The position numbers and the translations under genes are program-made. 64,000 nucleotides of DNA from an alpha proteobacterium U9-1i (GTDB lineage Bacteria; Pseudomonadota; Alphaproteobacteria; Caulobacterales; Aquidulcibacteraceae): contig BBSY01000003.1 of NCBI GenBank assembly GCA_000974665.1, positions 1,205,001-1,269,000 of the forward strand, read 5' to 3'. The notes below the pieces were generated by a model. The model was not told where the DNA came from, did not search any database, and saw only the letters and a list, made by a program, of their open reading frames with translations. How positions within the stretch are numbered: the stretch's first letter is position 1; each line of letters begins with the position of its first letter. Positions 1-64,000 of this stretch are shown here, in pieces.

Positions 1-93
1 GACCTGATGGCCGCCGCCGGCGTGTTTCTGGTGTGCGCGGTCGTGGCGCTCATTGGCGGTCTCGCGCTGCGCCGGAGAAAAGCCAATGCTTAG
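1..93 (+). CDS. C-terminal end of a membrane protein (partial)
   Basis: Only the last 30 codons lie in the window. They encode one hydrophobic helix followed by an Arg/Lys-rich tail (LRRRKANA), which is how the last helix of a multi-spanning inner-membrane protein usually ends. The stop codon overlaps the start of the next gene in the string ATGCTTAG, so the two are probably translationally coupled. GDYXXLXY proteins commonly follow DUF2157/DUF4401 membrane proteins, so this may be the end of one. That is inference from context, since the diagnostic part is outside the window. Confidence 0.6.
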   Translation, partial: DLMAAAGVFLVCAVVALIGGLALRRRKANA

Positions 94-670
94 CGCGCCC
101 ATCCGCATCCTGGTCATCGCTGCACTCTGCGTGGCGGGTCTGGTCGGGCTGGTCGTGCGCGAAAGCATGGCGCGCGACAACGGCACTGAAGTGCTGATGC
201 CGATGGAGGCGGTCGATCCGCGTTCGCTGCTGAGCGGTCACTTCGTGATCATCAGTTTGCGTGAATCGATCCCCGTGGAGGAGCCCTGTCCGACGCCCGC
301 CTCCGAAACACCATGGATCGCACTTGCGCCAGAGGGCGAGGTGCATCGCTTCGCCGGCTCCGCGCCGACGCGTGACGAAGCGCGGCAGATAGCACCCCTG
401 GTCGTGCGCGGCGCCTTCACCTGCTCAACGCCGATTGTTTCAGACGATCCCGCGTTTCCGGGAACGGCGGGCTGGATCATGCTCGATCTGGGCATCGATC
501 GCTTTCACACAAACCAAGCCGAAGCCGAACGCATCGACCGCATTCTTCGGGAGCAGCGCCCGGGCGAAGATTCGCGCGTGTTCGCAATCGTCTCAATCGG
601 CGAAGACGGGCGCGCCCGCCTCAAGGGGCTCGTCGTCGATGGCGCGCGGGTCGAACTCGGCTGGACTTAG
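86..670 (+). CDS. GDYXXLXY domain protein
   Basis: This 194-residue protein has an N-terminal hydrophobic helix (about residues 7-24), a signal anchor or signal peptide, and then a soluble domain. A degenerate form of the family motif is present at about residues 51-58 (GHFVIISL, where the family has GDYxxLxY). Family members are membrane-anchored proteins of unknown biochemical role, usually encoded beside DUF2157/DUF4401 membrane proteins, matching the partial gene upstream. The ATG inside the upstream stop region is preferred over earlier starts because it puts the hydrophobic segment at the N terminus. The gene ends in a 4-base stop overlap (TTAG) with the rhomboid gene on the other strand. 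Confidence 0.78.
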   Translation: MLSAPIRILVIAALCVAGLVGLVVRESMARDNGTEVLMPMEAVDPRSLLSGHFVIISLRESIPVEEPCPTPASETPWIALAPEGEVHRFAGSAPTRDEARQIAPLVVRGAFTCSTPIVSDDPAFPGTAGWIMLDLGIDRFHTNQAEAERIDRILREQRPGEDSRVFAIVSIGEDGRARLKGLVVDGARVELGWT

Positions 671-1296
671 CCCCACGGGCCCGCCGACGTACATTTTGGC
701 GCCAACAGCGGATAAGCGATTGCGCCGGCTATGAAGCCGCCCAAATGCGCTTCCCACGCGATCGGCAACGGCAGCAGCGCAAACAGCACGACATTGATGC
801 CGAGAAACACCACGATCGCGCGTCGCACACGGGGATCGGCCAACGCTGCTTGCGGCGATGGACGTACCCCCAAGAAGTACGCACCGAACAACCCACAAAT
901 CGCGCCTGACGCGCCGACTGCGCCAATTTCTGAATGCGCGTTAATTAAGATGTACGCGAGCGCGCCGCCGAGCGCGGAAGCGAAGAACAGAACTAAAAAG
1001 CGGACCGCGCCAAGACGCGACGCGACGAACGGCGCTGCATCCATGAACGCCAGCCCGTTCATTAAAATGTGCGCCACGCCGTAGTGGAAAAACACGTGCC
1101 CGAACAACGGCGCGGCAAGCACGACATAGTCCATTGGCGCATCGAACCGCGCCGGGACGACGCCCCATTGGTTAAACAAAGCTTGATGCGCGTTGGGATC
1201 GAACTGCCCCAGCGCGAAGAACGCGACCAAGATCGCGCCGCCGAGCAACAAGACAACAGGTGGAAACCGCAACGGGCGCTCCTTGTTCGTCAGCAT
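667..1296 (-). CDS. Rhomboid family intramembrane serine protease
   Basis: A 209-residue polytopic membrane protein with the rhomboid signature. The nucleophile motif GASG is at residues 128-131 (Ser130), the catalytic His is in EAHLGGF (His184), and the HxxxN motif in TM2 is at His76/Asn80. Rhomboids cleave transmembrane substrates within the bilayer; the substrate here cannot be deduced. The start is the ATG followed by a short charged N terminus and the first helix; upstream in-frame sequence is not membrane-protein-like and was excluded. The protein has the minimal six-helix prokaryotic length. It is divergent from hfaA with about 125 bp between starts. Confidence 0.92.
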   Translation of the reverse strand: MLTNKERPLRFPPVVLLLGGAILVAFFALGQFDPNAHQALFNQWGVVPARFDAPMDYVVLAAPLFGHVFFHYGVAHILMNGLAFMDAAPFVASRLGAVRFLVLFFASALGGALAYILINAHSEIGAVGASGAICGLFGAYFLGVRPSPQAALADPRVRRAIVVFLGINVVLFALLPLPIAWEAHLGGFIAGAIAYPLLAPKCTSAGPWG

Positions 1297-1421
1297 ATGG
1301 CGCGGCGGCGCGGTTAACCCAAGCCAGGCGCTGCGCGGCCGCCGAGCGCGGCGCTCCCCTTCTACGCTGGCACAGCCGTTGCTTTCTCGCCATCGACACG
1401 AATTTCCTTGGGCGGGCTGAC

Positions 1422-1802
1422 ATGCGTTTCGGCACATTAACCCTCGCGGCGCCAGTCCTCGCGACTCTGGCGTTCGCAGGTTCAGCGGCGGCGGATCCTA
1501 TTCCTTCGGGGACAGGCGACGTCGAGCGCGCGTTCGGCATGGGCTGGTCGAGCTTTGATCAACCCATTGAAGCCTCCACACGCGACGAAAACGGCAATCG
1601 CGTCATCATCAACGGTCGCATGGAACTCGAAGGCACGCTCACCGGCGGCCTGATGGACGGGTTCGGATCGGGTCTCGGCTCGGCGCAAGCGATCGGCAAC
1701 CAGCTCAACGTGGTCACACAGGGTTCGTGGAACACCGTGATCGTGGATTCAACCCAAACAAACAACGGCGATGTCACAGCCGTGATCGATGGAGACAATT
1801 GA
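1422..1802 (+). CDS. hfaA: Holdfast anchoring protein HfaA (curlin-like)
   Basis: A 126-residue secreted protein with an N-terminal signal peptide ending near AAADP (about residue 24). The mature part is Asn/Gln/Gly rich, with curlin-like spacing in its C-terminal half (GNQLNVVTQGSWNTVIVD). In Caulobacter, HfaA, HfaB and HfaD anchor the polysaccharide holdfast to the envelope, HfaA being the small amyloid-like subunit related to CsgA. Here it is directly followed by a CsgG-type gene and a large Ala/Ser/Thr-rich exported protein, the same hfaA-hfaB-hfaD order. Its TGA overlaps the hfaB ATG by one base (TGATG), implying coupling. A GTTAAC sequence, a CtrA half-site, lies about 105 bp upstream, but I see no full box. 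Confidence 0.8.
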   Translation: MRFGTLTLAAPVLATLAFAGSAAADPIPSGTGDVERAFGMGWSSFDQPIEASTRDENGNRVIINGRMELEGTLTGGLMDGFGSGLGSAQAIGNQLNVVTQGSWNTVIVDSTQTNNGDVTAVIDGDN

Positions 1803-2875
1803 TGCGCGGCTTGAAAGCTCTCGCGGTCACCGTGGCTACAGCCGCACTCACGGCGTGCGTTTCGCCCACGTCTGGCGATGATGGCATGTATGCGCTGCCG
1901 ATTGGCGACGCGCCGGTCACCGCTAACCCCACCGCTTATACGCCAGCGCTGAATTGCTTGGCCGATTACGGCCGCGCCCATTCGCTCACCGCGCCACGCG
2001 TCGCGGTCGGCCGCATCCTCGACTACACCGGCGCCGTCAACGAAGATGGCGGCCGCCGCATCACGCAAGGCGCCTCGCTGATGGCGATTTCCGCTTTCGC
2101 GAAATCCGGCGCACGTCTGGTTGAACGCTTCGATACGTCCGTCACTGAACTTGAACTGCGCTACGCCAACAACCGCTTGATCGGCGGCGAAGCGGGCGAC
2201 GACAACGTGCGCCGCATCTTTGCGGGGCAAATGCCAGGCTCGGACTATTACTTCGTCGGCGGCATTACCGAGATGAACTACAACATCCGCTCGTCTGGTG
2301 TTGACGCGTTCGTTGGCGACACCGCCACGCGCGGCGATCGCGGCAATCTTGGCGGGCGCCTCTATGTGATGAACATCGCGATGGACTTCCGCCTGATCGA
2401 CACGCGTACGCTCGAAGTGGTGGATGTCATCTCCTACCAAAAGCAGATCATCGGCCGCGAACTCCGTGCCGGCGTCTTCTCGTTCTTCGGCGATACGCTG
2501 GTTGATATCGCCGCCGGCGAGCGGGCGCTTGAGCCTGTTCAACTCGCGGTCCGCGCGGGCGTTGAACGCGCGGTCGTCGAGGTGATGTCAAACCTCTATC
2601 GCGTTTCCGACAGCTCCGCCTGCCAAGAAGCGCTGGTCGCCGAAGGCGACCCAATGGGCCCAGGCGCCGCGACGCGCACAGCCAGCACCACGCAAGCGAC
2701 CGGCGCTTTCGTCACCGCCCAGCCTGCGCCAGCCGCGACGCAAGCCGCCGCGCAGCGAGCCGACACCAATGCGTGGCACGCGCGCCGCGACGAAAGCATC
2801 ACCGGCCTGCGCGGCCGCGAAGAGAACGTCGCACCCACGCGCAGCGCCCAAAACCTGCCGGGCGTGCGCTCGTAA
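1802..2875 (+). CDS. hfaB: Holdfast anchoring lipoprotein HfaB (CsgG family)
   Basis: A 357-residue lipoprotein whose signal peptide ends in the lipobox LTAC, followed by a CsgG-type domain (region VAVGRILDYTGAVNEDGGRR through the IGRELRAGVFSFF segment). CsgG proteins form the outer-membrane secretion channel for curli subunits. In Caulobacter HfaB is the CsgG-like lipoprotein needed for HfaA and HfaD to reach the surface. The last 80 or so residues are Ala/Thr/Gln rich and probably disordered. Start and order in the operon are fixed by the one-base overlap with hfaA. The function is inferred from family and synteny, both of which agree. Confidence 0.88.
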   Translation: MRGLKALAVTVATAALTACVSPTSGDDGMYALPIGDAPVTANPTAYTPALNCLADYGRAHSLTAPRVAVGRILDYTGAVNEDGGRRITQGASLMAISAFAKSGARLVERFDTSVTELELRYANNRLIGGEAGDDNVRRIFAGQMPGSDYYFVGGITEMNYNIRSSGVDAFVGDTATRGDRGNLGGRLYVMNIAMDFRLIDTRTLEVVDVISYQKQIIGRELRAGVFSFFGDTLVDIAAGERALEPVQLAVRAGVERAVVEVMSNLYRVSDSSACQEALVAEGDPMGPGAATRTASTTQATGAFVTAQPAPAATQAAAQRADTNAWHARRDESITGLRGREENVAPTRSAQNLPGVRS

Positions 2876-2896
2876 GCCATTGATACGGAGCCGCCG

Positions 2897-4129
2897 ATGC
2901 GCGTCGCCTTTCTCGTTTCAGTCGCGTTGATCGCCGCGCCTTTCGCGTATGCGCAGAGCGCCAATCATCGCGCAACAAATCCCACCGCTCAGCAGGTGGT
3001 GAATGAACAATATCAGTTGCGTGGAACGACATCCGTCACGACCGTCCGCGTTGGCGAGGCACATGACGTCGGCGCCAGCGCGATTGCTGGCAGCAACGCC
3101 GTGGTCGCGTCGGCAGACCGCGCCCGCGCTGACCTATCAAACGCACAGCACATGGATGGAAACGCAAGCGCGACCGCAGACGTCGTGGCGTGGAACAGCG
3201 CGGGCGTCGTTACAGTCGCCAGCGCAGCCGTCGCCAACGGCGCCACTGCCACCGCACAAGGCGGCGAAATCAGTGTCAGCTCAAACCAGCTCGCGCACGG
3301 CGATTCCAGCGCCGCCACGCGCCTCACCTCAGGCACATCCGCGCACGCTTCATCGTCAGCCGCCGCCAGCGGCAATGTCGCCGCGCTTTCCGCGGAAAAC
3401 GCCGATATTCGCGCGGTCGCGAACCAGGAAAGCACTGGCCGCACGTCCGCGACAAGCGAGGCCGATCATTGCTGCGTGGGCGGCCAGGCCGTGTCCGCCG
3501 CCATCGCCAGCGCCAACAACATCAGTGCGGCGGGCTACACCACGACGCTGCTCACTGACACAGCGCAAACCGCGACGGGCGCGAGCGTAACAGCACGAAG
3601 CGACCTCTACGCTGGCTATGCCTACGACGCCTCGGGCAACGCCACCGCGAACGCCAACGCGCTGACCATCGACAACGCTTTCGGTTATGTGAACGCGCGC
3701 GCATCGCAAACAGCGACAGCGGAGGTTTCGGCGCAATCGTACGTCACGCTCGGCGGGGATTTCCTGGGGTTTGCGTCCGCTGGCGCCTACGGCGTTGGCA
3801 ACCAAGCGATCGTATCAAACGTCACTTCGGACACCGTGCTCGACGTCACCCAAGCCAACTCCGGCGACATCAGCGCCGATGCCGCCCTTGTCGGCGGAGG
3901 CGGCGACATGGCGCTCGCATCATCAGCCGCCTACGGCAACGTTGTGACGGGATCTCTATGCGCCTATTGCGGCGACGAAGAGCCGACACTGAATGCGCGC
4001 AATGATCAAACCAACGAAGGCGCGGTCAATGCGAACGCCACGGTGATGAGTTCGCGCGCACGCACTGTGGCCGCGACATCCAGCGCCATCGGAAACGCCG
4101 CGACTTATCAAGTGCAAGGCGCAAACTAG
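2897..4129 (+). CDS. hfaD: Holdfast anchor protein HfaD
   Basis: A 410-residue exported protein with a cleavable signal peptide (cleavage near AYAQS, about residue 20). It is almost entirely low-complexity Ala/Ser/Thr/Asn sequence with regularly repeated short strands, as expected of a large surface adhesin with a beta-solenoid-like body. Cysteines are rare and paired (CCVGG and CAYC). In Caulobacter HfaD is the large partner of HfaA in holdfast attachment and needs HfaB for export. It follows hfaB by 21 bp with a GGAG ribosome site. No hfaC-like gene follows: the next gene is convergent and shares the CTAG stop overlap. Confidence 0.82.
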   Translation: MRVAFLVSVALIAAPFAYAQSANHRATNPTAQQVVNEQYQLRGTTSVTTVRVGEAHDVGASAIAGSNAVVASADRARADLSNAQHMDGNASATADVVAWNSAGVVTVASAAVANGATATAQGGEISVSSNQLAHGDSSAATRLTSGTSAHASSSAAASGNVAALSAENADIRAVANQESTGRTSATSEADHCCVGGQAVSAAIASANNISAAGYTTTLLTDTAQTATGASVTARSDLYAGYAYDASGNATANANALTIDNAFGYVNARASQTATAEVSAQSYVTLGGDFLGFASAGAYGVGNQAIVSNVTSDTVLDVTQANSGDISADAALVGGGGDMALASSAAYGNVVTGSLCAYCGDEEPTLNARNDQTNEGAVNANATVMSSRARTVAATSSAIGNAATYQVQGAN

Positions 4130-5814
4130 CTCGCTTCGCGCGCGGCGCTGGCCGGGCGCAGCAGGCCCCGATATCGGACGATCAACCCGACCAGCGGGTG
4201 GCTGATCTCGACGTGAAACCGAAACGCGCCATTCTCCTCGGTCTCGTAGGCGTGAGAATGCGGCGCAAGCCAAAGCGGCAACGGCACGCCAAAGGCGCGC
4301 CAGCGCCGCACCACCAAGCGCAAAGCGCCGGTGTCGAGGACCATCGCCATCGAGAACTCGAGCGCACCGAAACGTTCGCACAGCAAACGTTCCGAGCGTC
4401 CCTCGCCTTCATACTGAAGGCTCGAAAACATGAAGCGCCCAAAGCTGCGCCGCCACGTTTCGCGCATCGCGTCAGCGTGAAAGACGACGCTTACGTCGTA
4501 ATCGCCGGCCGGCGGGAACGACATCATTGCGGCGGCTGCGCGCGCCAGCCAATTGCCGCCTCGCTCCACCGTGGCTGAGCCAATGGCGCGGCGCACGCCG
4601 TCGTGCATCTCTCGCACGGCACGGGGCAACCCATCCCACGCGCCGCCCAGCAGCCGCTGATAAAGCGGCGCGCCGCGCGGCGGCGTCTCGCGCTCACCAG
4701 TGTAAATCGTGCGCGTCGCGAAAAGCTTTTCGTAGTCGTCGAGTTCAATCTCTTGTGTCGCTGCGCGCGCGCCAGGCACTGGTTGTGCGCCTGCGATTTG
4801 CCGGCGAACGATCGCCTCCACCGCCATGGACGGGATAAGCGGACCGTCGCTGCCCTCGGCGAGCAAGTGCCAAGAGCGGGTAAGCGTTGCGCCACCCTCC
4901 AACGCCCCGCGCGCCTCCACGAACATTCCGCCGCGATGCTCTCCCCATCGCACGCGGTTTGTCGCCCAGTGCATGAGGGGCGCGAGCGGTGCGAGCGTGC
5001 GCATCCAGCCGATCGCGACGAGCCAGGAGAGTGCGATCAACCCGCGATGCAAAACCTCGGGCACGGGGCCTGCGCCCATCCATACGCGTCGCACTTCCGG
5101 GCGAAGCGCCGAGAGCGCGCGCAAGTCGGGCACGTCGACGAGCGAAAACAATGTGCTCCTCAACGGCACTCGCCCGGGCGGCGCGATGGTGTAACGACGC
5201 TGCTGCGTGAACGGTTTGCCGATGATTTTCGCCGTACGGCCGAGATATGCGACCGGCTGCCCCGCATAACTGGCGATCGCGCGCACGACATTTTCGCCAA
5301 CGCCCGCATAGGGAGACGGCGCGATGCCGCCGCTGATGGAATCCACGCGGGCCATGTCTCGCGAGAGACGCCGCACTACGGCGGCAGTGAGCACCGGAAA
5401 ACTCGACACGCCAGACAGTACGAAAACACCAGCCTCGCGCGCCGCTTTGTCAAAGGCGCTGACGCCCGTGACAAAGCCCGCAGCATCGGCAAGATCGAGA
5501 TAATTTACGCGCGCGGCGACGCAGGCCTCGATCAAGCGATACCGCCCATCGCCATACGCTTGAAACGGCCCGCTCGCGTCCACGACAACGTTAGGGGCGT
5601 GGGCTGCAAGCTGCGCCGTAAGGTCACCCTCGCGGTCGAATGCGCCGGCGATCAGCTTTGCAGCCGTGGCGCCGCGCGTCGCGCAAAACGCTTGCGCTTT
5701 GGCTGGCGATCGCCCGCAAACGATGATTTCAAGCGATGGCTCGGTCTCGAGCAACTCAACGATGCGGCCGCCGAACGTGCCGTAACCGCCGACGATGAGC
5801 AGCTTCAATGTCAC
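4126..5814 (-). CDS. Saccharopine dehydrogenase-like NAD(P)-binding protein with C-terminal DUF4166
   Basis: A 562-residue two-domain protein. The first 230 or so residues form a Rossmann domain starting with GGYGTFGGRIVELL, with ASGPFQ and LDLAD segments typical of the saccharopine dehydrogenase/trans-acting enoyl-reductase family. The last 190 or so residues match the DUF4166 pattern (WRRSFGRFMFSS, CERFGALEFS, GVPLPLWLAP). Such fusions occur in many alphaproteobacteria; substrate unknown. The middle holds a hydrophobic segment (IALSWLVAIGWM) that could touch the membrane. The start codon is GTG. It runs toward hfaD and does not share its direction, so I do not link it to holdfast. Confidence 0.84.
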   Translation of the reverse strand: MTLKLLIVGGYGTFGGRIVELLETEPSLEIIVCGRSPAKAQAFCATRGATAAKLIAGAFDREGDLTAQLAAHAPNVVVDASGPFQAYGDGRYRLIEACVAARVNYLDLADAAGFVTGVSAFDKAAREAGVFVLSGVSSFPVLTAAVVRRLSRDMARVDSISGGIAPSPYAGVGENVVRAIASYAGQPVAYLGRTAKIIGKPFTQQRRYTIAPPGRVPLRSTLFSLVDVPDLRALSALRPEVRRVWMGAGPVPEVLHRGLIALSWLVAIGWMRTLAPLAPLMHWATNRVRWGEHRGGMFVEARGALEGGATLTRSWHLLAEGSDGPLIPSMAVEAIVRRQIAGAQPVPGARAATQEIELDDYEKLFATRTIYTGERETPPRGAPLYQRLLGGAWDGLPRAVREMHDGVRRAIGSATVERGGNWLARAAAAMMSFPPAGDYDVSVVFHADAMRETWRRSFGRFMFSSLQYEGEGRSERLLCERFGALEFSMAMVLDTGALRLVVRRWRAFGVPLPLWLAPHSHAYETEENGAFRFHVEISHPLVGLIVRYRGLLRPASAAREAS

Positions 5815-5867
5815 GCGGAAACGCTAGGCCAGCGCGCGCGCAAAGCCAGCGGACAAGACGCCGCGCG

Positions 5868-6701
5868 TCAGATTCCGTCGCCGGCGACGCCGAGATCGAA
5901 CATCTGGTTCATTTCGGTGGCTGGCGTGACGCCCTTCCCGCATGCCCCACCCACGGGCTTGGCCGGCACCCCAGCCACTGTGCAGCGCGCTGCAACCGGC
6001 TCAAGCACCACCGAACCAGCCGCAATCCGCGCATCTTCGCCGATTTCGATGTTGCCGAGCACCTTCGCGCCGGCGCCGATCATCACGCCGCGACGGATTT
6101 TCGGGTGGCGATCGCCGCCTGCTTTGCCCGTGCCGCCAAGCGTAACGGAGTGAAGCATCGAGACATCATCTTCCACCACTGCCGTTTCGCCGATGACAAT
6201 GCCGTGGGCGTGGTCGATGAACACGCCGGCGCCGATTTTGGCGTTAGGATGAATGTCGACATTGAAGAGTTCCGAAACACGGCTCTGCAAATGATAGGCG
6301 AGGACGTCGCGGCCCTGCTCCCACAGCCAGTGGGCGATGCGATAGGCCTGGAGCCCGCCATAACCCTTAAAATAGAGGAACGGTTGCAAATAGGTCTTGG
6401 TCGCCGGGTCGCGCTCGCGCACGACGCGCATGTCGCGCAAAGCCTGCTGGGCGATGTTGGGGTCCGCCACGTAGGCTTCGCGGATCACTTCGCGCAATTG
6501 AAGCGCAGCGAGATCGGCGTGCCCGAGCTTCTGCGCCAAATGATACGAAAGCGCATCCTCGATGCGGTCGTGGTGCAAAATCGAAGCGTGGAGATAGGAC
6601 GCGAGCAACGGCTCCTCCGCGGCGGCCTGCATCGCCTCCACGCGCAATTGCGACCAGACCCCGCCGGACGCTTCGAACACGCGCGTTTGAGCTTCGGCCA
6701 T
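5868..6701 (-). CDS. cysE: Serine O-acetyltransferase
   Basis: This enzyme makes O-acetyl-L-serine from serine and acetyl-CoA, the first committed step to cysteine. The 277-residue protein has the alpha-helical N-terminal domain of CysE followed by a left-handed beta-helix of hexapeptide repeats (IGAGVFIDHAHGIVIGETA, then MLHSVTLGGTGK and HPKIRRGVMIGAGAKVLG). Both active-site histidine contexts, DHAHG and LHSVT, are intact. The C-terminal tail is somewhat extended after GVPAKPVGG. The ATG beginning MAEAQ is chosen because it gives the usual N terminus. It sits 4 bp downstream of the NUDIX gene on the same strand. Confidence 0.93.
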   Translation of the reverse strand: MAEAQTRVFEASGGVWSQLRVEAMQAAAEEPLLASYLHASILHHDRIEDALSYHLAQKLGHADLAALQLREVIREAYVADPNIAQQALRDMRVVRERDPATKTYLQPFLYFKGYGGLQAYRIAHWLWEQGRDVLAYHLQSRVSELFNVDIHPNAKIGAGVFIDHAHGIVIGETAVVEDDVSMLHSVTLGGTGKAGGDRHPKIRRGVMIGAGAKVLGNIEIGEDARIAAGSVVLEPVAARCTVAGVPAKPVGGACGKGVTPATEMNQMFDLGVAGDGI

Positions 6702-6705
6702 GGTC

Positions 6706-7317
6706 CTACTCCGTCCCTCGCGCAAGCATCGCCTTCGCCAGTTCGGCGGGCAGTTGCCCCGTCACCGCCATGTGGTGGGCGCGCAGCACCGCCGCAACCG
6801 TCATGGAATCACGAATTCGGCCGTCGACCACCCGGTCGAGCAATTCCGTAAATGACGTGGTCCGCCGCTTCAGAACTTCCGTAGGTTCCGGGCTCGCTTC
6901 GCCGGGCGTGAGGTCGGTGGCGAGGAAAATGATGCAGCGCTCGTCGGTGAGGGAGTTCGACATATCCATCTCAAGCACCTCCCGCAGCTCGCCAGCGCGC
7001 AGGCCAGTTTCCTCCTTCAACTCTCTCACGGCGCACATCAATGGCGCCTCATCCGGCTCCGCCCCTCCCTCGGGCATCTCCCAAGAATAGCGCCCGAGCG
7101 GGAACCGCCATTGCCCTACAAGGTGTACGCGACCATCCGCCCCGATGGGCAATACGCCCACGGCAAGCCTGCGAATGCGAATGACGCTATACGTCCCTTC
7201 CGCCCCGCCGGGATGAATTACGGCATGGGTGTCGATCTTGAACCAATCGTTCGCGAACGGCTGGCTCACGCTCTTGACCGTCCACGGATCGCCGTCTTCT
7301 TCCCATTCTGTGCTCAT
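6706..7317 (-). CDS. NUDIX hydrolase, ADP-ribose pyrophosphatase-like
   Basis: A 203-residue NUDIX protein. The box GX5EX7REUXEEXGU is complete, running from EGGAEPDEAP to RELKEETGL, with the Glu residues that bind the metal. The N-terminal beta-rich part and a C-terminal helical region fit the ADP-ribose/nucleoside-diphosphate-sugar branch. Substrate specificity cannot be settled by sight. It is likely co-transcribed with cysE, which follows by 4 bp, and is divergent from the nitroreductase gene, with 34 bp between starts that must contain both promoters or their core parts. Confidence 0.9.
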   Translation of the reverse strand: MSTEWEEDGDPWTVKSVSQPFANDWFKIDTHAVIHPGGAEGTYSVIRIRRLAVGVLPIGADGRVHLVGQWRFPLGRYSWEMPEGGAEPDEAPLMCAVRELKEETGLRAGELREVLEMDMSNSLTDERCIIFLATDLTPGEASPEPTEVLKRRTTSFTELLDRVVDGRIRDSMTVAAVLRAHHMAVTGQLPAELAKAMLARGTE

Positions 7318-7351
7318 GACTCGTTTCTATAAGCACCGGCGCATCTGCGCC

Positions 7352-7981
7352 ATGGAGACAACATTGCCGCTACCCGCAACCGCCGTCCCGCCGCCCCTCG
7401 CCGAACATGAACCGGGCCGCGCTGTCTTTGAAAGCGCCGAAACGTTGACGCTCCTCGCGCTGCGGCGTTCGACCAAAGTGATCCACCTTGCCGCGCCAGG
7501 CCCGGACGCGGCGCAGCTCGATGCACTGCTGCGGCTCGCCGTGCGCGTGCCCGATCACGGCAAGTTAGGCCCGTGGCGGTTCGTGGTGATTGAAGGCGAA
7601 GCACGCGCCCGCGCCGGTGAAGCGCTCGCGACCCTCAAAGAGGATGCGCCAAGTCAAGACGCAGCGCGCGCCACATTCACCCGTTCGCCACTTTGCGTGA
7701 TGGTGATTTCCACTGCGAGCCCCAATCCGAAAATTCCGGAATGGGAGCAGGTGCTCTCGGCCGGCGCTGCCTGCAACGCGCTGCTGCTTGCCGCACATGC
7801 GATGGGTTTCGGCGGTTGTTGGCTGACAGGTTGGCCCTGCTACGATCCCAGCGCACGGGCCGCGCTAGGTTTGGCGAACCACGAACGCATCGCGGGTTTC
7901 ATTCATCTTGGTACAGCTACGCAAACGCCGACAGAACGTGTTCGGGCCGATTGGCGCGATAGGGTGAGCCGGTTCCCTTAG
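7352..7981 (+). CDS. Nitroreductase family protein (YdjA-like)
   Basis: A 209-residue FMN-dependent nitroreductase-fold protein. The N-terminal ALRRSTKVI motif supplies the phosphate-binding Arg/Ser typical of the family, and RVPDHGKLGPWRFVVIEG matches the YdjA branch. The later GFGGCWLTGWPCYD and IAGFIHLG segments complete the fold. YdjA-type enzymes are small NADPH-dependent reductases with poorly known physiological substrates. An earlier in-frame ATG would overlap the divergent NUDIX start and add a non-conserved tail, so the METTLP start is preferred. The gene ends in a TTAG overlap with the next gene on the opposite strand. Confidence 0.88.
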   Translation: METTLPLPATAVPPPLAEHEPGRAVFESAETLTLLALRRSTKVIHLAAPGPDAAQLDALLRLAVRVPDHGKLGPWRFVVIEGEARARAGEALATLKEDAPSQDAARATFTRSPLCVMVISTASPNPKIPEWEQVLSAGAACNALLLAAHAMGFGGCWLTGWPCYDPSARAALGLANHERIAGFIHLGTATQTPTERVRADWRDRVSRFP

Positions 7982-9876
7982 GCCGGAACCACGTCGAACG
8001 GCGCGGTCATGCGTTCGCCATCGCTAAACGCAATTGTTCCGTGCCAAAAGTACGAAGGGAACAGCACCAGGCGCCCTACCTTCGGCTCGATCATTTTTTC
8101 CGCTGGCATTTTTTCAATCGGGCATGGCGGTTCGCCCAACTTGAGCCATCCTTCGTTGCGCCGCGAACGCGCCATAGAGGCCGGTAACGCCGTGTAATAA
8201 ACTGAGCTTATCCACCCGTCTGGATGGACGTGGCTCAGGTGGTATCCGCCGGCCCGAAGGCGCACTGACCAAGCGCTTGCCAGCTTGAACGCTTCGGTCT
8301 TGCGACCGCTCCAAGGATGGTTTTTGTCGCGCATTCGCGCGATGTAGGCGCGTATCGGCTCGTGCAGGGCGTCTAGATAGCACCGCACAACCGGATCCTT
8401 CAGGCCAACCAGATTACGCCGCCCCTGCGTGCCATCGCGCAAAGTCTGATCAAGCGGATGCGCTTTGGTAACGTGCAAGCGCCGCAGACGCTCTGCGAGT
8501 TCTTCGTTGAATTCGGCGACGCTGGAAAAGCCGGTTGGCGGCGCGAGATCATGGTGCTGAACCATATAATCATAATCGCAGAGCCAATTATACCTCGGGT
8601 GGTCGAGCTGCCGCAGCGCCAAACTTTCGATCGCGATCCAGTTTTGATTCAGTGGCGCCTCGCGACGCAGGCGCTCCAGAACCGAAAGCACTTCCGCACC
8701 GCGCCCAAGCTGCAGCAGCGTCAACGCCCACCGAATACGCAGCGGCTCGACGTTTGGGGCGACGATCAGAGCCCGCTCCAAAACCTCGCACGCGTCTTCA
8801 ATGCTCCCCTGCTCGGCTAAGGCTGCGCCGAGTTCGTATAGCAAGGCAGGATGCGCAGGGTTTCGACGCAGCCCGTCGCGCAGCAAGACTTCCGCGCGTT
8901 CCGTAAATCCGGCGGCGCGCAACAATTGCGCGCAATTTGCCCGAAGCGCGCACGCATCCGGCTTGAGTGCAACGGCTTGCTCATAGGCGTCGGCAAACGC
9001 GGCGCCGGCGCCATTTTGCCAACGCGCCTTGGCCAGCGCGGTTTGGACGGCGACGTCAGACGGAAATCGTTTCGCCGCCTCATGCAGCACGTGCTCACCT
9101 TCCGCCATGCGGCCAAGCTGTTGAAGCGCGGTCGCGCGGGCGGTGGCGACAACGGCAGACTCCACGCCATCCGCGGCAATGGCCTCCAGACCCGCTAACG
9201 CGTCCTCCAATTTGCCAAGGCGGCCTGCGGTCAGCGCCCAATTGAAACGTGCGGAAACTGAGCCGGAATCGGCGTGCATCGCGCATTCAGCCGCTTGGAG
9301 GGCGTGCTCCAATTTGCCTTGAGCGCGCAGCGCGCACGACAGAATGTCCCATGCATCCGCATCAGCGCCAGTCACCAGCAACGCACGCGCGGCTTCCTCG
9401 GCCTCAACCAATCGCCCCGCCGCAAGCGCTGCCCGCGCAAACGCCCGTCGCGCATCCGGAAAATTCGGATCGAGCCTCAGCGCAGCGGCGAAACTATCGG
9501 CGGAGCTCGGTCCGTCGTTGAGCCACGACAGCGCGTCGCCAAGCGCGAAGTGGTAGCGAGGATCGTCGGCCTTCGCCCTGACTGCGGCCCGGAACATGTC
9601 CGCCGCGTCACGCGGACGGCGCTGCAACCGCCGAACAAGGCCTAGCAGATAAAGAGCTTCGACGGGTGCGCGCGGTTCAGACCGTACCAGCCTCCGCTGC
9701 GAACGCGTCATTGCAACGCGCTGTTGGGCGCGCACAACGAACGCCGAGATGTCATTTTTCGCTTCGCTTGCTGTCGCAATGTTGGGCCAACGGGCGGCGA
9801 TCATGCTCTCCGCCCGCGCGGCATCCCCATGCAGCAGCACATCGTGCACATGGCGCAACGTTTCCTCGTCATTCAT
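7978..9876 (-). CDS. TPR-repeat protein with C-terminal 2OG-Fe(II) oxygenase-like domain
   Basis: A 632-residue cytoplasmic protein with no signal peptide. Residues about 70-420 are tandem TPR helices (for example DPRYHFALGDALSWLNDG and NPAHPALLYELGAALAEQG). The last 190 or so residues resemble the small 2OG-Fe(II) oxygenase family that follows TPR arrays (PF13759-type): WSVRLRAGGYHLSHVHPDGW, SSVYYTALP and GRLVLFPSYFWHGT. The HVHPDG and FWHGT histidines with the Asp would be the iron ligands. Such proteins are thought to be hydroxylases of proteins or small molecules; the substrate here is unknown. The internal ATG (MNDEET) is chosen over an upstream start that adds 22 atypical residues. Confidence 0.83.
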   Translation of the reverse strand: MNDEETLRHVHDVLLHGDAARAESMIAARWPNIATASEAKNDISAFVVRAQQRVAMTRSQRRLVRSEPRAPVEALYLLGLVRRLQRRPRDAADMFRAAVRAKADDPRYHFALGDALSWLNDGPSSADSFAAALRLDPNFPDARRAFARAALAAGRLVEAEEAARALLVTGADADAWDILSCALRAQGKLEHALQAAECAMHADSGSVSARFNWALTAGRLGKLEDALAGLEAIAADGVESAVVATARATALQQLGRMAEGEHVLHEAAKRFPSDVAVQTALAKARWQNGAGAAFADAYEQAVALKPDACALRANCAQLLRAAGFTERAEVLLRDGLRRNPAHPALLYELGAALAEQGSIEDACEVLERALIVAPNVEPLRIRWALTLLQLGRGAEVLSVLERLRREAPLNQNWIAIESLALRQLDHPRYNWLCDYDYMVQHHDLAPPTGFSSVAEFNEELAERLRRLHVTKAHPLDQTLRDGTQGRRNLVGLKDPVVRCYLDALHEPIRAYIARMRDKNHPWSGRKTEAFKLASAWSVRLRAGGYHLSHVHPDGWISSVYYTALPASMARSRRNEGWLKLGEPPCPIEKMPAEKMIEPKVGRLVLFPSYFWHGTIAFSDGERMTAPFDVVPA

Positions 9877-10086
9877 AGAACGCGCCTGCTTGTTGAATTG
9901 CGGGCGAATGGTTAGTCGAGAGGTGGTGCGCGCGGGGAACAATCAGCTGTGATCTCACGCCGAATTGACGCGAGCGCGCTCAAAATTGCGCTTCGCACTC
10001 ACAGATCGCGTGTTCGTCGATGAAGTATTGTGATTGCATCGCAAGTTAGCCCTAGCGGCGCTCACGCGCGCGCGGTGCTCCTGCGT

Positions 10087-10548
10087 TTAGTCCCGCCCGC
10101 GATACGTCCCCACGCCCTGCTCCGGGAGCCACAGCCCTTCAGGCGCGGCGCCAGTTTGCCAGAACACATCGATCGGTATGCCGCCGCGCGGATTCCAATA
10201 GCCGCCAATGCGAAGCCAAATTGGATCGATCGCGTCGATGATCCGCTTGGCGACGCCCACCGTGCAGTCTTCGTGAAAGGCGCCGTGATTGCGAAAGCTC
10301 TGGAGAAAGAGCTTCAGACTCTTCGACTCCACGATCCAATCGTTTGGTGCGTAGTCGATCACCAGGATGCCGAAATCAGGCTGGCCGGTGACGGGACAGA
10401 TCGACGTAAATTCCGGCGCCGAGAAGCGCGCGAGATAGAGCGTGCCCGGATGCGGATTGGGCGCACGTTCTAGCACCGCCTTGTCGGGCGATGCGGGGAT
10501 CGCGGCCTTGCCGCCAAGCTGGCTGAGGCCCTTTGGATCGGATGTCAT
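10087..10548 (-). CDS. queF: NADPH-dependent 7-cyano-7-deazaguanine reductase
   Basis: QueF reduces preQ0 to preQ1 in queuosine biosynthesis, the only known nitrile reduction to an amine in biology. The 153-residue protein is the short, YkvM-type form. The catalytic Cys51 lies in [14 protein letters not shown], followed by the conserved Asp. The NADPH-binding and substrate motifs [19 protein letters not shown] and [15 protein letters not shown] are present. No preQ1 riboswitch is recognisable in the short upstream region. The other queuosine genes are not in this window. Confidence 0.95.
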
Positions 10549-10643
10549 GGCCGCTGGCTAGCGCGTACGCGCCGTAACGGCAATTGCCCACGCTTGCACC
10601 GCAGCGTTATCGCGGCGAAAACCACCGCGAGGAGACCCACCAC

Positions 10644-11438
10644 ATGCACGATTTCGATGGCAAGATCGTCCTCGTCACCGGCGCTTCAACCGGCTTGGGC
10701 GCGGCGCTCGCGGTGGGCGCAGCGGTGCGAGGCGCGAAAGCGGTGGTCATCAATTACGCGAACAGCGCCGCCGAAGCCGAGGCCACCGCCGAGGCCGTGC
10801 GCGCCGCCGGCGCCGAGGCCGTTCTGGCGCAAGGCGATGTCTCGAACGACGCCGATTGCATCGCCATCGTCGAGAAGGCCAAGCCGTTTGGCCGCATCGA
10901 CGCGCTTGCCAACAACGCAGGCGTCACCAAATTCGCACCCGCGCACGGCGATCTCGATGCGCTGACCCGCGAGGATTTCGAGCGCGTCTATGCGGTGAAC
11001 GTGATCGGCCCCTATCAGATGATCCGCGCGGCACGCTCATTGCTGGAAGCCAGCGAGCGGGCGGCGGTGCTGATGGTGTCGTCAATTGCCGCCGCCACCG
11101 GCATTGGCTCATCGGTGGCTTACGCCGCCTCGAAGGGCGCGCTCAACACAATGACTTTGTCTCTGGCGCGGGTGCTGGGCCCAAAAATCCGCGTCAACGC
11201 CATTTGCCCCGGCTTCATCGACACGCCCTGGCACGCCAAGGGCTTGCCAGACGCTGTCGTCCATCGACTCCGAGACGGCGCGAAGACCATGACGCCACTC
11301 CAAGCGGCCTCCACCGCCGAAGACATTGCGGACGCGGGATTGTTCTTTCTGTCCGACGCGTCGAGGCACGTCACGGGCGAGACGCTCCTGATCGATGCGG
11401 GCCTGCATCTGGGTTACGCGACCCTATCCGCCCGCTAA
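10644..11438 (+). CDS. SDR family oxidoreductase
   Basis: A 264-residue classical short-chain dehydrogenase. The cofactor motif is TGASTGLGAALA, followed by LANNAG, the catalytic Ser in MVSSIAAATG, and YAASKGALNTM (YxxxK). The C-terminal GETLLIDAGLHLG is typical of the FabG-like classical SDRs. The substrate cannot be deduced. The chosen ATG follows a strong GAGGAG ribosome site; an upstream in-frame start lacks one. It is followed by the porin-like genes on the same strand after about 175 bp and is probably not functionally linked to them. Confidence 0.9.
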   Translation: MHDFDGKIVLVTGASTGLGAALAVGAAVRGAKAVVINYANSAAEAEATAEAVRAAGAEAVLAQGDVSNDADCIAIVEKAKPFGRIDALANNAGVTKFAPAHGDLDALTREDFERVYAVNVIGPYQMIRAARSLLEASERAAVLMVSSIAAATGIGSSVAYAASKGALNTMTLSLARVLGPKIRVNAICPGFIDTPWHAKGLPDAVVHRLRDGAKTMTPLQAASTAEDIADAGLFFLSDASRHVTGETLLIDAGLHLGYATLSAR

Positions 11439-11511
11439 ATCGCCCGCAAAAGCGTCAGGTCGGCGCCTTCGCGCCTGCGAAATAGGCGTGAACCGTCAGG
11501 AGAGAGGGCCC

Positions 11512-11619
11512 ATGTGGGCACAGCGTTTGCGCCTCATGCTGCGGCGCCGAAGGCTCTGCTCAAGTCCCTCGCGCGGACGGTTGTCGTCGGCGCTGGGCAA
11601 GCGGGGAAACAGCGCATGA
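11512..11619 (+). CDS. Possible 35-residue basic leader ORF before the porin gene
   Basis: An ATG with a good ribosome site (GGAGAGAGGG, 4-5 bases upstream) opens a 35-codon frame that is very rich in Arg (first residues MWAQRLRLMLRRRR). Its TGA overlaps the start of the porin-like gene as ATGA, the arrangement of translationally coupled genes. It could be a leader peptide that couples or paces translation of the porin. It could equally be chance, since GC-rich frames are often open. A GTG two bases downstream could instead extend the porin, but would spoil its signal peptide. Confidence 0.25.
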   Translation: MWAQRLRLMLRRRRLCSSPSRGRLSSALGKRGNSA

Positions 11620-12284
11620 AGAGCGTGAAGAAGATCATCGGATTGGCCATGCTGGCCGGCGCCGCAATGGGCGCAACAAGTGTAGCGCACGCCGAGGGTA
11701 CGGTTTCGGGCAACGTCGCGCTCACCACCGACTATGTGTGGCGTGGCGTCTCCCAAAGCGCCGGCGACGCCGCCGTTTCAGGCGGTTTTGACTACACCAA
11801 CGGCGTTTTTTACACCGGCGTTTGGGCGTCCAGCATCTCCGCCGGCGAAGAGCTTGACCTCTACGCGGGCATCACGCCCGTCACCGGACCAGTGACGTGG
11901 AACTTTGGCGTCGTCGGATACTTTTATCCGGGCTCCGACGATTCCGGCGGCGACCTCGATTTCTGGGAAGTGCGCGGCGGCGGCTCGATCACCCCAGTCG
12001 AGAACCTCTCCGTCGGTCTAAACCTCTGGTACAGTGACGACTTCGGCACCACCGACAGCGAGTCCCTCTACACCGAACTCAGCGGGTCGTACGCGTTCAC
12101 CGAGGTGTTCTCGGTGTCGGGCGCATATGGCGCGCAGACGATCGACGTCGGCGGCGACTACGACACGTTCAATGTTGGCGGTACGGTCGCGCTGCACGGC
12201 TTCAAGTTCGATCTCCGCTACCACGACACCGACATCACCGGTGCGGATGAGATCATCAACTTCACCATCAGCCGCGCGCTGTGA
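11616..12284 (+). CDS. TorF family putative porin (first of two tandem paralogues)
   Basis: A 222-residue outer-membrane beta-barrel candidate with a signal peptide (MKSVKK start, cleavage near AHAEG). The mature protein begins with the family hallmark GNVALTTDYVWRGVSQS, continues as alternating amphipathic strands rich in Tyr, Trp and Gly (GVVGYFYPGSDDSGGDLDFW), and ends in a strand with terminal leucine (FTISRAL), close to the outer-membrane insertion pattern. Proteins of this type (TIGR02001/TorF-like) are annotated as putative porins with unknown cargo. The next gene is a paralogue sharing its start, YRYHDTDI-like segment and end. Confidence 0.85.
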   Translation: MKSVKKIIGLAMLAGAAMGATSVAHAEGTVSGNVALTTDYVWRGVSQSAGDAAVSGGFDYTNGVFYTGVWASSISAGEELDLYAGITPVTGPVTWNFGVVGYFYPGSDDSGGDLDFWEVRGGGSITPVENLSVGLNLWYSDDFGTTDSESLYTELSGSYAFTEVFSVSGAYGAQTIDVGGDYDTFNVGGTVALHGFKFDLRYHDTDITGADEIINFTISRAL

Positions 12285-12374
12285 GGTGACCTCGGGCGGC
12301 GGTTCGAGGGGGTCGCATCGCCGCCCGGGACTCCTCACCTGATGATTTGGTCGCAAGCGCAACGTGATGTTTCT

Positions 12375-12428
12375 GTCACAGTGTGACTGAGCAGCTTCCT
12401 AAAGCCCGTTAACTCGCTTTAGCGTTAA
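12375..12428. promoter_or_regulatory. Dyad-rich upstream region of the second porin gene
   Basis: The 214-bp gap between the porin paralogues contains three symmetric elements. GTCACA-g-TGTGAC lies at 12375-12387 with perfect 6-base arms. CTAAAGC...GCTTTAG at 12399-12422 has 7-base arms. Two copies of GTTAAC are spaced 16 bp apart, one inside the second dyad. GTTAAC resembles a CtrA half-site, but the TTAA-N7-TTAA spacing is not met. A regulator-binding role is inference from symmetry and position only. Confidence 0.35.
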
Positions 12429-12498
12429 CCACTCGTTGACGCTCCGGAGTGAATCTCTCCGTCGCGCGGCGAGATCCGCGGGAAAAAGGATGCAAGCA

Positions 12499-13230
12499 AT
12501 GAAGAAGCTCATCGGCGCCGCTCTCGCAGCGGGCGCGACTCTTGCCTCGGCTGGCGCTGTCAATGCCGGCGAGATTTCTGCGAACATTGGCCTGACCACC
12601 GATTACGTTTTCCGTGGCGTCTCTTTGTCGGGCAACGATCCGGCCGTGCAAGGCGGCTTCGACTGGAACAGCAGCAGCGAAACCATTTACGCTGGCGTTT
12701 GGGGATCGAGCCTCTCGAGCGGCATGGAAATGGACGTCTATGCCGGCTGGACGCCGGACCTGGGCGGCCCCTTCTCACTCGACCTCGGCGCGATCGGCTA
12801 TTTCTATCCGGGCGCCGACGATGACGGCGCTGAGTTCGATTATTGGGAACTCAAAGCCTCAACCGAACTTGCGCTCAGCGAGCAAATGACGGTCGGCGGC
12901 GCGGTGTATTGGGCGCCAGACAATTACGGCGAGACGGGCGATGCGCTGTATCTGGAAATCAACGCTGGCTTCGCGGCCTCCGAACAGCTCGAATTTAACG
13001 CTGCGTTCGGCAACCAATCGATTGAAGATCCGGACGGCCCGTTGCTGGTGACCGACGAAGACGATTACTCGACCTGGAACATCGGCGGCACGTACGCCAT
13101 GCACGGCTTCAGCCTCGACCTCCGCTACCACGACACCGACATCGACGCCGGTTCGGACATCGAGAGCTACACGTTCGGCCCGTCGAGCTACGACAGCGCC
13201 GTCGTGTTCACGATCGGTCGCGAACTTTAA
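12499..13230 (+). CDS. TorF family putative porin (second paralogue)
   Basis: A 243-residue outer-membrane beta-barrel candidate. It has a signal peptide (MKKLIG start, cleavage near VNAGE) and the same N-terminal signature as its neighbour (NIGLTTDYVFRGVSLSG), followed by the shared IGYFYPGADDDG and DLRYHDTDI segments. The C terminus ends in FTIGREL. Compared with the first copy it carries extra acidic loop sequence (DPDGPLLVTDEDDY). The ATG nine bases after AAAGGA is chosen; another ATG three codons earlier is too close to the ribosome site. A strong terminator follows, so the tandem pair probably forms the end of a transcription unit. Confidence 0.87.
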   Translation: MKKLIGAALAAGATLASAGAVNAGEISANIGLTTDYVFRGVSLSGNDPAVQGGFDWNSSSETIYAGVWGSSLSSGMEMDVYAGWTPDLGGPFSLDLGAIGYFYPGADDDGAEFDYWELKASTELALSEQMTVGGAVYWAPDNYGETGDALYLEINAGFAASEQLEFNAAFGNQSIEDPDGPLLVTDEDDYSTWNIGGTYAMHGFSLDLRYHDTDIDAGSDIESYTFGPSSYDSAVVFTIGREL

Positions 13231-13253
13231 GTTTCGCGTCGAAGACAAGATTT

Positions 13254-13285
13254 GGGCCGCTGCGGTGACGCAGCGGCCCTTTTCT
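13254..13285 (+). terminator. Rho-independent terminator after the porin pair
   Basis: A perfect 10-bp stem (GGGCCGCTGC / GCAGCGGCCC) with a 6-base loop is followed directly by TTTTCTTT. It lies 23 bp after the stop codon of the second porin gene, and is the clearest intrinsic terminator in the window. Confidence 0.87.
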
Positions 13286-13290
13286 TTGCG

Positions 13291-13401
13291 CTATTTCTTG
13301 CCGCCGGCGCCAATCGCGCCGGCTGAGGGCGCCTTCTTGGCGTCCTTCTCTTTCTTCGGTTTGCGCTTTTCCTTGTTGGAGCGCATCTGTCCTTTGGCCA
13401 T
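13291..13401 (-). CDS. Small Lys-rich protein (36 residues)
   Basis: A 36-codon frame starting MAKGQMRSNKEKRKPKKEK and ending in a Gly/Lys-rich tail. The start codon is preceded by a full AGGAGG ribosome site. About one third of the residues are Lys or Arg, suggesting an RNA- or ribosome-associated or nucleic-acid-binding small protein. I recall similar short basic proteins starting MAKGQ in alphaproteobacteria, but no function is known to me. It faces the porin terminator, which lies a few bases beyond its stop and might serve both directions. It is too short for most gene callers. Confidence 0.7.
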   Translation of the reverse strand: MAKGQMRSNKEKRKPKKEKDAKKAPSAGAIGAGGKK

Positions 13402-13490
13402 CGGGCCCTCCTCCTGATTTTTTCCGCGCCGCTCCGGCGCATGCCTTTAATCTCGGGAGCGTTGCGCCATCTGTCCAGTGCGCGACGGCT

Positions 13491-14363
13491 CTACTCGTCG
13501 AACTTCGGCGAGGCCGGCGGGAAGAAATCCGGCATATCCGAAGACACCTTCATCGGAAATCGCGCCGGGCGCTTCTCAAGGAATGAAGTGACGCCCTCGG
13601 CGGCGTCGGCAGCCGCGCCTCGCAGCACCATCAACCGGCTCTCCAAACGGTGCGCCTCCATCGGGTGCGCCGCGCCCAGCATGTCGAGCACCATGTGCCG
13701 CGTCAGCGCTACCGACACCGGCGCGGTGTTGTCCGCGATCTCCCGCGCTAAGGCTTTCGCGGCAGGCAGCAGATCGCCCGATGCGTGCACGGACCGCACG
13801 AGGCCACGTTGCAGGGCCTCAGCAGCATTGAAGATGCGGCCGGTCATGAACCATTCCAGCGTCGTCGATACGCCGACAATGCGCGGCAGGAAATAGGTCG
13901 AGCACGTCTCCGGCACGATGCCGCGACGCGCAAACACAAAGCCAAACCGCGCCGCTTCCGAAGCAAAGCGCACGTCCATGGCGGTGAGCATGGTCGCGCC
14001 CACGCCGACCGCCGCGCCGTTCACCGCCGCGATCACCGGCTTCAGGCTCTCAAAAATGCGCATCGCCACCTGGCCGCCGCCGTCGCGCGTGAGCGAATGG
14101 GTGTCGCGGCCCTTCTCATGGGCCCGCGCGGCGTAGTTGAACGTTTCGCCACCTCCACCGAGATCGGCGCCGGCGCAGAAGGCCTTGCCTTCACCGGTGA
14201 CGATCACCGCACGGACCTCGTCGTCACCATCCGTCCGGTCAAACGCCTCGATCAATTCGTGCATCATGCGCACGTTGAAGGCGTTCATCCGCTCCGGCCG
14301 GTTCAGCGTGATCGTGGCCACGCCATCGGCGACGTCGAGGCGGATGCTTTCAAATTCGGGCAT
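13491..14363 (-). CDS. Enoyl-CoA hydratase/isomerase family protein
   Basis: A 290-residue crotonase-fold protein. The CoA/oxyanion-hole motifs are GKAFCAGADLGGGGE and AAVNGAAVGVGATML, and the second active-site region reads FGFVFARRGIVPE, carrying one of the two hydratase glutamates (the Glu of IVPE); the usual first glutamate is replaced in VGVGATML, so hydratase chemistry is uncertain. Such proteins act in fatty-acid beta-oxidation or related acyl-CoA chemistry. It is monocistronic as far as can be seen, with GGAGAG before the ATG. A palindromic repeat lies just upstream. Confidence 0.88.
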   Translation of the reverse strand: MPEFESIRLDVADGVATITLNRPERMNAFNVRMMHELIEAFDRTDGDDEVRAVIVTGEGKAFCAGADLGGGGETFNYAARAHEKGRDTHSLTRDGGGQVAMRIFESLKPVIAAVNGAAVGVGATMLTAMDVRFASEAARFGFVFARRGIVPETCSTYFLPRIVGVSTTLEWFMTGRIFNAAEALQRGLVRSVHASGDLLPAAKALAREIADNTAPVSVALTRHMVLDMLGAAHPMEAHRLESRLMVLRGAAADAAEGVTSFLEKRPARFPMKVSSDMPDFFPPASPKFDE

Positions 14364-14386
14364 GGGGCTCTCCTCGCCTCACGCTA

Positions 14387-14497
14387 GGCCGCTTTCAGGA
14401 AAAGTGTCTGCGGTTTTCCGCCCGGAAAGCGGCCCAAACGAGCAGTGGCGCGTTTTCGAGCCGCGAAACCGGCTTCCACTTTCGCTGAAAACGCGCC
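14387..14497. repeat. Pair of palindromic repeat hairpins (alphaproteobacterial REP-like)
   Basis: Two imperfect hairpins lie back to back in an intergenic gap. The first has perfect 10-base ends GGCCGCTTTC / GAAAGCGGCC (14387-14396 and 14425-14434) enclosing GGAAAA...TTTTCC. The second has 11-base ends GGCGCGTTTTC / GAAAACGCGCC (14447-14457 and 14487-14497). The GGAAAAGTGTCTGCGGTTTTCC core resembles a family of dispersed extragenic palindromes common in alphaproteobacteria. No T-run follows, so I do not call it a terminator. Confidence 0.6.
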
Positions 14498-14499
14498 GC

Positions 14500-14841
14500 T
14501 TAGAGGTCGAGCAACTCCACCTCTGCCGCCTGGTAAGGATCGAGCCGATAGACGAGGCCGCGATGGATGGCGATCAAGGCCCCTTCGCCCCAATCGTCAA
14601 TCAATTCAGCGTCGTCCTCCTCACGCGCAGTCCATCGCGTGCCATCCTCGCAGATGACCACGCGGCCATCGCCCAGCACGGTGTCGATCACCGACACCGC
14701 GCCGGACTGCGCCCCGGCGCAAATGCCGACTCGGAACACAGAGAGAATCGCGTCACGTTGTGCGTCGTTCAGCGCCGCCCAATCGAGGCGCGCAAACAAT
14801 TCGGGCCCCAGATAGGCCGCGAGGGCGTCATTTTGCGTCAT
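14500..14841 (-). CDS. Hypothetical protein, acidic, 113 residues
   Basis: A small soluble acidic protein (MTQNDALAAYLG start) with no signal peptide or membrane segment. The C-terminal half forms probable beta strands (GRVVICEDGTRW, GALIAIHRGLVYRLD). I do not recognise the family. A GTG eight codons upstream is an alternative start; the ATG is preceded by GGGGA. The ordered codon use and the position between two well-defined genes support a real gene. It is followed closely by the palindromic repeat, which begins 3 bp after its stop. Confidence 0.62.
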   Translation of the reverse strand: MTQNDALAAYLGPELFARLDWAALNDAQRDAILSVFRVGICAGAQSGAVSVIDTVLGDGRVVICEDGTRWTAREEDDAELIDDWGEGALIAIHRGLVYRLDPYQAAEVELLDL

Positions 14842-14919
14842 CGCGTCCCCAACCGATTCGGCCACCCTAAAAACGGCTGATTTGGTTTCCGATATCTTAC
14901 CGGGCGCGGAACGCGTGCG

Positions 14920-15429
14920 CTAAAGCGCGAGCCGCCAGATGAAATCGCGATCGCGCGTTTGGCCCACCATGAAGTCGTGCTCGCCGACATGCACGAAGCC
15001 GAGGCGTTTGTAGAACGTCTGCGCGCGATGATTGTTTTCCCAGACGCCGAGATAGAGCGCCGGCGCGCGCTGTTCGCGCGACCAGGCGAACACGTCATCC
15101 ATCAACGCACGGGCAACGCCGGCGCCCTTCACACTCGTATCGACGTAAAGCCGGTGCAGCTCACGGCATTGCACGGCGTCATCGACGTGCAACTCAACCG
15201 CACCGGTCTTGCTGTAGCCAACAATGGCGCCGCTGCGCGTGGCCACACGCAAATGCACGTCATCGCTTTTTGCGAAGCCCGCATAGAGCGCTGACGTATG
15301 GCTCGCGGCGAGAAACGCGGTGAGGTCTTCCGGCGGATAAAGATGGCCGAACGTGTCGATGAAACTCGCCGCCGCGAACGCGGCGAGCGCTTCGGCATCA
15401 TCGGCCGTTGCGTCTCGATAGCGGATCAC
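14920..15429 (-). CDS. GNAT family N-acetyltransferase
   Basis: A 169-residue acetyltransferase. The acetyl-CoA-binding motif A reads [20 protein letters not shown], followed by the [22 protein letters not shown] segment that closes the fold. The N-terminal [15 protein letters not shown] is a standard GNAT beginning. Substrate unknown. The start overlaps the alaS stop by four bases (ATGA), so the two genes are translationally coupled; this could be co-expression for convenience, since no specific link between GNATs and alaS is implied. Confidence 0.88.
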
Positions 15430-18101
15430 GCCGCCAGCGCGCTTTCTAGCGCGGCGCGGATCGCGGCAAGCGCTTCCGGCGCGCTCGCGCCGTTCGGGCC
15501 GCCGCCTTGGGCCATGTCCGGCCGCCCGCCGCCGCCTTGGCCGCCAACCGCCGCGACCCCGGCTTTGACCAGATCGACCGCGCTGACCTTGCCTTTGAGA
15601 TCGTCGGTGACGCCGATCGCCAGCGCGGCTTTGCCGTCGTCAACGCCCACATAGGCGACAACGCCCGAGCCAAGCGACTTCTTGCCTTCGTCGACGAGCC
15701 CGCGCAGATCTTTCGCCGGCACGCCTTCGAGCACGCGCGCGAGCACCGCGACGCCCTTGATCTGCTCCGGCCCCGCCGGCGCCGCCGCGCCGCCGCCGCC
15801 GCCCGCGAGCGCGAGCTTCTTCTTCGTCTCGGACAATTCCCGCTCAAGCTTGCGCCGCTCGTCCTGCAATTGCGCGACGCGCTCCGGCAGCAATTCCAGC
15901 GGCGCTTTCAAGTTTGCCGACACAGCCTTCGCCAGCGCCGCTTGCGCTTTCAAATGCGCGAGCGCCGCCGCGCCCGTCGCGCCCTCAATGCGGCGGATAC
16001 CCGCCGCCACACCGCTTTCAGACAGCACTTGGAACACGGCGATATCGCCGGTGCGCTTGACGTGCGTGCCGCCGCAGAGTTCGACCGAATACGCCTTGCC
16101 GTTTGCATCGAGCGCGTCGCCGAGGCGCAGCACGCGCACGCTGTCGCCGTATTTTTCGCCGAACAGCGCCAACGCGCCCTCTTCGATCGCTTGCGCCGGC
16201 GCCATCTCCTTGATCACGCCTTCCGCGTTCTGGCGGATCACCGCGTTCACCTGATCCTCGACGCGGCCGATCTCGTCGGCACTGAGCGCTTGGCCATGGC
16301 TGAAGTCGAAGCGGAAATAGTCCGCCTCAACGAGCGAACCTTTTTGCGTGACGTGCGGGCCGAGCACATTGCGGAGTGCTGCGTGCAGCAAGTGCGTCGC
16401 CGAGTGGTTCGAGCGGATTTGCGCGCGGCGCGTGTGATCGATCTCAAGCGTGGCCTTATCGCCAACCTTGACGTTGCCTTTGGTCAGCCGCCCAAGATGG
16501 ACGTGCAGCGCCCCCGCCTGCTTGTGCGTATCCTCAACCTCGAAGACCGCGCCAGTGGCAAAACGGATAAGGCCCCGATCGCCGGCCTGGCCGCCGCTTT
16601 CGGCGTAGAACGGTGTGCGGTCGAACACGAGCGCGCCGGGCTGGCCTTCGAGCAATTCGTGCGCCTCCGCGCCGCCGGTGACGATCGCAGCGAGTTTGCC
16701 GTCGCCGTCTTCGGCGCCGTAGCCGAGAAATTCGTTGCCGCGCGTGCGCTCCAGGATCGAATGCCAGATCGCCGGATTGTCGCCGCCTTCGGCGCCTGTC
16801 CAACTCTCGCGGCCCTTCTCGCGCTGCTTTTCCATCGCCGCGTCGAAGCCGTCCGTGTCAACCTCAAGGCCACGGCCGCGCAGGATGTCCTGCGTGAGAT
16901 CGAGCGGGAAGCCGAACGTGTCATAGAGCTTGAACGCGGTCGCGCCGGCGAGCTTTTGGCCCTGCTTCAGCGTGACGAGTTCGTCTTCGAGCAGCTTCAA
17001 CCCATTGCCGAGCGTGCGGCGGAAGCGCTCTTCTTCTTCGTGCAGCTGTGCGGTGATCACCGGCAGCGCGCGCTTCAGTTCGGGATACGCCTCGCCCATC
17101 TCGGCGACGAGCGTCGGCGCCAAGCGGTGCATCAGCGGCTCTTTGGCGCCGAGAATGTGCGCGTGACGCATCGCGCGTCGCATGATCCGACGCAGCACGT
17201 AGCCGCGGCCTTCGTTGGACGGCGACACGCCGTCGGCGATCAAGAAGCACGACGAACGCAGGTGATCGGCGATCACATTATGGCTCGGCGCTTGTTCGCC
17301 TTCGGCCTTCGTCTTCGTGAGTTCTTCCGACGCCGCTTTGAGCGTGCGGAACAGGTCGGTCTCAAACACCGAGTCCACGCCCTGCAGCACGCAGGCCATG
17401 CGCTCAAGGCCCATGCCGGTGTCGATTGATGGCTTCGGCAATTTCTCGCGCGGGCGCCCGTCGTTGAATTGCTCGAACTGCATGAACACGAGGTTCCAGA
17501 ATTCGAGGAAACGATCGCCGTCCTGCTCGGGCGAGCCCGGCGGGCCGCCCCAGATGTGGTCGCCGCGATCGATGAAAATTTCCGAGCACGGACCGCACGG
17601 CCCCGTGTCGCCCATCGACCAGAAATTGTCGGAGGTCGCGATGCGGATGATCTTGTCGTCGGAAAAGCCAGCGATCTTCTTCCAGAGATCGGCCGCCTCA
17701 TCGTCGTCATGATAAATGGTGACGAGGAGCTTATCTTTCTTGAGACCGTAATTCTTGGTGATCAACGTCCAGGCGGCGTCGATCGCGCCTTCCTTAAAAT
17801 AATCGCCGAACGAGAAATTGCCGAGCATCTCGAAGAAGGTGAGGTGCCGGGCGGTGTAGCCGACATTGTCGAGATCGTTGTGCTTGCCGCCGGCGCGCAC
17901 GCTCTTCTGCGAGGTGGCGGCGCGCGGGAACGGCGGTTTGGCCGCGCCGGTGAAGTAATTTTTGAACGGCACCATGCCGGCATTGACGAACAGCAAAGTC
18001 GGATCGTCTTGCGGCACGAGCGGCGCCGAGGCCGGGGTCTCGTGACCGCGCGACCGGAAGAAATCGAGAAATTCCCGACGGATGTCGTTGACGCTTTGCA
18101 T
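15426..18101 (-). CDS. alaS: Alanyl-tRNA synthetase
   Basis: An 891-residue class II synthetase of full family length that charges tRNA-Ala. The N-terminal catalytic domain starts [14 protein letters not shown] and has the motif region [15 protein letters not shown]. The editing domain carries the zinc-site pair [12 protein letters not shown] (HxxxH) and [11 protein letters not shown], which removes mischarged Ser and Gly. A coiled-coil and C-Ala domain follow, with Gly/Ala-rich linkers ([13 protein letters not shown] and [10 protein letters not shown]). In Caulobacter-type genomes alaS lies near recA, as here. A GNAT gene is coupled at its end. Confidence 0.98.
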
Positions 18102-18187
18102 ATGGTCCCAAGCCGGAATCTGAGGTCAGGCTTGGTATAGGTAGTGCGGCGCACAACGCCAAGCGGCGCACTCGAAGCGCCCTTGGA

Positions 18188-18616
18188 TCAGGGCGGCAGC
18201 GTCAGCGCACCGTCCTCGGCCAATGGGAAGAATGGATTCCAGGCAACCTCCCAGAGGTGCCCGTCAGGATCGGCGAAATAGCCGGACTGGCCACCCCAAA
18301 ACGCCTCTTCCGACGCCTTGATCAGCCGACCACCCGCCGCGACCGCCTCACCAATCACCTGGGTGACCTCCTCGCGTGTGCGGACATTATGGGCGAGCGT
18401 GATGCCACGGAAACCGCTCCCCTCGGCGGACTGCTTGGCGTCACACGCCAAGCTCTCACGCGGGAACAGCGATAACGCCAACGGCCCAAGCTGGAAAAAT
18501 ACGACGCCGTCTCCACCGCCTGCGGCTGACGCTTTGAAACCCAGCTTTTCGTAGAAAGCGCGTGATCGCGCCAAATCCTCAACGCCCAACGTGATCAGAG
18601 AAACGCGCGCTTCCAT
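18188..18616 (-). CDS. VOC family protein (glyoxalase/bleomycin-resistance fold)
   Basis: A 142-residue vicinal-oxygen-chelate protein. The typical opening SLITLGVEDLARSRAFYEKLGF and closing GYFADPDGHLWEVAWNPFF are present. The terminal Glu in LWEVAWNP is the usual metal ligand, but the complete ligand set and substrate cannot be assigned. The ATG is preceded by GAGGGA. A structured 158-bp intergenic region separates it from recA upstream. Confidence 0.87.
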   Translation of the reverse strand: MEARVSLITLGVEDLARSRAFYEKLGFKASAAGGGDGVVFFQLGPLALSLFPRESLACDAKQSAEGSGFRGITLAHNVRTREEVTQVIGEAVAAGGRLIKASEEAFWGGQSGYFADPDGHLWEVAWNPFFPLAEDGALTLPP

Positions 18617-18639
18617 CCCTCAGCTCCGCGCTTGAAGAG

Positions 18640-18747
18640 AACTCGCCGGCCGGCCGGAGACCAGCCAGGGCATGGGGTCGGGTCGGAAAGCCCCCGAACC
18701 AGCCGGCGAACGACGGCGCTTCCAAACCAAGCGCCGCCGGTTTTGTT
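18640..18747 (+). ncRNA. Possible structured RNA between recA and the VOC gene
   Basis: This gap between two leftward genes contains nested pairing. CGCCGGC (18644-18650) pairs perfectly with GCCGGCG (18702-18708), with a smaller TCGGG/CCCGA stem inside. A second stem, CGGCGCTT / AAGCGCCG (18714-18721 and 18729-18736), then leads to CCGG-TTTTGTT on the plus strand. The final hairpin and T-run look like a rightward terminator although no rightward gene is present, hence the suggestion of a small RNA. A leader of the VOC mRNA on the minus strand is the alternative. I do not recognise a named RNA family. Confidence 0.3.
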
Positions 18748-18774
18748 AGAGCTCTCGCTCATATTCCCAGGACA

Positions 18775-19839
18775 CTAGTCTTTGTCTTCGTCGCCTTCAG
18801 GCGGCGAGTACATCGCATCTGCGACCGCGCTCGCTTGCCCACGGATTGCGTCCTCAACCGCGATCGCAACGTCTTTATGTTCCTTCAAGAAACGGCGCGC
18901 GGCTTCCTTGCCTTGGCCAATCTTCTGCCCGCCATAAGCGTACCAGGCGCCGGACTTATCGATAACGCCGGCCTTCACGCCGAGTTCGATCAATTCGCCC
19001 GTCTTGGAGATACCCTCACCATAGATAATGTCGAAATTCACCTGCTTGAACGGCGGCGCGACCTTGTTCTTCACCACCTTCACGCGGGTCTCGGAGCCCA
19101 CAACTTCGTCGCGTTCCTTGATCTGGCCAGTGCGGCGGATGTCCAAACGAACCGAAGCATAGAATTTCAGCGCGTTGCCGCCCGTTGTCGTCTCAGGATT
19201 GCCGTACATCACGCCGATCTTCATGCGGATCTGGTTGATGAAAATCACAAGCGTATTCGACTTCGAGATCGACGCGGTGAGCTTGCGCAGAGCTTGGCTC
19301 ATCAGGCGCGCTTGCAGGCCCGGTAGGCTGTCGCCCATCTCGCCTTCGATTTCCGCGCGCGGCGTCAAAGCCGCGACCGAGTCAATCACCAGCACGTCGA
19401 CCGCGCCCGAGCGCACGAGCGTATCGGTGATTTCCAAAGCTTGTTCGCCGGTGTCGGGCTGCGACACCAGGAGATCGTCGAGATCGACGCCAAGCTTACG
19501 CGCGTAGATCGGATCGAGCGCGTGTTCGGCGTCGACGAAGGCGCACACGCCGCCGCTCTTTTGCGCTTCGGCGATCACGTGCAGCGCAAGCGTCGTCTTG
19601 CCCGAGCTCTCCGGCCCGTAGATTTCAATGATGCGGCCTTTCGGCAGGCCGCCAATGCCAAGTGCGATATCGAGGCTCAACGAGCCGGTGGAGACCGCTT
19701 CGATCTCGACAACCGGCTTCTCGCCCAAGCGCATCACCGAGCCTTTGCCGAAGGCCTGGTCGATTTGTTTCAACGCCGCGGTCAGAGCCTTCTGCTTGTC
19801 CGTGTCCACTTCCGCCTCAACAAGCTTCAGCTTTGCCAT
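18775..19839 (-). CDS. recA: Recombinase RecA
   Basis: A 354-residue RecA that forms filaments on single-stranded DNA, drives strand exchange and triggers LexA self-cleavage. The Walker A motif GPESSGKTT is at residues 75-83, with the [27 protein letters not shown] (Walker B) and loop regions intact, and an acidic tail (EGDEDKD). The start [10 protein letters not shown] is chosen because it matches the family N terminus; longer frames upstream run into the promoter. An SOS box lies 83 bp upstream, implying LexA control. Confidence 0.98.
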
Positions 19840-19921
19840 GTGTGCAGCTCCACTATGTCGAGTCCGTGCCCCGGGAACAGCCCGCCGACCCGACGACTCG
19901 TATGTACCTCGTTTGTTCCGA

Positions 19922-19936
19922 GAACACAAGCGGAAC
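19922..19936 (-). promoter_or_regulatory. SOS box (LexA operator) of recA
   Basis: The sequence GAAC-ACAAGCG-GAAC (GTTC-N7-GTTC on the recA strand) is an exact match to the direct-repeat LexA operator of alphaproteobacteria, which differs from the CTGT-N8-ACAG box of enterics. It lies 83 bp upstream of the recA start, within the expected promoter zone. Binding itself is inferred. Confidence 0.86.
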
Positions 19937-20017
19937 ATTGTTCCTGTTTGGTTGGCTTGTGAGTGGCCCCGTTTGGGTTAAGCATTTGGCTGGGACTTAG
20001 GGGGACGGACACAACGC

Positions 20018-20239
20018 ATGAGCTGGTCCTCGGCGTCGACGCCGCCACAAGGCGCGCCAGCAAAAACGCTGGAAGCCGCGCTTCGCGTCAAAACCGCCGC
20101 CCTCTCCCGCCCCGCCGGCCCGATCAAGGGCGATCCGAGCGTCGTGCTGGTGACGCAGCCGAACGGCGACGTGGTGGTATATCCGCCGAGCGAGAAGCTG
20201 GTGATCCTGGGCGAGCGGCGCGCGCGGAAGCGCACCTAA
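20018..20239 (+). CDS. Hypothetical protein, 73 residues
   Basis: A short soluble frame with a proline-rich N terminus and an organised C-terminal half (SVVLVTQPNGDVVVYPPSEK, then a basic tail RRARKRT). No family recognised. A purine-rich AGGGGGA sequence lies about 12 bases before the ATG. Support for a real gene comes from the exact 4-base stop overlap with cckA (CTAA), the same geometry seen for most convergent pairs here. It shares its upstream region with recA and might be affected by the SOS box on the divergent side. Confidence 0.55.
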   Translation: MSWSSASTPPQGAPAKTLEAALRVKTAALSRPAGPIKGDPSVVLVTQPNGDVVVYPPSEKLVILGERRARKRT

Positions 20240-22755
20240 GCCGCGACCAGCAATTCTTTCACGCGCGCCACGAGCTGCTCCATCGTCACGGGCTTGCTCA
20301 TATAATGCACCGGATATTCCTCCAGCATCGAACTGAAGCTTTCCGGCGCGTAGCCTGAGAGGAAGAGCACTTTCGCTCGGCCGATCATTTCCGCACCGGC
20401 GGCTTGCACCATCTCGGGGCCGGTCATGATCGGCATCGAGACGTCGGTGATGATGAGATCGAACACGTCGCGATTGGCGGAGAGGATTTCGAGCGCCTCC
20501 TCGCCGTTCTCGGCTTCCTCAATCTCGTAGCCGCATTCCTTCAGATTGCGCACGATGGAGCGGCGCACGGCCACCTGATCTTCCACGAACAGGATCTTGC
20601 CGCGCCCGGCGACGTCCTTTGGCGGCGGCGCGACAAGCGCGCGCTCGCGCGCGTCGATTTCCGCCATCTCTTCAGAGGTCGGCGTGTAAGCCGGCAAGAA
20701 GATGCGGAAGGTCGTGCCGTGGCCGAGCTTGGTGGAGAAGAAAATATACCCGCCCGATTGTTTGATGATGCCGTAGGCGGTGGCGAGGCCGAGGCCCGTG
20801 CCTTTGCCGGGCTCCTTGGTGGAATGATACGGGCGGAAGATTTTCGCGGCGTGTTCCGGCTTGATGCCGGAGCCGGTGTCTTCCACTTCGATCAGAGCAT
20901 ACTCGCCGTCTTCGATCGGGTTGTGCCCCCAGGCGCGCGCTTGCTCTGCGGTGGCGACACTGGTGCGCACGATGAGCTTGCCGTCACGCGCGATGCCGGC
21001 GCCGTTTGGCGTCATCGCGTCGCGCGCATTGGTGGCGAGGTTGACGATCACGCGCTCGAGTTGGGTTTTGTCGACCTTCACCATCGGCAAATCGCGGCCA
21101 TGGCGCAGCTCGAAATTGATCGAGGCGCCCATAATGCGGCGGATCAATTCCTGGCGCGAGCCCATGAAGTCGCCGACGTCGAACACTTCGCGCGCGAACG
21201 TTTGCTGACGCGCATAGGCGCGCAGCATTTCGGAGAGTTCCTTCGCCGTGGTGGCGTGATCGGAAATCTCCTTCAGCATCGGATAATCTGCGTCGCCCAC
21301 CGGGTGGCGGCGCAGCAGGTAGGAGCAGGTCTGCATCACGACGGTGAGGAGATTGTTGAAATCGTGTGCAACGCCGGCGGCCAGTTCGCCGATCTCGCGC
21401 ATCTTCTCGCTCTGCGCCAAACGCGTTTGCAGCTCGCGCTGCTCGCTGACATTGACGATGTAGGCGAGCGCCCGGCCGTCGCCGGAGCGCGCCAGGTGCA
21501 TGTGCACCGAGGTTGGCGGCTTGGTGGCGAGTTGGAGCTCGATCGGCTCGTTCAGGCCTTGGCGCAAGCGCTGCGCGAGCGCGGCCGGGCCTTCGGAGGC
21601 GTCGAACAAATCCGCGAACGCCACGCCGGGCGCCGCGCGCCCGCCGGTCATTTCCATCAAGGCCGAATTGCTGTCGAGCAACGTGCAGGCGGCAGGGTCC
21701 ATGCCGTCGAGCACAGCGGCGCCGAACGGCGCGTTGGCGAAAACACCATCGGCGCTGGTGTCGGCGTTGCGGGGCGCAGGCGCATCGGTTGCGTCAAGAT
21801 CGTTGAAGAAGATGAGCGTTCGCGCCGCGTCGTCGGCTTCATCGCCGGCGAAAAAGGTCAACGCCGAGGCCTGGGTATCGCGCCCGTCGCGTCCGCGGAG
21901 CGTGATCTTCACATGCGAAGGGCCGAAGCCACGGCGGTCCCGACGCATCAAACGCGACGGATCCTCCTTGAGGATGTCCTTCACGCGCAATTGCGTGGGG
22001 TCGTCACCGATGCCCAAAACCGCGCGGAGTTCGCGGTTCATGTAAACGATCACGCCGTCGCCGCGCGCAGCGAAGAACCCCATCGGCGCATCTTCAAGAA
22101 AGAGCTTGCGCGCGTCATCGCCGGCTTCCGCGGCCTCCGCGGCGCCAAGTTCGCGCAAGCGCCACAACACGCGCCCGCCCGACACCTGCCCCACGCTTGC
22201 TTCGAAGCGCACATGTTTGCCTTGCACGGCGCTTGTGGCCGGCAGCACTTCGCGACGCGGCGCGCCCTGTTGCGCCGCCTTCGACAAACGGAACATCGGC
22301 GCCGACAACATCGGGTCAGCACCGAAGAGACGGCTCAACGCGGGCGGGCGATCGCTCTCACCCAACGCGCCGACCTGCTCGGCCAGAGCGAGGTAAGCTT
22401 GGTTCGCCACCAACGGCGAAAGCGCGCGGTCTGTCACCATAGCGGCTTCGTCGAGCGCTTCGACGAGCATGTATTCGCTGCTGCCCGAATTCATCGCCGC
22501 CGCCTCGAGCACGCCGCGCTCTGGAAACGCGCCATGCCGGCGCCCAGCGCCGCGCGACATCCAGAAGAACAGCACCAAGCCGGCCGCGAACAACAAGATC
22601 AGCAGAATGGCGCCTGGCTGCCCCACGGCAGGCCCTGCGGTCAGCGCCACGCCCGCAGCGCACACGCCAACCGTCACCGCAACCCAGAAGAGGATTTGCA
22701 GCGTATCGAGCCGATTGCCTCCGCGGCCCGGTGGGTGTTCTACGGAATCTGTCAT
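20236..22755 (-). CDS. cckA: Hybrid sensor histidine kinase CckA
   Basis: An 839-residue membrane hybrid kinase. Two N-terminal helices (about residues 20-70) are followed by PAS-type sensory segments, a HisKA domain with the phospho-His in AAGVAHDFNNLL, and an HATPase domain (VNLATNARDAM, DTGSGIKPEH, GTGLGLATAYGIIKQ). A C-terminal receiver has the phospho-Asp in DLIITDVSMPIMTG. The HDFNNLL H-box and receiver arrangement are characteristic of CckA, which through ChpT controls phosphorylation of CtrA and CpdR in Caulobacter. Location next to flhB agrees. No divL, chpT or ctrA gene is in the window. The ATG after the non-conserved upstream codons is chosen as start. Confidence 0.93.
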   Translation of the reverse strand: MTDSVEHPPGRGGNRLDTLQILFWVAVTVGVCAAGVALTAGPAVGQPGAILLILLFAAGLVLFFWMSRGAGRRHGAFPERGVLEAAAMNSGSSEYMLVEALDEAAMVTDRALSPLVANQAYLALAEQVGALGESDRPPALSRLFGADPMLSAPMFRLSKAAQQGAPRREVLPATSAVQGKHVRFEASVGQVSGGRVLWRLRELGAAEAAEAGDDARKLFLEDAPMGFFAARGDGVIVYMNRELRAVLGIGDDPTQLRVKDILKEDPSRLMRRDRRGFGPSHVKITLRGRDGRDTQASALTFFAGDEADDAARTLIFFNDLDATDAPAPRNADTSADGVFANAPFGAAVLDGMDPAACTLLDSNSALMEMTGGRAAPGVAFADLFDASEGPAALAQRLRQGLNEPIELQLATKPPTSVHMHLARSGDGRALAYIVNVSEQRELQTRLAQSEKMREIGELAAGVAHDFNNLLTVVMQTCSYLLRRHPVGDADYPMLKEISDHATTAKELSEMLRAYARQQTFAREVFDVGDFMGSRQELIRRIMGASINFELRHGRDLPMVKVDKTQLERVIVNLATNARDAMTPNGAGIARDGKLIVRTSVATAEQARAWGHNPIEDGEYALIEVEDTGSGIKPEHAAKIFRPYHSTKEPGKGTGLGLATAYGIIKQSGGYIFFSTKLGHGTTFRIFLPAYTPTSEEMAEIDARERALVAPPPKDVAGRGKILFVEDQVAVRRSIVRNLKECGYEIEEAENGEEALEILSANRDVFDLIITDVSMPIMTGPEMVQAAGAEMIGRAKVLFLSGYAPESFSSMLEEYPVHYMSKPVTMEQLVARVKELLVAA

Positions 22756-22882
22756 TGCGCGCCTTGAAGCCAAACTTGGTTTGATCCCGATTCGGGGCGC
22801 CAATCACGCCGCGCGCCTGCGCCTGACGCAGTGTTTAGGGCGTTGGCGGCGGAATGATCGCACTTGTTCACAATCTGCCCCC

Positions 22883-23959
22883 TCACAGGATGCTCCTGCG
22901 CCGTCGTTTCGCGAGCCGCATGACAAATCCGATTACCTTCGCCACCGCCTCGTAATGTTCGCGCGGGATGGGCGCGTCGATGTCGGCTGTGGAAAACAGC
23001 GCCCGCGCCAACGGGGGATCTTCCACGATTGGAATGTCGTGCGCCTTGGCGACTTCGCGGATTTTCAACGCCACTTCGTCCACGCCTTTGGCGAGACACA
23101 TGGGAGCGGCCGTCTCACCCTGCTCGTACCGGAGCGCGATGGCGTAGTGAGTCGGGTTGGTGATGATGACGCTGGCGTTGGGCACGCTTTGCATCATCCG
23201 GTGACGCGCCTTCTCCTGACGGATCGCACGCAGGCGCGCCTTCACCATCGGATCGCCTTCCTGCTGGCGCATCTCGTCTTTGATCTCACGCCGGCTCATG
23301 CGCATGCGTTTCATGTAGCTTTGGCGCGTGAAGATGTAGTCGATCAACGCGATCAGCGTCGCGGCACTCGCGAGCGCGATCAGCATCGTGACTGAGCGGT
23401 CACGGATGTAGGGCAGCAGCGCCGCCGGATCGAGCAGCGACATGTTCTCAAGCACGGCGTCGTTGGGCCAAATCGCCCACACCATGATCGCCCCGACAAC
23501 ACCAAGCTTGGCGATTGATTTTAGAAACGTTGCGAACGCCTGCTGGCCGAACACACGGCCAAAGCCCTTGATCGGATCGAGCTTGTCGAGCTTCGGTTCG
23601 AGGCGCTTAGCGGTGAATGTCGGTTGATCTTGCAGATAGCGCGAGGCCACGCCTGCCCCCGCAAGCGCCAGCATACTCATGGCGAGGATGAGGCCTACTT
23701 TAAGCGCGACCGCGCCCCCAATCGATTGCAATGCGCGCGCATCGGTCGAGAACTGGTCCGGCATCGATAGAAAACCGATGAAATCGCGTGACAACGCGAT
23801 CGCAAGCGGCCCGGACATGAACGCCACGATCGCTGTGATCGCCACCAGCGAGAGTGCTGCGCCAACTTCCGGCGTGTAAATGATGTCGCCCTTTTCGCGC
23901 GCCTGCTCAAGTTTTCGCGCTGTCGGTTCTTCGGTTTTGTCGTCGTCTTCGGCCGCCAT
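22883..23959 (-). CDS. flhB: Flagellar export protein FlhB
   Basis: FlhB is the substrate-specificity switch of the flagellar type III export gate. The 358-residue protein has the N-terminal EEPTARKLEQAREKG segment, four membrane helices, and the cytoplasmic domain with the self-cleavage site NPTH at residues 268-271. Cleavage between Asn and Pro changes export from rod/hook to filament proteins. The C-terminal tail ends in a basic RRRRSIL. It follows fliR by 4 bp on the same strand, in the order fliQ-fliR-flhB. Confidence 0.97.
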   Translation of the reverse strand: MAAEDDDKTEEPTARKLEQAREKGDIIYTPEVGAALSLVAITAIVAFMSGPLAIALSRDFIGFLSMPDQFSTDARALQSIGGAVALKVGLILAMSMLALAGAGVASRYLQDQPTFTAKRLEPKLDKLDPIKGFGRVFGQQAFATFLKSIAKLGVVGAIMVWAIWPNDAVLENMSLLDPAALLPYIRDRSVTMLIALASAATLIALIDYIFTRQSYMKRMRMSRREIKDEMRQQEGDPMVKARLRAIRQEKARHRMMQSVPNASVIITNPTHYAIALRYEQGETAAPMCLAKGVDEVALKIREVAKAHDIPIVEDPPLARALFSTADIDAPIPREHYEAVAKVIGFVMRLAKRRRRSIL

Positions 23960-23963
23960 CGCG

Positions 23964-24719
23964 CTACCTCAACCACGTTGCGTAGCGCTCAAGGCTGTCG
24001 AGCCAGATGAGCATGCCGGTTGAGAGGCCAAGCGCAAACACGACGATGCCGCCAAGCACTTGCAGCGGCAGAACGACGAAAAACACCTGAATTTGGGGGA
24101 TCAAACGCGAAAGCACGCCAAGCCCTAAACGGAACAGCATCCCCGCCGCGAGCACCGGCGTTGCGATCTGGAAGCCAACAAGAAAGGCGCGCGCCGTTGT
24201 ATCGAGCGCGAGTTGCGCGGCGTCGCCCACGGGCGGCTGTGAGCCGACGCCGATCACTTCATAAGAGCCCGCCATGCCGTCGATGAACATGTGGTCGAGG
24301 CCGGTGGCGAAAATCAACGCGACGCCCATCAGCGACAAAAACACCGCGAAGATTTGACCTGAACCGGACGCCGTTGGATCGGTCGTCTGCGCGAACGACA
24401 AGCCCACTTCGAGGCCGACGATCTGCCCTGCCGTCGCAAGAGACGACACCAGCAAACGCGCCGCCCCGCCGAGCAACACGCCGATCAACACTTCACCCGC
24501 AACTTGAAACGCCATGCCGAGCGCGCTTGGCGCGGGCTCCGGAACTGCGCCTGAAAGGCCCGGCGCAAGCGTCGCGGCGAGCAACAGCGCGAACGCCAGT
24601 CGCACCTGCGCGGGGATCGCCGGCTCTCCCAAGCCTGGCAGCAACATCGTCATCGCGCCAACGCGCGCGAACACCAGGAACGCCGCCCAAATCTCAACGC
24701 CGTAGAGCGTGAGGTCCAT
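23964..24719 (-). CDS. fliR: Flagellar export protein FliR
   Basis: A 251-residue polytopic protein of the flagellar export gate, where FliP, FliQ and FliR assemble the core channel. It starts MDLTLYGVEIWAAFLVFARVGA and has about six hydrophobic segments; the VGLEVGLSFAQTTDPT segment is typical of the family. It lies between fliQ (2 bp) and flhB (4 bp), so the three are one transcription unit. Confidence 0.96.
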   Translation of the reverse strand: MDLTLYGVEIWAAFLVFARVGAMTMLLPGLGEPAIPAQVRLAFALLLAATLAPGLSGAVPEPAPSALGMAFQVAGEVLIGVLLGGAARLLVSSLATAGQIVGLEVGLSFAQTTDPTASGSGQIFAVFLSLMGVALIFATGLDHMFIDGMAGSYEVIGVGSQPPVGDAAQLALDTTARAFLVGFQIATPVLAAGMLFRLGLGVLSRLIPQIQVFFVVLPLQVLGGIVVFALGLSTGMLIWLDSLERYATWLR

Positions 24720-24721
24720 GC

Positions 24722-24985
24722 TCAGTACGCCGCAATGCGTTCGAAGATGTTGGTGGTGAAATTGCCCAACAAGCCGCCCATGATCGGCAGGAACAATAAC
24801 AGCGCCAAAAAGATCGAGAGGATCTTCGGAACGAACACCAACGTCTGTTCCTGGATCTGCGTCAGCGTCTGTAGCAACGACACCACCAGACCAACGACGA
24901 GTCCCACGAGCATCGGCCCCGCCGCGATCAACACCGTGACCCAGATGGCGTCGCGTCCAAAATCCAGAACTTCCGCGCCGTTCAT
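24722..24985 (-). CDS. fliQ: Flagellar export protein FliQ
   Basis: An 87-residue protein with two membrane helices and the family core LVVGLVVSLLQTLTQIQEQT, followed by FVPKILSIFLALLL. Four copies normally join FliP and FliR in the export gate. The start MNGAEVLDFG is chosen because it gives the usual length and has GGGAG before it; a longer frame adds 18 residues into the promoter. Upstream, a GTTAAC sequence lies about 75 bp from the start. It resembles a CtrA half-site, but a second half at the right spacing is poor. Confidence 0.96.
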   Translation of the reverse strand: MNGAEVLDFGRDAIWVTVLIAAGPMLVGLVVGLVVSLLQTLTQIQEQTLVFVPKILSIFLALLLFLPIMGGLLGNFTTNIFERIAAY

Positions 24986-25132
24986 GGCGGCTCCCAGGAG
25001 CATGCGTTGCGCGAACCCGGCAAATTCTGCCGTGCGCATGTCGAGGTGGACGATTTTATCGTTAACGAAGGGTTTCCGGCGCCGTATCGGGCGCCGTAAA
25101 GTGTCGGCACAACAATAGTGGGGATCATTCCG

Positions 25133-26938
25133 ATGCAGCTTTCTCGCCGCCAGGCGCTCGTTTCCGCGTCCGCCTTCGCACTCGTTGGTTGCGCAACCGC
25201 AACGGACTCGCCTCCCGCCGAGGGCGGTGACATCAACGCATTTTTCGAAGCAGCGTTCGATGAGGGCGTCGCGCGATCGCCGGAACTGGCGACAAGCTTG
25301 GGCGACAGGCGCGGCTACGATCGTTGGAACGACGAAACCGAAACCTTCGCGGAAGCGACTTTGCGGCGCCGCGTGGCGTTGCGCGATGAAATGCGCGCGC
25401 GCTGGAACGTTGCAAACCTGAGCGCGAGCGACGCGCTATCGTACCGCCTCTTCGACCAAGGCGTAACGCGCGCCGAGCAAGGTTGGCGTTGGCGCAATCA
25501 CCGCTACGTCTTCAATCATTTTGGCGGCGCGCAAGCGAACCTGCCGGCGTTCCTCATCAACCAGCACCAAGTGACGAACGTTGCTGACGCTGAAGCTTAC
25601 GTCGCGCGCCTCAACGGCATCCGGGGCAAGCTCGATCAGCAGATCGCCAACGCGGAGCACTCTGCGTCGCTTGGTATTCAACCGCCGAAATTCTCATATG
25701 AGGGCGTACTTTCCTCCAGTCGCAACGTGATCGCTGGCGCACCATTTGCCGACGGCGCCGATAGCCCGTTGTTCGCGGACTTCAAAACCAAGGTGAACCG
25801 CCTTGAAATTGCGCAAACAGAAAAGGATCGCCTGATTGCGGCGGGCCGCACGGCGATGTTGTCGTCGGTGAAACCGGCCTATGAGAACCTGATCGCCGTG
25901 ATGACGCAGCACGAAGCACGCGCCACCACCGATGACGGCGCCTGGAAGCTGCCCGACGGTGATGAATTCTACGCCGACCGCCTGCGCAACTTCACCACGA
26001 CTGAGCGCAGCGCCGATGAGATTCACAATATCGGTCTGGAGAACGTCGCGCGTCTGCACGGTGAGATGCGCACGATCATGCGGCAGGTGAACTTCCGCGG
26101 CGATCTCAACGCGTTCTTCGAATTTATGGAAACCGATCCGCGGTTTTATGTAGCCGACACCGCAGCGGGCCGCGCCGATTACGTGCGCCAAGCCACTGCC
26201 GTCATCGACGCGATGCGCGATCGCTTGCCGCAATATTTTGGCCGTCTGCCCCGCGCGCCGATGGAAGTGCGTCCGGTTGAGCCGTTCCGTGAGCGCTCCG
26301 CCGGCCTGGCGTTCTACAGCGGCCCAGCCGCCGACGGCTCGCGCCCCGGCGTCTATTACGTGAACACCTTCGATGTGAAAGCGATCCCGACCTATCAGAT
26401 CGAAGCGCTCGCTTATCACGAGGGCATCCCTGGCCATCACATGCAGATTGCCATCGCTCAGGAACTGGAGAGCGTGCCGCGGTTCCGGCGCTTCGGTGGC
26501 TACACGGCATATTCCGAAGGCTGGGGGCTGTATACCGAGCGGCTCGGCAAGGAGATGGGCGCCTACCAGGATCCCTATTCGGACTTCGGCCGTCTCACCA
26601 TGGAGCTGCGCCGCGCCATCCGCCTCGTGGTCGACACGGGCGTTCACTCCAAGCGTTGGACCCGCCGCCAGGCCGTGGACTACATCCTGGCCAACCAGCC
26701 TGGCGACGAAGCCTCAGCCATGCGCGACATGGGCCGGTACATTGTCATGCCGGGCCAGGCCACCGCGTACATGATCGGCCAGATGGAGATACTGCGCCTA
26801 CGGGAGGAAGCGCGCACATCCATGGGCGCCCGCTATTCCATCAGCGGCTTCCACGACGCAGTCCTCGCCAATGGCGCGGTGCCGCTCGACATTCTGGGCG
26901 AGCTTGTTCGCGAGTGGAGTAGCGCGGCGCCGTCATAA
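25133..26938 (+). CDS. DUF885 family protein, lipoprotein (putative metallopeptidase-like)
   Basis: A 601-residue exported protein. The N terminus has a basic SRRQ segment and a hydrophobic stretch ending in the lipobox LVGC, so it is probably a lipoprotein, possibly exported by Tat. The catalytic-looking motif HEGIPGHHMQ (HExxxGHH) and later EGWGLYTERLG are hallmarks of DUF885 proteins, which resemble M2/M3-type zinc peptidases. The substrate is unknown. It is divergent from fliQ. A second member of the same family occurs at 55.7 kb with less similar sequence and no lipobox. Confidence 0.85.
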   Translation: MQLSRRQALVSASAFALVGCATATDSPPAEGGDINAFFEAAFDEGVARSPELATSLGDRRGYDRWNDETETFAEATLRRRVALRDEMRARWNVANLSASDALSYRLFDQGVTRAEQGWRWRNHRYVFNHFGGAQANLPAFLINQHQVTNVADAEAYVARLNGIRGKLDQQIANAEHSASLGIQPPKFSYEGVLSSSRNVIAGAPFADGADSPLFADFKTKVNRLEIAQTEKDRLIAAGRTAMLSSVKPAYENLIAVMTQHEARATTDDGAWKLPDGDEFYADRLRNFTTTERSADEIHNIGLENVARLHGEMRTIMRQVNFRGDLNAFFEFMETDPRFYVADTAAGRADYVRQATAVIDAMRDRLPQYFGRLPRAPMEVRPVEPFRERSAGLAFYSGPAADGSRPGVYYVNTFDVKAIPTYQIEALAYHEGIPGHHMQIAIAQELESVPRFRRFGGYTAYSEGWGLYTERLGKEMGAYQDPYSDFGRLTMELRRAIRLVVDTGVHSKRWTRRQAVDYILANQPGDEASAMRDMGRYIVMPGQATAYMIGQMEILRLREEARTSMGARYSISGFHDAVLANGAVPLDILGELVREWSSAAPS

Positions 26939-27089
26939 CGTGGCGTGCCCGCAACACTGTGGCCCAAACCGTGCTCCTGCTGCCGCGTTAAGTATCCAAA
27001 CGCCGATTCTGGCTCATCCTTGGTTCAGGGCGATGGAAACGAAATAGCGGCCTCAAGCGTAAGTACGCGAGGCGGCCAGAGGGCGAGCG

Positions 27090-27188
27090 ATGTTGCGGGC
27101 ACTTTCTAACTGGTTCGGGCGGATGTTTGGCTCGAAGGACGATGACTTCAAAGCCGCTCTGATGGCCGATTTGGGCTTGAAGCGGTAA
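27090..27188 (+). CDS. Possible small protein, 32 residues
   Basis: A 32-codon frame reading MLRALSNWFGRMFG, then an acidic SKDDD stretch and ADLGLKR end. GAGGG lies seven bases before the ATG. The pattern is an amphipathic helix with aromatic and basic residues followed by a charged helix, like small membrane-peripheral proteins. Its 3' end overlaps the convergent membrane gene by 41 bases, which weakens the case. No function can be given. Confidence 0.38.
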   Translation: MLRALSNWFGRMFGSKDDDFKAALMADLGLKR

Positions 27189-27525
27189 GTTCGCGAAGGC
27201 TGTTGAACGCGAGAACCGCACAGACGGCTATGAAAAGCCATGGCCGAATATCGGCCCACATGTCGGCAATCGGCATCAGCCAGATCATCAGCCCGATCCA
27301 AGAGAGAGCGCCGACGAGCGCCCAGAATGCCAGCACCTGGTCTCCCTGCCGGCTCCCGCGCATCCAATTCAACGCCGCGATCAGCCAGGCGGCGATCGAC
27401 CCTGAGAACGACCAAAGCGTGATCTGCTGATCGAGCGGGCTGGACATCAACGTGCCGACAATGCCGTGCCCAGCCGAGAACAGGGCCAGCAGCGCAACAC
27501 AGACTCGATCGAAAATCCTAAGCAT
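27148..27525 (-). CDS. Hypothetical membrane protein, four helices
   Basis: A 125-residue inner-membrane protein with four hydrophobic segments (around residues 5-25, 35-55, 66-84 and 93-110) and a polar C-terminal tail. No family recognised. It lies 36 bp downstream of fliP on the same strand and could be read through from it, but no flagellar role is suggested by its sequence. Its start codon lies inside a perfect AT-rich inverted repeat, described separately, which may control its expression. Confidence 0.7.
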   Translation of the reverse strand: MLRIFDRVCVALLALFSAGHGIVGTLMSSPLDQQITLWSFSGSIAAWLIAALNWMRGSRQGDQVLAFWALVGALSWIGLMIWLMPIADMWADIRPWLFIAVCAVLAFNSLRELTASSPNRPSERL

Positions 27526-27542
27526 AAGTAAGCTTATGCTTA
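27519..27542. promoter_or_regulatory. Perfect 24-bp AT-rich dyad over a start codon
   Basis: TAAGCATAAG-TAAG-CTTATGCTTA has perfect 10-base arms around a 4-base spacer. It includes the ATG of the membrane protein gene and ends 19 bp from the fliP stop. Its AT-richness stands out in this GC-rich region. As DNA it could be an operator; as RNA it would fold a hairpin hiding the start codon and ribosome site. No T-run follows, so it is not an intrinsic terminator for fliP. Confidence 0.55.
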
Positions 27543-27561
27543 CCGAACGACGCGTACAAGC

Positions 27562-28347
27562 CTACCCGCCGGGCGGCACACCGGAATTAAAGCTTTCCAC
27601 CAAGCTCCCGGCGACCAGCCGCCAACCGTCGACCAACACGAAGAAAATGAGCTTGAACGGCAAACTGATGGTGATCGGCGGCATCATCATCATCCCCATC
27701 GCCATCAACAGCGAAGACACCACCAGATCGATGATCAGGAACGGGATGAACAGCATGAAGCCGATCTCAAAGGCCCGCCGGAGCTCCGAAATCATGAACG
27801 CCGGCGCGATCACCCGGAGCGGCGTCTCGGCGGCGCTGGCGGGCGGGGTTTCGAGGTTGGCCATGTTGATGAAGAGCTCGAGGTCGGCCTCGCGGGTGTG
27901 AGCCGCCATGAACACCTTGAGCGGCTCCAGAATGCGCGGGAACGCCTCGTCGAGTTCCATCTCCTCGCGCATCACCGGCCCGATGCCCCTGTCGTAGGCC
28001 TGATCCCAAACCGGCTGCATCACGAATGCGGTCAGGAACAGCGACAGCGACACGATGACGATGTTCGGCGGCGCCTGTTGGAGGCCGATAGCGGTGCGCA
28101 ACAGCGACAGAACCACAACGATCCGCACGAAGCTCGTCGTCATGATCAGGATCGACGGCGCCAACGACAGCACCGTTATCAGCGCGGTCAACTGCAGCAC
28201 CCGCGCGGTGAGCCCCTCGCCCGTGCCGAGATTGATTCCGAGCGTCGGGTCGGCTGCCTGGGCGAACGCGTCGCCGGGCAGCGCAAACAACGTCAGCAGC
28301 AGAACGGGCGTCAGCACCAGCCAACGATGAGGCTTCAGACGGTTCAC
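27562..28347 (-). CDS. fliP: Flagellar export protein FliP
   Basis: A 261-residue core subunit of the flagellar export gate. It has a cleavable signal peptide (cleavage near AFAQA), as is usual for FliP, and the conserved blocks MTTSFVRIVVVLSLLRTAIG, FMISELRRAFEIGF, and MGMMMMPPITISLPFKLIFF. The GTG start overlaps the fliO stop (GTGA). fliOP are separated from fliQR-flhB by about 2.5 kb of other genes, as also happens in some Caulobacterales. Confidence 0.97.
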   Translation of the reverse strand: MNRLKPHRWLVLTPVLLLTLFALPGDAFAQAADPTLGINLGTGEGLTARVLQLTALITVLSLAPSILIMTTSFVRIVVVLSLLRTAIGLQQAPPNIVIVSLSLFLTAFVMQPVWDQAYDRGIGPVMREEMELDEAFPRILEPLKVFMAAHTREADLELFINMANLETPPASAAETPLRVIAPAFMISELRRAFEIGFMLFIPFLIIDLVVSSLLMAMGMMMMPPITISLPFKLIFFVLVDGWRLVAGSLVESFNSGVPPGG

Positions 28348-28631
28348 GGCTGCGCCTCCGCCGAAACGATCTCTTTCGCTTCCACGTCAGACACCACCAG
28401 GTCGCGCGAGGGGGACAGGAGCAGCAGATGCTCACGCCCATCGAGACGCACCAACACCAAACGCCGGCGCGGATCGAGCATCAGGCTTTCCGTCACTTTG
28501 AGGCGGCGCTCGCCTTTGCCCACGGCGGCGTCGAGCATGCCGAAACGGCGCGCGGCATACGCCGCCAGACCGATCAAAGCGAGGGTCGCGATGAGCGCAA
28601 ACAACGCGCGCGCCCAATCCAGGAAATCCAC
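28344..28631 (-). CDS. fliO: Flagellar biosynthetic protein FliO
   Basis: A 95-residue protein with one N-terminal membrane helix (LFALIATLALIGLAAYAARR) and a small cytoplasmic beta-domain with RRLKVTESLMLDPRRRLVLVRLDGREHLLLL, the typical FliO pattern. FliO helps FliP oligomerise. It is the first gene of the fliOP unit and divergent from flgB, with the CtrA box in between. Confidence 0.93.
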   Translation of the reverse strand: MDFLDWARALFALIATLALIGLAAYAARRFGMLDAAVGKGERRLKVTESLMLDPRRRLVLVRLDGREHLLLLSPSRDLVVSDVEAKEIVSAEAQP

Positions 28632-28709
28632 CGAAGCTCTCCGTTCTGAGGCTTGGCTCCGGGACTGGGCAGGTTTGGTAAACGAGAGGTTAATTGAACC
28701 GAATTATGG

Positions 28710-28724
28710 TTAAGCGCGGATTAA
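28710..28724 (+). promoter_or_regulatory. Full CtrA box in the fliO-flgB divergent promoter region
   Basis: TTAA-GCGCGGA-TTAA matches the CtrA consensus TTAA-N7-TTAA exactly, with the second half extending to TTAAC. It lies 36 bp before the flgB start, where it could cover a -35 region, and 78 bp before fliO on the other side. It is the only exact full box I found in the window. CtrA is itself under CckA control, and cckA lies 6 kb away. Confidence 0.72.
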
Positions 28725-28760
28725 CTCGCGCCTGATCGACTCTGCCTAAGGATTTGAGTC

Positions 28761-29180
28761 GTGAACCTCGCGGATACCTCCTTCTTCGGCATGTTGCGCT
28801 CCCGGCTGGATCAGCTGAGCCAGCGCCAACGGCTGATCTCTGAGAACATCGCCAATGCGTCCACGCCTGGTTATGTGCCGCGCGATCTCGACACAACGGC
28901 GTTCGACCGCGCACTGGCGCAGCAAGCCAACGCGGGCGGCGGCTTGCGGATGGCGCGCACCAATCCTGGTCACATGGCGCAAGGCGGAGGCGGCGCGGCC
29001 GCGCAACCGCGTGTCGTCACCAACGAGGACAGCGAAACCACGATCGATGGCAACGCCGTGGTTCTCGAAGATCAAATGGCGCGCGCGGCGGAAACACGCA
29101 TGGCGTTCGAGACTGGCGTCGCGCTCTACCAAAAAGGCCTGCAGCTCGTGCGCCTCGCCGCGAAGCCGCCAGGAAGATGA
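28761..29180 (+). CDS. flgB: Flagellar basal-body rod protein FlgB
   Basis: A 139-residue proximal rod protein. The N-terminal RQRLISENIANASTPGYVPRD is the standard rod/hook family signature, and the C-terminal helix (ETRMAFETGVALYQKGLQLV) packs in the rod. The start codon is GTG, preceded by AAGGA. It heads the flgB-flgC-fliE operon just downstream of the CtrA box. Confidence 0.96.
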   Translation: MNLADTSFFGMLRSRLDQLSQRQRLISENIANASTPGYVPRDLDTTAFDRALAQQANAGGGLRMARTNPGHMAQGGGGAAAQPRVVTNEDSETTIDGNAVVLEDQMARAAETRMAFETGVALYQKGLQLVRLAAKPPGR

Positions 29181-29185
29181 TCTGA

Positions 29186-29596
29186 ATGAGCGATATCCAA
29201 GCCGCCATTTCCGCCGCCGCCTCCGGCATGCGCGCGCAAACGACACGGATGCGCTTGGCGGCGGAGAACGTCGCCAACGCCAACTCCGTCGGCAGCAGCC
29301 CGACCGACGAACCATTTCGCCGGCGCATTCCGCTCCTGGAGACAACTACCCTCGCCACCGGCGCGCAGGGCGTGAAGGTGTCCGGCTCCGCGCTCGATCA
29401 ATCGGCGTTTCGCCAAGAGTTCAACCCTACTCACCCCGCCGCGGACGCGGACGGGTACGTGCGCCTGCCCAACGTCGACACGTTGGTTGAGATGATGGAT
29501 TTGCGCGATGCGACGCGCGCCTACGAAGCCAATTTGAACATGATCGACGCCGCCCGCGCGATGACGAACCGGGCGCTCGATCTACTGCGGAGATAA
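29186..29596 (+). CDS. flgC: Flagellar basal-body rod protein FlgC
   Basis: A 136-residue proximal rod protein with the N-terminal SAAASGMRAQTTRMRLAAEN block and C-terminal YVRLPNVDTLVEMMDLRDAT, followed by YEANLNMIDAARAM. It is 5 bp downstream of flgB and assembles next to FlgB and FlgF between the MS ring and distal rod. Confidence 0.96.
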   Translation: MSDIQAAISAAASGMRAQTTRMRLAAENVANANSVGSSPTDEPFRRRIPLLETTTLATGAQGVKVSGSALDQSAFRQEFNPTHPAADADGYVRLPNVDTLVEMMDLRDATRAYEANLNMIDAARAMTNRALDLLRR

Positions 29597-29602
29597 TGCA
29601 TT

Positions 29603-29905
29603 ATGGCCGTTGATCCCCTTTCAGCGCTGCGCGCCTATCAGCAGACGGCGCGCGCCGCCCAAACGCCCGGTACAAGCGGCGCGGACAGTGTCGATTTTGG
29701 CGGGCTCGTTCAGCAGGCCATCCGCGAAGCCGGGCAAACCGCGCAGGTGGCTGAAACGCAAGCGATGCAAGTGGCAGCGGGCCAAGGCGACATCGTCAGC
29801 GTGGTCACCGCCATTGCGGCGGCGGAGACGCAGTTGGAAACCGTGATCGCCGTCCGGGACCAAGTGATCCAGGCGTACCAGGAAATCCTACGGATGCCGA
29901 TTTAA
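29603..29905 (+). CDS. fliE: Flagellar hook-basal body protein FliE
   Basis: A 100-residue protein that links the MS ring or export gate to the rod. The sequence DFGGLVQQAIREAGQTAQVA and C-terminal VIAVRDQVIQAYQEILRMPI (ending with the family RMPI) are diagnostic. It lies 6 bp after flgC and ends the operon; the next gene begins 58 bp later and is unrelated. Confidence 0.96.
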   Translation: MAVDPLSALRAYQQTARAAQTPGTSGADSVDFGGLVQQAIREAGQTAQVAETQAMQVAAGQGDIVSVVTAIAAAETQLETVIAVRDQVIQAYQEILRMPI

Positions 29906-29963
29906 CGGAACCGCCCTGTAACATTTGACGTTGCTCCGACACCCATAGTTCGGAGTTTCGGCC

Positions 29964-30431
29964 ATGCTCAGCTGGTCTATTGGATTTTTCGTGGCCGCAA
30001 TTGTTGCGGCGATTTTTGGTTTCGGCGGCATCGCCAGCGCTTTTGCGGGCATTGCTCAATTGCTGTTCTGGCTGTTCGTCGGCCTGCTCGTTGTTTCGTT
30101 GCTGCTTGGCGTCTTCCGCGGCACAGCGCACACTGTTGACGGGCATGGACCCGCCACCCACCCCGGCTCCGGCATAGCCTTCCTCGCCGTAGCAGCAGTG
30201 CTCGGCGCAGCTGTCTATGCGTGGATGGATAACGACATGTCGGCGGAAAAAGCTGGCCGGTCGATTGATCGCACAGCTTCCGAGATTACCGCCGACGCCG
30301 GCGAAGCGATCGAGCAAGCTGGAGACCGCGCAGAGAACCTCATCCAGGAAACGTCCTCGGAAATTCGAACCGACACCGCGAATGGTTTGGATGAAGCAAG
30401 CGACAACGTCGAGGCCGCCAACAACCCGTAA
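29964..30431 (+). CDS. DUF1328-like membrane protein with extended C terminus
   Basis: A 155-residue protein. The first 50 residues (MLSWSIGFFVAAIVAAIFGF, then GIASAFAGIAQLLFW) match the small two-helix DUF1328 membrane proteins common in proteobacteria. The usual protein stops at about 55 residues. Here a third hydrophobic segment (IAFLAVAAVLGAAVYAW) and a charged helical tail rich in Ala, Glu and Asp follow (to the C-terminal DNVEAANNP), giving almost three times the usual length. Function unknown, possibly envelope stress. A strong terminator follows. Confidence 0.8.
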   Translation: MLSWSIGFFVAAIVAAIFGFGGIASAFAGIAQLLFWLFVGLLVVSLLLGVFRGTAHTVDGHGPATHPGSGIAFLAVAAVLGAAVYAWMDNDMSAEKAGRSIDRTASEITADAGEAIEQAGDRAENLIQETSSEIRTDTANGLDEASDNVEAANNP

Positions 30432-30454
30432 TGTGTCACATCAGTGAGCGCAGG

Positions 30455-30486
30455 AGCTGGGCCACCGAAAGGCGGCCCAGCTTTTC
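30455..30486 (+). terminator. Rho-independent terminator after the DUF1328-like gene
   Basis: Stem AGCTGGGCC / GGCCCAGCT (9 bp, 10-base loop) followed by TTTCGTT. It is 23 bp beyond the stop codon and abuts the stop of the convergent methyltransferase-like gene. Confidence 0.78.
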
Positions 30487-30487
30487 G

Positions 30488-31261
30488 TTACGCCGGCTTG
30501 CGGAAGCGCATGGCGAATTGATCGGTGCGGCCTCGAATGTCGCCCTCGAACACACGCAGTTGATGCACATCGGCGGGATTGCGCAGCACTTGGCTTTCGC
30601 CGTCGAATACAAAGCCCGCGGCTTCGACCTCACGACGCACTTGCGCTGCGTCGATGCGATGCAGCGACGTCTGTGGGTTGGGATCGATCACCGAACCCGG
30701 CGCGGCGGCGTGGTCGATGATAACGTAGACCCCGCCCGGCTTCAGCGCATTGAACACGGCGCGGTTGATCGCGTTCGCGTCGACGCCGAGCTGCGGGTAG
30801 AACCAATCGTGATAAATCTGCGAAACGAACACAGCGTCTAGCGGCTCGGGCGCCGCCCAGTTCTGATAGCCATCCTGCAAAACGCTGACGTTTGGATACT
30901 CCGTCGCAACCGCCAAGATTGCCCGCGGACGATCTGGCGCCGCATTCGGCCGATCAATGCCAAACACCCGTCCGCTATCGCCGACCGCCACCGCGAATAG
31001 TCGCGTATAATAGCCACCGCCAGGGCCGATATCGGCGATGCGTTGGCCGGCCCGCACTTGGGCAAACGCCAGTATCTCGGCGGGGTGGCGCAAATCATCA
31101 CGCGCGCGGTCAGCCTCTGGCCGGCGCGGGTCGGCCACGGCAGCCAACACATGGGGCGACATGGCGGTGACAGCTTCTTGCGGCGCCATCCAGACCCCGC
31201 CAATAGCGCCACCCGCGCACGCGCCTAGAACCAGCGCCCCCGCGACAACCCATGCACGCAT
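30488..31261 (-). CDS. Class I SAM methyltransferase-fold protein with lipoprotein signal
   Basis: A 257-residue protein. The N terminus is an apparent lipoprotein signal (MRAWVVAGALVLGACAGG), followed by a methyltransferase domain with motif I DIGPGGGYYTRLFA, the motif DAVFVSQIYHDW, and a C-terminal VRREVEAAGFVFDGESQVLRN. Exported SAM-dependent enzymes are odd, because SAM is cytoplasmic. A close paralogue with the same layout lies 1.1 kb away (about 32.4 kb). Proteins of this type occur in several alphaproteobacteria without known substrate. The ATG after GGGAGG is chosen. Confidence 0.82.
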   Translation of the reverse strand: MRAWVVAGALVLGACAGGAIGGVWMAPQEAVTAMSPHVLAAVADPRRPEADRARDDLRHPAEILAFAQVRAGQRIADIGPGGGYYTRLFAVAVGDSGRVFGIDRPNAAPDRPRAILAVATEYPNVSVLQDGYQNWAAPEPLDAVFVSQIYHDWFYPQLGVDANAINRAVFNALKPGGVYVIIDHAAAPGSVIDPNPQTSLHRIDAAQVRREVEAAGFVFDGESQVLRNPADVHQLRVFEGDIRGRTDQFAMRFRKPA

Positions 31262-31354
31262 GCCGTCCTCCCGTCCTTTGCAGGCGACCGGCTTAGCGCG
31301 GCGGCCCAACCTTGTCTGCGGTTTGTTGACGAAAGCCGCGCTAATCTGGTGGCG

Positions 31355-31777
31355 ATGATTCCGGTCACCGACACCATTTTCCTGGACGAACGCGACATTG
31401 AGGAGCGTTTCGTGCGCGCGTCCGGCCCTGGCGGGCAGAACGTGAATAAGGTGTCGAGCGCGGTGGAACTCCGCTTCAACGTCAATGGCTTTTCGGATTT
31501 GCCCGAAGACGTGTTGATGCGCTTACGGCGGCTCGCCGGGCGGCGGCTCACACAGGACGGCGAGATTATCATCCAAGCCGTGTCGCATCGTGATCAGGCG
31601 CGCAATCGCGCCGATGCGCTGGCGCGCTTGGTGGCTCTGGTGGAGCGTGCGGCGGAACGGCCGAAGGTGCGCCGCCCCACGCGCATCCCCAAGGCGCAAA
31701 AGCTCAGGCGCCTCGAACACAAGGTGCGGCGCGGCGACATCAAGGCAGGCCGCGCGCGCCCTCGTAGCGAAGACTAG
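31355..31777 (+). CDS. arfB: Alternative ribosome-rescue factor ArfB (peptidyl-tRNA hydrolase)
   Basis: A 140-residue release-factor-like protein. The catalytic loop RASGPGGQNVNKVSS contains the universal GGQ that hydrolyses peptidyl-tRNA, and the C-terminal tail is highly basic (KAQKLRRLEHKVRRGDIKAG, RARPRSED), which in YaeJ/ArfB inserts into the empty mRNA channel of stalled ribosomes. It works without a stop codon. The ATG is chosen; a GTG two codons earlier is possible. It lies between the two methyltransferase-fold genes and ends in a stop overlap with the next gene. Confidence 0.93.
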   Translation: MIPVTDTIFLDERDIEERFVRASGPGGQNVNKVSSAVELRFNVNGFSDLPEDVLMRLRRLAGRRLTQDGEIIIQAVSHRDQARNRADALARLVALVERAAERPKVRRPTRIPKAQKLRRLEHKVRRGDIKAGRARPRSED

Positions 31778-32325
31778 CCTAAACTGCTGGCATAGACCTG
31801 CAAACGATCTCGGTCGGCTGTCACTTCAGCAATCTGCTGGTTCAGAAAGTTCCGCGTGCTCGCGCCGAGTTGCATGTTGTTCGCCGACGCAGTGATTTCG
31901 GTAAGGAGGAAGTTCTCGCCTCGTAGCGCTTCCTGTACCGCGACTTTGGTGTCAGCGTTGCCGAGCGAGCGCGCTTCCATAAATACGCGGTGCGCCGTTC
32001 CAATCGGATCGCCGCTCTCCGCAGGCGCAGCACCCATCGCAGCAACACGCGCTTGGAACAGATTGGTCATCGCGCGGCGGCGATCGCTTAGGGCGTTCAG
32101 TTGCGCCGTGTAAGCCGGGTTTTCGGAATCCTGCGCCGCTGCCGCATAGAGCGAACTGGAATCGATCAGATGCCGCGTGATGCCCTGCAAAGCGTTTACG
32201 TCGGCGTTTTGCATGTTCGTGCGCTCGGCCGATGGAATGACCGATTGTGCCGCCATGTCAGGGGCGGGATTTGTGCTACAGGCGCTCAGCGCGACGACGC
32301 TGAGGGCGCAAGCCAGATACTTCAT
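31774..32325 (-). CDS. Lipoprotein with DUF2383-like four-helix domain
   Basis: A 183-residue lipoprotein (MKYLACALSVVALSACS, lipobox LSAC). The mature region is helical and resembles the DUF2383/PA2169-type four-helix bundle (DVNALQGITRHLIDSSSLYAA, GTAHRVFMEARS, then VQEALRGENFLLTEI). This is a ferritin-like fold but I cannot see a clear metal site. A hairpin lies directly before its ribosome site. It is 72 bp downstream of the second methyltransferase-like gene and may be co-transcribed. Confidence 0.72.
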   Translation of the reverse strand: MKYLACALSVVALSACSTNPAPDMAAQSVIPSAERTNMQNADVNALQGITRHLIDSSSLYAAAAQDSENPAYTAQLNALSDRRRAMTNLFQARVAAMGAAPAESGDPIGTAHRVFMEARSLGNADTKVAVQEALRGENFLLTEITASANNMQLGASTRNFLNQQIAEVTADRDRLQVYASSLG

Positions 32326-32340
32326 GGAAACATTCCTTTT

Positions 32341-32367
32341 TGGGGGAGTTAGGGCTGAACTCCCCCA
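32341..32367 (-). other. Hairpin in the leader of the DUF2383-like lipoprotein gene
   Basis: TGGGGGAGTT and AACTCCCCCA form a perfect 10-bp stem with a 7-base loop. On the minus strand it ends just before AAAAAGGA, the ribosome site of the lipoprotein. There is no T-run, so it is not a standard terminator. It may stabilise the mRNA 5' end or reduce read-through from the upstream gene. Confidence 0.5.
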
Positions 32368-32397
32368 AGGAAGGCAATGTTCCGTGAACTGACCAAA

Positions 32398-33171
32398 TTA
32401 GGCCGGCTTGCGGAAGCGCATCATGAATTGATCGGTCTGGCCGCGAATGGCCGGATCGAACACGCTGTTGGTGCGGGTGTCTGCAGGATTGCGCAAGGCG
32501 TCGCTCTCACCATCGAACACGAAGCCAGCCGCTTCCACTTCAGTACGGACCGCGGCTTGATCGATGCGGTGGATGACAGCGTCGCCACCCGTTGCGATCG
32601 GCGTGCCGGCCACGGCGCTGTGGTCGATGATCACGTAAAGCCCGCCCGGCTTCAGCGCGGCGAACGCGCTCGCGTTCATCGCAGCACGGTCGCCAAGCCC
32701 ATACTCGGTGATCGCCATGTCATGATAGTTCTGCGCCGTGAATACGACGTCGAGCGGCTCCGGGAACGACAGCGCGTCGTAGGGGGAACGCGCCATCGTC
32801 GCGTTCGTGTATTGCGCCGCGACAGCGATGACTGGCGTTTCGAACTCACCGGCGACGCCGTCAGCGCGGATTTGAGGATACACGTGGCCTTCGTCGCCAA
32901 CGGCTACGGCGAACAAGCGGGTGAAATAGCCGCCGCCCGGAAAAATCTCGCCGACGCGCGCACCGGGGGTGACGTTAGCGAACGCGAGGGTTTCGGCGGG
33001 GTGCCGGTTGGCGTCGCGGGCGACGTCCTCCGCCGGGCGGCGCGAATCCGCAATGGCCGCGACGATATTCGGCGCGTCAGCGGTCAGCGCGGCGGGCGCC
33101 GGCGGTTCAGGCTGTGTGGTGGGGCCGCAAGCGGCGACGGCCAGTGCGGCGGCAAACAAAATGCGTTTCAT
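32398..33171 (-). CDS. Class I SAM methyltransferase-fold protein with lipoprotein signal (paralogue)
   Basis: A 257-residue paralogue of the 30.5 kb protein. It has a lipoprotein signal (MKRILFAAALAVAACGP), then motif I here as EIFPGGGYFTRLFAVAVGDE, where the family acidic-Gly start (DIGPGGG) has become EIFPGGG. The remaining DVVFTAQNYHDMAI, LKPGGLYVIIDHSAV and VRTEVEAAGFVFDGES are shared. Both end in almost the same RFRKPA. The changed motif I may affect SAM binding. The ATG after GGAGGA is chosen. Confidence 0.82.
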   Translation of the reverse strand: MKRILFAAALAVAACGPTTQPEPPAPAALTADAPNIVAAIADSRRPAEDVARDANRHPAETLAFANVTPGARVGEIFPGGGYFTRLFAVAVGDEGHVYPQIRADGVAGEFETPVIAVAAQYTNATMARSPYDALSFPEPLDVVFTAQNYHDMAITEYGLGDRAAMNASAFAALKPGGLYVIIDHSAVAGTPIATGGDAVIHRIDQAAVRTEVEAAGFVFDGESDALRNPADTRTNSVFDPAIRGQTDQFMMRFRKPA

Positions 33172-33317
33172 CGGGTGTCCTCCCGCGCGCGGTTTAGCGC
33201 CAGCGCGGATAAGCGTCGCTCGCGGCGCGACGAACGACACTCACAAACCCGTCATTCAGGCCATAGCGGCCCGAGTGCGGCGCGTTTAGCGTGGCGCAAT
33301 ATTCACTTGGAGCCGCA

Positions 33318-33674
33318 ATGCCGTCCTTTCTGACCTCGCCTCAAGTCGCGCCCATCCTGATGCTTGCGGCGTCCAACATCTTCATGACGGCGGCCTGGTA
33401 CGGGCACCTCAAATTTCGATCGACGCCGCTTCTGATTGCCATTGTCGCGTCCTGGGGCATCGCCTTCGTGGAATATTGCCTCGCCGTGCCCGCCAACCGG
33501 ATTGGCCGCGCGGTGTATTCCACCGCCGAACTCAAGACGATGCAGGAGGTAATCACGCTTGTCGTGTTCGTCGCCTTCTCGTGGCTGTTCCTGAAAGAGC
33601 CGCTAGGCTGGAACCACGCTCTGGGCTTCACGCTCATCGGCGCGGGCGCAGCGGCGATCTTTCTGCTGAAGTGA
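33318..33674 (+). CDS. DUF486 family small membrane protein
   Basis: A 118-residue protein with four membrane helices. ILMLAASNIFMTAAWYGHLK, AIVASWGIAFVEYCLAVPAN (with RIG after it) and TLIGAGAAAIFLLK fit the DUF486 family, which resembles the small drug/metabolite transporters. Role unknown. The internal ATG is preferred over an in-frame start nine codons earlier because it matches the family length. Its stop is immediately adjacent to the stop of the next, convergent gene. Confidence 0.88.
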   Translation: MPSFLTSPQVAPILMLAASNIFMTAAWYGHLKFRSTPLLIAIVASWGIAFVEYCLAVPANRIGRAVYSTAELKTMQEVITLVVFVAFSWLFLKEPLGWNHALGFTLIGAGAAAIFLLK

Positions 33675-34121
33675 TTAGCCCGGCGGTTTGAAGCTCCACA
33701 AAAACCAAGGCGCCGCGATCGCCAGCGCCATGCCGGCCTCCGCGCATGCCGAGAGCATGTTCCACCGCGTGCGCGTCGCGTCGCGCCACATGGAAAGCGC
33801 GCGCCCACCGCACGCCCCCGCCCAAGCGGCCGCGAGCACAGCAGCGGCGCCTGCAGCGTAGAGGCCGAAGATGAACTCGCCGCCAAGTATCCATTTCAGC
33901 GTGATCAGGAGGGCAGCCGCGTGCGACGCCGCGAAAACGCCGCCATAGGTTGCGCGGAACTCCGCGAAGCCGCCGCCCCGCTCGTCTGGCTTCAAGCGCA
34001 CGAAACGCGCCGCCCAGCGCGGATCGACCAAAGCGCGCGCGCCCAAACAAACGCCAGCCAGCAGAGCGATCGCGTTGAGAGACCAAGCAAGCAGCGCGAG
34101 ATCAAATCCCGCGCGCCACAT
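33675..34121 (-). CDS. Hypothetical membrane protein, four helices
   Basis: A 148-residue inner-membrane protein with about four hydrophobic segments and the block FAEFRATYGGVFAASHAAAL, which is somewhat like DUF4345-type proteins (typical RAxYGG motif). I am unsure of that assignment. The ATG overlaps the stop of the acyl-CoA dehydrogenase by one base (TGATG), so it is translated from the same message. Confidence 0.7.
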   Translation of the reverse strand: MWRAGFDLALLAWSLNAIALLAGVCLGARALVDPRWAARFVRLKPDERGGGFAEFRATYGGVFAASHAAALLITLKWILGGEFIFGLYAAGAAAVLAAAWAGACGGRALSMWRDATRTRWNMLSACAEAGMALAIAAPWFLWSFKPPG

Positions 34122-35407
34122 CAACGCATGCCCGGCAGACTCACGCCGTCATCCTTGCCCCGCCGACCAGTCCACCCATGTTTGGCCAGTTCGTCGCGGG
34201 CGATCGAGCGGCAATGCACTTCGTCCGGCCCGTCCGCCAGACGCAGCGTGCGAATGCCGGCATAGGATTTGGCGAGACCGAAATCTTGGCAGACGCCGGC
34301 GCCGCCGTGCGCTTGGATCGCGTCATCGATGATCTTCAACGCCATGCGCGGTGCGGCCACCTTGATCATGGCGATTTCGTTCTTGGCCACCTTGTTGCCG
34401 GCGACATCCATCATGTAAGCGGCCTTGAGGCAAAGCAGCCGCGTCATCTCGATGTCGATGCGGGCTTCGGCGATGCGCTGCTCCCACACCGAATGCTCGG
34501 CGATCGCCTTGCCGAAGGCGACGCGCGTGGTGATGCGCTTGCACAAAGCTTCGAGCGCCGCCTCCGCCGCGCCGATCGTGCGCATGCAATGGTGGATACG
34601 GCCTGGGCCCAATCGGCCCTGCGCAATTTCAAAGCCACGGCCTTCGCCGAGCAAGATGTTCTCCGCCGGCACGCGCACGTCTTTGAGTTCGATTTCCATA
34701 TGGCCGTGCGGGGCGTCGTCGTAGCCAAACACAGTCAACGGCCGCAGAATGTTCACGCCTTTGGCGTCCAGCGGCAGCAGGATTTGGCTTTGCTGGCTGT
34801 GCTTCGGGTTGCCCGGATTGGTCTTGCCCATCAGGATCGCGATCTTGCAGCGCGGGTCGCCGGCGCCGGACGACCACCATTTGCGGCCGTTGATCACGTA
34901 CTCGTCGCCGTCGCGCTTGATCTCGCACTGGATGTTCGTCGCGTCCGACGAGGCGACGGCCGGCTCTGTCATCAGGAATGCAGAGCGGATCTCGCCGTTC
35001 ATCAGCGGCGTCAGCCATTTGTCCTTCTGGGCGCGCGTGGCGTAGCGCTCGAACACTTCCATGTTCCCAGTGTCAGGCGCTGAGCAATTGAACACTTCCG
35101 ACGCGAACTGAACGCGCCCCATCAATTCCGCCAGCGGCGCGTATTCCAGATTGGTCAGCCCCGGCCCTTCGAACGTGAAAGTGTCGTCGATCTTGGCATG
35201 CCCGCTCGATGGCGGGATGAACATGTTCCACAGGCCCTCAGCCTTGGCCTTCGCCTTCAGGTCTTCCAACACCGGCAGCACCTTCCAGCGTCCGCCTTCC
35301 TTCTGCTGGGCCTCGTATGTCGGCACGGCGGGATAGATGTGCGCGTCCATGAAGCGGCTCACACGGTCGATCCAGGATTTGGTTTTGTCGGAATGTTCGA
35401 AATACAT
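34121..35407 (-). CDS. Acyl-CoA dehydrogenase
   Basis: A 428-residue flavoprotein of the longer (ACAD10/11-like) acyl-CoA dehydrogenase type. Motifs: [20 protein letters not shown] (FAD/substrate loop), [39 protein letters not shown], and [20 protein letters not shown] near the C terminus, then [16 protein letters not shown]. It performs the first step of beta-oxidation of a medium or unusual acyl-CoA; chain length cannot be assigned. A small membrane gene is coupled at its end. Confidence 0.93.
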
Positions 35408-35512
35408 GTTGATCCTCCCGGGGCTCGCCGCGCCTTTGCGGCCACGCTAAAGCTCCGGCTCACAAGGGGCAACGCAGGTTGTGACGCTTGCCGCTACGAA
35501 ACGGGATCTTTG

Positions 35513-36097
35513 ATGAAGCTCGAATACCGGACGCTCGCGAACAAGTGGGTGAGCCTTGAGCCCCTGGAGGAGCGCCATAAACCCGACCTCGACCAAGCGA
35601 TCGGCGATCCACTCGACACGCTGAAGTTCAGCCCCAACCCGCAGCTCTACCATGACGGCCTCGGCGCCATGATCGATTGGCAGCGCGAACAGGGCGAGGC
35701 CGGCCGCTGGCAACCCTACGCCGTCGTCGCGAACGGCCGGGCCGTGGGGCAAACCAGCTTCATCAATCCTCGCGAATATGATCGCGGCGTCGAAATTGGC
35801 GGTACCTGGTACGCGGCGTCCTTCCGCGGCACGCCAATCAACCCTTCCTGCAAACTCTTGCTGATGACGCACGCTTTCGATGGCGGCGCTGAGCGTGTCG
35901 AGCTGAAAACCGATTCCGAGAATTCGCACTCGCGCGCCGCCATCCTCAAACTCGGCGCGCAATTCGAAGGCATTCACCGCCACCACATGCGCCGCCCCTG
36001 GGGCGGCTGGCGAGACACCGCCTGGTATTCCGTGCTGCGTGAAGAATGGCCGGCGGTTCGCGCAAAGCTTGAAGCGCGGCTCGCGGCGTTCGATTGA
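35513..36097 (+). CDS. GNAT family acetyltransferase (RimJ/RimL-like)
   Basis: A 194-residue acetyltransferase of the RimJ/RimL-like GNAT_3 type. It begins LEYRTLANKWVSLEPLEERH, has VGQTSFINPREYDRGVEIGG and then GTWYAASFRGTPIN and AERVELKTDSENSHSRAAIL, followed by LGAQFEGIHRHHM, the standard order. Probable target is a protein or small-molecule amine, unknown. The chosen ATG sits in the correct frame after a short intergenic region; longer frames upstream overlap the divergent gene. The stop overlaps the next start by one base. Confidence 0.85.
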   Translation: MKLEYRTLANKWVSLEPLEERHKPDLDQAIGDPLDTLKFSPNPQLYHDGLGAMIDWQREQGEAGRWQPYAVVANGRAVGQTSFINPREYDRGVEIGGTWYAASFRGTPINPSCKLLLMTHAFDGGAERVELKTDSENSHSRAAILKLGAQFEGIHRHHMRRPWGGWRDTAWYSVLREEWPAVRAKLEARLAAFD

Positions 36098-36861
36098 TGG
36101 CGCTCAACATAGCGCTCCTCGCCGTCGTGTTGATCACGGCGACGGTGTCGGGCGTGTTCGGCATGGCCGGCGGGCTCATGCTGATGGGCGCGCTGACGCT
36201 GGCGATGCCAGTGTCGGCGGCGATGGTGACGCACGGAGCTGTCCAGTTCGTGTCGAACGGCTGGCGCGCCGTGCTCCACCGCAAACACATCGCCTGGCGA
36301 ATCATCGGCTTCTACGCCATCGGCTCGGGAATAGCGGCGCTGGCGCTTGGCTTCCTCACCTATAGCCCCACCAAGGCTTGGGTGTATCTGATGTTGGGCC
36401 TTGTGCCGGCGCTGGCTTGGCTTCCGAAGCAAGCTTTCCATCTCGACGCGGCGAAATCCGCGCACGCCATCGCTTGTGGCATCAGCGTCAGCGGCCTAAA
36501 TGTTATCGCCGGCGTGTCCGGTCCGTTGCTCGACGTCTTCTTCGTGCGCACCGCGCTCACGCGCCACCAGATCGTCGCCACCAAAGCCGCGACGCAGGCG
36601 TTCAGCCACACCATCAAGATAGCGTTCTACGGCGCACCTCTACTCGCAGCCGAAACGACAGGCTTGCCGCCCTGGTGGTTTTTCGCGATCGCAACGCCGC
36701 TCGCGATGCTGGGCGCCGTTGTTGGCGGGCGCATCTTGGATAAATTCAGTGACGCGGGCTTTCAGCGTTGGACGCGGTGGATTGTGACCGCCTTAGGCCT
36801 CATCTATCTGATTCAAGCCGCGCAATTGTTCGCAGCCGGCGCAGTCGTTGCGCCGACGTAA
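36097..36861 (+). CDS. TSUP (TauE/SafE) family permease
   Basis: A 254-residue membrane protein of about eight helices. The family pattern is the two half-repeats beginning TVSGVFGMAGGLMLMGALTL and VIAGVSGPLLDVFFVRTALT, the latter followed by ATKAATQAFSHTIKI. TSUP proteins move sulfite, organosulfonates or other anions; the substrate here is open. It is coupled to the GNAT gene by a TGATG overlap. After it, a GTTAAC half-site precedes tipF. Confidence 0.88.
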   Translation: MALNIALLAVVLITATVSGVFGMAGGLMLMGALTLAMPVSAAMVTHGAVQFVSNGWRAVLHRKHIAWRIIGFYAIGSGIAALALGFLTYSPTKAWVYLMLGLVPALAWLPKQAFHLDAAKSAHAIACGISVSGLNVIAGVSGPLLDVFFVRTALTRHQIVATKAATQAFSHTIKIAFYGAPLLAAETTGLPPWWFFAIATPLAMLGAVVGGRILDKFSDAGFQRWTRWIVTALGLIYLIQAAQLFAAGAVVAPT

Positions 36862-36942
36862 CGCCAACATCGCCGTCAGGTTGATACTCCGTTAACCGGC
36901 CAGTCCGTGAGATGGTGCGGAACGGATTCGGGACGGCAAATA

Positions 36943-38235
36943 ATGCCTATCATTACGCACGCCTTGCTCTACGCCGGCTACGCGCTCGTCTCGCTGACGA
37001 TCGGGGCCGCGCTCAATCAATTCGGCGAAGACATCGGCTCGGCCTTCCTTGGCGGCATCGCGTTGTTCTCAGCCTGCGCCGTGACGCATGCCGGCATTTC
37101 CGCGAGCTTCGCGGCGGGCAAGGCCGGCGGCGCCGAGCGCCGCATCAAAGCGGACATGGAGAAGCTACGCATCGCCCACCGTGAGGTATTGGCCGACATC
37201 GACGCCGTGCAGGCCCGCATCGACAACGTCGAAGCCAACGCCGCATTCAGTGCGCCGGTGCGCGCGCCCGAACTGCCGGCGCCAGCGCCCGCGCAAAGCA
37301 CCGAACTTTCCTTGATCAACCAGATCGTCGAAAAGCTGGGCGCTGCCGTAGATGCGCGCATCCAGCATATTTCCGGCGCCGGCAACGTCGCGCCGCTCAA
37401 TCCGGCTGGCGCGCGCGGCCCGATGGATCTCGTACGCGACGCCATCCTGGAGAATCGCGTCGAGCTGCACCTGCAGCCGATCGTGCAATTGCCTCAGCGC
37501 AAGACCGCTTATTACGAGGGCTTCACGCGCCTCAAGGATGCAAGCGGCCGCCTGATCCTTCCGCAAGAATTCATTCCCGCTGCCGAGCAAGCGGGCCTGA
37601 TGTCCACCATCGACAACGTATTGACGTTCCGCTGCGTACAGATCGTGCGCAAGCTGATGAAGCAGGATCGCCGCGTCGGCATCTTCTGCAACATCAGCCC
37701 CACGGCATTGTCGGACGAACAATTCTTTCCGCAATTCCTCGACTTCATGCGCGAGAACCGCGACCTCGCGGGCAGCGTGATCTTCGAGATCCCACAGGCT
37801 TCCTACGAAACGCGCACGTCGATTGAAGCCCGCGCAATGTCGAAGCTCGTTGACCTCGGCTTCCGTTTCTCGATCGACAAGGTCACCTCAACCGAGATTG
37901 ACCTCGCCGACCTCGAACGCTCCGGCGTGCGGTACGTGAAGATCGGCGCGCGCTTGATGACAGAGCAGATCAACCGTCAGGGCCTGCGCCCCAAGAGCGC
38001 GATCACACGGGAAATCTCCGCCACGGACGTGGCCGCGGTGTTCGCGCGCTACGGCGTGGATATTATCGCCGAACGCATCGAGAGCGAAGATCTCGTGCTG
38101 GAGGCGCTGGATCTCGATATTCCTTATGGCCAGGGCCACCTCTTCGGCTTGCCGCGGGCCATCAAGGAAAGCCTGATGGAAGAGACCGCGCCACCGCGCG
38201 ACTTCCTGATGCGTAACAATGGCCGGGTAGCCTAG
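36943..38235 (+). CDS. tipF: TipF-like degenerate EAL-domain protein (c-di-GMP effector)
   Basis: A 430-residue protein with two N-terminal membrane helices (about 8-27 and 34-56), a coiled-coil (about 62-100), a Pro/Ala linker, and an EAL domain (about 160-410). The catalytic residues are altered: the EAL triplet is EGF (residues 192-194), the DDFG loop is DKVTS (312-316) and the KxD motif ends in Gly (KIG, 333-335). Asn250, Glu282 and Gln397 positions remain. This is the layout of Caulobacter TipF, which binds c-di-GMP without hydrolysing it and places the flagellum at the new pole. The assignment rests on architecture and neighbours. Confidence 0.78.
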   Translation: MPIITHALLYAGYALVSLTIGAALNQFGEDIGSAFLGGIALFSACAVTHAGISASFAAGKAGGAERRIKADMEKLRIAHREVLADIDAVQARIDNVEANAAFSAPVRAPELPAPAPAQSTELSLINQIVEKLGAAVDARIQHISGAGNVAPLNPAGARGPMDLVRDAILENRVELHLQPIVQLPQRKTAYYEGFTRLKDASGRLILPQEFIPAAEQAGLMSTIDNVLTFRCVQIVRKLMKQDRRVGIFCNISPTALSDEQFFPQFLDFMRENRDLAGSVIFEIPQASYETRTSIEARAMSKLVDLGFRFSIDKVTSTEIDLADLERSGVRYVKIGARLMTEQINRQGLRPKSAITREISATDVAAVFARYGVDIIAERIESEDLVLEALDLDIPYGQGHLFGLPRAIKESLMEETAPPRDFLMRNNGRVA

Positions 38236-38261
38236 GCGCACCCACGCGCTACACTGCGCGC

Positions 38262-38597
38262 ATGAAATGGGAAGAGTTCGTAGCACTGGCGCTTGAGCTG
38301 CCGGAGGTAGAGGAAAGCGCCTCTTACGGCCGCCCGGCGATCAAGGTGCGCGGCAAGCTCATGGCCGGCCACAACACCAAGGAAAAGGCGTTCGTGCTTC
38401 GGCTCGCATCGGTGGAAGAGCAAGCATTTCTCTGCGAAATGGCGCCGACGATCTACTACATCACCGCCCATTACAGGAATTATCCCGCCGTGTTGGCCAG
38501 GCCAGGCAAGCTCACAAAAAAGGAAGCGCGCGGGCGGCTTGAGAAGGCATGGCGTATCCAAGCGCCGAAATCGCTGGTGAAGGCCTTCGACGCTTGA
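38262..38597 (+). CDS. MmcQ/YjbR family protein
   Basis: A 111-residue protein of the MmcQ/YjbR fold (double-wing, CyaY-like), with the pattern LPEVEESASYGRPAIKVRGK near the N terminus and LTKKEARGRLEKAWRIQAPK at the C terminus. Members are called putative DNA-binding proteins on structural grounds only. It lies between tipF and the kinase gene on the same strand, 26 and 31 bp away. Confidence 0.85.
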   Translation: MKWEEFVALALELPEVEESASYGRPAIKVRGKLMAGHNTKEKAFVLRLASVEEQAFLCEMAPTIYYITAHYRNYPAVLARPGKLTKKEARGRLEKAWRIQAPKSLVKAFDA

Positions 38598-38628
38598 TCT
38601 TGGCCGCGTGCCGTGCTGCGAAGCGCGT

Positions 38629-39246
38629 GTGACACGGATTATCGCAATTTCCGGAGGCTCCGGCGCGGGCAAGACCACCATCGCGCGCGCCCTGGCGCGG
38701 GCTTTGGGCGGCGCTGTGGTCATCGCCGAAGACGACTACTATCGCTGCTCCACCAGCATCGACGGCTTTGACGCCACCACCCACAATTTTGACGCGCCCG
38801 CCGCCAAGGACGCCGCTTTGATGCGCGCGCACTTGGCGCTGGCGCGCGACGGCCAAGGCTTCGACAAACCGCTCTACGATATGGTCACCCACACGCGCCG
38901 CAACGAAACCGAGCGCGTGGAGCCAGGCGATACGCTCATCCTCGAAGGCATCCTCGCTCTCGCCTTCCCTGAATTGCGTCCATTGTTCGATCTGGCGGTG
39001 TACGTCGAGGCTGAAGAAGGCGTCCGTCTTGGTCGACGCATGATCCGCGACGTTGAATCGCGCGGGCGGACATTGCGCTCCGTGTTCCATCAATTCTACG
39101 ACACGGTGCAGCCCATGCACGCGGCATACGTCGCACCGCAGCGCGACGTCGCAGACCTCGTGCTCCACTGCCCCGCCTTTGCAGGGCCTGAGCATGCGGA
39201 AGAAAACGCCGCGCGCATCGTCGCGCACCTAAAGGACCTTGCGTGA
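38629..39246 (+). CDS. Uridine kinase-like P-loop kinase
   Basis: A 205-residue P-loop kinase of the uridine kinase/phosphoribulokinase family. The Walker A motif GGSGAGKTT is at residues 9-17, then the EDDYYR motif that in uridine kinases binds the base and ribose, and ILEGILAL. The region after it is shortened. Nucleoside phosphorylation is likely, but pantothenate or other small-alcohol kinases of the same fold are possible. The GTG start before TRIIAISGG is chosen; another GTG seven codons upstream is possible. The stop overlaps the next start (GTGA). Confidence 0.8.
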   Translation: MTRIIAISGGSGAGKTTIARALARALGGAVVIAEDDYYRCSTSIDGFDATTHNFDAPAAKDAALMRAHLALARDGQGFDKPLYDMVTHTRRNETERVEPGDTLILEGILALAFPELRPLFDLAVYVEAEEGVRLGRRMIRDVESRGRTLRSVFHQFYDTVQPMHAAYVAPQRDVADLVLHCPAFAGPEHAEENAARIVAHLKDLA

Positions 39247-40094
39247 CCCAAATTCTCGATCGCCTTGAATCGCTCGACAGCCAGTACGACGCCGTGTTCT
39301 GCGACGTGTGGGGCGTGATCCACAACGGGCGTCGAATTTTCCCCGACGCCGCGCTCGCATTGAAGCGTTGGCGCGAGGCCGGCAAGCATGTCGTCCTGCT
39401 CACCAACATCCCCAAACCGCGCGGGCCCATCCCCGCGCAACTGGATCGGCTCGGTTATCCGCGCGCCGGCTGGGACGTGATCGTGACGTCGGGTGACGCG
39501 ATCCGCTCCGAACTGGCCGCGCGCGCGCCGGGCCCCATGTACAAGATCGGCCCGCCTGAGGATTCCGCGCTCTGGGAGGGGCTCAGCCTGCAATTCGCGC
39601 CGCTTGAGCAAGCGCGGTTCATTGGCATTTCCGGCCTCAACGATTGGCACGAACAGCTCGAGGTGTACGACGGCGTGCTCGCCGCGGCGAAGGCGCGCGA
39701 TCTCGAAATGCTGAGCGCCAACCCGGATATCGTTGTTCGCGTGGGCGAGGATCTTGTCTGGTGCGCGGGTGCGGTGGCGCAGCGTTACGCAGCACTCGGC
39801 GGGCGTGTCGTCATGGCCGGCAAGCCGCATCCTCCGATCTACGCGCTCGCGCAGAAAGAACTTGAGACACTGGCCGGGCGCACGATCGACAAGTCACGCA
39901 TCTTGGCCATCGGCGATGGCGCGACGACTGACGTGAAAGGCGCGAACGATCAAGGCTTAGACGTGCTCTTTATCGCCAACGGGGTCCATGGCGAGGCACT
40001 GACCAGCAACGGCGTGCTTGACAGTGCGAAGGTTGACGCAGCTTTGGCGGCCGAAGGCGTACGCGCGAATTACGTGATGCGTGACCTCGCCTAA
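39243..40094 (+). CDS. HAD-superfamily hydrolase, subfamily IIA (TIGR01459-like)
   Basis: A 283-residue HAD phosphatase. Motif I DVWGVIHNG lacks the usual DxD because the second Asp becomes Gly-Val, as in this subfamily, followed by motif II LLTNIPKPRG, then MAGKPHPPIYA (Lys) and IGDGATTDVKGA. The protein matches the alphaproteobacterial subset whose substrate is unknown. GTG start, coupled to the upstream kinase. Stop overlap CTAA with the next convergent gene. Confidence 0.88.
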   Translation: MTQILDRLESLDSQYDAVFCDVWGVIHNGRRIFPDAALALKRWREAGKHVVLLTNIPKPRGPIPAQLDRLGYPRAGWDVIVTSGDAIRSELAARAPGPMYKIGPPEDSALWEGLSLQFAPLEQARFIGISGLNDWHEQLEVYDGVLAAAKARDLEMLSANPDIVVRVGEDLVWCAGAVAQRYAALGGRVVMAGKPHPPIYALAQKELETLAGRTIDKSRILAIGDGATTDVKGANDQGLDVLFIANGVHGEALTSNGVLDSAKVDAALAAEGVRANYVMRDLA

Positions 40095-41029
40095 AGTTCA
40101 ACGTCCAACGCGCGAAACCGCGCATCCGCCTGTGAATTGAAACGCTGCGCAAGATCGACGTCGTCGTTGCCCTCGCGGCGATGGCCGCTGCGAATACGCG
40201 CGACGCCGCGCCCGTACAACGCCTCGGCGTTGCCGGGCTCCAGCGCGACCGCCGCCTCGTAAGCGGCGAGCGCCGCCGTCCAATCTTCTTGCTTTAGCGC
40301 CGACATTCCAAGGCACAGGCGCGCTGTCAGCGAACCTGCATCGGTGCGCACGGCCTCTTCCGCATCATTGCGAGCATCGCCCGCGCCCTGCGCTTGCAAC
40401 AAGCGGTTCCAGCACCGGCCGGCCCGCGCTACGGCATTCCCGCTTTCCAAGCTGATCGCGCGGTCAAAATCTTGACGCGCGGGGCCGTATTCCTCGTAGC
40501 CCTGTTTGGTTGCGCCGCGCTGCGCGTAGGCCGCCGCCAGGCGCCCATCGGCGGCGATCGCCGCATCGTAATCTTCCACCGCCCCGGAAATATCGCCCCA
40601 CCGCGCGCGCAGATTGCCGCGCACAAGATGTGCTTGGCCCAGAATCTCGCCGCGCTCGATCACCGCCTCGACCAACGGCTTGGCGGCGTCGAGCTGGCCG
40701 CTATCGATCAGGATCGCCGCCTTGCCGAGTTGGGCAGTGCTTTGCTCCGGCGCTATCGCCAATGCGGCGTTGAAGTCCGCGAGCGCCTGCGTCGGTTGGC
40801 CCGCAGAACGTCGAATGTCGCCGCGGTTCGCCAGCGCCTCAGCGCGCATGGCGTCTTCCAAACCGGCCGTATCAAGCAATTGCGAGCACGCAGCTTCGCG
40901 CGCGGCCGCCTCGCTGCGCTGATCGGCGCACTCAGCGGCAAGCCGCGCGCTGGGGTCTTGCGGCCGTGGCGGTTCACACGCCGCCAGCGCCAGCGTAAGT
41001 CCTGCCCCCAAAAGCCACAAACGCCGCAT
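40091..41029 (-). CDS. TPR-repeat lipoprotein
   Basis: A 312-residue lipoprotein (MRRLWLLGAGLTLALAACEP, lipobox LAAC). The mature part is a run of TPR motifs (for example ALANRGDIRRSAGQPTQALA, AAYAQRGATKQGYEEYGPAR and AEALYGRGVARIRSGH). It should lie in the periplasm facing the outer or inner membrane and act as a scaffold. No partner is evident from neighbours. Confidence 0.85.
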   Translation of the reverse strand: MRRLWLLGAGLTLALAACEPPRPQDPSARLAAECADQRSEAAAREAACSQLLDTAGLEDAMRAEALANRGDIRRSAGQPTQALADFNAALAIAPEQSTAQLGKAAILIDSGQLDAAKPLVEAVIERGEILGQAHLVRGNLRARWGDISGAVEDYDAAIAADGRLAAAYAQRGATKQGYEEYGPARQDFDRAISLESGNAVARAGRCWNRLLQAQGAGDARNDAEEAVRTDAGSLTARLCLGMSALKQEDWTAALAAYEAAVALEPGNAEALYGRGVARIRSGHRREGNDDVDLAQRFNSQADARFRALDVEL

Positions 41030-41105
41030 CTCGCCCTCCTCAACGTCAGCCTGGACCGGCCAGGGCCAGACTGCATAGATAGCCTAGCTAACAGGGAGCA
41101 TCGCG

Positions 41106-41876
41106 ATGGCCAATCTCTTCGACCTTACCGGCAAAACCGCCATCATCACCGGCTCATCACGCGGTATCGGCAAGGCCATTGCGCACCGACTGGCGGATCA
41201 CGGCGCAAACGTTGTGATCTCCTCGCGCAAGCAGGATCAGTGCGAAGAAGCCGCTTCCGAGATCAACGCAGCCGTCGGCCGCACGGCGGCGATCGCTGTC
41301 GCCGCGAACATCGCGGCCAAGGATGCGCTCCAAAATCTGGTCGATCGCACGATGGACGCCTTTGGTCACATCGACATCTGCATCTGCAATGCCGCCTCGA
41401 ATCCATATTTCGGCCCGCTCGGCGGCATCAGCGACGAGCAATTCACCAAGATCCTGCAAAACAACATCATCTCCAACCATTGGCTGATCCAGATGTGTGC
41501 GCCGCAAATGCGCGCGCGTAAGGACGGCGCGGTGATCATCATTTCATCCGTGGGCGGCCTGCGTGGCTCCCCCTTCATCGGCGCATACGACATCTCCAAG
41601 GCCGCCGACATGCAGCTCGCGCGCAACCTCGCCAGCGAGTTCGGGCCGGACAATGTTCGCGTGAACGCCATTGCACCCGGACTCGTGAGAACGGATTTCG
41701 CCAAGGCGCTGTGGGATAACCCGCAGATCCTCCAGCGTTACCTTGAGCGCGCGCCGCTGCGCCGCATCGGCGAGCCCGACGACATCGCCGGCATGGCGGT
41801 GCTGCTCGCCTCACAGGCGGGGGCCTTCATCACGGGTCAGACAATTGTGATCGACGGCGGCCAAACTTCGGTCTGA
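41106..41876 (+). CDS. SDR family oxidoreductase
   Basis: A 256-residue classical SDR. Cofactor motif TGSSRGIGKAIA, then ICNAAS (where NNAG is usual), catalytic Ser in IISSVGGLRG, and YDISKAADMQL (YxxxK with Asp-Ile between). The C-terminal GQTIVIDGGQTSV is typical. The pattern with ICNAASN resembles DHRS4-like carbonyl reductases. Substrate not known. Short spacing from an AACAGGGAGCAT ribosome region. Confidence 0.9.
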   Translation: MANLFDLTGKTAIITGSSRGIGKAIAHRLADHGANVVISSRKQDQCEEAASEINAAVGRTAAIAVAANIAAKDALQNLVDRTMDAFGHIDICICNAASNPYFGPLGGISDEQFTKILQNNIISNHWLIQMCAPQMRARKDGAVIIISSVGGLRGSPFIGAYDISKAADMQLARNLASEFGPDNVRVNAIAPGLVRTDFAKALWDNPQILQRYLERAPLRRIGEPDDIAGMAVLLASQAGAFITGQTIVIDGGQTSV

Positions 41877-41930
41877 GGTTTACCCTGCGGCGCGCCCCGT
41901 CTAGCTTCGCCCTCGGGTGAGGAGACGCGC

Positions 41931-43643
41931 ATGAAGTTTGGGTATTTGGCGGTCGCGGCGGCCTTGGCGCTCGGTGGTTGTTCCATGGTTCGCGGCATGT
42001 GGCCGTGGACCGAGGAAAATCCGCCAACCACGATCGAAGCGCCGACAGTCACCGCGGATGCAGGCGCGTTCGCCGCGTTTCAGCACGCGCCGATGACGCC
42101 GGCCGCGCTTATGGCGCACGTCGAACGCCTCGCTTCAGACGAATTCGAAGGCCGCGCCCCGGGCACACGCGGCGAAGAGCTTACTGTAGACTACATCTCC
42201 CGCGCCTTCGCCGCCCTTGGGCTCCAACCCGGCAACAATGGCAGCTGGACCCAGGACGTCCCGATCGCCACAGCAACCGTGACCAACAATCCGACGCTGC
42301 GCCTCGGCGAGCATAGCTACGTGTTCGGCACGGACTTTGTCGCCTGGACCAAGCGGCTTGAGCCCACGACATCCGTGCACGACGCCGAACTCGTGTTCGT
42401 CGGCTACGGCATCGTCTCGGCCGAGAATAACTGGAACGACTACGCCGGTGTCGACGTGCGCGGCAAAGTCGCCGTTATCCTGGTCAACGATCCGGACTTC
42501 GACACTGGCGACAATCGCGGCTTCGGCGGCCGCGCCATGACCTATTACGGCCGCTGGACCTATAAACTCGAGGAAGCAGCACGCCAGGGCGCCGCTGGCG
42601 CGATCATCGTTCACGAAGACGCGGCGGCCGCTTACGGCTGGGGCACGGTGCAATCGTCCTGGTCCGGCCCTCAGGTGGATTTGCTACGCGCAGACCGTGG
42701 CGCGTCGCGCGTGGCGGTCGAAGGTTGGATCCAAAACGGCGTGGCGCAATTGCTGTTCCAGCGCGCTGGACTGAATTTCGCCGAGGAACGTCGCCGCGCT
42801 CAAAACCCTGGCTTCACGGCGGTGTCACTCAATCAAACGCTGTCGATCGACCTCGAAACCTCGATCACGGAAAGCCTCTCCCGCAACGTGATCGGCGTGT
42901 TGCCCGGTCGCGAACGGCCGCAAGAAGCGATGCTTTACACCGCTCATTGGGACCATTTGGGCCGTTGCACGCCGGTTGATGGCGACGACATCTGCAATGG
43001 CGCGCTCGACAACGCCACCGGCGTCGCGGGCCTGATCGAACTTGCACGCCGCTTCGCCAGCGAACCGCGCACCGAACGCTCGATCGCGTTCATCTCCTTT
43101 ACGGCGGAGGAAAGCGGCTTGCTGGGCTCAGCCTACTACGCGTCGCACCCCATCTTCGCGCCGACCTCCACCGCCGCCGCGATCAACATGGACGGCCTCA
43201 GCACGTACGGAATGGCGCGCGACATAACTGTGATCGGGTACGGCCAAACCAATCTCGATCAAATGCTGGCGGAAGCAGCAGCCGGTCAACGGCGCGTGGT
43301 GACGCCCGATGGCACGCCCGAGCGTGGCTCCTATTACCGCTCCGACCATTTCAACCTGGCCAAAATTGGCATCCCGTCGCTGTACGTGAACACCGGCCTT
43401 GATCTCTATGTCGGAGGAACCGAACGCGGCCGGGCGGTCAGCACCGACTACATCGCTCAACGCTATCACAAGCCCGACGACGAGCTCCGCCCGGACTGGG
43501 ACATGACCGGCGCCATGCGCGACCTGCAATTGCTTCACGATGTCGGTCATCGCGTGGCTGACAGCGCGATCTGGCCGGAATGGCGTCCGTCGAGTGAATT
43601 CAGGGCAATCCGCGACGCTTCAATCGCGGTGCGGCGCTATTAG
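41931..43643 (+). CDS. M28 family metallopeptidase, lipoprotein
   Basis: A 570-residue secreted peptidase with lipobox LGGC at residue 18. A PA-type insert (GAIIVHEDAAAAYGWGT) sits in the N-terminal half, followed by the M28 zinc site: TAHWDHLG (His), NGALDNATGVAG (Asp), FTAEESGLLGS (Glu-Glu), INMDGLS and the late YYRSDHFNL (Asp-His). This is an aminopeptidase-type enzyme of the cell envelope. The protein ends with ordinary sequence; 3' overlap with the response-regulator gene is four bases. Confidence 0.9.
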   Translation: MKFGYLAVAAALALGGCSMVRGMWPWTEENPPTTIEAPTVTADAGAFAAFQHAPMTPAALMAHVERLASDEFEGRAPGTRGEELTVDYISRAFAALGLQPGNNGSWTQDVPIATATVTNNPTLRLGEHSYVFGTDFVAWTKRLEPTTSVHDAELVFVGYGIVSAENNWNDYAGVDVRGKVAVILVNDPDFDTGDNRGFGGRAMTYYGRWTYKLEEAARQGAAGAIIVHEDAAAAYGWGTVQSSWSGPQVDLLRADRGASRVAVEGWIQNGVAQLLFQRAGLNFAEERRRAQNPGFTAVSLNQTLSIDLETSITESLSRNVIGVLPGRERPQEAMLYTAHWDHLGRCTPVDGDDICNGALDNATGVAGLIELARRFASEPRTERSIAFISFTAEESGLLGSAYYASHPIFAPTSTAAAINMDGLSTYGMARDITVIGYGQTNLDQMLAEAAAGQRRVVTPDGTPERGSYYRSDHFNLAKIGIPSLYVNTGLDLYVGGTERGRAVSTDYIAQRYHKPDDELRPDWDMTGAMRDLQLLHDVGHRVADSAIWPEWRPSSEFRAIRDASIAVRRY

Positions 43644-44011
43644 AAGGCGCCGAGCACGCTGACCAGCTTCGTTTTCAACGCTTGAGCGTTGAACGGCTTA
43701 GTGATGCAAGCCGCAACATCCGCGCGTTCGACTGAACGCTGCGCGTCGGCGTCGTCGCCGGCCATCATCACGAACGGCGTTTCCTTGGTGCGCTCGTCGG
43801 CGCGCAAGCGCTGCAACAATTCAGCGCCTGTCATCGGCTCCATGCTCCAATCGGAGATCACGAGCGCATAATCTTTGCTCTTCAGTTTGGTCAGGGCGGT
43901 GCGGCCATCGGAGGCTTCGTCGATATTGGAGAAGCCCAGTTGACGCAGGAGATTGCGCAAGATGCGGATCATGGTGTTGTAGTCATCCACGATCAGAATG
44001 GGCGCCGTCAT
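43640..44011 (-). CDS. Single-domain response regulator
   Basis: A 123-residue CheY-type receiver. ILIVDDYNTMIRILRNLLRQ carries the acidic pair, YALVISDWSMEPMTGAEL the phospho-Asp, TPFVMMAGDD the switch Thr-like position (Ala in place of Thr), and ITKPFNAQAL the Lys-Pro. The DYNTMI/DWSMEPM pattern is like the CheY and Cle-type regulators of Caulobacter. Partner kinase not in the window. An earlier in-frame ATG adds nine residues; the shorter form is preferred. Confidence 0.88.
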   Translation of the reverse strand: MTAPILIVDDYNTMIRILRNLLRQLGFSNIDEASDGRTALTKLKSKDYALVISDWSMEPMTGAELLQRLRADERTKETPFVMMAGDDADAQRSVERADVAACITKPFNAQALKTKLVSVLGAF

Positions 44012-44278
44012 TGACACTGCCACTTGCAACTCCCGCATACCTCAAGCGCATTCCGCGGGAGCGTCGCGCCGCTGAGGCGAGGGTGCGATCGACCCAGCGG
44101 CGACGAAACACCGGCTTTACGCCTTGTTGTTGAGGAACACAGATAGCAAAGACGCACAAATATTCGGTAAAACAGGACTTAAGCATAGGTGAATGAATGC
44201 GCGTTGAGATTACCAGCGCTCATGCTTTGGCAACGAAACTCGCTTGCGCAAACGCGCGGCGCAATACTTTGTGAACCT

Positions 44279-45205
44279 ATGCGCGTGCACCCCGCCTCCG
44301 CCCAAGTGCCAGACGACGCCCGCGGCGCGGCTTTGGCGCTTGGCAATTTCGATGGCGTGCATCGCGGACACCAAGCGGTGATCGCTTCGGCGCGTGCGGC
44401 CGCTGATGCCCTCAACACACCGCTTGGAGTCGCCGTCTTCGCGCCGCATCCGCGCCGGGTGTTCCAGCCCGATGCCGCACCTTTTCGCCTCCAAACGAAC
44501 GCGCAACGCGCACGGGCGCTTGCCGCGCTCGGCGTCGATCATCTCTACGAGATCGCATTCACGCGCGAGACGGCGAGCCTGTCCGACGAAGCGTTCGCGA
44601 AAGCGATCCTCAGCCAACGCCTCGGCGCGAGGCATGTCAGCGTCGGTGCGGATTTTCGCTTCGGGCGCGGCCGCATGGGCGATGCCGACAGTTTGATGCG
44701 CTTGGGCGAACATCACGGCTTCAGCGCCGACGCTGTCGCACCGGTCAGCAACGGCGAGGAAAAATTCTCCTCCACCGCCATCCGCGCTGCGATTGCGAAG
44801 GGCGACATGGACGCCGCCGCGCGGATGCTTTCACGGCCCTGGGCGATCGAGGGCACAGTGTTGCGCGGTTTCCAACGCGGCCGCACCATCGGCGTGCCCA
44901 CGGCTAACGTCGCGCTCGGCGAGTATGCGCATCCCCGGCTTGGCGTCTACGCCGTGCGTGTTGATGTCGGCGACGGCGCATTGCGCGCCGGCGTCGCCAG
45001 CGTCGGCGTCAATCCAACCGTCGGCGCCCTGCCCGCGCCCTTGCTCGAGGCTCACATTTTCGATTTCGACGGCGATCTCTACGGCCGCACAATTGAAACG
45101 CAGCTGTTCGCGTTTTTGCGTCCGGAGGCGACGTTTGCGTCCATGGACGAAATGGCCCGGCAAATTGAATCGGACGCCACCCAGGCGCGCGCACTGCTCG
45201 CCTAG
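44279..45205 (+). CDS. ribF: Bifunctional riboflavin kinase/FAD synthetase
   Basis: A 308-residue RibF that makes FMN and then FAD. The N-terminal FAD-synthetase domain has ALGNFDGVHRGHQAVIA and GADFRFGRGRMGDAD, followed by SSTAIRAAI. The C-terminal riboflavin-kinase domain has RGFQRGRTIGVPTANVAL and GVNPTVGA. The start MRVHPASAQ gives normal length; upstream in-frame codons are excluded. It ends in a CTAG overlap with the next gene. Confidence 0.95.
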   Translation: MRVHPASAQVPDDARGAALALGNFDGVHRGHQAVIASARAAADALNTPLGVAVFAPHPRRVFQPDAAPFRLQTNAQRARALAALGVDHLYEIAFTRETASLSDEAFAKAILSQRLGARHVSVGADFRFGRGRMGDADSLMRLGEHHGFSADAVAPVSNGEEKFSSTAIRAAIAKGDMDAAARMLSRPWAIEGTVLRGFQRGRTIGVPTANVALGEYAHPRLGVYAVRVDVGDGALRAGVASVGVNPTVGALPAPLLEAHIFDFDGDLYGRTIETQLFAFLRPEATFASMDEMARQIESDATQARALLA

Positions 45206-46374
45206 GCGGCGGCCTCGATGGTTGCCGGTTTGCGGACAAACTCCACGCCGTTCAACGTCAACTCGAACTCATGGAAAATTTCCATGGCCTCGTCCGCTTC
45301 CATCATCGGCATACCGGCGTCCGGAAAGCGGAAGCGCCAGAATGAATCGACGTGGCGGATGACGCCCACCGCTTCGCCGATCGGAATGAACATTGACGGC
45401 GCTTTCAACAGGAAATCGCGAAATGCACCGGCTTGGCCGTCAGCCAGCGCTGCGAACGCCACCCCGTATTGCAGCAACAATGCATCGACGCGGTCAGTCG
45501 CGCATTTCATCAACGCCAGGATACGCTGACGCGTTTCGGCCATGTCGCGCTTTTCATCGGGCGTTGCGCGTAGAATCCGACAGCCCGAGAAACGCGGCGC
45601 GAAATTCTCAAGCGCCGGTTTGATCTCGCGCATCAGCCATTTGTAGTAGAGAAAGCCCTTCCAGGCGAACACGCCTTCGACATACTCAGCGCCGGAAAGC
45701 CGTAACGTTTGGCGTAACGGATCCAGCGATTTCGCCGTTTCGTCGGTCATCAATTTGTCGGCCAGTTTCGCCGACAAATCACCGGCGCTGCGTCCACCGG
45801 TCGCGAAAGCCAGGTCGATCAGCTGTGAAATTTCCGCGCTGACAAACGCGCGCATGCGCGCGACGTCGGCCTCGGCGATGTCGAAATAGCATCTCGCCGG
45901 CTCAACGCCGGAATGGCGAAGCCGCTCGCGCATCAAGAATGGATCGAATGACGGCAGCGTGCCCAGCAAACGCAGGAGATCGAGGTCTTGCTCAAAGCCG
46001 ACGGGATCTTGGCCGCCGCCGGAGGTTTCCGCGAGCATCCGCTCGTAGCGCCGCTCCCCCACCAAAACGCTCACCCCGCCGAGGCCGAGTTCGCCAGAAG
46101 CATACGGCAGGATTACTTTGGTTGCGCAACTTACAGGGCGGTCGAACAGATCGCGCTCGTGTTGGCGCAGCGTATGCTTCAAAATCAACGCCCGGTTCAG
46201 GTGCTTGTTCTTGAACAGCGGCTTTTGCTTGTACTCGTCCGTTTCGCCATGGCGCTCAGCGATCAAAGGCAAGTTCAACACGCGCGCGGTCGAACCGCTG
46301 GCGCGGACCAGCGAAAGATCGCGACGGCCATCAGGTTTCTTCACAGCGCAGCTCTCTGGAACAGGAGCCGCCAT
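45202..46374 (-). CDS. Conserved-looking protein of unknown function, 390 residues
   Basis: I do not recognise this 390-residue soluble protein. It has no signal peptide or membrane helix. The N-terminal quarter has many charged residues (LIAERHGETDEYKQKPLFKN), the middle is acidic-helical (AFVSAEISQLIDLAFATGG, LSAKLADKLMTDETA), and the C-terminal quarter has aromatic blocks (RHVDSFWRFRFPDAG, then EIFHEFELTLNG). Its length, consistent codon use, ordinary ATG after CAGGAG, and the CTAG overlap with ribF argue for a real, expressed gene. No functional hint from neighbours. Confidence 0.75.
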   Translation of the reverse strand: MAAPVPESCAVKKPDGRRDLSLVRASGSTARVLNLPLIAERHGETDEYKQKPLFKNKHLNRALILKHTLRQHERDLFDRPVSCATKVILPYASGELGLGGVSVLVGERRYERMLAETSGGGQDPVGFEQDLDLLRLLGTLPSFDPFLMRERLRHSGVEPARCYFDIAEADVARMRAFVSAEISQLIDLAFATGGRSAGDLSAKLADKLMTDETAKSLDPLRQTLRLSGAEYVEGVFAWKGFLYYKWLMREIKPALENFAPRFSGCRILRATPDEKRDMAETRQRILALMKCATDRVDALLLQYGVAFAALADGQAGAFRDFLLKAPSMFIPIGEAVGVIRHVDSFWRFRFPDAGMPMMEADEAMEIFHEFELTLNGVEFVRKPATIEAAA

Positions 46375-46400
46375 TAAAAATCAGATTGGCTGAATTATAG

Positions 46401-46850
46401 TTACAATTGTTGGTTAATGGGGCGACCGGGAATTTTAACCACCGCTTCCCCTTCCAACACAACGATGTCGCCAACGCTGCACGAGCACGACAACGTCGCC
46501 CGCCTTCCCTTCTCGATAAGCTCTGTCACTTCCACGCGCGCGATCACGGTGTCGCCGATGCGCACGGGTGCAAGGAAACGAAGTGTCTGCGAGATGTAGA
46601 TGGCGCCCGGCCCCGGCAGACGCGTGCCGATCACTGCGGAAATGAGGCTCGCCGTATAAAGGCCGTGCGCGATGCGGCCGCCGAATGGAGTCTTCGCCGC
46701 GAAATGCTCAGACAGGTGGATCGGATTGCGGTCACCGCTGATCTCCGCAAACCCGACTACGTCGGAGGATTTGACCTCTTTAGTGTAGGTTTCGGAAAGG
46801 CCGACGCTGAGATCTTCAAAGAACAGCGATTGGGTTTGCGGCAAGCTCAT
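46401..46850 (-). CDS. MaoC-like dehydratase (R-specific enoyl-CoA hydratase)
   Basis: A 149-residue hotdog-fold protein. FAEISGDRNPIHLSEHFAAK carries the Asp-His pair (D..NPIH) of the R-hydratase active site, followed by GGRIAHGLYTASLIS. Such PhaJ-like enzymes hydrate enoyl-CoAs to (R)-3-hydroxyacyl-CoAs. It might work with the enoyl-CoA hydratase or acyl-CoA dehydrogenase elsewhere in the window, but no operon link is seen. Confidence 0.9.
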   Translation of the reverse strand: MSLPQTQSLFFEDLSVGLSETYTKEVKSSDVVGFAEISGDRNPIHLSEHFAAKTPFGGRIAHGLYTASLISAVIGTRLPGPGAIYISQTLRFLAPVRIGDTVIARVEVTELIEKGRRATLSCSCSVGDIVVLEGEAVVKIPGRPINQQL

Positions 46851-46859
46851 CGCCAGACC

Positions 46860-47315
46860 CTACCGGCGCGCCCTGAAAAAATCCTTGAGCAGCTTTGCCG
46901 CAGTTTCGCTTTCAATTCCCGACGTGACGGTCGGCTTCCAGTGACAAGTGGGCTGCTCAAAAAAGCGCCCGCCATGCTCCACCGCCCCGCCCTTCGCGTC
47001 ATTTGCGCCGTAGACGAGCCGCGCGACGCGCGCGTGACTGATCGCGCCAGCACACATCGCGCACGGCTCAAGCGTTACATACATCGTCAAGTCCGGGCGC
47101 AGCCGATAATTGCCTACAGTCTCCGCCGCCCGCCGCAACGCCAGGATTTCTGCGTGCGCCGTTGGGTCTTTCATCCCAATCGGCCCATTGGCCGCGCCGG
47201 CCAAAATCTCTCCCGTCGCCTCATCCACGATAACGCACCCGACCGGGGTCTCGCCCGTTTCGGCCGCCGCTTCCGCCAAGGAAAGGGCCATGCGCATGTA
47301 GTCGTGGTCGTTCAT
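46860..47315 (-). CDS. tadA: tRNA-specific adenosine deaminase
   Basis: A 151-residue deaminase that converts A34 to inosine in tRNA-Arg(ACG). The zinc site is HAEILALRRA (HAE) and PCAMCAGAI (PCxxC), with the general-acid Glu in HAE. The wobble target tRNA-Arg(ACG) is also encoded in this window (at 57.8 kb). The start is the MNDHDYMRMAL ATG, overlapping the upstream gene stop (ATGA). A longer frame through the neighbour was rejected. Confidence 0.95.
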   Translation of the reverse strand: MNDHDYMRMALSLAEAAAETGETPVGCVIVDEATGEILAGAANGPIGMKDPTAHAEILALRRAAETVGNYRLRPDLTMYVTLEPCAMCAGAISHARVARLVYGANDAKGGAVEHGGRFFEQPTCHWKPTVTSGIESETAAKLLKDFFRARR

Positions 47316-47632
47316 GCGCGCTTGAGTTCGAGCAAATCGGCCGTCACCGGCATCGCATAGAGCGTCTCGAAGCTGCCTGGCATGATCGCCGCGCGATACA
47401 TATCGCGCGCTTCTTCGTCCGAATGCGGCATGCCAATCGCGGAAGCGTGCCTCCAAGTCGCCTCGTCGGGCCATTGCGCATAAGCGATGTAGACGCCCTC
47501 GCCGGCTGCGTGCAGGCGGGAGCCCCACGCCCCGTGCTCCTGGGCGATCCGCGCCGTCCCGCGACGCCAACCGGCCTCGAATTGGGCTTCGAGCCCTGGT
47601 ACCACCCTCCAACGATAGATCACCGCGAACAT
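47312..47632 (-). CDS. Antibiotic biosynthesis monooxygenase (ABM)-like small protein
   Basis: A 106-residue ferredoxin-like-fold protein. FAVIYRWRVVPGLEAQFEAG at the start and a helix-turn-strand plan with YIAYAQWPDEATW match the ABM/EthD-like superfamily. Enzymatic role uncertain. Its ATG and that of the divergent pseudouridine synthase share the palindrome CATG, so the two start codons overlap head to head. The downstream tadA gene is coupled by ATGA. Confidence 0.78.
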   Translation of the reverse strand: MFAVIYRWRVVPGLEAQFEAGWRRGTARIAQEHGAWGSRLHAAGEGVYIAYAQWPDEATWRHASAIGMPHSDEEARDMYRAAIMPGSFETLYAMPVTADLLELKRA

Positions 47633-48395
47633 GGCCAAATCCTCCGTGCCTCATCCTAACCCGCTTTCAGACCAGGAAGGCGAGCGCATCGCCAAATTCC
47701 TGGCGCGCGCGGGCGTCTGTTCGCGGCGTGACGCGGAGCGCTTGATCGAGGACGGGCGTGTCAAGCTCAACGGGCGTGTGCTGGACACCCCCGCCGTGAA
47801 GGTGACCGCCAAGGACAAGGTGCTGGTCGATGGCCGCCCGGTCGGCGCGGCGCAAGAAACGCGCCTGTGGCGCTATCACAAGCCGTCTGGCCTGGTGACG
47901 ACCCATCGCGACCCTGCAGGCCGACCGACTGTATTTGAACACCTACCCGATGCGCTTCCGCGTGTCGTTTCAGTTGGCCGCCTCGATCTCACGTCCGAAG
48001 GGCTGCTGCTGCTCACCAATGACGGTGAACTCTCGCGCCGGCTTGAACTGCCCTCCAACGGCTGGGTGCGTCGCTACCGCGCGCGCGCCTATGGACGCGT
48101 GGAACAATCAGAACTCGATCAGCTCAAGGACGGCATCACCATCGACGGCGTGCGCTACGGCGCCATCGACGCCAAGCTTGAGCGTGGCGGCGCCGCCAAC
48201 GCTTGGATCAATGTCGCCATTAGCGAAGGCAAGAACCGCGAAGTGCGGCGTGTGCTTGAAGCCATCGGGCTCAAGGTCAATCGCCTCATCCGGATTTCGT
48301 ATGGGCCATTCCAACTGGGCGCACTGGCGCCGGGCGAAGTCGAGGAAATCCCTCGCCGGGTGCTCAAGGATCAGCTGGGACTGAAGAAAGCCTAG
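47631..48395 (+). CDS. RsuA/RluB family pseudouridine synthase
   Basis: A 254-residue RNA modifier. An S4 domain (GERIAKFLARAGVCSRRDAE, then VKLNGRV) precedes the catalytic domain with VGRLDLTSEGLLLLTNDG containing the active Asp in GRLDLTSEG, and LSRRLELPSNGWVRRY. The last motif GKNREVRRVLEAIGLKVNRL is typical. It is probably 23S-specific (RluB-like), but which U is unclear. The first 17 residues are non-conserved and the ATG overlaps the divergent gene's start. Confidence 0.92.
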   Translation: MAKSSVPHPNPLSDQEGERIAKFLARAGVCSRRDAERLIEDGRVKLNGRVLDTPAVKVTAKDKVLVDGRPVGAAQETRLWRYHKPSGLVTTHRDPAGRPTVFEHLPDALPRVVSVGRLDLTSEGLLLLTNDGELSRRLELPSNGWVRRYRARAYGRVEQSELDQLKDGITIDGVRYGAIDAKLERGGAANAWINVAISEGKNREVRRVLEAIGLKVNRLIRISYGPFQLGALAPGEVEEIPRRVLKDQLGLKKA

Positions 48396-49057
48396 TGCCC
48401 TCCGAGAAAACTCGGGATGCCCGGCACGTAGACCGGGAAGAAATTGTGCATGTCTTCCCACACCATCCGCGCGCCGGCGAAGCTGATGATCACGATGCCA
48501 ACGATGGCGATCCAACGATGCTTCTCGATGACGCGCGCGATGAAGGTTGCGGCCACGCCCATCAGAACAACCGACAGGATCAGTCCGAACGCCATGATCA
48601 CTTCGTTGTGGCGAGAGACCGCGGCCACCGCGAGCACGTTGTCGAGCGACATCGACACGTCGGCGAGGATGATCGTGAACAGCGCGCTGGCGAACGTCTT
48701 AGGCGCCTTGCCGCCTGAGGTAATGCCTTCGATCGCGTGTTCGACGGCCTCAGGCTCCCCCACCGTGACCGGCCGGTGCGCCTTCAGGTCAGACCACATG
48801 CGCCAGGCCACCCAGAACAGCATCAAACCGCCGATGAGCAACAAACCGGTGATGTTCAACAATTGGATCGTGACGCCCGCGAACACGATCCGCAGCACCA
48901 GGGCCATGACGATGCCCCAGAAGATCGCCCGCCGCTGCTGTTGCGCAGGCAGCGCTGCCGCCGCGAGGCCCACTGCGACGGCATTGTCACCCGCCAGCGC
49001 TAGGTCGATCAGGATGACCTGAACCAATGCAGCGCCATCCGCGAACAACATTTCCAT
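48392..49057 (-). CDS. TerC family membrane protein (YjbE-like)
   Basis: A 221-residue protein with about seven hydrophobic segments. The family acidic residues are in ILIDLALAGDNAVAVGLAAA and ILADVSMSLDNVLAVAAVSR, two half-repeats of the TerC fold. TerC proteins are linked to manganese or tellurite handling and exoenzyme metalation. AGGAG lies nine bases before the ATG. I looked for an upstream yybP-ykoY manganese riboswitch and could not support one. Stop overlap CTAG with the pseudouridine synthase gene. Confidence 0.9.
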   Translation of the reverse strand: MEMLFADGAALVQVILIDLALAGDNAVAVGLAAAALPAQQQRRAIFWGIVMALVLRIVFAGVTIQLLNITGLLLIGGLMLFWVAWRMWSDLKAHRPVTVGEPEAVEHAIEGITSGGKAPKTFASALFTIILADVSMSLDNVLAVAAVSRHNEVIMAFGLILSVVLMGVAATFIARVIEKHRWIAIVGIVIISFAGARMVWEDMHNFFPVYVPGIPSFLGGH

Positions 49058-49211
49058 TCGTCGAGACTCCTCGTCGCCTGTTGGGGCGGGCGAAGGCGCC
49101 GTTCTTCCAAAAGCCGTCAGCGGGGGCAAGTCCGCCGGGACGGACCGATTGTCTCGCCGCGACGGACGTGTCGCGTTGCGCTTTCCGCGCCGCCGCGTCA
49201 TGGAACCGGAG

Positions 49212-49775
49212 ATGCGCATCGTTGGAGGCCAGCACAAGGGACGCAGCTTGGTCGCGCCGCAGGGCCGCGACACGCGTCCGACGGCCGACCGGGCTCGCGA
49301 GAGCATTTTCAATGTGTTGGCGCATGCCGATTGGTCGCCGGGCCTGGACGGACGCCGCGTGCTGGACCTGTTCGCCGGCTCCGGTGCGCTGGGGTTCGAG
49401 GCTTTGTCGCGCGGCGCGGCGTTCGCGCTGTTCGTGGAGACCGACGCCGCCGCGCGCGGCGCAATACGCGACAACATCGAAGCGCTGGGCCTCTTCGGCG
49501 CAACCCGTATCCATCGCCGCGACGCGACTGATCTGGGCGCCAAACCCGCCGGCCTCAGCGATCCGTTCGACCTGATCTTCCTCGACCCGCCTTATCACAA
49601 AGGCCTGGGCGAGCGCGCGCTCGCGAAGCTCGGCGAAGGTGGCTGGATCACCAGCGACGCCATCGCCGTATTCGAATGCGCCGCGGACGAAGCGCCGGCT
49701 GCGCCAGGCTTCGAGACATTAGACGAGCGCACATACGGCGCGGCCAAGGTCCTGTTCCTGCGCGCCGCGCCTTAG
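49212..49775 (+). CDS. rsmD: 16S rRNA (guanine966-N2)-methyltransferase
   Basis: A 187-residue methyltransferase. It begins MRIVGGQHKGRSL, the conserved RsmD N terminus, followed by RPTADRARESIFNVL, motif I VLDLFAGSGALGFEALSRGA, and the catalytic DLIFLDPPYHKG (DPPY). It methylates G966 in the 30S head. An ATG four codons upstream is another start. Stop overlap TTAG with the TIR gene. Confidence 0.95.
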   Translation: MRIVGGQHKGRSLVAPQGRDTRPTADRARESIFNVLAHADWSPGLDGRRVLDLFAGSGALGFEALSRGAAFALFVETDAAARGAIRDNIEALGLFGATRIHRRDATDLGAKPAGLSDPFDLIFLDPPYHKGLGERALAKLGEGGWITSDAIAVFECAADEAPAAPGFETLDERTYGAAKVLFLRAAP

Positions 49776-51385
49776 GGCGTGGCCGGGGCCACGCGCTCAA
49801 CCGGCGCACGCTGGAGCGTTGTCGATGGCGCACGACGAAGCACAGCGCCATCACGCTGCAATTGCGGCGAGAGTTCCACACGCGGCTGCAGACGGGTACG
49901 GAATTCTTCCTGGCAGCGGTCGAGGATCTGCTGATCCGGCGCAGCGACGTTGTGCTCCTCCTGCGCTTGTCGCAGACGCTCGCAGGCCTCACGCGTGCGT
50001 CCGCTGCGGTCGAGCGCGACAACAAGTTGCTGCGCGTTCGCCTCAAGCGCACCTTCCGCGGCCGGGGCGTTGGGTTCGGACGCCGCCACCTGCTCGCGCA
50101 AGCGATAGCTTTGCGCGAAGCGCGCGCTGGCTGAGGTCCAATCGTTGCGCTGCACGGCGATCTCGCCGAGTTGGTTCACGACTGTCGCCTGCACGGATGG
50201 GTCTGGCAGCGCCGCCGCTGCTTCCTGCAATTGCTGCTCGGCGGCCGCAGTGTCGCCCTGCGCTTCAGATTGGACAGCGTGACTCACGGTTTCCGCAGCT
50301 TGCGCGGCCTGATCGTTGTTGGTGCGACGGTAGGAACGCGAGAGCATACGCCAGGCCTGGCCGTCACGCGGGGTCAGATTGACCGACGCTTCCAACGCAC
50401 GCTGGCCGAGTGGCAGATTGTTCCGTTCGCCCACCGTGCCGCACAGCAGGTAGATTTGGTCGCGCAGTGGGTCGTCGGGATTGGCCTGCGCGTACGTCCA
50501 CATTGTTTGCATCGCCGCGTCGCGCGCTTGCGGGTTCGACATTTGCGCGGCGGCAAGCCGGATTTGTGCGTCCGGGTGCTGCGCCACCGCGAGGAAGGCT
50601 TGGCGATAGGCTTCCCGCGAAGCGATATCGAATTGCGCTTCCGATACGCCGGCCTCCTCAGACTCACTGCGCATGGTGGCCGCGTCAGTCGGCGCGGGCG
50701 CTGCGCCAGCGGGCGTTTCGTTGGACGCCATCTGCGTTTCGCCCAGCGCGCCGCTTTCGAGGATGCTGGCCAGCTGGATCGCTTGCTCCGGCGTGAGCTT
50801 GCCTTCTGCCAGCAAGCGCAGCAGTTCGGCGCGCAAATCCTCCTGCGTCACCTCAGCGGTTGGCGGATCGAAGAGATAACGCCCACCGACCGCAATGCCG
50901 ACGACGAGGGCGACAACGGTCAGCAGCGAGACAAGGCGAATGCGCGCGCCAAGCTTGCGGCGTCGGCGCTCGATGGCCGCGCCATCAACGTCACGGCCGG
51001 ATAGCTTCGCTTTCAGCACTTCTTCGAGAAGCTGGACTTGCGGTGCGTTGGCGCCGCCATTCCAATTGGTGAAATCCTCGGCTTGGTACGAGCCAAAGCC
51101 CAACGGAATATCCACTTTGTCGAACAGTACGGGCACCAGACGGCCTTCATCACGCGCGCGGCCAGCTTCGTCGCGCACAAACGTCGAGTGCACGGACGAT
51201 TGCGTCCAGGTGACGATCACCGCCTTCGCGCTCTTCAGTTCGCGCTCGATGATGGCGGTATAGTCCTGGCCGGCCGACAGCGAGCGGTCCCACCAGATGT
51301 TGAACCCTCGCGCCAGCAGCGCCTCGGCCAGCGGCCGCACCCGGGCGCGGTCCTCGCTTGCGTAGGAGATAAAAATGTCCGCCAT
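49772..51385 (-). CDS. TIR domain-transmembrane-TPR protein
   Basis: A 537-residue protein: TIR domain (residues 2-130), basic stretch and one transmembrane helix (about 149-172), then a Glu/Ala linker and a C-terminal helical repeat region with TPR-like units (for example DGQAWRMLSRSYRRTNNDQA, QATVVNQLGEIAVQRNDWTS). TIR motifs are intact: FISYASEDRARV, WWDRSLSAGQDY, and STFVRDE containing Glu73, the position of the catalytic glutamate in NAD-cleaving TIRs. It may bind or cleave NAD, with the TPR part facing the periplasm, but NADase activity is only inferred. No defence partner gene is adjacent. Confidence 0.85.
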   Translation of the reverse strand: MADIFISYASEDRARVRPLAEALLARGFNIWWDRSLSAGQDYTAIIERELKSAKAVIVTWTQSSVHSTFVRDEAGRARDEGRLVPVLFDKVDIPLGFGSYQAEDFTNWNGGANAPQVQLLEEVLKAKLSGRDVDGAAIERRRRKLGARIRLVSLLTVVALVVGIAVGGRYLFDPPTAEVTQEDLRAELLRLLAEGKLTPEQAIQLASILESGALGETQMASNETPAGAAPAPTDAATMRSESEEAGVSEAQFDIASREAYRQAFLAVAQHPDAQIRLAAAQMSNPQARDAAMQTMWTYAQANPDDPLRDQIYLLCGTVGERNNLPLGQRALEASVNLTPRDGQAWRMLSRSYRRTNNDQAAQAAETVSHAVQSEAQGDTAAAEQQLQEAAAALPDPSVQATVVNQLGEIAVQRNDWTSASARFAQSYRLREQVAASEPNAPAAEGALEANAQQLVVALDRSGRTREACERLRQAQEEHNVAAPDQQILDRCQEEFRTRLQPRVELSPQLQRDGAVLRRAPSTTLQRAPVERVAPATP

Positions 51386-51609
51386 TGCGCGCGCCCCTAA
51401 CGAACGGCGCGCGGCCCGCCAAGGGCTCACCACGCCTGCTTCTGCATCGTCCCCTTCTTATGGGGTCTGACGCGTGGCGGGAAGATGACAGCGGTCACGG
51501 ACACGCGATTGGCGGCGGAACGGATGGGGATTTCCCGGTTTTCGACTGGCGTTGACAGACTCGCCACTACCGGCTCCCGTTCCCGCATCACCCGTCAAGG
51601 ATCGCGGCC

Positions 51610-51870
51610 ATGCCCCACAAGACACTCACCCTTCTCGCCACCGCCGCGTTGGCCGCAACCATCTCGGCTTGCGCTGTCCTAAGCGCGGATGAGCCGCCGA
51701 TGGCGTGCTATTGGCTCAGCAACGTCACCAACCAGTGGGAAGCCATGCCGGGGGTGGACACGCGTGGGCAATGCGCTCGGCTCGACAGCTGCAGCGGCGG
51801 CAAAGGTGAGTCAGGCGGCGGCTGCTACAAATGGTCCAGTGGCGCCGACGGCCCGCAAATCCCTTGGTGA
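51610..51870 (+). CDS. Small cysteine-rich lipoprotein
   Basis: An 86-residue exported protein with signal peptide and lipobox ISAC at Cys21. The mature part has four further Cys (MACYWLSN, RGQCARLDSC, GGGCYKW), enough for two disulfides. Short aromatic motifs such as YWLSNVTNQWEAM suggest a compact fold. No family recognised. It ends 7 bp from the E2 stop of the convergent gene. Confidence 0.7.
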   Translation: MPHKTLTLLATAALAATISACAVLSADEPPMACYWLSNVTNQWEAMPGVDTRGQCARLDSCSGGKGESGGGCYKWSSGADGPQIPW

Positions 51871-51877
51871 TGCACCG

Positions 51878-53356
51878 CTAGCGATCGATGAACAGGCTCG
51901 CCGGGTGCTCGACCATGCCCTTCACGCGCTGGATGAAGGCGGCCGCGTCGTAGCCATCAACCACGCGGTGATCGAACGACGAGCTTAGGTTCATCATCTT
52001 GCGGACGACGATCTGGCCATTCTTCACCATCGGCCGCTCGACCAGCTTGTTGACGCCGATGATCGCGACTTCCGGGTGATTGATCACCGGCGTGGTGACG
52101 ATGCCGCCCAACGCACCGAGCGAGGTGATGGTGATAGTGGAGCCCGAGAGCTCGTCCTTGCCGGCCGTGTTCGAACGCACTGCCGCGGCGAGGCGCGACA
52201 CTTCGGCGGCGCAGCCCCAAATGTCGCGCGCCTCGACGTGACGCACCACCGGCACGATGAGGCCATTGTCGGTCTGCGTAGCAATGCCGATGTCGACGCC
52301 TTCGTGGCGATAGACGACGCCGTTATCATCGTCGAAGCGGGCGTTGATCTGTGGGAAATCCGGCAGGCACATCACCAGCGCCCGCATCAAGAACGGCAAC
52401 ACCGTCAGCTTCGGCTGGTCGGCGCGGCGCGTGGCGTTCAAATGCGCGCGGAGATCTTCAAGCTCGGTGAGATCGCACTCTTCGACGTAAGCAAAGTGCG
52501 GGATGCGGCGCTTGGCGTCCTGCATCTTCTCGGCGATCTTACGCCGCAAACCGATCACCTTCACCGGCTCGATGCCGTTGCGCTCCGCCAGCGCGGTGGA
52601 ACTCATGCGCGAACCGCTGACGGGCACCAGCACGGTGTCCAAATCTTCGTGCGTGATGCGCCCATCGGCGCCGCTGCCGCGGATGGTCGAAAGGTCGATG
52701 CCCAGCTTCTGCGCGCGCGCGCGCACGGCGGGCGAGGCTTGAGCCTGGCCCATTTCGCGCACGGTGGGCTCGGTGTTTTCGCGCTTGGCGACTGCTTGTT
52801 GCTGCTTCGGCTCAGCTGCCTTTGGTGTTGAACCGCTGGGCATCGCGCCAGTCGGCACGGAGACAGGCTTTGAAGCCGCGCCTTGGATCGCGGCCTGCAC
52901 ACTCGCTTCCGACATCACGGATCCGGCCTGCGCCCTGATGCGCGGCTTTTCTGCTCCCCCGTTCACGGGGGAGCTGTCAGCGCGCGAAGCGGGCTGACTG
53001 AGGGGGCGGTGCGCCACAGTTTCCGCCGCTTGCGGGGCCGTGCCCCCTCCGTCGCGAGCTGCGCTCGCGCCACCTCCCCCGTTCACGGGGGAGGAAGCCG
53101 ACGCGCCTTCTTCAGCGTCGACTTCAAACACAGCGATAGCCGAACCCACCGGCGCCATCTCGCCAGGCTCGCCGGTGAGCGACACGATCTTGCCGCTGAC
53201 GGGCGAGGTCATCTCCACAGTCGCCTTATCCGTCATCACATCGACGAGCGGCGCATCTTCTTTGACGATGTCGCCGACGCGCACGTGCCACGCCACGATC
53301 TCGGCCTCGGCCGTGCCTTCGCCTACGTCCGGCAGCTTAAAGACATACTGGCCCAT
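51878..53356 (-). CDS. bkdB: Branched-chain 2-oxoacid dehydrogenase E2 (lipoamide acyltransferase)
   Basis: A 492-residue E2. The lipoyl domain has lipoyl-Lys44 in VMTDKATVE. A long linker (about 80-205) precedes the E3/E1-binding domain (about 208-240, with SPAVRARAQKLGIDLSTIRG), and the acyltransferase domain carries catalytic His463 in DHRVVDG. It accepts acyl groups from the E1 alpha-beta enzyme in Val/Leu/Ile breakdown. The linker is unusual: it repeats SSPVNGG and contains two palindromic DNA elements translated in frame (see repeat entry). E3 (lpd) is not in the window. Confidence 0.95.
   Translation of the reverse strand: MGQYVFKLPDVGEGTAEAEIVAWHVRVGDIVKEDAPLVDVMTDKATVEMTSPVSGKIVSLTGEPGEMAPVGSAIAVFEVDAEEGASASSPVNGGGGASAARDGGGTAPQAAETVAHRPLSQPASRADSSPVNGGAEKPRIRAQAGSVMSEASVQAAIQGAASKPVSVPTGAMPSGSTPKAAEPKQQQAVAKRENTEPTVREMGQAQASPAVRARAQKLGIDLSTIRGSGADGRITHEDLDTVLVPVSGSRMSSTALAERNGIEPVKVIGLRRKIAEKMQDAKRRIPHFAYVEECDLTELEDLRAHLNATRRADQPKLTVLPFLMRALVMCLPDFPQINARFDDDNGVVYRHEGVDIGIATQTDNGLIVPVVRHVEARDIWGCAAEVSRLAAAVRSNTAGKDELSGSTITITSLGALGGIVTTPVINHPEVAIIGVNKLVERPMVKNGQIVVRKMMNLSSSFDHRVVDGYDAAAFIQRVKGMVEHPASLFIDR
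52953..53094. repeat. Two palindromic repeat elements inside the E2 linker coding sequence
   Basis: GCTCCCCCGT-TC-ACGGGGGAGC (52953-52974) and CCTCCCCCGT-TC-ACGGGGGAGG (53073-53094) are perfect 10-base palindromes about 120 bp apart. Each is flanked by a second dyad (GTCAGC/GCTGAC beside the first, GCGAGC-TGC-GCTCGC beside the second). The whole looks like two copies of the dispersed intergenic palindromes (C-rich stem plus GGGGGAGG) found in many alphaproteobacteria, here translated in frame in the minus-strand gene as SSPVNGG repeats. Confidence 0.75.
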
Positions 53357-53357
53357 C

Positions 53358-54371
53358 TCAGCCCTCCATCGCGCGGCGCATCGCCTTCATGAGGCGCTGC
53401 GGTGTCGGGAAATACTCCCATTCGTGGGCGTGCGGATAGGGCGTGTCGTAGCCCGTCACGCGTTCGATCGGCGCTTCGAGGTGATAGAAGCAATGCTCCT
53501 GCACCAAAGCCGAAAGCTCAGCGCCATAGCCGGACGTGCGCGTCGCCTCGTGCACCACCACACAGCGCCCGGTTTTGGAAACCGAGGCAACGATCGCGTC
53601 GATATCGACCGGCAGCAACGTGCGCAGATCGATCACTTCAGCATCAATGCCGCTCTCCTCGGTCGCCGCCAGCGCCACGTGCACCATTGTGCCGTAGGAG
53701 AGGATCGTCAGTTCCGACCCCTCGCGCGCGATCGCGGCCTTGCCGAGCGGCACTTTGTAATAGCCTTCCGGGACTTCGCTCGCCGGGTGCTTCGACCAGG
53801 GGATCACTGGGCGATCGCGGCGACCGTCGAACGGCCCGTTATAAACGCGCTTGGGCTCGAGAAAGATCACCGGATCGTCGTCTTCGATCGCGCTGATCAG
53901 CAAGCCCTTGGCGTCATACGGCGTTGACGGGATCACCGTCTTCAAGCCGGCCACGTGCGTGAACAACGCCTCTGGGCTTTGGCTGTGAGTTTGGCCGCCA
54001 AAGATGCCGCCGCCATACGGCATGCGCACCGTCATCGGGACGGTAAAATCATTGGCGGAGCGATAGCGGATGCGCGCGGCCTCGGAGACCAATTGATCAT
54101 ACGCCGGATACATGTAGTCCGCGAACTGGATCTCGATCACCGGACGAAGGCCGTAGACGGCCATGCCGATCGCCGCGCCGGCGATGCCGGTTTCGTTGAT
54201 CGGCGTGTCGAAGCAGCGCTTCAGCCCGTACTTCTTCTGCAACCCTTCGGTGACGCGGAATACGCCGCCGAAATAGCCAACGTCTTCTCCGAACGTGAGC
54301 ACGTTCGGATCGCGCTCCATCATAACGTCGAGCGCTGAGTTGAGCGCCTGGATCATGGTCATCGCAGCCAT
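53358..54371 (-). CDS. bkdA2: Branched-chain 2-oxoacid dehydrogenase E1 beta subunit
   Basis: A 337-residue transketolase-fold subunit. GEDVGYFGGVFRVTEGLQKK, FDTPINETGIAGAAIGMAVY and FADYMYPAYDQLVSEAARIR, then MPYGGGIFGGQTHSQSPEAL, match E1 beta of the branched-chain complex. The EAL-like GEDVGYFGGV start is well conserved. It lies 5 bp after E1 alpha and 1 bp before E2, in one operon. Confidence 0.95.
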   Translation of the reverse strand: MAAMTMIQALNSALDVMMERDPNVLTFGEDVGYFGGVFRVTEGLQKKYGLKRCFDTPINETGIAGAAIGMAVYGLRPVIEIQFADYMYPAYDQLVSEAARIRYRSANDFTVPMTVRMPYGGGIFGGQTHSQSPEALFTHVAGLKTVIPSTPYDAKGLLISAIEDDDPVIFLEPKRVYNGPFDGRRDRPVIPWSKHPASEVPEGYYKVPLGKAAIAREGSELTILSYGTMVHVALAATEESGIDAEVIDLRTLLPVDIDAIVASVSKTGRCVVVHEATRTSGYGAELSALVQEHCFYHLEAPIERVTGYDTPYPHAHEWEYFPTPQRLMKAMRRAMEG

Positions 54372-54376
54372 GTGCG

Positions 54377-55612
<1,236 letters not shown>

Positions 55613-55722
55613 TTACTCCCTGCGGCCCACGTCGCGCATGCGCGCGCTCGCTAACATGCTTAGCGTCTGGCTCAAGCGTCTCGTTTCAAACAGCACAATG
55701 TTCAAGCGCCTCGGTACAACGA

Positions 55723-57504
55723 TCACTGGATCGGTTCCTCGAACAGCAACGCTCTCGCATAGCGCATCGGCGGCGAACCGAACGACAGAATGCCGTCATG
55801 GTAGGCCTTCAGATTAAAGCCAGCGCCGGCTCGGCGTTCCGCTTCGGCGCGCGTTTCCATGTGCTCCAGGAAACCGACGAAATACGTTGAGAGCTGCGTG
55901 GAGGACAGCTGCGCCCGCCGCCACTTGCCCGCCGCTTCGCGTTCTTCCTGGAAGGCGGTTTGCGTCATCAACTGCATCGCCGCCGCGCGCTCCATGCCGT
56001 CAACTTGGATCGCCTGGTCGAGAATCGCGTTCGTCACCGTGCGCAATTGCACCTTCAGCTGTGAGAGCCGGTAGAGCGGATCGTTGGCGCGGAAGCCTTG
56101 CTGCACCATCATCTCTTCGGCGTAGCATGCCCAGCCCTCGGTGAACGTGCCTGACCCGAGCACAGCACGCAGCGTCGAGGGATAGCGGTTTGAGTGGGCG
56201 ATCTGCACATAATGGCCCGGCATCGCTTCGTGTACGCCGACATCGAGGATCGCGCGCGTATTGTACTCCCGCAGGAACGAGGTTGCCTGCTCGTCGCTCC
56301 AATCGTCGGGCACGGGCGACACGGCGTAGAACGTCTCAAGCCCGCGCTCCAGCGCGCCGGGCGAGTCGCAATAGGCCACCGCGAAACCGCGCTGGAATTC
56401 CGGCATCAAGATCACACGCACATTGCCTTCCGGCACCGTGATGAGATCGCGCGCGCGCACAAATGCCTCCGCCTCGTTCACGCCGGCGGTTGCGTCTTCC
56501 ACCAAATGATCGCGGCGTGGTCTCTCACTCGCGGCGATATCGAGCGCGGCGCGAATAGCGGCTTGCTGCTGGCCCGGATCGGGCGCGTCCGGCGTCGGCG
56601 GCGCGTCGGCGCGGCCGGCAAGCGCGAGCTTGGCGACGCGATACATTTCCGCCCGCACGTCGCGCACAGCAGCATCCGCGCGCGCGCGAATTTGCGCCCG
56701 CGTCAGGTCCGATTGCATCGTGAACGCGAGCTTCTCATCGAAACGTTGCGCGCCAATACGGAAATTGCCACGCGCGTTGGGAACGAGCGTCCCTTCGATC
56801 CAAGCTTGGTGTTCATCCACCGCAGCGTTCGCGCGTGCGATGGCTGCGTTCAAGCGTTCCAGCTTCCGCGCTGAAAGCACGCCTTTGTGCGGCTCGATCA
56901 GATCTGTGATCAAACTTTTGACGCCCGGATTTTGCAAGGCGTACGTTTCCGCGTGTGGCGTCGGCACGCGCGCGGGATCAAGCGCCGCGCGCGCTTGCGC
57001 TAGCAACGCCGGCATACCTTCCAGCCGCGCCGTGGCGCTTTCGAGCCGTACCGCCATCGGCGCAAATTCACGCGCCATCAAATTGTAGATCGCATCGCCT
57101 GCGCGTGTTTGATGCGTCAGCGGGTCCCAGGCCCACGTCTGCGAAACCTCGGCGCTCCAAATCTGGGAGCGCATGGCGTTGGCCAGCAACGCCCAATCGA
57201 CCTGATTGGCGCGCGACAATTGCGAGCGGTCGATCGCCTCCAGCGCGCGCAACGTCTCTTGCGCGAAGCGAAGCGTGCGCGCCCTACCCGCCGCACTCGC
57301 ATCGTCGAGGCGCGAGTCGAAGCGATGATCGCCGGTTTGTGTGGCGTTGATCGGCCCCAACCGCATCGATTGGTCGAGCCAGCGCCGCGTCAGCCGTTCG
57401 AACCGTCCGTCGTGCGGCGCCGCGGCAGCGTTCGGCGCGCCAAACGGCGTCACAGCCAAAGCGGAGCCGAGGGCGAGCACGACCTGGCGACGAGAGCTGA
57501 TCAT
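55723..57504 (-). CDS. DUF885 family protein, exported
   Basis: A 593-residue protein with a signal peptide starting ISSRRQVVLALGSALAV, of Tat-like type with a paired Arg, cleaved near AAAAP. The metallopeptidase-like motif is HEAMPGHYVQIAHSNR, with EGWACYAEEMM downstream. It is a diverged relative of the DUF885 lipoprotein at 25.1 kb, without a lipobox. Upstream in-frame codons were excluded because they precede the signal peptide. Substrate unknown. Confidence 0.85.
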   Translation of the reverse strand: MISSRRQVVLALGSALAVTPFGAPNAAAAPHDGRFERLTRRWLDQSMRLGPINATQTGDHRFDSRLDDASAAGRARTLRFAQETLRALEAIDRSQLSRANQVDWALLANAMRSQIWSAEVSQTWAWDPLTHQTRAGDAIYNLMAREFAPMAVRLESATARLEGMPALLAQARAALDPARVPTPHAETYALQNPGVKSLITDLIEPHKGVLSARKLERLNAAIARANAAVDEHQAWIEGTLVPNARGNFRIGAQRFDEKLAFTMQSDLTRAQIRARADAAVRDVRAEMYRVAKLALAGRADAPPTPDAPDPGQQQAAIRAALDIAASERPRRDHLVEDATAGVNEAEAFVRARDLITVPEGNVRVILMPEFQRGFAVAYCDSPGALERGLETFYAVSPVPDDWSDEQATSFLREYNTRAILDVGVHEAMPGHYVQIAHSNRYPSTLRAVLGSGTFTEGWACYAEEMMVQQGFRANDPLYRLSQLKVQLRTVTNAILDQAIQVDGMERAAAMQLMTQTAFQEEREAAGKWRRAQLSSTQLSTYFVGFLEHMETRAEAERRAGAGFNLKAYHDGILSFGSPPMRYARALLFEEPIQ

Positions 57505-57820
57505 GGACGGCCTTAACTCCCGGTCGCACCTTTTCACCGCTCGCAAGGAGCAGCCCGACGATGCTGATTTCGCGGCAAAATAGCCAAGGTTGTGATTTGC
57601 GCAATATCGCACCAAAAGAAACAAGATCGTTCCCGTTCAAGCAAAACCGTAGGCCAATCGTGTCCCGTTTGGAGAGAACGATGGGCGTTTATTGCGCAAA
57701 GTTTACGCTGCACTGCACAACGGACGATCGGCGCGCGCCGAAGCGCCCGCTCCCGCGCTTCAAATCGGCCCGAAGCCCGCCTTGTCAGCGCCCCCGGGTG
57801 CAGCTATGCACGCGCCCTTC
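57505..57820. other. Intergenic region between DUF885 gene and tRNA-Arg
   Basis: This 316-bp gap holds the promoter of the DUF885 gene on the left and presumably that of tRNA-Arg on the right. I see no clear gene. A GTTTAC/TTGCGC-rich stretch around 57690-57710 and the short AT-richer segment near 57600-57650 are the only compositional features. Open frames here are explained by GC bias and by reading into the tRNA. Confidence 0.6.
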
Positions 57821-57897
57821 GCGCCCGTAGCTCAGCTGGATAGAGCACCAGACTACGAATCTGGGGGTCAGGAGTTCGAATCTCTTCGGGCGCGCCA
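57821..57897 (+). tRNA. tRNA-Arg (anticodon ACG)
   Basis: The 77-base sequence folds into a standard cloverleaf: acceptor GCGCCCG/CGGGCGC, D arm AGCTCAGCTGGATAGAGC, anticodon loop CTACGAA (anticodon ACG), T arm with TTCGAAT, and an encoded CCA end. ACG is the tRNA whose A34 is deaminated to inosine by TadA, also encoded in this window. Confidence 0.97.
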
Positions 57898-58022
57898 TCT
57901 CTCAAATCGCTAACGCACTCAATTCCGTCGCATTTTGCCGCCGAGGGTGATGCACGGCGGTGCGCGCATGGGAACTTTTCGCGCACGCAAGCGTCTAGCG
58001 TTTGGGCGAGGAGGCCATCGGG

Positions 58023-59084
58023 ATGCGCTGCTGGCTGTTCTTCAACAAGGATCTTGGTCCCGACACGCCTGAAGCGCACGAGGTGGTTCGCTTCCAAGAG
58101 ACCGCGAAAAACCTCGATATCGAGCTCTACGTTCTCAAACCAGGCGAGTTCGATCTTGTGGTGGATTCCACGGAGGGCTGGTCCGCGAAATATCAGGGCC
58201 GCGATCTCCTTCACAAACCTGATCTCATCGTTCCGCGCTGTGGCGCAGAGACGAACTATTTCACGCTCGCGGTGCTGCGCCATTTCGAACGCCAAGGCGT
58301 GCCGATCGTAAACGGCCCGAGCGCGATTGAGAGCGTCGCCGATAAATTGCACACCTTGCAAATCGTCTCCGCCGCGAAATTGCCGACGCCGAAAACCATC
58401 CTCGGCAAATTTCCCGTCGATGTGAATCTCGTCGAGCGCGAGCTTGGCTTTCCCGTCGTCGTCAAGAAGTTGAAAGGCACACGCGGCGCCGGCGTCGTTC
58501 TCTGTCAGGACCGCGCGCAATTCGATGATCTTGCCAATCTGCTGGACGGCGCATCGTCGGGCGCCGACTTCCTCTTTCAACGCTACATCAAGGCGAGCCA
58601 CGGGCGCGACGTGCGCGTTCTCGTCATCGACGGCAAAATCGTCGCCGCGATGGAACGGCGCGCCACCGATGGCGGCTTCAAATCAAACATTTCACTCGGC
58701 GGCAGTGGCGCACGCTTCGAACCGCCGGCCGAGATGGCAGAGCTCGCGATCAAGGTGGCGCGCGAGCTTCAGCTTGATGTCGCGGGCATCGACATCTTGT
58801 TTGACTCCGAAGGCTACCGGGTTTGCGAAGCCAACTCCGCACCCGGTTTTCAGGGGCTAGAGCGCGCGTGCGGCGTTAACGTGCCGGAATTGGTGTTCAT
58901 GAGCATGGGCCGCAAGTTCGGCATTCCAGTGCGGCATTCGGAGCGCTGGGAGCGCTTCATTGAAGATGCCGCGCGTTCGGCGCTCGGGCTACGCACAACG
59001 ACGCCGCCGAAAGAAAAGCGCAGCAAACCGCGCGAGACAGTTCCACGCTTGGCCCCGGCGCGCGCGCGGACGAAGCCGACTTAG
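58023..59084 (+). CDS. RimK family alpha-L-glutamate ligase-like ATP-grasp protein
   Basis: A 353-residue ATP-grasp enzyme. It begins CWLFFNKDLGPDTPEAHEVV, has the ATP-site blocks VVVKKLKGTRGAGVVLCQDR and FQRYIKASHGRDVRVLVIDG, and the metal-site region AGIDILFDSEGYRVCEANSA (with the usual Asp, Glu, Asn). RimK-like ligases add Glu to proteins or small peptides; the substrate here is unknown. The C-terminal tail is basic and disordered. GAGGAGG eight bases before the ATG decides the start. Confidence 0.88.
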   Translation: MRCWLFFNKDLGPDTPEAHEVVRFQETAKNLDIELYVLKPGEFDLVVDSTEGWSAKYQGRDLLHKPDLIVPRCGAETNYFTLAVLRHFERQGVPIVNGPSAIESVADKLHTLQIVSAAKLPTPKTILGKFPVDVNLVERELGFPVVVKKLKGTRGAGVVLCQDRAQFDDLANLLDGASSGADFLFQRYIKASHGRDVRVLVIDGKIVAAMERRATDGGFKSNISLGGSGARFEPPAEMAELAIKVARELQLDVAGIDILFDSEGYRVCEANSAPGFQGLERACGVNVPELVFMSMGRKFGIPVRHSERWERFIEDAARSALGLRTTTPPKEKRSKPRETVPRLAPARARTKPT

Positions 59085-60094
59085 ACGCCGTCCCGCCACG
59101 CTGGCGCATCACCCAAACTTGACGCCTCATAAACGCCCCGCGCAATCGCGCGTGCAAGGCAATCGGCCGCGAGACTGCCGATGCGCGCAATGTTGAGCGC
59201 GCGCGGTTCGTTCAAGGATTTCGTCGCGGTGGACAATGCAAACACAACGTCGCCGTCGAAGGGCGCGAAGCTGGGCCGGATCGCGCGCGCCATGCCGGCG
59301 CTGGCCATTTGCGCGATGCGCTTGGCTTCAGAGGGCGTGAGCGCGGCGTCGGTTGCGACCAGCGCGATCGTGGTGTTGGCGCGCGGCTGCGGATTGAATT
59401 TGGCGCCGCCCCAATCCTCGGCGTCAAAGCTCGCGTTCGCGTTTGGCCGTACGCCTCCAAACTCACCGTCGATTTCGAACGGCCAGGCCCAGAAAGCGCG
59501 CGCGTTGGGTATCGTGGTGGAGCCGAAGGCATTGACGCATGCGAGGGCTGCGACGGAGAAGCCGTCTGAGGTGACGATGCTAGCGCTGCCCTGCCCACCT
59601 TTGAGCGCGCCGGCGCGTGCGCCGAAGCCGGCGCCGGCATTGCCCAGCTGCACGCTCTTCGATCGCGCGGCGTAGGCGCGTTTGCCGAGCGCAGCGTAAG
59701 GCGGCGCTTCACCCCAAGCTTTGTTTCCGCCATTGGCCAGGTCGTAGAGGATCGCCGCGGGCACGACCGGTGATTTTGGCACGCCGGGCAGCTCGATCAG
59801 GCCGTAGCCTTTGCCCTCCGCGCCCATCGCCGCCGCAACGCCGTCCGCCGCCGCCAGCCCGTAGACGGACCCTCCCGACAACACGAGCGCGTCAATGGCA
59901 TCGACCAAATTCTCCGGTTGCAGAGCGTCGGTCTCGCGCGTGCCGGGGCCGCCGCCGCGCACATCAACGGCGCACACCGCGCGCGTATCCGGAACGATCA
60001 CCGTGACACCGGTGCGCGCGCTTTCGTCCTCGGCGCAGCCTATGGACAAACCCTGGACATCGCACAGAGAATTGGAAGGTCCGGGACGCGCCAT
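59081..60094 (-). CDS. P1 family (DmpA/NylC-like) Ntn-hydrolase peptidase
   Basis: A 337-residue self-processing peptidase. The probable autocleavage and nucleophile is Ser180 in DGFSVAALACVNAFG. The preceding GNAGAGFGARAGALKGGQGS and the earlier ALVLSGGSVYGLAAADGV are conserved in the family. Members release N-terminal D- or L-amino acids from peptides or cleave nylon oligomers. Ends in a TTAG-type overlap with the RimK-like gene. Confidence 0.87.
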   Translation of the reverse strand: MARPGPSNSLCDVQGLSIGCAEDESARTGVTVIVPDTRAVCAVDVRGGGPGTRETDALQPENLVDAIDALVLSGGSVYGLAAADGVAAAMGAEGKGYGLIELPGVPKSPVVPAAILYDLANGGNKAWGEAPPYAALGKRAYAARSKSVQLGNAGAGFGARAGALKGGQGSASIVTSDGFSVAALACVNAFGSTTIPNARAFWAWPFEIDGEFGGVRPNANASFDAEDWGGAKFNPQPRANTTIALVATDAALTPSEAKRIAQMASAGMARAIRPSFAPFDGDVVFALSTATKSLNEPRALNIARIGSLAADCLARAIARGVYEASSLGDAPAWRDGV

Positions 60095-60142
60095 GCGGGT
60101 CTTTCGTCAAATCAGCTTAGACCCCAGGTAGGAACCCGTCCC

Positions 60143-61915
60143 ATGATCCAAAAGCAAGCTCCACTGAAGCGCTTCCTGGTCGCCATCGCCGCTTTCGCGC
60201 TGGCGGCCTGCGCTAGTGGTTCGGCGCCGACGGCGAATGGCGACGCCGGCCCGCAAGGCGAAGCGATGGTGAGCGCGGCCAATCCCCACGCGGTGGAGGC
60301 CGCGCTCGAAATTCTGCGCGACGGCGGCACGGCAGTAGATGCGGCGATCGCCGCGGAGTTGGTGCTGGGGCTGGTCGAGCCGCAATCCTCAGGCATTGGC
60401 GGTGGCGGCTTCTTGCTCTTCTACAATGCCGAGAACGAACGCATCATTGGCTATGACGGGCGCGAGCGCGCGCCCGCTGGCGCGACGGCGACGATGTTCC
60501 TCGATCCGCAGGGCCGGCCGATGTCGTTTATCGACGCGGTCGCGAGCGGGCGCTCCACCGGCACGCCGTCTCTGGTGGCGATGCTGAAGCTGGCGCATGA
60601 CGAACATGGGCGCTTGCCTTGGGCGCGCCTGTTCGAGGCGGCGATCCGGTTAGCGGAGAGCGGCTTTGAAGTGTCGCCGCGTTTGGCGCGGCTGAGCGCG
60701 ATGGCGGGACAGCGCGGACGCCTGCGCGCCGATTTCGCGGCGCGCGCCTATTTCTTCGATCGCGAAGGCAATGCGTGGCCCGTAGGCCATCTGCTGCGCA
60801 ACCCGGAATACGCCGCGACGCTGCGCGCTATCGCCGAGCAGGGTCCGCAAGCTTTGACGCAAGGGCCGATCGCCGAGCAGATCGTGCGCGCGGTTCAACG
60901 CAATCCGCGCGGCGGCACATTGAGCTTGGCGGACCTCCAAGCCTATCAGCCGAAGCGTTTTGAGCCCGTGTGCGGCGCTTATCGCGCTTACCGAGTTTGC
61001 GGTGCACCTGCGCCCTCCTCCGGCGCGACAGTGATTGAGATACTCGGACTGTATCAGCGCGCGCGGCCCGAGCCCGAGGGCGCCAACAATGCTGACGACT
61101 GGGCGGCGTTCTTGTGGGCGAGCCGGCTCGCCTACGCTGATCGCGACCATTACATGGCTGACGACGAATTCGCGCCAATGCCAACCCAAGAACTGGTCGC
61201 CCCGGCCTATCTCGAACAACGCGCGCAACTAATAGATCTCGCCGCCGCGCCGCCGACTTTGCTTCCGCCCGGCGCGCCGGCCGGCGAAGAGCTCTTCAAC
61301 CAATGGGGCCGCGATCTCGGCGACGATCCGGGCACCACGCACCTTTCGGTGGTCGATGCCTGGGGCAACGCGGTGGCGCTCACGGCGACGGTTGAAAGCG
61401 CATTTGGCTCGCAGCGTATGGTCGCGGGCTTCATGCTCAACAATCAGCTGACGGATTTCGCGTTCACGCCGACCTTGAACGGGCGTCCCGTCGCCAATGC
61501 GATCGAGCCGCGCAAGCGGCCGCGTTCATCGATGTCGCCGACGATCGTCACGGATCGCAATGGCGACTTGGTTCTGGTGATCGGCTCGCCGGGCGGCTCG
61601 GCGATCATCGGCTACGTGGCGCGGGCGACGATCGGCATTCTCGATTGGAACATGACGCCGCAAGCGGCGATCGATCTCGGCAACGCAACGGCGCGGACGC
61701 CGCCGGCGCGCCTCGAATTGAACCGTCTGCCTGAAGGCGTCGCCGCCGCTTTGACCGCGCGCGGTTGGCAGATCGCGGATTCTTCGGGCGAAGAAAGCGG
61801 CCTGCACGCGATCCAGGTGACGGAATCCGGCTTGGTCGGCGGCGCGGATCCACGCCGCGAAGGCGTGGTGGGCCGCTTGCCCGCGCCGAGCGCCGTGGCT
61901 GCGCCGGTTCAGTAG
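60143..61915 (+). CDS. ggt: Gamma-glutamyltransferase
   Basis: A 590-residue Ntn-hydrolase that cleaves gamma-glutamyl bonds such as in glutathione. Signal peptide with lipobox LAAC (about Cys23), so a lipoprotein. Core blocks: GIGGGGFLLFYN, DGRERAPAGA, and the autocleavage site DPGTTHLSVVD with nucleophile Thr398. The later GSPGGSAIIGYVARA oxyanion region is intact. It is the next gene after the P1 peptidase, in divergent arrangement, so the two peptide-cleaving enzymes share a promoter region. Confidence 0.93.
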   Translation: MIQKQAPLKRFLVAIAAFALAACASGSAPTANGDAGPQGEAMVSAANPHAVEAALEILRDGGTAVDAAIAAELVLGLVEPQSSGIGGGGFLLFYNAENERIIGYDGRERAPAGATATMFLDPQGRPMSFIDAVASGRSTGTPSLVAMLKLAHDEHGRLPWARLFEAAIRLAESGFEVSPRLARLSAMAGQRGRLRADFAARAYFFDREGNAWPVGHLLRNPEYAATLRAIAEQGPQALTQGPIAEQIVRAVQRNPRGGTLSLADLQAYQPKRFEPVCGAYRAYRVCGAPAPSSGATVIEILGLYQRARPEPEGANNADDWAAFLWASRLAYADRDHYMADDEFAPMPTQELVAPAYLEQRAQLIDLAAAPPTLLPPGAPAGEELFNQWGRDLGDDPGTTHLSVVDAWGNAVALTATVESAFGSQRMVAGFMLNNQLTDFAFTPTLNGRPVANAIEPRKRPRSSMSPTIVTDRNGDLVLVIGSPGGSAIIGYVARATIGILDWNMTPQAAIDLGNATARTPPARLELNRLPEGVAAALTARGWQIADSSGEESGLHAIQVTESGLVGGADPRREGVVGRLPAPSAVAAPVQ

Positions 61916-62093
61916 TTGACGTTCGGCCTGCGTCGATAAGAGAGGGCGACGCGGCGTCATTTTTTCCAATGAGGTTTCATTGCGTTCGCAGCCAGGTGCG
62001 AAAACCGATCGAGTTAGTAACGACAGCTACGCCCGCCACAGCTTGACCCCCGAGTTTGTGTGGTCGCCTAATGCCGCCAGAAGCGGGGCCATG

Positions 62094-62846
62094 ATGCGTT
62101 CAAGCGGCATGAGAATCGCGGTCGCGCTCGCGCTTGGGATCGGCGCGTGGACGTGGGCGGACCATGCGCGCGCGCAAACAGCCACCGAGCCGGTGCCTAG
62201 CTTGCTCCAACGCCTGAGCGCGACCGAATCCGTGACCGACATTCTGCGCGGCGCGCGTGTGCGCCTCACCCGGCCCGGCGGGTCTCTGGTCCAGTGCAAT
62301 CCATTCGCGTCCTTTCGACTAGAGCGCGAGGCGTTGCAGCTGACTTGCGCACGCGGCGATCCGCACACCTACAGCTATGCGGAGCCCGTGCGCCGCCTCG
62401 GTCGTCGCAGCGCCGCCATTGGGCGCCATGTGCTCGTCGATCAGCTCGACGAACCGCGCATCACGGCTTTGACCAGCGCATGGGCGACGCTCGCCATTTC
62501 ATCCACGAACGACGAAACATCCGCCTTCGAAGCCGCCGTGTCGCGGGCGCGCGCCAGCGGCGTGGACCAATCCGAGACGAGGCGACGCACGCAAGTCCGT
62601 GTCGAGGCCCTGCTCTCGGGCGAACGGCATTTCGACGCCGCCCTCGCCTACGCGGAAACGCTCGAAGCATCGCCGGACTGGGCGCTTGGCCACTACAATT
62701 TGTCGCTCGTGCTCGCGCATCTCGAAATGTGGCCTGAGGCGATCTCGGAGATGCGCCGCTATCTGATCGTCGAGCCCAACGCGCCTGACGCGCGAGCGGC
62801 GCAAGATCAAATTTATCGCTGGGAAACGTTGGCGGAGGGGCAATGA
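62094..62846 (+). CDS. Secreted TPR-repeat protein
   Basis: A 250-residue exported protein with a signal peptide (cleavage near ARAQT). Its C-terminal third has two TPR-like helical pairs, the last reading GHYNLSLVLAHLEMWPEAIS and EPNAPDARAAQDQIYRWE. The N-terminal domain has strands with two Cys (VQCNPFA, LTCARGD). The next gene encodes a paralogue with the same C-terminal layout, so they are a tandem duplication. Start is the second of two adjacent ATGs after GCGGGG. The stop overlaps the next start. Confidence 0.78.
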   Translation: MRSSGMRIAVALALGIGAWTWADHARAQTATEPVPSLLQRLSATESVTDILRGARVRLTRPGGSLVQCNPFASFRLEREALQLTCARGDPHTYSYAEPVRRLGRRSAAIGRHVLVDQLDEPRITALTSAWATLAISSTNDETSAFEAAVSRARASGVDQSETRRRTQVRVEALLSGERHFDAALAYAETLEASPDWALGHYNLSLVLAHLEMWPEAISEMRRYLIVEPNAPDARAAQDQIYRWETLAEGQ

Positions 62847-63652
62847 CCTGGAGCTTTACACGCGCTTGTCTTGTGGTCGCAAGCTTGGCCTTGGCCGGCT
62901 GCGTCGCCACCTCATCGTTGCGCATGGAAACGCTTGCGCCAACCGGCCCGCGGCTGAGCCACGACCAGGCGCGCACGCAGTTTATCGTCGCTCTCGATAG
63001 CGCGCGCGTCCATCGATGCGCGCCTGAAGACGGAGGCTATCAGCGCTTCGAATCCGCGCAATTCGACGGCGGCAGCGCGGTTCTCTCATGCTCCGACAAC
63101 AGGCGGCGAACGATCGTCTTTCGCGATTTGCCCAATCTCTACACGAGCCCTGCTTACGGCCCGCAAGTTGTTTGCGCGGGCCCCAATGTTGAAGCTTGCT
63201 TCGACAGAAACGGGCTTACGCAGCGTGATGCAGTCGCTTTCGTGCTGGAGCGCCGCGACGTCCAACCATTCGTGAACGCTTGGGCCGTGCTGGCCGGGCC
63301 GGCGTCCTCGCCGCTGGAAGACACGGCGTTCCAAGCGGCGGTCGCGCGCGAACGCGCGTCCGGGCGCGATTTCACCGAACCGCAGCGCCGCGCGCAATTG
63401 CAAGCCGAGGCGCTGGTGGAAGGCCGACGCGAAGCCGACGCCGCGAACGTGTACCGCACAGCGCTCGAACAAATGCCGCATTGGTCTCTCGGCCATTATA
63501 ATCTGGCGCTGATCGAGGCGAGCTTGTCGCACTACGCTGCGGCCGTCTCGGCGATGCAGCGTTACCTTTATCTCGAGCCCAACGCGCCCGATGCGCGCGC
63601 GGTGCAGGATCAGATTTATCGTTGGGAAGCTTTGCGCAACACAAGCAATTAG
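62843..63652 (+). CDS. TPR-repeat lipoprotein, paralogue of the upstream gene
   Basis: A 269-residue lipoprotein (MTWSFTRACLVVASLALAGC, lipobox LAGC). Like its neighbour it ends in GHYNLALIEASLSHYAAAVS and EPNAPDARAVQDQIYRWE, but it has additional cysteines (RCAPEDG, LSCSDN, VCAGPN, EACFDR) that could form disulfides. The pair may be one secreted and one membrane-anchored partner. ATGA overlap with the upstream gene. Confidence 0.8.
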   Translation: MTWSFTRACLVVASLALAGCVATSSLRMETLAPTGPRLSHDQARTQFIVALDSARVHRCAPEDGGYQRFESAQFDGGSAVLSCSDNRRRTIVFRDLPNLYTSPAYGPQVVCAGPNVEACFDRNGLTQRDAVAFVLERRDVQPFVNAWAVLAGPASSPLEDTAFQAAVARERASGRDFTEPQRRAQLQAEALVEGRREADAANVYRTALEQMPHWSLGHYNLALIEASLSHYAAAVSAMQRYLYLEPNAPDARAVQDQIYRWEALRNTSN

Positions 63653-63670
63653 CACGCAAGGATAAGGCCC

Positions 63671-64000
63671 GTGTTCAAGAACATCGCTCTCGCCACCGCC
63701 ATGCTTGCGGCATCCGGCTTGTGCGCACCGGCGCACGCCACCGAACCGGCGTGGTGGACACAACAAAAGATCGATTGCGGCGTCGATCTCGACACCGCCT
63801 ACAACGATTGGGTGGCGGCGAACTCGCCCTGCCCCCGGGCGAGCGGGCAGAGCGCAAGCGGCTCGGCGACGAGCCAGGTGGAGCGCGATCTCACCGCGTC
63901 CATGGCGATGAGCTTGATGGGCGGCGATGGGCGTGGCGCGCTGATGAGCGGCGGCCTGTTGCTGGGGCTGGGCCTGTTGAACGCCGGCAATCAGACTCCT
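63671..64000 (+). CDS. Exported protein, partial (runs off the window)
   Basis: A GTG start with AAGGATAAGG nearby opens a frame that is still open at the end of the window (110 codons). The first 24 residues are a signal peptide (cleavage near AHATE). The mature part so far reads TEPAWWTQQKIDCGVDLDTA, then a Ser/Gly stretch and a hydrophobic Gly/Leu segment. It continues the operon of secreted proteins. Function not recognisable. Confidence 0.7.
   Translation, partial: MFKNIALATAMLAASGLCAPAHATEPAWWTQQKIDCGVDLDTAYNDWVAANSPCPRASGQSASGSATSQVERDLTASMAMSLMGGDGRGALMSGGLLLGLGLLNAGNQTP

What the first reader, a model, noticed from the sequence alone, without database searches (positions are those of the whole stretch)
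52940..53100. Two intergenic-type palindromic repeats translated in frame inside the E2 linker
The E2 (bkdB) linker coding DNA contains two perfect palindromes, GCTCCCCCGT-TC-ACGGGGGAGC and CCTCCCCCGT-TC-ACGGGGGAGG, each flanked by another dyad. Elements of this look are usually intergenic in alphaproteobacteria. Here they are read in frame and give the repeated peptide SSPVNGG. The insertion lies in the flexible linker between lipoyl and E3-binding domains, where extra residues are tolerated. This suggests repeats can colonise coding sequence, as Rickettsia palindromic elements do.
Basis: partly seen in the sequence, partly recalled or inferred. Interest (0 to 1): 0.72.

Follow-up and report, generated by a model that had tools for sequence, protein, structure and literature searches.

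The report
Palindromic mobile repeats inserted inside genes
A bacterium carries dozens of copies of a short hairpin-forming DNA repeat, about ten of them spliced in reading frame into protein genes, and the same kind of repeat flanks genes for a small DNA-cutting enzyme that may be what moves it.

Summary
The E2 linker insert is an inverted pair of ~55-nt units (hairpin, variable second stem, GAGGGGG tail). A covariance model lists 74 such units in this genome (lower bound); its 22 close pairs all face the same way. Of 53 repeat sites (8 readable on one side only), ten lie in frame in genes: priA, leuS, thiC, mnmA, mnmC, mutL, pdhB, bkdB, an Lhr-like helicase and, less surely, imuB. Of 27 readable genus E2 genes 8 carry the insert, scattered on the tree (at least 5 changes). 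Of 22 readable thiC loci 9 are bare. The repeats are therefore inserted, not ordinary linker.

Strong inverted repeats surround DUF559 in 7/10 own, 20/27 genus and 18/28 class loci, against 0/25 canonical Vsr genes. One intergenic site shows bare, repeat-pair, DUF559-element and broken-DUF559 forms in different relatives. My best reading: the pairs are non-autonomous passengers of a DUF559 nuclease, as REPINs are of RAYT. Mobilisation by DUF559 is inferred, not shown; DUF559 could instead home into existing palindromes.

The parts
51878..53356 (-). E2 gene (lipoyl, E3-binding and acyltransferase domains), 492 aa, carrying the insert in frame (about aa 86-135)
52950..53006 (+). first repeat unit, CT type (TCTG-palindrome-CTGTC-stem2-GACTGAGGGGG)
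   Evidence: covariance model R1, 66.1 bits
52953..52974 (.). outer hairpin GCTCCCCCGT-TC-ACGGGGGAGC
52976..52998 (+). second, variable stem (GTCAGC...GCTGAC) of unit 1
52999..53006 (+). tail TGAGGGGG of unit 1
53007..53042 (.). spacer between the two inward-facing tails
53043..53097 (-). second repeat unit, G type, inverted relative to the first
   Evidence: covariance model R1, 59.8 bits
53051..53070 (-). second, variable stem of unit 2 (approximate ends)
53073..53094 (.). outer hairpin CCTCCCCCGT-TC-ACGGGGGAGG

Best explanation
The E2 insert is one copy of a genome-wide family of REP-like inverted dimers: hairpin-stem2-tail, short spacer, tail-stem2-hairpin. The dimer behaves as a non-autonomous mobile element that is tolerated in coding DNA when its length and frame leave the protein open and it falls in a linker or loop. 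SHOWN: family size, inverted pairing, in-frame copies in about ten genes, scattered presence in relatives, bare thiC sites, and DUF559 genes flanked by the same or sister repeats. INFERRED: the autonomous partner is the DUF559 (EDxHD/Vsr-like) nuclease, which often sits between two inverted units; it would recognise the hairpin units, cut the unit or the target, and let repair copy the dimer into new sites. The steps from cutting to copying are not shown.
For: 74 units listed in the genome; among them 22 of 22 neighbours closer than 150 bp are in +/- order. 10 of 53 sites in frame in genes. Against solved homologues ThiC is interrupted at the repeat (41 aa against 6 between aligned blocks) and LeuRS likewise (48 against 13). 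E2 insert on 8 of 27 readable genus rows; 8 changes on the tree, at least 5 forced by well-supported branches. thiC: of 22 readable loci (own included) 9 bare, 3 with this dimer, 4 with other long palindromes at the same spot. DUF559: 5 of 10 own genes within 250 bp of a listed unit, binomial tail 4e-8; inverted-repeat score >=34 in 7/10 own, 20/27 genus, 18/28 class against Vsr 0/25 and E2 0/26, shuffles 0/600. Of 39 own and genus DUF559 loci, 25 have a unit on both sides within 300 bp, and in 16 the nearest two face inward (+gene-). fadA-fadJ site: 8 bare, 3 dimers, 4 DUF559 elements, 1 broken DUF559, of 28 loci. DUF559 keeps D43, E54, D56, H60 and D69 in 26 of 26 rows; its profile finds 3r3p 'Mobile intron protein' (E 2e-4) and, weakly, Vsr 1cw0 (E 0.15) in the PDB.
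Against: No movement was observed, and no target-site duplication or precise element ends were established. 9 of 39 own and genus DUF559 loci have no unit of 20 bits or more within 300 bp and 5 have one on one side only; in the own genome L205, L207, L208 and L209 lack one, though L207 has another inverted palindrome. A dimer occurs in G022, where no DUF559 was found, so dimers persist without it. Similarity of DUF559 and of its flanking repeats go together only modestly: class loci Spearman 0.29, p 0.009; own paralogues 0.23, p 0.10. Profile comparison of DUF559 with the N-terminal Vsr family gave no support (probability 1.9). In 9 loci with units on both sides the nearest two do not face inward (4 -gene+, 3 -gene-, 2 +gene+), and below the 74-unit threshold one -/+ neighbour pair exists (L200). 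Mismatched DUF559 flanks also reach the score in 5-10%. Outside the class 7 of 14 loci pass. Loci were the best-scoring matches, not a random sample.
Confidence: 0.57

Rival explanations
1. DUF559 is itself a parasite of the palindromes: a free-standing homing endonuclease whose target is the repeat dimer, so that its gene is found between or beside units, while the dimers are moved by something else.
For: Its solved relatives include an intron-encoded mobile endonuclease, and PMC9403480 assigns a DUF559 gene to the EDxHD homing family (passage). The gene sits between inward-facing units in 16 of 39 loci. A dimer exists in a genome without detected DUF559.
Against: The only other enzyme tested, Y1_Tnp, is not linked to the repeats. 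DUF559 loci of different families tend to have their own repeat types (modest correlation), which a pure parasite need not show.
Confidence: 0.27
2. The dimers are REPINs moved by a RAYT (Y1 tyrosine transposase).
For: REPIN-like inverted dimers; the genome has a single Y1_Tnp match.
Against: That gene is not flanked by units; the nearest is about 1.9 kb away inside mnmA and its 400-bp flanks have no inverted repeat (score 21). The conserved columns of the units hold no GTAG.
Confidence: 0.06
3. DUF559 genes and repeats merely share tolerant sites (insertion hot spots), with no functional link.
For: The fadA-fadJ gap and the thiC loop take several different inserts.
Against: Canonical Vsr genes, also small, from a class-wide draw of the same size score 0 of 25; inward-facing units directly on both sides recur in 16 loci.
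Confidence: 0.09
4. Ordinary low-complexity linker sequence that happens to be palindromic.
For: The linker is Ala/Pro/Gly-rich and variable among relatives.
Against: 74 units in the genome, exact 20-mers elsewhere, the same kind of unit in nine other genes, covarying second stems.
Confidence: 0.01

Closest known systems
Rickettsia palindromic elements (RPE)
   Same: Palindromic repeats of similar size, many copies, inserted in frame in unrelated genes (review passage in PMC10969869; section 15 of PMC3733652).
   Different: Here CTCCCCC hairpins in a two-module unit mostly used as an inverted dimer, in a genome whose named relatives are Hyphomonadaceae MAGs; a candidate enzyme lies between sister copies.
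REPINs and RAYT transposases (GTAG REPs)
   Same: Inverted dimers of short hairpins, many copies, a small nuclease gene flanked by units (PMC3733652 abstract and passages; other papers as listing).
   Different: No GTAG tag in the conserved columns; the flanked gene is DUF559, a PD-(D/E)XK/EDxHD-type nuclease, not an HUH tyrosine transposase.
CGTC-tagged REPs of alphaproteobacteria
   Same: Alphaproteobacterial, dimers, intragenic copies; 9 of 17 strict G-type units here carry CCGTC beside the second stem (counted). PMC3733652 says CGTC repeats lack a dedicated transposase.
   Different: 10-bp GC-rich outer hairpins without the A-T start of the stem described for CGTC families (section 6 read).
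EDxHD homing endonucleases (I-Bth0305I)
   Same: DUF559 profile matches 3r3p, 'Mobile intron protein'; a paper places DUF559 in this family (passage). That 3r3p is I-Bth0305I is recalled.
   Different: I saw no intron or intein at these loci, but did not search for one; the gene is flanked by hairpin repeats.

Membership tests
Rickettsia palindromic elements | sequence match to an RPE family | not tested
   No RPE sequence was compared; Rfam on 52850-53200 gave only two chance-level hits.
Rickettsia palindromic elements (as a mode of behaviour) | in-frame insertion in unrelated protein genes, absent from homologues | tested here: met
   Ten genes in frame; absence from homologues shown for thiC and leuS, less sharply for the others.
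REP/RAYT (GTAG) | GTAG tag next to the hairpin | tested here: not met
   No GTAG in the conserved columns of 28 units.
REP/RAYT (GTAG) | Y1 transposase gene flanked by the units | tested here: not met
   Single Y1_Tnp match, not flanked.
CGTC REPs | terminal CGTC (or TGTC, CCTC) tag | tested here: inconclusive
   CCGTC beside stem2 in 9 of 17 strict G-type units; the CT-type units lack it.
CGTC REPs | 8-9 bp stem starting with A-T pairs | tested here: not met
   Outer hairpin is 10 bp and GC-rich; stem2 varies.
MITE | terminal inverted repeats shared with an autonomous element | tested here: inconclusive
   Units recur on both sides of DUF559 genes (25 of 39 loci), but that DUF559 makes the element autonomous is not shown.
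MITE | target-site duplication | tested here: inconclusive
   thiC bare and filled sites aligned; junctions differ by several bases, no clear duplication seen.
EDxHD/Vsr-like nuclease (DUF559) | conserved acidic residues and His of the nuclease core | tested here: met
   D43, E54, D56, H60, D69 invariant in 26 rows; PDB profile hits. Activity itself not testable here.

The most novel reading that the evidence does not exclude
DUF559 nucleases are the missing dedicated mobilisers of a large class of proteobacterial palindromic repeats: a nuclease-plus-hairpin mobile system built on an EDxHD/Vsr-like enzyme instead of an HUH transposase, whose miniature copies repeatedly add peptides to conserved proteins.
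Probability: 0.42. Interest if true: 0.88.

Novelty: new variant of a known kind. Interest (0 to 1): 0.75.

Why it matters
A 2013 survey left open what moves the palindromic repeats of alphaproteobacteria (PMC3733652: CGTC repeats 'apparently lack a dedicated transposase'; the present repeats are cousins at most, not proven members). The DUF559 association offers a named, testable enzyme. It would also give DUF559, whose Caulobacter member VsrA drives an SOS response when its partner methylase is missing (PMC12907096 passages), a natural role. And it shows that peptide insertion by palindromic repeats, best known from Rickettsia, also occurs in many genes of an unrelated alphaproteobacterial genome, in genes such as leuS, thiC, priA and mutL.

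Tried and rejected
Rfam on the insert: two chance-level hits only. RAYT as mobiliser: Y1_Tnp gene not flanked. Direct profile comparison of DUF559 with the Vsr N-terminal family: no support, although the PDB profile search reached Vsr weakly. Using the E2 linker as a clean empty site: rejected, since in the sister pair L021/L024 the linker is replaced rather than missing; L027/L037 aligned poorly and was not used. Co-divergence of DUF559 and repeat type: only modest. A first hand-typed count of unit orientation round DUF559 left out some weaker rows; it was redone with the full tables, which moved inward-facing loci from 15 of 29 to 16 of 39. The first tree counted L038, whose locus does not reach the linker, as lacking the insert; without it the result is the same. 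Papers seen: PMC3733652 outline, sections 6 and 15 and passages; PMC12907096, PMC9403480, PMC3943268, PMC10969869 passages; others only as search listings. Searches listed nothing on a DUF559-palindrome link, in an open-licence library only.

Full report
CHECK. They are the outer hairpins of two inverted units, 52950-53006 (+) and 53043-53097 (-), each with a second stem and a GAGGGGG tail. The insert is in frame in the E2 gene between the lipoyl and E3-binding domains.

FAMILY. A strict pattern finds 38 units (backward control 0); a covariance model from 28 of them lists 74 at E <= 0.001, with 150 of 4076 first-look candidates scored. Of these 74, all 22 neighbours closer than 150 bp are in the order + then -; below that threshold one -/+ pair exists beside a DUF559 gene (L200). 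Two flavours occur, CT and G type. Second stems pair better than when right arms are dealt anew (0.87 against mean 0.75, maximum 0.82 of 1000; 27 distinct stems). Template switching could also keep stems paired, so this is not proof of selection. Eight of ten contig ends lie at a unit (coordinates), as expected of repeats that break assemblies.

CODING COPIES. I scored codon usage on both sides of 53 repeat sites with a table trained on 44 window ORFs; 8 sites at contig ends had only one side and cannot be classed. Eleven sites are open in the same frame on both sides. Ten I count as coding: priA, leuS, thiC, mnmA, mutL, pdhB, bkdB (the finding), a ligase-associated DEXH helicase, mnmC and an imuB-like gene; L189 had weak scores and no gene name and was dropped. 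The right-hand codon score is weak for mnmA (-0.06), imuB (0.17) and mnmC (0.19). NCBIfam names seven over a full-model cut-off (priA, leuS, thiC, mnmA, mutL, pdhB, the helicase); mnmC passes only its two domain models, imuB rests on weak DNA-polymerase IV hits (best E 2e-7), and the E2 is named by Pfam. Against solved structures the repeat is an insertion in ThiC and LeuRS; in MnmA and PriA the alignment is consistent but less sharp; in MutL and MnmC it lies between aligned domains. Counted by eye, the 18 palindromes are read as PPP-type 5 times and as SP-type 13 times, never in the third frame (LPR-type).

RELATIVES. The genus draw has 30 genomes. Of 28 E2 rows L038 does not reach the linker; of the other 27 (own included) 8 have the insert motif. 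Six of these, own included, show both full units; L027 shows one unit and a bare palindrome, L031 a bare palindrome. On the E2 core tree the label needs 8 changes, at least 5 forced by well-supported branches, and is no more clustered than shuffles, with or without L038. The linker turns over, so these are not clean empty sites. thiC gives clean ones: of 30 loci fetched, 22 show the junction; 9 are bare (20-22 aa from REN to FGA), 3 have this dimer (own L298, L299, L300; judged by hairpin and peptide), 4 have other long palindromes (arms 15-29), 6 have other stretches.

DUF559. Reading genes beside units, I saw DUF559-like frames. The genome has 10 DUF559 matches. With filters off, six have units on both sides (L202 only weakly on one); L205, L207 and L209 have none, L208 one weak match. 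I then measured, without the model, the best inverted match between left and right 300-bp flanks: score >=34 in 7 of 10 own, 20 of 27 genus (29 taken, 2 at contig edges dropped), 18 of 28 class (29 taken, 1 dropped), 0 of 25 canonical Vsr (30 taken, 5 dropped), 0 of 26 E2 (29 taken, 3 dropped), 0 of 600 shuffles. Flanks paired across loci reach it in 5-10% for DUF559, 2% for Vsr and 17% for E2, the last unexplained but probably from shared neighbours. Outside the class 7 of 14, and 7 of 13 further same-class loci. All are best-scoring loci, not random ones. Of 39 own and genus loci, within 300 bp and at 20 bits or more: 25 have units on both sides (16 +gene-, 4 -gene+, 3 -gene-, 2 +gene+), 5 on one side, 9 none.

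ONE SITE, FOUR FORMS. One search fetched 30 loci; two were paralogue hits and were left out. Between fadA and fadJ, of the other 28 genus loci: 8 bare (47-97 bp), 3 repeat pair (L338, L340, L346), 4 DUF559 element (own L328, L343, L349, L351), 1 broken DUF559 between units (L335), 5 longer gaps of other kinds (L329, L331, L333, L342, L350), 7 unreadable (L338, L349 and L335 read by eye). The gene names fadA and fadJ are my reading of the proteins, from no family search. The pairs are partly CT type while the own DUF559 flanks are G type, so pairs here need not derive from the DUF559 element.

ENZYME. Twenty-six DUF559 domains share R32 R33 Q34, D43, E54-x-D56-G57, H60, D69, R72. The profile finds 3hrl (9e-35), 3r3p 'Mobile intron protein' (2e-4), PvuRts1I (0.005) and Vsr 1cw0 (0.15); the remaining listed hits are of chance level. 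PMC9403480 assigns a DUF559 gene to the EDxHD homing endonucleases. [quoted passage not shown]

JUDGEMENT. That the insert is a mobile-type palindromic dimer read in frame: about 0.95. That DUF559 moves such dimers: about 0.5; that it instead homes into them: about 0.27. In-frame palindromic repeats are a known kind; the enzyme link is the new part, and I found no paper on it in the searches named.

Noticed in passing
L303, L317 (thiC junction): A different long GC-rich palindrome (arms 26 and 29) is inserted in frame at the same thiC spot, and L304/L305 carry yet another: a hot spot for unrelated palindromic repeats.
   Followed up: partly
L066, E2 linker: A more distant E2 linker carries another translated repeat-like stretch (LSPTGGEGKGEG ... 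PHPDPLSLGRG).
   Followed up: no
ends of contigs C1-C5 of G000: Eight of ten contig ends of the genome fall at a repeat unit (coordinates).
   Followed up: no
L142:475-2136 (pdhB): A second lipoyl-linker gene of the same genome, pyruvate dehydrogenase E1 beta, has its own in-frame dimer.
   Followed up: partly
G018:C334:1152-1355: A 598-aa frame in a relative matches the insert part of the E2 query (aa 80-147, 49%), perhaps another coding insertion.
   Followed up: no
L213: The second stem of a unit beside DUF559 reads GTCATCCCGGACTTGATCCGGGATGAC, which resembles CGTC-type repeats as I recall them.
   Followed up: no
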